Positions 1 to 16,094 of a stretch of DNA of 16,094 bases are shown here, in pieces (the stretch's first letter is position 1; each line of letters starts with the position of its first letter). Both the position numbers and the translations under genes were made by a program. Location: NCBI GenBank assembly GCA_024276815.1, contig JAJRWM010000151.1:1-16094 (forward strand), given 5' to 3'. The notes beneath the pieces are model-generated. The model ran no database searches. It had not been told where the DNA came from and worked only from the letters and a program-made list of their open reading frames with translations. Source of the stretch: a bacterium (GTDB lineage: Bacteria > JACRDZ01 > JAJRWM01).

Positions 1-2
1 TT

Positions 3-386
3 AACCGGGTGCGCTTCATGAACCTGTACCGCAGCGGTCCCAAGGGACTGGTGATCGGCAAAAACTGTTACCTGGGCAATGACGTCTTGTTGGACCTGGC
101 GGACGGCATCGTCCTGGGAGATAACGTCACCCTGGCTGAACGGGTGATCGTTTTGAGCCATCTAAACGTTGGCTACCAGGATCATCCGTTGCAAAATAAG
201 TTTCCCGCCTATACCAAAACCACCAGGATTGATAACGGCTGCTTTATCGGAGTTAATTCAACGATTATCGGCGGAGTCGAGATTGGCGATGAAGTGTTTG
301 TCGCCGCCGGCAGCGTCGTCACTAAAGACTTACCCGCCAAAGTCCTGGCCGCCGGCGCTCCCGCCAAAATCCTCAAACAAAAATAA
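3..386 (+). CDS. Hexapeptide-repeat (left-handed beta-helix) acyltransferase, 3' part
   Basis: The reading frame is open to the left edge of the window, so the true start probably lies outside; GTG at 9 and ATG at 18 are the first visible start codons. The 125-126 residues seen are built from hexapeptide-repeat turns (for example IGKNCYLGNDV, GVNSTIIGGVEIGDEVFVAAGSVV) and end with the usual GAPAKIL tail of the maltose/galactoside O-acetyltransferase and WbbJ-type sugar acyltransferase group. A histidine after VIVLS (about residue 51) is in the place where this family keeps its catalytic His. The likely role is transfer of an acetyl or other acyl group to a sugar during surface polysaccharide synthesis; the exact substrate cannot be read. 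The gene converges with the minus-strand lipoprotein gene, 16 nt away, and has no visible link to the cytochromes. Confidence 0.85.
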   Translation, partial: NRVRFMNLYRSGPKGLVIGKNCYLGNDVLLDLADGIVLGDNVTLAERVIVLSHLNVGYQDHPLQNKFPAYTKTTRIDNGCFIGVNSTIIGGVEIGDEVFVAAGSVVTKDLPAKVLAAGAPAKILKQK

Positions 387-402
387 GAGGATATTACTGA
401 AA

Positions 403-1860
403 CTATTCTAATACGACCCTGTTCGTAAAGAGGAACTCATCACTTGCCGGTCTATAACACATTGAAAAAGATCTTCTTGAGCTATTGCCCCAGATATCAA
501 CAGCTTGTATCCAGACAAAACGGGGTATTTGCTGGACTACGTTGGTGCTTGAATTCATACCATCAATATACTGAAGCCATCCTTGCAAAGTTTCATTTAC
601 CTTATACTCTTCCTCGCCATCATTGTACCCCAAGAGGAACCTCTCTTCCCCTAATTTCAGATTCGCGGGTATTTTTTGGATATCATCAATACTTCTTGGC
701 GGGAGATAACTGGCGTAGAGAAGAAAGTAATCAAGGTTATCTATATCGACAAGGTCTTTGGAGTAGGACCAACTTATTACAAAACTACTATTAGAATTAC
801 TGTCCGCATTTATCTTGATCATTACCGGGATTGCTTTTGGCGGAACCGTGCGTACACTAACCGGGGCAGTCCATTCACTGGTATTACCGTATTCATTAAC
901 GGTCGCGACACGGTAACTGTATTTTCCCTCCCAGTTTTGCCGGGGAACAGCCGAGGTGGTCAACTGGGTGTCATTGCCGTAAAAATCGGTGGTGTGAACC
1001 CAGGTTTTATCCCTGGTGTCAACATTAATGGAACTGCCAGCGGTAGCGGTGAAGGTCCGGCCGTCAAAGCCGGTTAAAGCGCTCCACGTAGACGCCGTGG
1101 AACTGGCCGATAAAACACCTTGCGGGTAATTGCGGAAAATCCGGTAGCCAATCGGCGAGCCGGCCTGCGGGTCTGAAGTTTTAGCCGGTTCTTCCCAGGT
1201 GATTAAAGGAGGCACGCCATCCAGGATGATCGGGTCATAATCAGCGTTACTGGCGTCTCCGTCATAGTGAGTGGAATATTCGTAAACGACATCAACCACC
1301 TGAGGATTAGCTGGATCGTCTAAAGCAATCAAGGTTTTATTGTATTGAGTAGTTGTATCCGCAGTTTTCACATCGACGTACTCGTGAAAATATAAAGGCG
1401 TATCCAAAGCAAACTCTAACTCAGCAGTGCCCACTCTGCTGTTTATCCTGTTGATCACAAAGTGATAATTGTCATCCATGAAGAAATCTGCATACTCATA
1501 TAGATAGTTGAAATCTCCATTTGAATAATGAAAATAAGGAGTCAAGGGTGTTGAACCTGTGAGCACAACATCGCTTACAGCTACCAACTCACGATCAGCG
1601 GCGAGATTGAACTGAACGCCGTAAAGATTATTGGGAAGCCTAACAATTGGTACATTGGTCGCGGTGTCGAAGGCAGTGGCGTAGCTTTGCCCGGCAACGA
1701 CCTCGACGTTAGTCGGTTTGTTGGGGGGGACAGTGTTCGACAAGACGAAACTCTTCAAGCTGGCCTGGTCAACTTCGTCAATATCGGGAACGCCGCAACC
1801 CGCAATAATCAATGTCAATATCAACAGGGCGGAAAAAAGAAAACGCTTGGTCCTCATCAT
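403..1860 (-). CDS. Lipoprotein with fibronectin type III-like domains
   Basis: 485 residues. The N-terminus has basic residues, a hydrophobic stretch and a lipobox (LIIAGC, Cys22), so it should be exported and lipid-anchored. AGGAG lies 3 nt before the first ATG and 6 nt before the second (1857); either may be used. The C-terminal two thirds looks like two Ig-fold/FN3 units: one ending in KYSYRVATVNEYGNTSEWT (about residues 320-340), a typical FN3 strand pattern, and one around the VISWSYSKD and FVWIQAVDIWGNSS segments. The N-terminal 200 residues are beta-rich and unrecognised. It lies 19 nt downstream of the other lipoprotein gene on the same strand, so the two are probably co-transcribed from the promoter at 2377-2406. 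It ends in TAG, with an in-frame TAA two codons later. I infer a surface or outer-membrane binding role; no enzymatic motif is seen. Confidence 0.85.
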   Translation of the reverse strand: MMRTKRFLFSALLILTLIIAGCGVPDIDEVDQASLKSFVLSNTVPPNKPTNVEVVAGQSYATAFDTATNVPIVRLPNNLYGVQFNLAADRELVAVSDVVLTGSTPLTPYFHYSNGDFNYLYEYADFFMDDNYHFVINRINSRVGTAELEFALDTPLYFHEYVDVKTADTTTQYNKTLIALDDPANPQVVDVVYEYSTHYDGDASNADYDPIILDGVPPLITWEEPAKTSDPQAGSPIGYRIFRNYPQGVLSASSTASTWSALTGFDGRTFTATAGSSINVDTRDKTWVHTTDFYGNDTQLTTSAVPRQNWEGKYSYRVATVNEYGNTSEWTAPVSVRTVPPKAIPVMIKINADSNSNSSFVISWSYSKDLVDIDNLDYFLLYASYLPPRSIDDIQKIPANLKLGEERFLLGYNDGEEEYKVNETLQGWLQYIDGMNSSTNVVQQIPRFVWIQAVDIWGNSSRRSFSMCYRPASDEFLFTNRVVLE

Positions 1861-1879
1861 AATCTCCTATTTTAATAAT

Positions 1880-2287
1880 TTAGTTCAGGTAATCAAAGCT
1901 AATTGTCTTGACAGTGGTCGTGAACCCGTCCTTAATGACAATAGTCGCCGATTTTTCGGTGCCGGGAACCGCGTCATGCGTATAGAGGAGGATGGCGGAG
2001 GCGCTTTTCGCCAGACTGCCGACCCGGAAACGGATCGCGAAAGAATAGACCCCGTTGCTGTCCGTGTACGCGCTTTCCAGAGAGTTTTGCACTTCCACCC
2101 GGCAATCAGACAAGGGCATTCTCATGCCGGTCAAGCGGTCCTGATAAAGCACCCGGCCTTCAACCTTGGCTTCGCCAATCGTCGGGCCGGCAAAGGGGTT
2201 GATGCAACCGCCCATTAATCCAAACGAAAAAACAACTGTTGCCAAAGCGGTAAAAATCTTAGCACGCAAACCAACTCTTCTATACAT
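1880..2287 (-). CDS. Small lipoprotein with carboxypeptidase-regulatory-like beta domain
   Basis: 135 residues from the ATG at 2287. This start is preferred over ATG 2305 because AGGTAG lies at a usable distance upstream, while nothing like a ribosome site precedes 2305; it also gives a compact MYRR signal. Residues 1-28 form a lipoprotein signal ending LMGGC (Cys28; Met at -3 is slightly unusual). The rest (GEAKVEGRVLYQD, PLSDCRVEVQ, AYTDSNGVYSF) matches the strand pattern of the CarboxypepD_reg/Cna-B-like fold, a small beta-sandwich common in surface proteins of Gram-negative bacteria. It is first in a two-gene minus-strand unit with the FN3 lipoprotein. No enzymatic residues are visible; a structural or adhesive role at the outer membrane is an inference. 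Confidence 0.8.
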   Translation of the reverse strand: MYRRVGLRAKIFTALATVVFSFGLMGGCINPFAGPTIGEAKVEGRVLYQDRLTGMRMPLSDCRVEVQNSLESAYTDSNGVYSFAIRFRVGSLAKSASAILLYTHDAVPGTEKSATIVIKDGFTTTVKTISFDYLN

Positions 2288-2376
2288 TTTCACTCTACCT
2301 AACATGATGACTTTTTGCGTTTTATGTAATAATCGGATACTTAAAAGATTGACATAACCCTATTACGTATCGACAG

Positions 2377-2406
2377 ATGATAGCACTAAAAAATATTTGC
2401 TGTCAA
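2377..2406 (-). promoter_or_regulatory. Sigma70-type promoter for the two minus-strand lipoprotein genes
   Basis: On the minus strand the sequence reads TTGACA (perfect -35, plus-strand 2401-2406), an 18-nt spacer, then TATCAT (5 of 6 matches to the -10, plus-strand 2377-2382). Transcription would begin near 2370, giving a leader of about 80 nt before the ATG at 2287. Confidence 0.6.
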
Positions 2407-2412
2407 GGAAAA

Positions 2413-2455
2413 AAAGCGCGGCCTGATACAGGTAGTGTACCCGCTTTATTAAGCG
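2413..2455. repeat. Overlapping alternative hairpins
   Basis: CGCTTT at 2442-2447 can pair with AAAGCG at 2413-2418, enclosing a small CCTG-ATA-CAGG hairpin. Alternatively CGCTT at 2442-2446 can pair with AAGCG at 2451-2455 across a TATT loop. Read on the minus strand, the longer stem is followed by a run of seven T and could terminate transcription there. No transcript crossing it is known from the sequence, so its role is open. Confidence 0.3.
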
Positions 2456-2564
2456 TCTGAAAGGCGGGAGTATGAGCCGGCTGGCCGTTTTGCTTCCCTG
2501 GTTTCTGTGGCGGAGGACGGAGATGCGGCGCTACCTGTTTTCGGGGCGTCCGGGAGCGGAAATT

Positions 2565-2596
2565 ATACCAAGATAAAGCAAAACGGAGCTTGGTAT
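2565..2596. repeat. Inverted repeat ATACCAAG-N16-CTTGGTAT
   Basis: Two perfect 8-bp arms (2565-2572 and 2589-2596) are separated by 16 nt, so arm centres lie 24 nt apart, a little over two helical turns. It sits about 85 nt upstream of the -35 box at 2682, a plausible position for a dimeric activator or repressor site. It may also be chance; no regulator gene is present in the window. Confidence 0.3.
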
Positions 2597-2681
2597 CAAT
2601 GTTTGGCCGGCCGGCGAAGAGCATAAAACTTAACTGAATGAGATGATTCCTGAATAAGGCGCGGATAAGGTGATTTTGTGC

Positions 2682-2710
2682 TTGACAATTTGACGCAGAA
2701 AATAAATAAT
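2682..2710 (+). promoter_or_regulatory. Sigma70-type promoter for the first cytochrome block
   Basis: TTGACA at 2682-2687 is a perfect -35 box. A 17-nt spacer leads to AATAAT at 2705-2710 (5 of 6 matches to TATAAT). Transcription should begin near 2717, leaving a leader of about 84 nt before the ATG at 2801. The genes from 2801 to 6457 are tightly spaced and should all be read from here. Confidence 0.65.
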
Positions 2711-2800
2711 AATAAGCGTTCATCATACAATTCCGGAAATCGCAAGGGCAAAGGCGTATGCTGTCCTTTAATAAAATCGCTTGAAAGGAAGAAAGGATTT

Positions 2801-4468
2801 ATGAAAAAGATTCGGGCCTTGATATATCTTCTTTGCTTAATCGTTCTTGTGGTGTCACCGATTCGCGCTGATGAAATTCTGGAGATCAAAGTCCCCAACA
2901 CGAGTGTCATAGTTGATAAAGGGGAAATCGGAATTATCGGTGTGGTCAGCGATAACACCATAACGGAAGTAGACCTTTACGTTAATGAAACTTTTAAAGA
3001 AAAAGTTCCCGTTAACAGCGAGACGTTTTACAGCCTTTTGCAGTTGGAAGAAGGTCTGAATATGGTCCAGGTCACGACCAGCGGTCAGCAGTCCAATAAG
3101 GTTGAAATCTTTTACGAGACCGGCGACACTCAGGTACCTGCCGCTTATCGTAACTCTTTCAAGAATTACCATATGCATGAGACTCTGGCCGGGGTTGACC
3201 AGTGCGAGAGTTGCCATGATCTGGAGAGCGGGGACTTCCAGCGTTTGAGCCGGGGCGAAATCGAATGTTCAACCGAGGCCTGCCACGCGACCAAGAACTC
3301 GGATATGGCTGAATATGTTCACGGCCCGGTAGGCGCCGGCGCCTGTATCGCCTGCCATAACCCTCATGGTTCATTAAATCCTTATGAGCTGAATCTTACC
3401 GGAAGCCCGCTGTGCTACCGATGTCACACCGACAAAGAGATGGCATTCGCGCAGGATTTCATCCATGGTCCGGTGGGCGGCGGCGATTGTGTCGCTTGTC
3501 ATGACCCCCATGGTTCGGAGAACAAGTTCCAGCTTCGCGCTTTGGGCAGTCAGCTTTGTTTTATGTGTCATAAAAACAACAAGACTATCGGCAAGTTTGT
3601 GCACGGCCCGGTCGCGGCTAATGACTGTAACGTCTGCCATAATCCTCATGGTTCCGAGAACAAGTACCAGTTGGAACAACCGGGGGCCGACCTGTGTTTC
3701 ATGTGTCATGAGGCGAAAATGGAACTCATGACCAAGGAATATGTTCACAAACCGGTGAGCGAAGGCAAGTGTACCGCTTGTCACGATCCTCATAACGCTG
3801 ACTTCCAGTTTATGTTGCGCAAGCCCGTGCCGGACCTTTGTTATAGCTGTCATACGGATAAAAAAGAGAAGTTTGACGCCAAGTATCCTCATCCGCCGGT
3901 GAAGGAAGGCCGCTGTCCTGAATGCCATAATTCACACGCTTCGGATGTTAAGTTCCAGTTGCGGGAAGAAGGCTCCGCCCTTTGTTTCAGTTGTCATGAA
4001 AACAAGAAGGAAGAGTTTAACTCCAAAAAGTATCAGCATGGGCCGGTTATCCAGGGAGACTGTGTCGCCTGCCATAATCCTCATGGTTCCGAAAATCCTA
4101 AAATCCTGTGGAAATATTTTCCGTCGGAGTTTTATACGCCTTTCGCGGTTGAAAAATACGAGCTGTGTTTCGGTTGCCATCAGAAAACGCTGGTGCTGGA
4201 TAAATACACCTCAACCTTGACCGATTTCCGCCGGGGCAACCAGAACCTGCATTTCCTGCATGTCAACCGGGAAAAAGGGCGGACTTGCCGGGCCTGCCAT
4301 CAGGTGCACGCTTCCAACCAGGAAAAACACATCAGAAGCGAAGTGCCGTTCAGCAAGACCTGGATGTATCAGATCCGCTACACCAAGAAGGAGAACGGCG
4401 GACGTGGTGTGGTTGGTTGTCACAAGCCCCAGGAGTACAGCCGGGAACAAAGCGGCGGTGGTGATTGA
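2801..4468 (+). CDS. Exported 15-haem cytochrome c, Ig-like domain plus doubled-CXXCH repeats
   Basis: 555 residues from ATG 2801, chosen because AAGGAAGAAAGG precedes it and the signal peptide (MKKIRALIYLLCLIV..., cleaved near residue 23) starts there. The upstream in-frame extension to 2678 overlaps the promoter and looks non-coding. Residues 24-105 form a small Ig-like beta domain. From residue 135 there are 14 CXXCH motifs and one CX4CH (Cys156-His162). They alternate as CXXCHxxH (the xxH mostly NPHG or DPHG) and CXXCH, the Paired_CXXCH pattern; the xxH and HGPV histidines are likely distal haem ligands. Six units of 46-49 residues start at His174, 222, 268, 316, 364 and 413. A sixteenth motif at 535-541 has Arg where the first Cys would be. 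Role: periplasmic or outer-surface electron transfer in anaerobic respiration (inferred). First gene of a block; the next gene begins 2 nt after its stop. Confidence 0.93.
   Translation: MKKIRALIYLLCLIVLVVSPIRADEILEIKVPNTSVIVDKGEIGIIGVVSDNTITEVDLYVNETFKEKVPVNSETFYSLLQLEEGLNMVQVTTSGQQSNKVEIFYETGDTQVPAAYRNSFKNYHMHETLAGVDQCESCHDLESGDFQRLSRGEIECSTEACHATKNSDMAEYVHGPVGAGACIACHNPHGSLNPYELNLTGSPLCYRCHTDKEMAFAQDFIHGPVGGGDCVACHDPHGSENKFQLRALGSQLCFMCHKNNKTIGKFVHGPVAANDCNVCHNPHGSENKYQLEQPGADLCFMCHEAKMELMTKEYVHKPVSEGKCTACHDPHNADFQFMLRKPVPDLCYSCHTDKKEKFDAKYPHPPVKEGRCPECHNSHASDVKFQLREEGSALCFSCHENKKEEFNSKKYQHGPVIQGDCVACHNPHGSENPKILWKYFPSEFYTPFAVEKYELCFGCHQKTLVLDKYTSTLTDFRRGNQNLHFLHVNREKGRTCRACHQVHASNQEKHIRSEVPFSKTWMYQIRYTKKENGGRGVVGCHKPQEYSREQSGGGD
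3320..4180 (+). repeat. Coding tandem repeat: six diheme units of 46-49 residues
   Basis: Within the 15-haem protein, units starting at the His of H-x-P-V (residues 174, 222, 268, 316, 364, 413) follow one another at 48, 46, 48, 48 and 49 residues. Each contains CXXCH-xxH and, about 20 residues later, a second CXXCH preceded by a hydrophobic-Cys pair such as LCF; the last is stretched. The nucleotide copies share stretches such as CATAATCCTCATGGTTCCGA. This is protein-level duplication, not a CRISPR array. Confidence 0.8.
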
Positions 4469-4470
4469 TT

Positions 4471-5724
4471 ATGAAAGGGGAAAAGGGATTCGTTCTCTCC
4501 TTTGGCGGTAAAATACTGCCCCTGATCTTCGGGGCGGTGTTCACCGCGGCGGTCATCCATACACTTTACCTGCCGGCTCAGGCCCAGGCTTTCAAGCGGG
4601 TGAAAGAGGGGCAGAAAGCGCCGGCTTTCACCATGAAGACGCCTGAGGGCGTCCCGTTAAGCGTCAAGGATTACTCCGGTAAAATCCTGGTGGTCTGTTT
4701 CTGGAAGTTTGGCGATAAAAGTGAAGCGGAACTGGTCGTTCTCCAGCAAATTTATAACAAATATAAAGACAAGAACCTGGAAATCCTGGCCGTATATATT
4801 CCTGAAAGCGATGAAAACGTCGCTGACAAGGAAGTTGAGGCAATCAACAAGCTGTTTGTTGAAAAGGGGTTGCAATACACGGTTTTAATCGACGAAGGGA
4901 TGAAAGTCTTCAGCGAATATGGCGTTATCACCATGCCCAGCTTGGCTATTATCGATAAAGGAGGGAAGGTTGCCAGCATCTATTCCGGTTTCCCCCGGTT
5001 TGGCGGCGACAAAAAAGTCTCGGAGTTGGTGGAAAGCGCTCTGGGGATAGCCAAAAAGGTTGTCAGGAAGAAGAAAAAAGGTTACCGGCAGAAAGGCCGG
5101 GCCGGTTTCCATTATAAATTTGGTCTGAGATTTTACCGGTTGGGCTTTATGAAGAAAGCGGAAGACAAGTTGAAAGCGGCGTTGCTCGCTGATCCTGATT
5201 ATCCCGCCGCCCATTTGTTGCTGGCCAAGGTATACGTGGAGCAAAAGAAAAAAGACGACGCCATGCTCGAATATAATCTGGCAATTGCCGCGGATGAGAA
5301 GAATCTTGATTTGCATATCGAGTACGGTAAATTCGCTATCGCGAACGGTATGTATGATGAAGCGTTGGCGGAGTTTGAGATGGTGAAGAAGTTAAAGCCG
5401 GCTTCGGGAGCAGGTGATTTCGGCCTGGGGCAGCTTTATCTGGCGCAAGGGAAAAACGAAGAAGCTCTGAAGTATTTTCAGGCCGCTATTAATACCTATA
5501 CCGGAAAAGGCGGCGCAAAAAAAGCCAGTATTTTTGATTTGCGCAAGCGAAGTAAAGCCCGGAAGGGCAACCCCGATTTGGGGCCGGCCTATTACGGGTT
5601 GGCGCAGGCCCAGCTTAGGCTGAACAAAAAAGATGAGGCGATCGTTAGTTTCCAGGAAGCGATTAAAAGCTATCAAAAAGCTATTGATAAAATAAAGAAA
5701 GATGTCAGTACAGAGGAAGATTGA
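4471..5724 (+). CDS. Exported thioredoxin-fold (AhpC/TSA-like) protein with C-terminal TPRs, redox cysteines absent
   Basis: 417 residues from ATG 4471; a TTG two codons earlier overlaps the upstream stop and is less likely. Residues 1-40 are a signal peptide or anchor (hydrophobic to LPAQAQA). Residues 43-190 follow the TlpA/AhpC-TSA fold: GQKAPAFTMKTPEG, then KILVVCFWKFG, the ITMPS cis-proline loop (about residue 156) and a closing SELVESALG helix. The active site that normally reads WCxxC is FWKFGDKSEAE, with no CxxC or peroxidatic Cys; the only nearby Cys (76) is in the beta-strand before the site. A Lys/Arg-rich linker (about 196-210) leads to TPR helices (about 211-415; e.g. AHLLLAKVYVEQKKKDDAMLEY). 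It lies between two cytochrome genes (2 nt and 4 nt gaps), so it is probably translationally coupled. I infer a non-catalytic scaffold or assembly partner for the cytochromes; direct evidence is lacking. Confidence 0.88.
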   Translation: MKGEKGFVLSFGGKILPLIFGAVFTAAVIHTLYLPAQAQAFKRVKEGQKAPAFTMKTPEGVPLSVKDYSGKILVVCFWKFGDKSEAELVVLQQIYNKYKDKNLEILAVYIPESDENVADKEVEAINKLFVEKGLQYTVLIDEGMKVFSEYGVITMPSLAIIDKGGKVASIYSGFPRFGGDKKVSELVESALGIAKKVVRKKKKGYRQKGRAGFHYKFGLRFYRLGFMKKAEDKLKAALLADPDYPAAHLLLAKVYVEQKKKDDAMLEYNLAIAADEKNLDLHIEYGKFAIANGMYDEALAEFEMVKKLKPASGAGDFGLGQLYLAQGKNEEALKYFQAAINTYTGKGGAKKASIFDLRKRSKARKGNPDLGPAYYGLAQAQLRLNKKDEAIVSFQEAIKSYQKAIDKIKKDVSTEED

Positions 5725-5728
5725 GGTT

Positions 5729-6457
5729 ATGAAGTATTTGGTTGTTGCAGTTGGTTGCGCGTTGTTGTTTTGCAGTGTTATGGTTAACGCTCAAAAGAAG
5801 AAAATTTCTGTGAGCCCACCCGATAAGAGCTTGGTAAGTGAAGCTGAGGTGCTAGTCATGGTTGGTGGGGAAGATGTGAATCAGGATAGTGTTGATATCA
5901 AGCTCAATAACGTCGATTTGCGCGATAAAGTTCGTTATCTGGGCAGCATGGCTTACGTCGCGCTGACCTTAAACAAAGGGGAAAACCGTTTGCTTGTTAT
6001 GAACAATGGGCAAGTCGAGAAACAGTTGACTTACCTTTTCCAGGAGAATGAGCCGCCGCCGAAAGGCTATACCAGGTTTATCTTTCATGACGCTTTCCTG
6101 AACAGTGGTTGCGGGGACTGTCATGATCTGGAGATGAAACCGTTTGATTACAAGAATATCGTTTACTCTGAGGAAGCGATCAGTTTATGTCTCGAATGTC
6201 ATGATGACCGCTTGCAGGCCAAATATATTCATGGCCCGGTTGGGGCCGGCATCTGTACGCCGTGTCACGATCCGCATGGTAATGAGCGGCAGTTTCTTTT
6301 GACCAGAAAAGGCAACAGCTTGTGCGAAATCTGCCACGAAAAAGAACGGATTCAGAAACACTTGACGAAATTGCAGGAGACTAAAGCGGGGTCATCCACA
6401 AGTTGTCTGGATTGTCATGACCCACACGGCACGGAGAAAAAGTTCCATCTGAAATAG
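5729..6457 (+). CDS. Exported 5-haem cytochrome c, Ig-like domain plus doubled-CXXCH
   Basis: 242 residues from ATG 5729 (GAGG just upstream; the in-frame ATG at 5702 lies inside the preceding gene and would spoil the signal peptide). Signal peptide about residues 1-21, then an Ig-like domain (25-105) equivalent to that of the 15-haem protein. Haem motifs: CGDCH 128-132, CLECH 154-158, CTPCH 176-180 with DPHG, CEICH 199-203, CLDCH 226-230 with DPHG. Two full diheme pairs are followed by a lone CXXCHxxH, and the protein stops 12 residues after it (FHLK, TAG), where its paralogue continues to the partner motif. It is therefore either a short natural form or a C-terminally truncated one. Role as periplasmic electron carrier is inferred. 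It sits 4 nt after the redoxin-TPR gene. Confidence 0.92.
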   Translation: MKYLVVAVGCALLFCSVMVNAQKKKISVSPPDKSLVSEAEVLVMVGGEDVNQDSVDIKLNNVDLRDKVRYLGSMAYVALTLNKGENRLLVMNNGQVEKQLTYLFQENEPPPKGYTRFIFHDAFLNSGCGDCHDLEMKPFDYKNIVYSEEAISLCLECHDDRLQAKYIHGPVGAGICTPCHDPHGNERQFLLTRKGNSLCEICHEKERIQKHLTKLQETKAGSSTSCLDCHDPHGTEKKFHLK

Positions 6458-6574
6458 GCCAGGTTTCGCCGGTTTGCCGTCCGCCGTTCAGATGAAAACA
6501 GCAAGGTTGTATCTTGGCGGCATAATGAATTGTGCCTTATCTCTACGGGATAGCATTAGTTGTTTGGGCGATAG

Positions 6575-6715
6575 ATGATGAAAACGCGGTATAAGCGCTG
6601 TATCTCTTTTTGGTTTTTGCTCAATTTTGCCGTTTTTACGCTTGGCTCTTATCAATACTGTTCCGCTGGTGAGAAAAAGCAGTTAGAGCGGAGCGTTGAG
6701 ACTTTGGCCGGGTAG
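6575..6715 (+). pseudogene. Detached signal-peptide portion of the 10-haem cytochrome, ended by in-frame TAG
   Basis: ATGATG at 6575-6580 opens a 46-codon frame encoding a clear signal peptide (basic MMKTRYKRC, hydrophobic FWFLLNFAVFTLG, likely cleavage after CSA) followed by a charged linker. TAG at 6713-6715 ends it. The same frame continues without another stop for 21 codons to ATG 6779 and on through the haem-binding frame to 7957. The two pieces together give exactly the plan of the two paralogues upstream (signal, linker, Ig-like, haems), so this is the true N-terminus. Cause unknown: nonsense mutation, readthrough, or a sequence error. Confidence 0.75.
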
Positions 6716-6778
6716 GATTCAGGCAATCAAGCCGGGGAAGTCCCGGCCGAGACGTATCCGCCGGATGTTGTCCGTAAA

Positions 6779-7957
6779 ATGAGCTTTTTGACGACCGGCG
6801 ATGGCCTCAAGATATTAACTCCTTTTAATTACGCCTTGGTAAAAACACCTGACCTGACAATCATCGGCTCTGTCAAGGATTCGGAAACGGACAGCGTTAC
6901 TCTCAGGTTGAACGGCGAGCTGTTAACCTTTCTTCCCGAAAACAAAATTTTTCACGCTGTCGTTCATCTGAAAGAAGGAGAGAACGCGGTTGTTCTGCCT
7001 GGCGGTATGGTGCAGAATATTTATTATCAGGCTAAAACCCAGAAGATTCACCGGCCGCCCGAAGATAGCAAAATACCGGGAAAATATCTCGAATACCAGT
7101 TTCATTCAAACCTGCCTCAACCGGAGTGTCTGTCCTGCCATAAATTAGGCCCTGAGGTCGCCGGTCTGCCCGATTGCTACGAAAAATGCCACACCCGGGT
7201 CTTTAACAGGAGCTGGGGACACGGTCCTACCGGGGAATTCCGTTGCCTGGCCTGCCATGATCCTTTTGGCGACCAGACCGGTTACAGCATGATTTTAACC
7301 GGCAAGGAGCTTTGTTTCTCTTGTCACTCAACGATGGTGCCGACGAAGCCTTTTGTGCATGGCGCTGTCAAGCAGGGGCTATGTTTGGGTTGCCATGACC
7401 CGCACAGCACCGATTACAAGAAAGTGTTGCGTTACGATGATCAGAAGCTTTGTTATACCTGTCATGAGATAAAAACCCGCCCGCAGCAGTATCGTCACGG
7501 CAAGAAGCTGTTTGAGGGGGATAATTTCGAGGAATACGAGTTCCCGCATCCTCCGGTTGTGGATGGGCAGTGTCTTTATTGTCATGAACCGCATGAATCA
7601 AACTATAAGGCCAATCTGAAAAAAGCCCCCACTATTCTCTGTACCAACTATGATTGTCACGGGACGCTTAAAGGCAGTCCGATCGACGGTAAAATGGCCG
7701 GTCACATGCATCCCTTCGACAAAGACCCCAAATTATCTATCATGGCCAAGGTGCCCAAGGAGATCAAGCTGGATGAAAATCAGAGAGTTGTCTGCTATAG
7801 CTGTCATACTCCTCATGGCAGTAACCGGGACAGTTTTTTGATTGAGGATATCGGCCAGCGCAAACGGGGGGAAAAGCTTTGCGGTAAATGTCATCCGCCC
7901 GTTGATACTCTTGGTGGCGGCGAGATTAATCTGAGTATTGAGAGGGAAGATAAGTGA
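6779..7957 (+). CDS. 10-haem cytochrome c, Ig-like domain plus doubled-CXXCH (mature part; signal peptide lies upstream of an amber codon)
   Basis: 392 residues from the first ATG after the amber codon; this ATG has no ribosome site and no signal peptide, so it is unlikely to be a natural start for a protein that needs periplasmic haem attachment. Residues 9-85 form the Ig-like domain. Haem motifs: CLSCH 117, CYEKCH 133 (CX3CH), CLACH 156, CFSCH 179, CLGCH 202, CYTCH 225, CLYCH 265, CTNYDCH 288 (CX4CH), CYSCH 339, CGKCH 368. They fall into five pairs. In the second pair the usual DPH is DPF (Phe163), so one presumed distal ligand is missing. The frame is otherwise intact over 392 codons with all motifs kept, which argues for recent or conditional loss rather than old decay. 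Ends in TGA. Its gap from the 5-haem gene (117 nt to ATG 6575) holds no obvious promoter. Confidence 0.85.
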   Translation: MSFLTTGDGLKILTPFNYALVKTPDLTIIGSVKDSETDSVTLRLNGELLTFLPENKIFHAVVHLKEGENAVVLPGGMVQNIYYQAKTQKIHRPPEDSKIPGKYLEYQFHSNLPQPECLSCHKLGPEVAGLPDCYEKCHTRVFNRSWGHGPTGEFRCLACHDPFGDQTGYSMILTGKELCFSCHSTMVPTKPFVHGAVKQGLCLGCHDPHSTDYKKVLRYDDQKLCYTCHEIKTRPQQYRHGKKLFEGDNFEEYEFPHPPVVDGQCLYCHEPHESNYKANLKKAPTILCTNYDCHGTLKGSPIDGKMAGHMHPFDKDPKLSIMAKVPKEIKLDENQRVVCYSCHTPHGSNRDSFLIEDIGQRKRGEKLCGKCHPPVDTLGGGEINLSIEREDK

Positions 7958-8054
7958 GAAGGTGATAAAAGTTCGCGGGGATAAGGATAATTTTAATACG
8001 GGCTGAAAAATTAGTGGTGTCACAACAAGTTACGATAAGCATCGAAATTTTTTC

Positions 8055-8083
8055 TTGACATAAGGGTTAGGCGCAGTTAAAAT
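8055..8083 (+). promoter_or_regulatory. Sigma70-type promoter for the TM-protein / NHL genes
   Basis: TTGACA at 8055-8060, a 17-nt spacer, and TAAAAT at 8078-8083 (5 of 6). The start near 8090 leaves a leader of about 34 nt before ATG 8124. This marks a new transcription unit after the first cytochrome block. Confidence 0.7.
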
Positions 8084-8123
8084 CTAAGGTACTGTTCTTA
8101 AACCCTCTAAGGAGAGAGTCTAC

Positions 8124-8597
8124 ATGAAAGAACGCATGTTAAAAGGCAGTAAGAAAAAATCGCCGATCGCGGCGGCGGTTGCCTCCGCTATCCTCCCTGG
8201 CGCCGGTCAGGCCTATAACCGGGAAGTGATGCGGGCAATTATTCTGATTATCCTTTCCTTATCCCTGGTTGGCTGGGGCTTGTCTCTTCAGTATACTTAT
8301 CTGGAAAATTTAAAAAGAATCATTGATTTGGGCATAGGCAAAGATATCGCCCGGCTGTATGCCGAAGCGCAGAGCACGTCCAGGCTTATTCCGGTTATCT
8401 TATATGTGGCGCTGGTTGTTTTTAGCGTGTATGACGCTTACGCTTTCGCCGCCTATATTGTGCGGAATATTGCTGTTGAGGTTGAGAAAGAGGAGTTTAA
8501 TCTGCCGCCGAAGGCGGAGCGACCGGTCGAGGGGACATCGCCGGCGTCGTCTTCCGCCGGGGGAGCGGATGATACACAGGGGAAAACGGCTGAATGA
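8124..8597 (+). CDS. Small two-TM membrane protein with ILPGAGQAYNR motif (DUF5683-like)
   Basis: 157 residues; AAGGAG lies 9 nt before the ATG. After a lysine-rich start (KGSKKKS) comes SAILPGAGQAYNRE (residues 21-34), a hallmark of small DUF5683/TM2-type membrane proteins, where a re-entrant or amphipathic helix precedes two membrane spans. The spans here are about residues 37-57 and 88-113, separated by a 30-residue loop. The C-terminal 40 residues are acidic, then Pro/Ser/Gly-rich and probably disordered. Function of this family is not established. It is the first gene behind the promoter at 8055 and is followed 25 nt later by the NHL gene, so it likely acts with exported neighbours. Family assignment rests on the short motif only. 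Confidence 0.8.
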   Translation: MKERMLKGSKKKSPIAAAVASAILPGAGQAYNREVMRAIILIILSLSLVGWGLSLQYTYLENLKRIIDLGIGKDIARLYAEAQSTSRLIPVILYVALVVFSVYDAYAFAAYIVRNIAVEVEKEEFNLPPKAERPVEGTSPASSSAGGADDTQGKTAE

Positions 8598-8622
8598 CAT
8601 TAGCGAGAAAAAGGGAGGTTTT

Positions 8623-9648
8623 ATGAGATTTAAATTTTCAGCAATTATCGGGGTTTTATTGATAGCCAGCGTCGCTTCCACAGGTTGGTCGCAGACGCCC
8701 AAGTTTGTATCCCGTCCCACCGAGGATGAGTTCCATCTTTATGGTTTGAATGGTCCGGTTGACGTGGAAGTCGATTCTGACGGCATGATCTATGTCTCGG
8801 AAGCGACCGCTTTCCAGGTGCGGATATTCCGCCCTGACGGTACGCCTGAACTGACCTTTGGCCATCGGGTCAAGAAATATAGCGAGGATGATCCGACCGG
8901 CTTCGTCGGTTTTAAGGGAATCGGTCTGGACAAGGATAACAATATTTATGTGGCCGAGAAAAAAGGCGGTCGGGTGCGGGTCTTTAACAGTTTTGGCGAA
9001 CCGTTGCTCACGATGACCCTGCCTAAGTATCTGGCTGTTATCTATGACGACGCCGGCAATCCTATCTATAACGTTCTGGAACCCGTCGAGAAGCAGAAGT
9101 TGCCGGGCAAGAAAAGATACGATCCCGGTGCGCCTGTTGATGTCGCTGTCAGCGCTAACGGCAATATCTATGTCGGCGACGGCGGCGGTGAGAGGATCTG
9201 TGTCTTTGACTATGAAGGCAATCTTTTAACCACTTTTGATTTTGTGCGGGTCAATAATATCATGACCCATATCCGGACGCCGAACAACATCGCTTTCAGC
9301 AGCAAAGGTGAGCTGTTCATCGCCGAGGCTCTGCCCTGCTATATAGTGGTGACGGATGCCAAGGGCAATTACTTGCGTTATTTCGGCAAGCCGGGTAACA
9401 TCGTTGGTTCCTTTCAGCGTTTGACGGGGATGACGATTGACGATCTGGATCGTGTTTACGCCGCTGACTTTGTTATCGGTTCGGTGCAGGTCTTTGATGA
9501 TCAGGGCAACTTTCTGCATGTGCTCACCGGTAAGGGCGGCGAGCAGTGGAAAGTCGGCAACCTGATGGGGCTGGCGGTTGATCCCAAGCGGATCTATCTG
9601 AGCGAGGCGCTCAGCAACCAGGTGGCTGTCCGTAAGTTTGTCAAATAG
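8623..9648 (+). CDS. Exported NHL-repeat beta-propeller protein
   Basis: 341 residues from ATG 8623, preceded by GGGAGG with a 4-nt gap; the longer in-frame extension upstream overlaps the previous gene and is arginine-rich noise. Signal peptide about residues 1-23 (MRFKFSAIIGVLLIASVAS). Six NHL-type blades can be traced, at about 44-80, 97-128, 170-200, 219-255, 265-300 and 311-341. Each has a GPVDVEVDSDGMIYVSE-like strand pair followed by an I/V-x-V-F-x-x-x-G turn. A 35-residue insertion (133-168) separates blades 2 and 3. No catalytic motif is apparent; NHL propellers mostly bind proteins or other ligands. NHL proteins are commonly encoded next to multihaem cytochromes in metal reducers, and here the 14-haem gene follows. 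A scaffold or maturation role is inferred. Confidence 0.9.
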   Translation: MRFKFSAIIGVLLIASVASTGWSQTPKFVSRPTEDEFHLYGLNGPVDVEVDSDGMIYVSEATAFQVRIFRPDGTPELTFGHRVKKYSEDDPTGFVGFKGIGLDKDNNIYVAEKKGGRVRVFNSFGEPLLTMTLPKYLAVIYDDAGNPIYNVLEPVEKQKLPGKKRYDPGAPVDVAVSANGNIYVGDGGGERICVFDYEGNLLTTFDFVRVNNIMTHIRTPNNIAFSSKGELFIAEALPCYIVVTDAKGNYLRYFGKPGNIVGSFQRLTGMTIDDLDRVYAADFVIGSVQVFDDQGNFLHVLTGKGGEQWKVGNLMGLAVDPKRIYLSEALSNQVAVRKFVK

Positions 9649-9660
9649 GGGTTGCTGGCA

Positions 9661-9690
9661 TTTAACGATCTTACCCGGGTTAAAGTTTTT
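9661..9690 (+). terminator. Weak terminator-like stem after the NHL gene
   Basis: TTTAAC (9661-9666) pairs with GTTAAA (9679-9684) around a loop containing CCCGGG, and is followed by GTTTTT. The AT-rich 6-bp stem is weak, so it may only partly stop transcription into the 14-haem gene. Confidence 0.3.
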
Positions 9691-9872
9691 CGTGCCGGGG
9701 CAGCAGGCGTAGACAACAACGTCGATAGATATCGGCGCGGCAGATAGATGCTGAAGGGTGGAAGGTGTAGGGGGTCTGCTTTTTTCGGAGATCTGTTCCA
9801 CGAGCGTTTCTTCAGCTGAGTCTAAAAAGGGTTCCCAAGGGGTTTTGTTTTTGTCTTACATATGAACGTTCT

Positions 9873-9913
9873 AGCGTGATACGCTTTCCCATCCCTATCG
9901 GCGTACGGATGGG
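9873..9913 (+). repeat. Two adjoining hairpins in the 14-haem leader
   Basis: AGCGT-GAT-ACGCT at 9873-9885 is directly followed by CCCATCC (9888-9894) and GGATGGG (9907-9913) around a 12-nt loop. Two stems two bases apart upstream of a highly structured start region suggest a folded RNA element. This could be a regulatory leader or an mRNA stabiliser; neither is shown. Confidence 0.4.
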
Positions 9914-9963
9914 GAGGCTTGGATCATAGACGTCAGGGAAAGGAGGAGGTGAAAAAGGTTTTG

Positions 9964-9986
9964 GAAAAGAGGCAGGCTCTCTTTTC
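9964..9986 (+). repeat. Perfect 8-bp hairpin just upstream of the 14-haem ribosome site
   Basis: GAAAAGAG (9964-9971) and CTCTTTTC (9979-9986) form a perfect stem with loop GCAGGCT, 7 nt before AAAGGAGG. It is close enough to affect ribosome access, and could alternatively mark an attenuator, since TTTTCATATTTT follows. It lies inside the short leader frame ending at 10017. Confidence 0.45.
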
Positions 9987-10013
9987 ATATTTTAAAGGAG
10001 GTAGAAAGTTTAA

Positions 10014-12818
10014 GTGAAGAAAATTTTAGTTTTAACCCTAAGCTTGATTTTTGTGCTGGCGTTAGCTTTGCCGGTAAGCGCGGGAGTTAGAAACACCATC
10101 CACGATTTCCAGTCCAACGCGACCCAGGGTGGTTTCGGCAGTGGTACAGCCCAGAGAGGTATGTGTTCCTATTGTCACATTCATCACAGTTCCAAGGGTG
10201 ACCGCTTATGGCCGACTCCTGGTGACAGTTCCGTAAGAGTTGCTGGTCTGGTTGGTGTTCTGTGCGCCTCATGTCACGTTGCCGTTATTACCAATATTCA
10301 CTCCCCGGCAACTAGTCATGATGATGTTGACCGTACCGCCGACATTTACAACACGAGCCTTGTTAACCACGTGTTGATTGACGACGGAGTGTACGCTAAC
10401 AACACCAATCAAAACTATTTCGGTGCTGGCGTCGCGGCTCAGTTTAACCAGCAGAACGTTTGGCCCTATTGCGGTACCCAGGGCACTTCTGGTTCGCCGG
10501 TCCAGATCGAATGTTCGTCCTGCCACAACCCGCACGATGATTCCAAGGGACAAAGTGCTGAGACCACGGAAGCCAACAGCAGGTTGGGTTATGGTAACGA
10601 CTTCCTGCGCGCCGAAATGTACAACAATGGTAATGGTGTCGCCTTCTGTGAATACTGCCACGAAGAGAAAACCCGTTCAGGCGCCGCTGGCAACACCATA
10701 GGCACAGGTACTCACCCGGTCGGCACAACGGCTAACGCCGGTGATCTTGCCCAGGCTGACATCCATATTGAAAGCGCGGAACGCGCTACCCTGCAAGCAG
10801 CGGGTAACATCGTTTCCAGTGTCTTCTATGATATGGGTATTGGTACGGGTAATGGTAGTGCTCTTGCTGATGCCGGTCCCGGTACTCACCTGACCAGTTA
10901 TGATACTGGTGGCGTTACCTGCCAAACCTGTCACAAGGTTCACGGCGCCGCCGCCGGCGCTGGCGATACCTGGGATGTCTCAGGGTCCACCGGTTCCTAT
11001 CTGGGTTCCGCTGATCCTGTTTATCTGGCGGCCAGTGATGATGGTTACGCCAATATCCTGGCGATTGAAAACGACGCCAACGGTGGTACGGTTGGTTATA
11101 CTTACCTGACTGAAGGCCGCGCTACTGGCGACTATAACGATCTTTGCATCGATTGTCATGAAACGACTCCTTCGGTTGGTAAAAACTGGCTGAACATGGG
11201 CGAAGCCGGCGACAAAATTAACCCTGACGGTGCCGGTATCGCTTCTTCTGATGCTGTTGACGCTCACCCGGTCAATATCGCTCCTAACGGCGTTTCCGAA
11301 GTCGGTTTCGCTTTGACCGTTAAGGATCCGGGCTGGAACACAACCAACAGTAACTGGACCGACGCCCGTTGGGCTGGTAACGCCGGCACAGCCAGAGATT
11401 TCGCTTTCGTCGGCACACCTCGCTGGTATGGCGCTGGTGAAACTGTTGGCGCTAACGGCGCCAGGACAGAAATTGTTTGTCTGACCTGTCACGCGCTTCA
11501 TGACGGTGAAAACGGCACGCCTATGTTGAGAGCTAACAGCCTGACTTACTGTAACGACTGCCATACCAATTCAATTGGTCTCGTGTCGCACCCGGTTGGT
11601 CCCGGTTCAGCCATGGCTGACAATCCTGACGGCGCGACCTGGCCAAATGGCGATGTTTTGCCGTTGGCTAATTATTATCAGGGTTCAGGTGGAACCACCT
11701 CGTTCAACCACACTCCTGCTGACGCCAACCTTGAAGACATGGCCTGCTTTACCTGTCATGCCGCTCATGATGGTGTCGATGGTTTCATGCTGAGAGTGAA
11801 AGACGACAACTCCCGAATTTGTGTTGGTTGTCACACTGACTTTGTCGCGACAACCGGTAATGTCTCACAACGGGAAAACCCGTCCAATTACATTGCCGAA
11901 TACGCTGAATCCCCAACCGCGCGTCTGGGTTCTCACTACACCGGCACGATTAGCGATTCACAAGCTAACTCGGCCTACGGTGAAACGCGTTGGGCGTTCA
12001 GTGGCGCCTGGACAGACACCATCTCCGGTCCAGCTACCGCTCAAACCAGTCACTGGGCTGGCGGCGGCAGTTACTCCAGAATTCAGTGTCAGTCTTGTCA
12101 TACGCCTCATAACGCAGCCAGCGGTTTGGCTGAAGCCAACACCTATGACGGCACGACATCACCGGTTGACTGGGATAACACAGTTGAAGATGGCAGTAAT
12201 GGCTATGATATGTCAGCCAACTACGACGCTGCCGATCCGGCCAATACCAAGATGTGCGCAACGCCTACTTCAGCTTTGCTGTTAGGCAACAACGTTGATT
12301 CCAAGATCTGCGCAACCTGTCACTGGCCTTCAGGTACCCACGTAACCACGATCTTCACCGTACCCGCCAATCCCGATCCCAAGCGGGTCGCAGGTTCGGG
12401 AATCAGGAGATATCGTGATTACTGTACCAGAACCGGCGCGTTCATCGTATCCGTTCTGAATCAAACTTCCGAGCAGGCATACGATGTCTATGATCTCCTC
12501 GCGAGCGATACGTCGCAGGATAACGCGGAAGCCGATTCTTCATGGTTCGGTACAGGCGAGAGCAAGGCTACTCCGGAATCACCATGTAGCTTCCCGCCGT
12601 TCTTCCCGGGTATTGAGCCACAAGCCGGCGAAACCCAGGCTCATATGGTTTGTGACAGCTGTCACTCGCCTCACGCCGCGGCTACCGGTCCTGGCGCTTT
12701 CATTCTGGAAAGCGGTGCAGGGGATGCTGATGGTTCAGCTGCAAACAACCTGAAAGCTAATCAACGGGTAGCATCTCGTGATTACGCTTACCTTTGCTGG
12801 AGATGTCACGATAAATAA
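10014..12818 (+). CDS. Large exported 14-haem cytochrome c built of seven diheme units
   Basis: 934 residues. GTG 10014 is forced because TAA precedes it in frame; AAAGGAGG lies 12 nt upstream, rather far. Signal peptide residues 1-23 (MKKILVLTLSLIFVLALALPVSA). Fourteen CXXCH motifs start at residues 51, 84, 167, 212, 303, 378, 489, 513, 578, 603, 692, 767, 880 and 928. They alternate strictly between CXXCHxxH (HIHH, HNPH, HKVH, HALH, HAAH, HTPH, HSPH) and plain CXXCH, giving seven units with 24-75 residues between partners; HPVG/HPVN follows several second motifs. The protein is rich in Gly, Ala, Ser, Thr, Asn and Asp, poor in Lys, and sparse in haem (about 67 residues each). Together these suggest a surface or extracellular cytochrome, possibly wire-forming (inference). 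It ends three residues after the last Cys. Four extra Cys (153, 748, 804, 858) could form disulfides. Strong hairpins follow the stop. Confidence 0.95.
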   Translation: MKKILVLTLSLIFVLALALPVSAGVRNTIHDFQSNATQGGFGSGTAQRGMCSYCHIHHSSKGDRLWPTPGDSSVRVAGLVGVLCASCHVAVITNIHSPATSHDDVDRTADIYNTSLVNHVLIDDGVYANNTNQNYFGAGVAAQFNQQNVWPYCGTQGTSGSPVQIECSSCHNPHDDSKGQSAETTEANSRLGYGNDFLRAEMYNNGNGVAFCEYCHEEKTRSGAAGNTIGTGTHPVGTTANAGDLAQADIHIESAERATLQAAGNIVSSVFYDMGIGTGNGSALADAGPGTHLTSYDTGGVTCQTCHKVHGAAAGAGDTWDVSGSTGSYLGSADPVYLAASDDGYANILAIENDANGGTVGYTYLTEGRATGDYNDLCIDCHETTPSVGKNWLNMGEAGDKINPDGAGIASSDAVDAHPVNIAPNGVSEVGFALTVKDPGWNTTNSNWTDARWAGNAGTARDFAFVGTPRWYGAGETVGANGARTEIVCLTCHALHDGENGTPMLRANSLTYCNDCHTNSIGLVSHPVGPGSAMADNPDGATWPNGDVLPLANYYQGSGGTTSFNHTPADANLEDMACFTCHAAHDGVDGFMLRVKDDNSRICVGCHTDFVATTGNVSQRENPSNYIAEYAESPTARLGSHYTGTISDSQANSAYGETRWAFSGAWTDTISGPATAQTSHWAGGGSYSRIQCQSCHTPHNAASGLAEANTYDGTTSPVDWDNTVEDGSNGYDMSANYDAADPANTKMCATPTSALLLGNNVDSKICATCHWPSGTHVTTIFTVPANPDPKRVAGSGIRRYRDYCTRTGAFIVSVLNQTSEQAYDVYDLLASDTSQDNAEADSSWFGTGESKATPESPCSFPPFFPGIEPQAGETQAHMVCDSCHSPHAAATGPGAFILESGAGDADGSAANNLKANQRVASRDYAYLCWRCHDK

Positions 12819-12848
12819 GAGATTTGCGTCTCTTGTTTGTTGATTTTT
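12817..12848 (+). terminator. Rho-independent terminator of the 14-haem gene
   Basis: AAGAGA (12817-12822, overlapping the TAA stop) pairs with TCTCTT (12829-12834) across TTTGCG, followed by the T-rich tail GTTTGTTGATTTTT. The stem is short, but stem plus tail has the classic form. Confidence 0.55.
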
Positions 12849-12858
12849 AGCACTGCGA

Positions 12859-12888
12859 CAAGTGGCTGGTTCGCCGACCAGTCACTTG
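12859..12888 (+). terminator. Second hairpin downstream of the 14-haem gene
   Basis: CAAGTG-G-CTGGT (12859-12870) pairs with ACCAG-T-CACTTG (12877-12888) as a 12-bp stem with one G-T pair and loop TCGCCG. The tail GTTTCAAAATA is not a proper U-tract, so it may serve 3'-end stability as much as termination. Confidence 0.5.
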
Positions 12889-12897
12889 GTTTCAAAA

Positions 12898-12931
12898 TAG
12901 GGCGCCAAGCCGTCACTGGCTTGGCGCCCTA
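12898..12931. terminator. Perfect 14-bp GC-rich hairpin
   Basis: TAGGGCGCCAAGCC (12898-12911) and its exact complement (12918-12931) flank the loop GTCACT. There is no U-tract on either side. Possible roles: backup terminator, RNA-stabilising 3' end, or a mobile palindromic element. Loop bases GTCACT recur in the right arm of the preceding hairpin. Confidence 0.45.
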
Positions 12932-13124
12932 ATGTTACCTCGCGCCAGGAAAATAAAAGGACGGAGCCGGGGACAGATAAATACTTGTTAAACAGAATCT
13001 GGCGGCGAGGCTGAGCGAGGCAACATCAACAGCTTGCTTCGTTTGCGCCCGCGGCGGCGGCTGTCGTCCGCTTGATTAATAACCGCTATAAAAGCCGGTT
13101 CACTTGGAATATTAGGAGATTTGC

Positions 13125-14816
13125 ATGAAAAAGGACACTATTTCGATAGGAATAATAATTACCCTGCTTTTCGTCTACGTTTCTCTGAACGTATTCGCGC
13201 AATCATTTTCCGGCGGATTACTATTGGATACTGAAAAAAGGAAAGTCGTAAAACAAGAAATGGTGCCTAATATTCACCTGCAATTGGGCTGTGAAACCTG
13301 TCATATCGAAGTTCCCAAGGATGGTTTGGCCTCCAAAACCAAGCCGGCGATCTTAACACCTAATAACGATCTTATCGCTCTTTGCAACACCTGTCATGAG
13401 GGCGCGAATCTGCATCCCACCAACATGGATCCCAGTAAGGCCGATCCGCCGATGAAAATACCCGCTATTTTCCCTATTCCCAAGGAAGGCGCCAACAAGG
13501 GAGTCGTCACCTGTGTTACCTGTCATTATTTACATTCCGAGAGCGGCGGCCAGAAACTGCTTCGCGGTCTGCCCCTGATGCCGGGGGACCCCCGGGCCAA
13601 GTTCACTAACCGTATGGAGATGTGCCGGGCCTGTCACGGCAAGACCCTGGCCAGGAAGAGTCCGCATAAGCAGGATAACGAGGAGTCCTGTTCCTTCTGC
13701 CACGCGACTGATCCCAATGAAGCCGAGAATATTGAGGATACCATCAGGGGGAATGTCGTGCAGCTTTGTAACTTCTGCCACGCCAAGTTAAGCGGCGCGC
13801 ATTTTCTTAAATATAATCCTTTCTCTGATGAGGCGCTAAAAGAAGATATTAAAAACACTGACCTGGTTCTGGTCAGAGGTAAATATACCTGCGTAACCTG
13901 TCACGATCAGCACGGGGAATCAAACCAAAAACACTATTTGCGGGAAGAATTCGTTAACCTGGCGGTTAAGTCAAAACGTATTAACCCTCATTTTACGGAA
14001 GTTTTTTGCCTCTCCTGTCACGATCGTATCATCAGCGAGGGTGAGAAGCCCACCTTTAAATTCCCGACCATAAATGAGGTCTGCAATAATTGTCACGCCA
14101 CCAAAGAAGCTCGCGGGCAGATCCATCCGGTGGGCATCAAGCCTCCCGAGGCGAAAGACGTGAAAAGATACAAGTTGACCCGGGTTCCGCTGGACCAGTT
14201 CCCCTTAAACAAAAAGGGTGAGATTGATTGCGAGACCTGTCACCAAAGAGAATGCAAGCAGGATCCCAAGGTAACCGGGCGTATCTTTTTAAGGGGCGGC
14301 CCTTATAAAAAGAGGAACGATGTTTGTTTTAAATGTCACATCAAAGAGGAATTCCAGAAGCTGAATCCGCATAAGGATTCGTATAAGAAAATCAATGGCA
14401 AGGTTGTCATTAATCAGAAGAATTGTGTTTTTTGCCATACAACCGTGCCCACAAAACAGGTTGAGGGAATGGAAGAGGTGGAGGATATGCAGTTCAAGGG
14501 CGATATCGTGTTCCTTTGCATCAGGTGCCATCCTGAAAGCAACCATCCCGGCACAGACATCAAGACCGGTTTGGGAGTGGATCACCTGTTGATAATGCCG
14601 GTTAATGGCAACGATGCCAAGAAGGTAAGGCCGTTGTCAGAAATTGATACCGATGTTTTACCGCTGGACCCGTCCGGACGCATTACCTGCAGCACTTGCC
14701 ATATGCCGCATGAACCAGGTTTGATCGAAGGCGTGCGGGGTAAAATTGGCGGGCAACAGATTCAACGGCTGGATATAAGGCAGGGGCAATTGTGTGACGC
14801 CTGTCATTCTTGGTAG
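13125..14816 (+). CDS. Exported 15-haem cytochrome c with duplicated seven-haem module
   Basis: 563 residues; AGGAG lies 8 nt before ATG 13125. Signal peptide residues 1-25 (ends LNVFA). Fifteen CXXCH motifs start at residues 56, 87, 130, 167, 189, 215, 256, 295, 320, 369, 401, 434, 465, 522 and 557. There is no Ig-like domain and the strict alternation of the other four cytochromes is absent, so this is a different subfamily. Residues 75-300 and 310-563 align motif by motif (seven haems each) after an N-terminal single haem. It is lysine-rich, unlike the 14-haem protein, and thus more like a periplasmic or outer-membrane-associated partner. The last motif ends two residues from the C-terminus (CDACHSW, then TAG). 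The TPR lipoprotein gene follows after 29 nt. Electron transfer is certain in kind; its partners are inferred. Confidence 0.94.
   Translation: MKKDTISIGIIITLLFVYVSLNVFAQSFSGGLLLDTEKRKVVKQEMVPNIHLQLGCETCHIEVPKDGLASKTKPAILTPNNDLIALCNTCHEGANLHPTNMDPSKADPPMKIPAIFPIPKEGANKGVVTCVTCHYLHSESGGQKLLRGLPLMPGDPRAKFTNRMEMCRACHGKTLARKSPHKQDNEESCSFCHATDPNEAENIEDTIRGNVVQLCNFCHAKLSGAHFLKYNPFSDEALKEDIKNTDLVLVRGKYTCVTCHDQHGESNQKHYLREEFVNLAVKSKRINPHFTEVFCLSCHDRIISEGEKPTFKFPTINEVCNNCHATKEARGQIHPVGIKPPEAKDVKRYKLTRVPLDQFPLNKKGEIDCETCHQRECKQDPKVTGRIFLRGGPYKKRNDVCFKCHIKEEFQKLNPHKDSYKKINGKVVINQKNCVFCHTTVPTKQVEGMEEVEDMQFKGDIVFLCIRCHPESNHPGTDIKTGLGVDHLLIMPVNGNDAKKVRPLSEIDTDVLPLDPSGRITCSTCHMPHEPGLIEGVRGKIGGQQIQRLDIRQGQLCDACHSW
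13347..14813 (+). repeat. Coding tandem duplication of a seven-haem module
   Basis: The first copy spans residues 75-300, the second 310-563. Matching anchors are LCNTCH/VCNNCH; PIPKEGANKGVVTCVTCH / PLNKKGEIDCETCH; LLRGLP/FLRGGP; MCRACH/VCFKCH; SPHKQD/NPHKDS; CSFCHATDP/CVFCHTTVP; RGNVVQLCNFCH / KGDIVFLCIRCH; LVRGKYTCVTCH / LDPSGRITCSTCH; and CLSCHD/CDACHSW. Divergence at nucleotide level is high, so the duplication is old. Confidence 0.8.
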
Positions 14817-14845
14817 ATAAAATCAAAAAAGGAGTAATTTGTTTT

Positions 14846-15865
14846 ATGAAGTGGGGAAAAGCGTTAACCTTGACAGTTATTTTAAGCCTTGTTTTAAGTG
14901 GCTGTATGCCGCAAAAAAGGGCGCCGGAAGAGGATAATCCCAGCCCGGCCCAAAAAGCTTCGAACGTGAAATTCGATAGCTTGTCTACCGAGCAGAAACT
15001 CGAATACAATGAGATCATCAGCAACGCTATGCAGCTTTATTTGTGGGCGAAATACGATGACGCGATCGAGGAGTTTAAAAAAGCCGGGAAAATAGCGGAA
15101 ACGCCGGAGGTCTACTTTAATATAGCGACAATTTACGCTAATCGGGGGGACGCGCCGAAAGCGTTCATTAATTTCTACAAGGTATATCAGATGGATCCTG
15201 ATTATGATTTTGGTGTTGAATACGCCCGGGGGTTTGCTCTCGGTTTGTATAGTAATCAACTGTACGAGGACGCGATCAAGTGGTGCGACATCGCTATCAA
15301 GAAATATTACAGCAATGGCGAGCCGGGTATCGAATACCTGGTGAGGACCAAAGCGCTCTCTCAGCGGGATTTGTTTCATTTTGATGAAGCTATAAAGATA
15401 GCGGAGGACTACCTTAAGAAATATCCCGATAGTGGTGATTTGGCCAAGGAAGTGCAAGCCATGCTTGATTTCCTGAAGAACAACCGGGATGATACCGATG
15501 AACCGTTAATTCTGTACGCCAAGACCAGAAATTACCGGCAGCCGGATGAAAAGATAGAGAAGTTTAGTGAAATCCTGGAAAAATATCCGGAAACGAAACT
15601 GAAGGATGAAATTATTTACCAGATTGCCCAGCTATATGGCAGCGACTGGAAGTTATTCGGTTTGCAGGATTTTGAAAAGCAGATTGAATACTTAGAAAAA
15701 CTAATTAAGGAATGTCCCGATTCCCCGTATGTAATGGACGCTCAAAAAAGGATCCAGACGATCAATTACCGTATGGGTACTATCGATGAAAAACCAAGGG
15801 ATGATTCCTGGTATAAGAATCACCGGAAAGCCCCTCTTCCCGGTTCAGACGCCGCCGGGCACTAG
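14846..15865 (+). CDS. TPR-containing lipoprotein
   Basis: 339 residues from ATG 14846; AAAAAAGGAG lies 11 nt upstream. The frame could extend back to TTG 14810, but that would put extra residues ahead of a normal lipoprotein signal. Residues 1-20 end in the lipobox VLSGC (Cys20), so it should be lipid-anchored. From about residue 50 there are TPR-like helical pairs (AMQLYLWAKYDDAIEEFKKA, VYFNIATIYANRGDAPKAF, ALSQRDLFHFDEAIKIAEDYLKKYP). A later part has the YPETKLKDEIIYQIAQLY and CPDSPYVMDAQKRI pattern of BamD/YbgF-type outer-membrane TPR lipoproteins. It follows the 15-haem gene by 29 nt and is probably co-transcribed with it. I infer a scaffold that holds or helps assemble the cytochrome at a membrane; a general envelope role is the alternative. 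Confidence 0.88.
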   Translation: MKWGKALTLTVILSLVLSGCMPQKRAPEEDNPSPAQKASNVKFDSLSTEQKLEYNEIISNAMQLYLWAKYDDAIEEFKKAGKIAETPEVYFNIATIYANRGDAPKAFINFYKVYQMDPDYDFGVEYARGFALGLYSNQLYEDAIKWCDIAIKKYYSNGEPGIEYLVRTKALSQRDLFHFDEAIKIAEDYLKKYPDSGDLAKEVQAMLDFLKNNRDDTDEPLILYAKTRNYRQPDEKIEKFSEILEKYPETKLKDEIIYQIAQLYGSDWKLFGLQDFEKQIEYLEKLIKECPDSPYVMDAQKRIQTINYRMGTIDEKPRDDSWYKNHRKAPLPGSDAAGH

Positions 15866-15895
15866 GGCATTTTACGATCAGATGTAAATTTTGTC

Positions 15896-15930
15896 AGGGG
15901 GACTCTTTTTAGAAAAAAAACCGTCCCCCT
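15896..15930. repeat. GGGGAC palindrome (REP-like element or terminator)
   Basis: AGGGGGAC (15896-15903) pairs perfectly with GTCCCCCT (15923-15930); the 19-nt loop contains a run of T facing a run of A that can extend the stem. A nearby CCCCCTG (15935-15941) can compete for the same arm. The 'GGGGACGG-T-run' form resembles REP palindromes associated with RAYT transposases in many environmental genomes (from memory, not searched). It could also terminate the 15-haem/TPR unit, though a U-tract is missing. Confidence 0.45.
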
Positions 15931-16094
15931 ATAACCCCCTGCAAAAACTTAAATAGTCGTGCCTGAAAAAGGTGGTTTTGGGGTGTCTGTCAACATTGTG
16001 CCGGGCGCAGGACGATTTTTCTGGAACCGTGAGCAGTTAAAAACCAGGCAAAAATTGGCCAAAAGAAAGCCCTTAGCAGCTTTCTCATGTTAAA
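15931..16094. other. Right-end non-coding stretch
   Basis: No open frame with a ribosome site is visible on either strand. A 7-bp stem AGAAAGC/GCTTTCT lies at 16064-16085. A short minus-strand frame starts at 16088 but stops after 32 codons and matches nothing I recognise. Confidence 0.4.

Follow-up and report, generated by a model that had tools for sequence, protein, structure and literature searches.

The TAG codon at positions 6713–6715 of the 16,094-nucleotide stretch analysed here (the window) interrupts a cytochrome gene, and it is probably a single-base G-to-T error in the draft consensus; the gene itself would then be continuous, and the organism would have a sense codon at this site. 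We favour this explanation because lone stops of all three kinds occur in unrelated genes of the same genome, essential ones among them, and because the decoding machinery of that genome is ordinary. The initial annotation had kept three options, and the genome now weighs them differently: it favours a base-call or consensus error and leaves readthrough without support, with a recent nonsense mutation as a possible reading.

A cytochrome gene interrupted by one codon

The gene occupies 6575–7957 and lies downstream of two paralogues and a conserved neighbour. The features of this part of the window are as follows.

2798–4468, + strand: upstream paralogue with 14 CXXCH motifs, signal peptide unbroken
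4465–5724, + strand: thioredoxin-fold (AhpC/TSA) and TPR protein, a conserved neighbour
5702–6457, + strand: paralogue with 5 CXXCH motifs, signal peptide unbroken
6575–6712, + strand: N-terminal piece of 46 codons, comprising a Sec signal peptide (MMKTRYKR..CSA/GEKK; judged from sequence) and the first part of the linker
6713–6715, + strand: in-frame TAG, a probable consensus error and possibly a real nonsense mutation (from the reading of the frame and the genome-wide pattern)
6716–6778, + strand: linker of 21 codons, the same frame open, without a start codon
6779–7957, + strand: ten-haem cytochrome, with an N-terminal domain that has no haem motifs followed by a doubled-CXXCH region (PF09699, E=3.8e-37)

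The arrangement described in the initial annotation holds throughout. From ATG 6575 the frame is open for 46 codons that encode a clear Sec signal peptide, read MMKTRYKRCISFWFLLNFAVFTLGSYQYCSAGEKKQLERSVETLAG, and the TAG at 6713–6715 ends this stretch with the frame unchanged beyond it. The 21 codons from the TAG to ATG 6779 are followed by 392 more, the last of which lies at 7952–7954 with its stop at 7955–7957. The claimed ten haem motifs are present in the product of 6779–7957 as eight CXXCH, one CX3CH, and one CX4CH, and the product matches the doubled-CXXCH family PF09699 in four stretches. An export signal on the same polypeptide would let haem be added outside the cytoplasm; as sequenced, this signal is in frame with the haem domain but severed from it by the TAG. 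The two upstream paralogues show the unbroken plan ascribed to them, with an uninterrupted signal peptide in both the 14-CXXCH and the 5-CXXCH gene.

We identified four orthologues in three genomes of the same phylum, with 30–35% identity, and in all four of them the export signal and the haem domain are joined, the frame running unbroken from the signal peptide into the haem region. The comparison of this codon with relatives, which had been proposed earlier, finds no stop here in any of these distant proteins. Conservation is poor in the linker that contains this codon, and with relatives that are 30–35% identical the original residue cannot be deduced from them; a search for close relatives among the contigs of the comparison genomes found none. 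The interrupted frame is more than a chance reading, given that the stop is followed by a 392-codon continuation belonging to a recognised family, and that the signal peptide and the haem domain share one uninterrupted frame in the four orthologues. Judged by the orthologues and their gene neighbourhood, the pair of pieces at 6575–7957 is probably one secreted ten-haem cytochrome in a conserved cluster.

Translation of the second piece as a separate cistron from ATG 6779 was also considered and rejected. No Shine-Dalgarno sequence is visible upstream of 6779, in agreement with the claim that this ATG has no ribosome site, and the protein would have no signal peptide. From the TAG to 6779, there is no in-frame ATG, GTG, or TTG.

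A neighbourhood in another genome of the phylum (G003, locus L070) holds the same kinds of gene, namely a many-haem cytochrome, a thioredoxin-TPR protein, a shorter cytochrome, and the ten-haem gene, together with an NHL protein, cytochromes of about 950 and about 560 residues, and a TPR protein. A cluster of large multihaem cytochromes with thioredoxin-TPR, NHL, and TPR proteins is common to two families of the phylum (window 2798–15865 and L070 1–17417). Its role is probably electron transfer, and it is possibly an extracellular electron-transfer system.

Lone premature stops across the draft genome

The draft genome to which the window belongs, as contig C77, comprises 246 contigs and 2.39 Mb and is 91% complete. 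We surveyed 1.26 Mb of this genome (loci L076–L208, or 53% of the draft, containing 1038 long ORFs) for in-frame stops that have coding sequence on both sides and at least 50 upstream codons. A first broad scan gave 202 candidates, many of them natural gene ends; these were tightened to 98, and a selection of them was checked by homology. Within this sample, the checks confirmed 28 more lone in-frame stops in genes that are otherwise intact, with intact sequence flanking each stop. Eight were verified by PDB alignments across the stop (cysS, clpC, rplA, cheA, uvrB, a PilB/GspE ATPase gene, ptsI, and pyrH), and the other 20 by Pfam, either through domains that extend across the stop (17) or through the domain order of a known protein (3: tig, clpX, and rpsA). 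The Pfam-verified set also includes murF, glnA, plsX, nuoG, ilvB, and asnB. The only cysS in the genome above the family cut-off is the one with the stop, and a cell could not survive truncation of all these genes, among them cysS, rplA, rpsA, and nuoG.

The 28 stops comprise 18 TAA, 9 TAG, and 1 TGA, which indicates that the effect is not amber-specific. At least 28 of the 1038 long ORFs in the sampled genome (2.7%) have a lone stop, a rate that is a lower bound, as the requirement for 50 upstream codons would miss the target cytochrome itself, which has 46. At the genome rate, 0.36 lone stops are expected per 16-kb window, and the probability of at least one is 0.30. The cytochrome stop is what the genome background predicts.

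Some stretches show more than one stop. A putative SbcC-like ATPase gene (L117) has two separate in-frame stops, a TGA and a TAG, at 7341–7343 and 7818–7820. At another locus of the window's genome (L093, G000:C5), ferritin-like segments lie head-to-tail with single in-frame stops between them (about 1422, 1917, and 2439), and these may be natural tandem genes.

In other genomes, 2 of 238 cysS, uvrB, and rplA genes above the family cut-offs have an internal stop (0.8%); in the window's genome, there is one internal stop in each of the three families. These control families were picked because they are broken in the window's genome, and the fair comparison is therefore 0.8% elsewhere versus at least 2.7% here. 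The stops of this genome are thus scattered through unrelated indispensable genes and are rare in the same genes elsewhere, the distribution expected of consensus-error stops. The two control exceptions are both rplA genes (G085:C10:70279-70950 and G029:C108:36271-36945), one with an internal TAA and the other with an internal TGA.

The survey also bears on whether the TAG is a real and recent nonsense mutation in the strain, such that the cytochrome lacks its signal peptide or is not made at all and the gene is starting to decay. A single stop in a gene whose remainder is intact is what such a mutation would leave, and the cytochrome is one of a redundant set, with 22 related matches in the window's genome, so that its loss would not be lethal. 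The same lone stops, however, are found in essential genes, where they are impossible together as real mutations, and one cause covers both; we therefore regard a real mutation in the cytochrome as unlikely, although it is the strongest of the rival readings. The comparison with recent nonsense pseudogenes is similar, in that these too have a single in-frame stop and intact flanks, but pseudogene formation would not strike dozens of genes of one genome together, many of them essential. We infer that the premature stops are assembly errors and not mutations. Claims of gene absence, truncation, gene loss, or recoding that are drawn from this draft genome are unsafe without the reads, with at least 2.7% of long ORFs affected.

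Substitution type at the stops

The residue replaced by the stop is glutamate at the four sites where the aligned structures agree: cysS, uvrB, ptsI, and nuoG (for nuoG, in five of five alignments). The change implied at these glutamate stops is GAR to TAR, a substitution of G to T. The ilvB stop falls at a position that is aspartate in the alignment, and at the clpC stop, a site established as the Walker B glutamate, the aligned structures have alanine. The rplA, cheA, pilB, and pyrH stops lie in variable or differing columns that are uninformative on substitution type. Given the codon use of the genome, glutamate codons would contribute 18% of new stops under uniform substitution versus 58% under G>T/C>A. 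As read from these alignments, the stop pattern points to G>T.

C>A/G>T changes are the leading artefact class of guanine/DNA oxidation in DNA preparation (PMC6337315). Guanine oxidised in the DNA sample or library has probably given rise to the G>T change, which low read depth would have fixed in the consensus, and the original codon at 6713–6715 would probably have been one for glutamate. The present case resembles these oxidised-guanine artefacts (PMC6337315) in the inferred G>T change and in stops that are lone and scattered over all kinds of gene; it is unlike them in that such artefacts are usually rare and outvoted by depth, whereas fixation in the consensus here needs low coverage.

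Decoding machinery

The 1038 long ORFs of the 1.26-Mb sample end in TAA (468), TGA (339), or TAG (231), and RF1 is present and intact, which sustains the earlier view that wholesale recoding of TAG is unlikely. RF2 is present as well (prfB, G000:C149:395-1435), with one internal TGA. The programmed frameshift of RF2 is well known, and a single TGA in prfB is expected. A loss of release factors was rejected, as RF1 is intact and the single TGA of RF2 is the expected one.

The genome was searched in full for tRNAs with Rfam and with ARAGORN, which gave 33, and in this incomplete draft set there is no CUA, UUA, or UCA anticodon; the suppressor tRNA for which a search had been suggested is thus not found among them. 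The draft genome has one tRNA-Glu only, and BLAST with it gave no second. The pyrrolysine genes had likewise been put forward as a check, and neither PylS nor the selenocysteine tRNA has a match over the cut-off in the window's genome.

These results weigh on programmed or leaky readthrough of the TAG, by which the amount of cytochrome would be kept low or switchable. In its favour are a frame that stays open before and after the TAG and ten intact haem motifs, yet we consider it very improbable. In addition to the lack of a suppressor tRNA among the 33 of the incomplete set, the absence of a PylS match over the cut-off, and the intact RF1, the RNA downstream of 6713–6715 folds no more strongly than its shuffles (z −0.92) and offers no stimulatory structure. 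Furthermore, the stop is not conserved, being absent in four of four orthologues, and premature TAA and TAG codons are also found in unrelated genes. Pyrrolysine decoding of UAG is alike in having a TAG in frame, but is unlike the present case, where PylS is without such a match and TAA interruptions outnumber TAG. An odd codon can mimic regulation if it is read in isolation, even where the remainder of the assembly identifies it as noise.

Even more improbable, in our assessment, is a genome-wide dual use of UAA and UAG, in which both end genes and are yet rarely decoded as glutamate at chosen sites, those in essential genes and in the cytochrome included. Such a code would agree with the finding that UAR accounts for 27 of the 28 verified premature stops, and with glutamate at the clearly conserved positions. 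Blastocrithidia provides a known parallel, in which UAR encodes glutamate, UAA is also a stop, and the reassignment extends over the entire genome (PMC12153298); here too, UAR is found at glutamate positions and at gene ends. The scale is very different, however. Of the 298,412 codons of the sampled genes, about 19,700 (6.6%) are GAR, against 27 in-frame UAR; UAR thus makes up about 0.14% of glutamate codons, much too little for a reassigned code. Nor did the searches give a tRNA to match, the incomplete draft set having one tRNA-Glu and no UUA or CUA anticodon. Both release factors are present, and UAR ends 699 of the 1038 long ORFs. A separate observation concerns RF2: a prfB match in G001 has TAA where the prfB of the window's genome has TGA.
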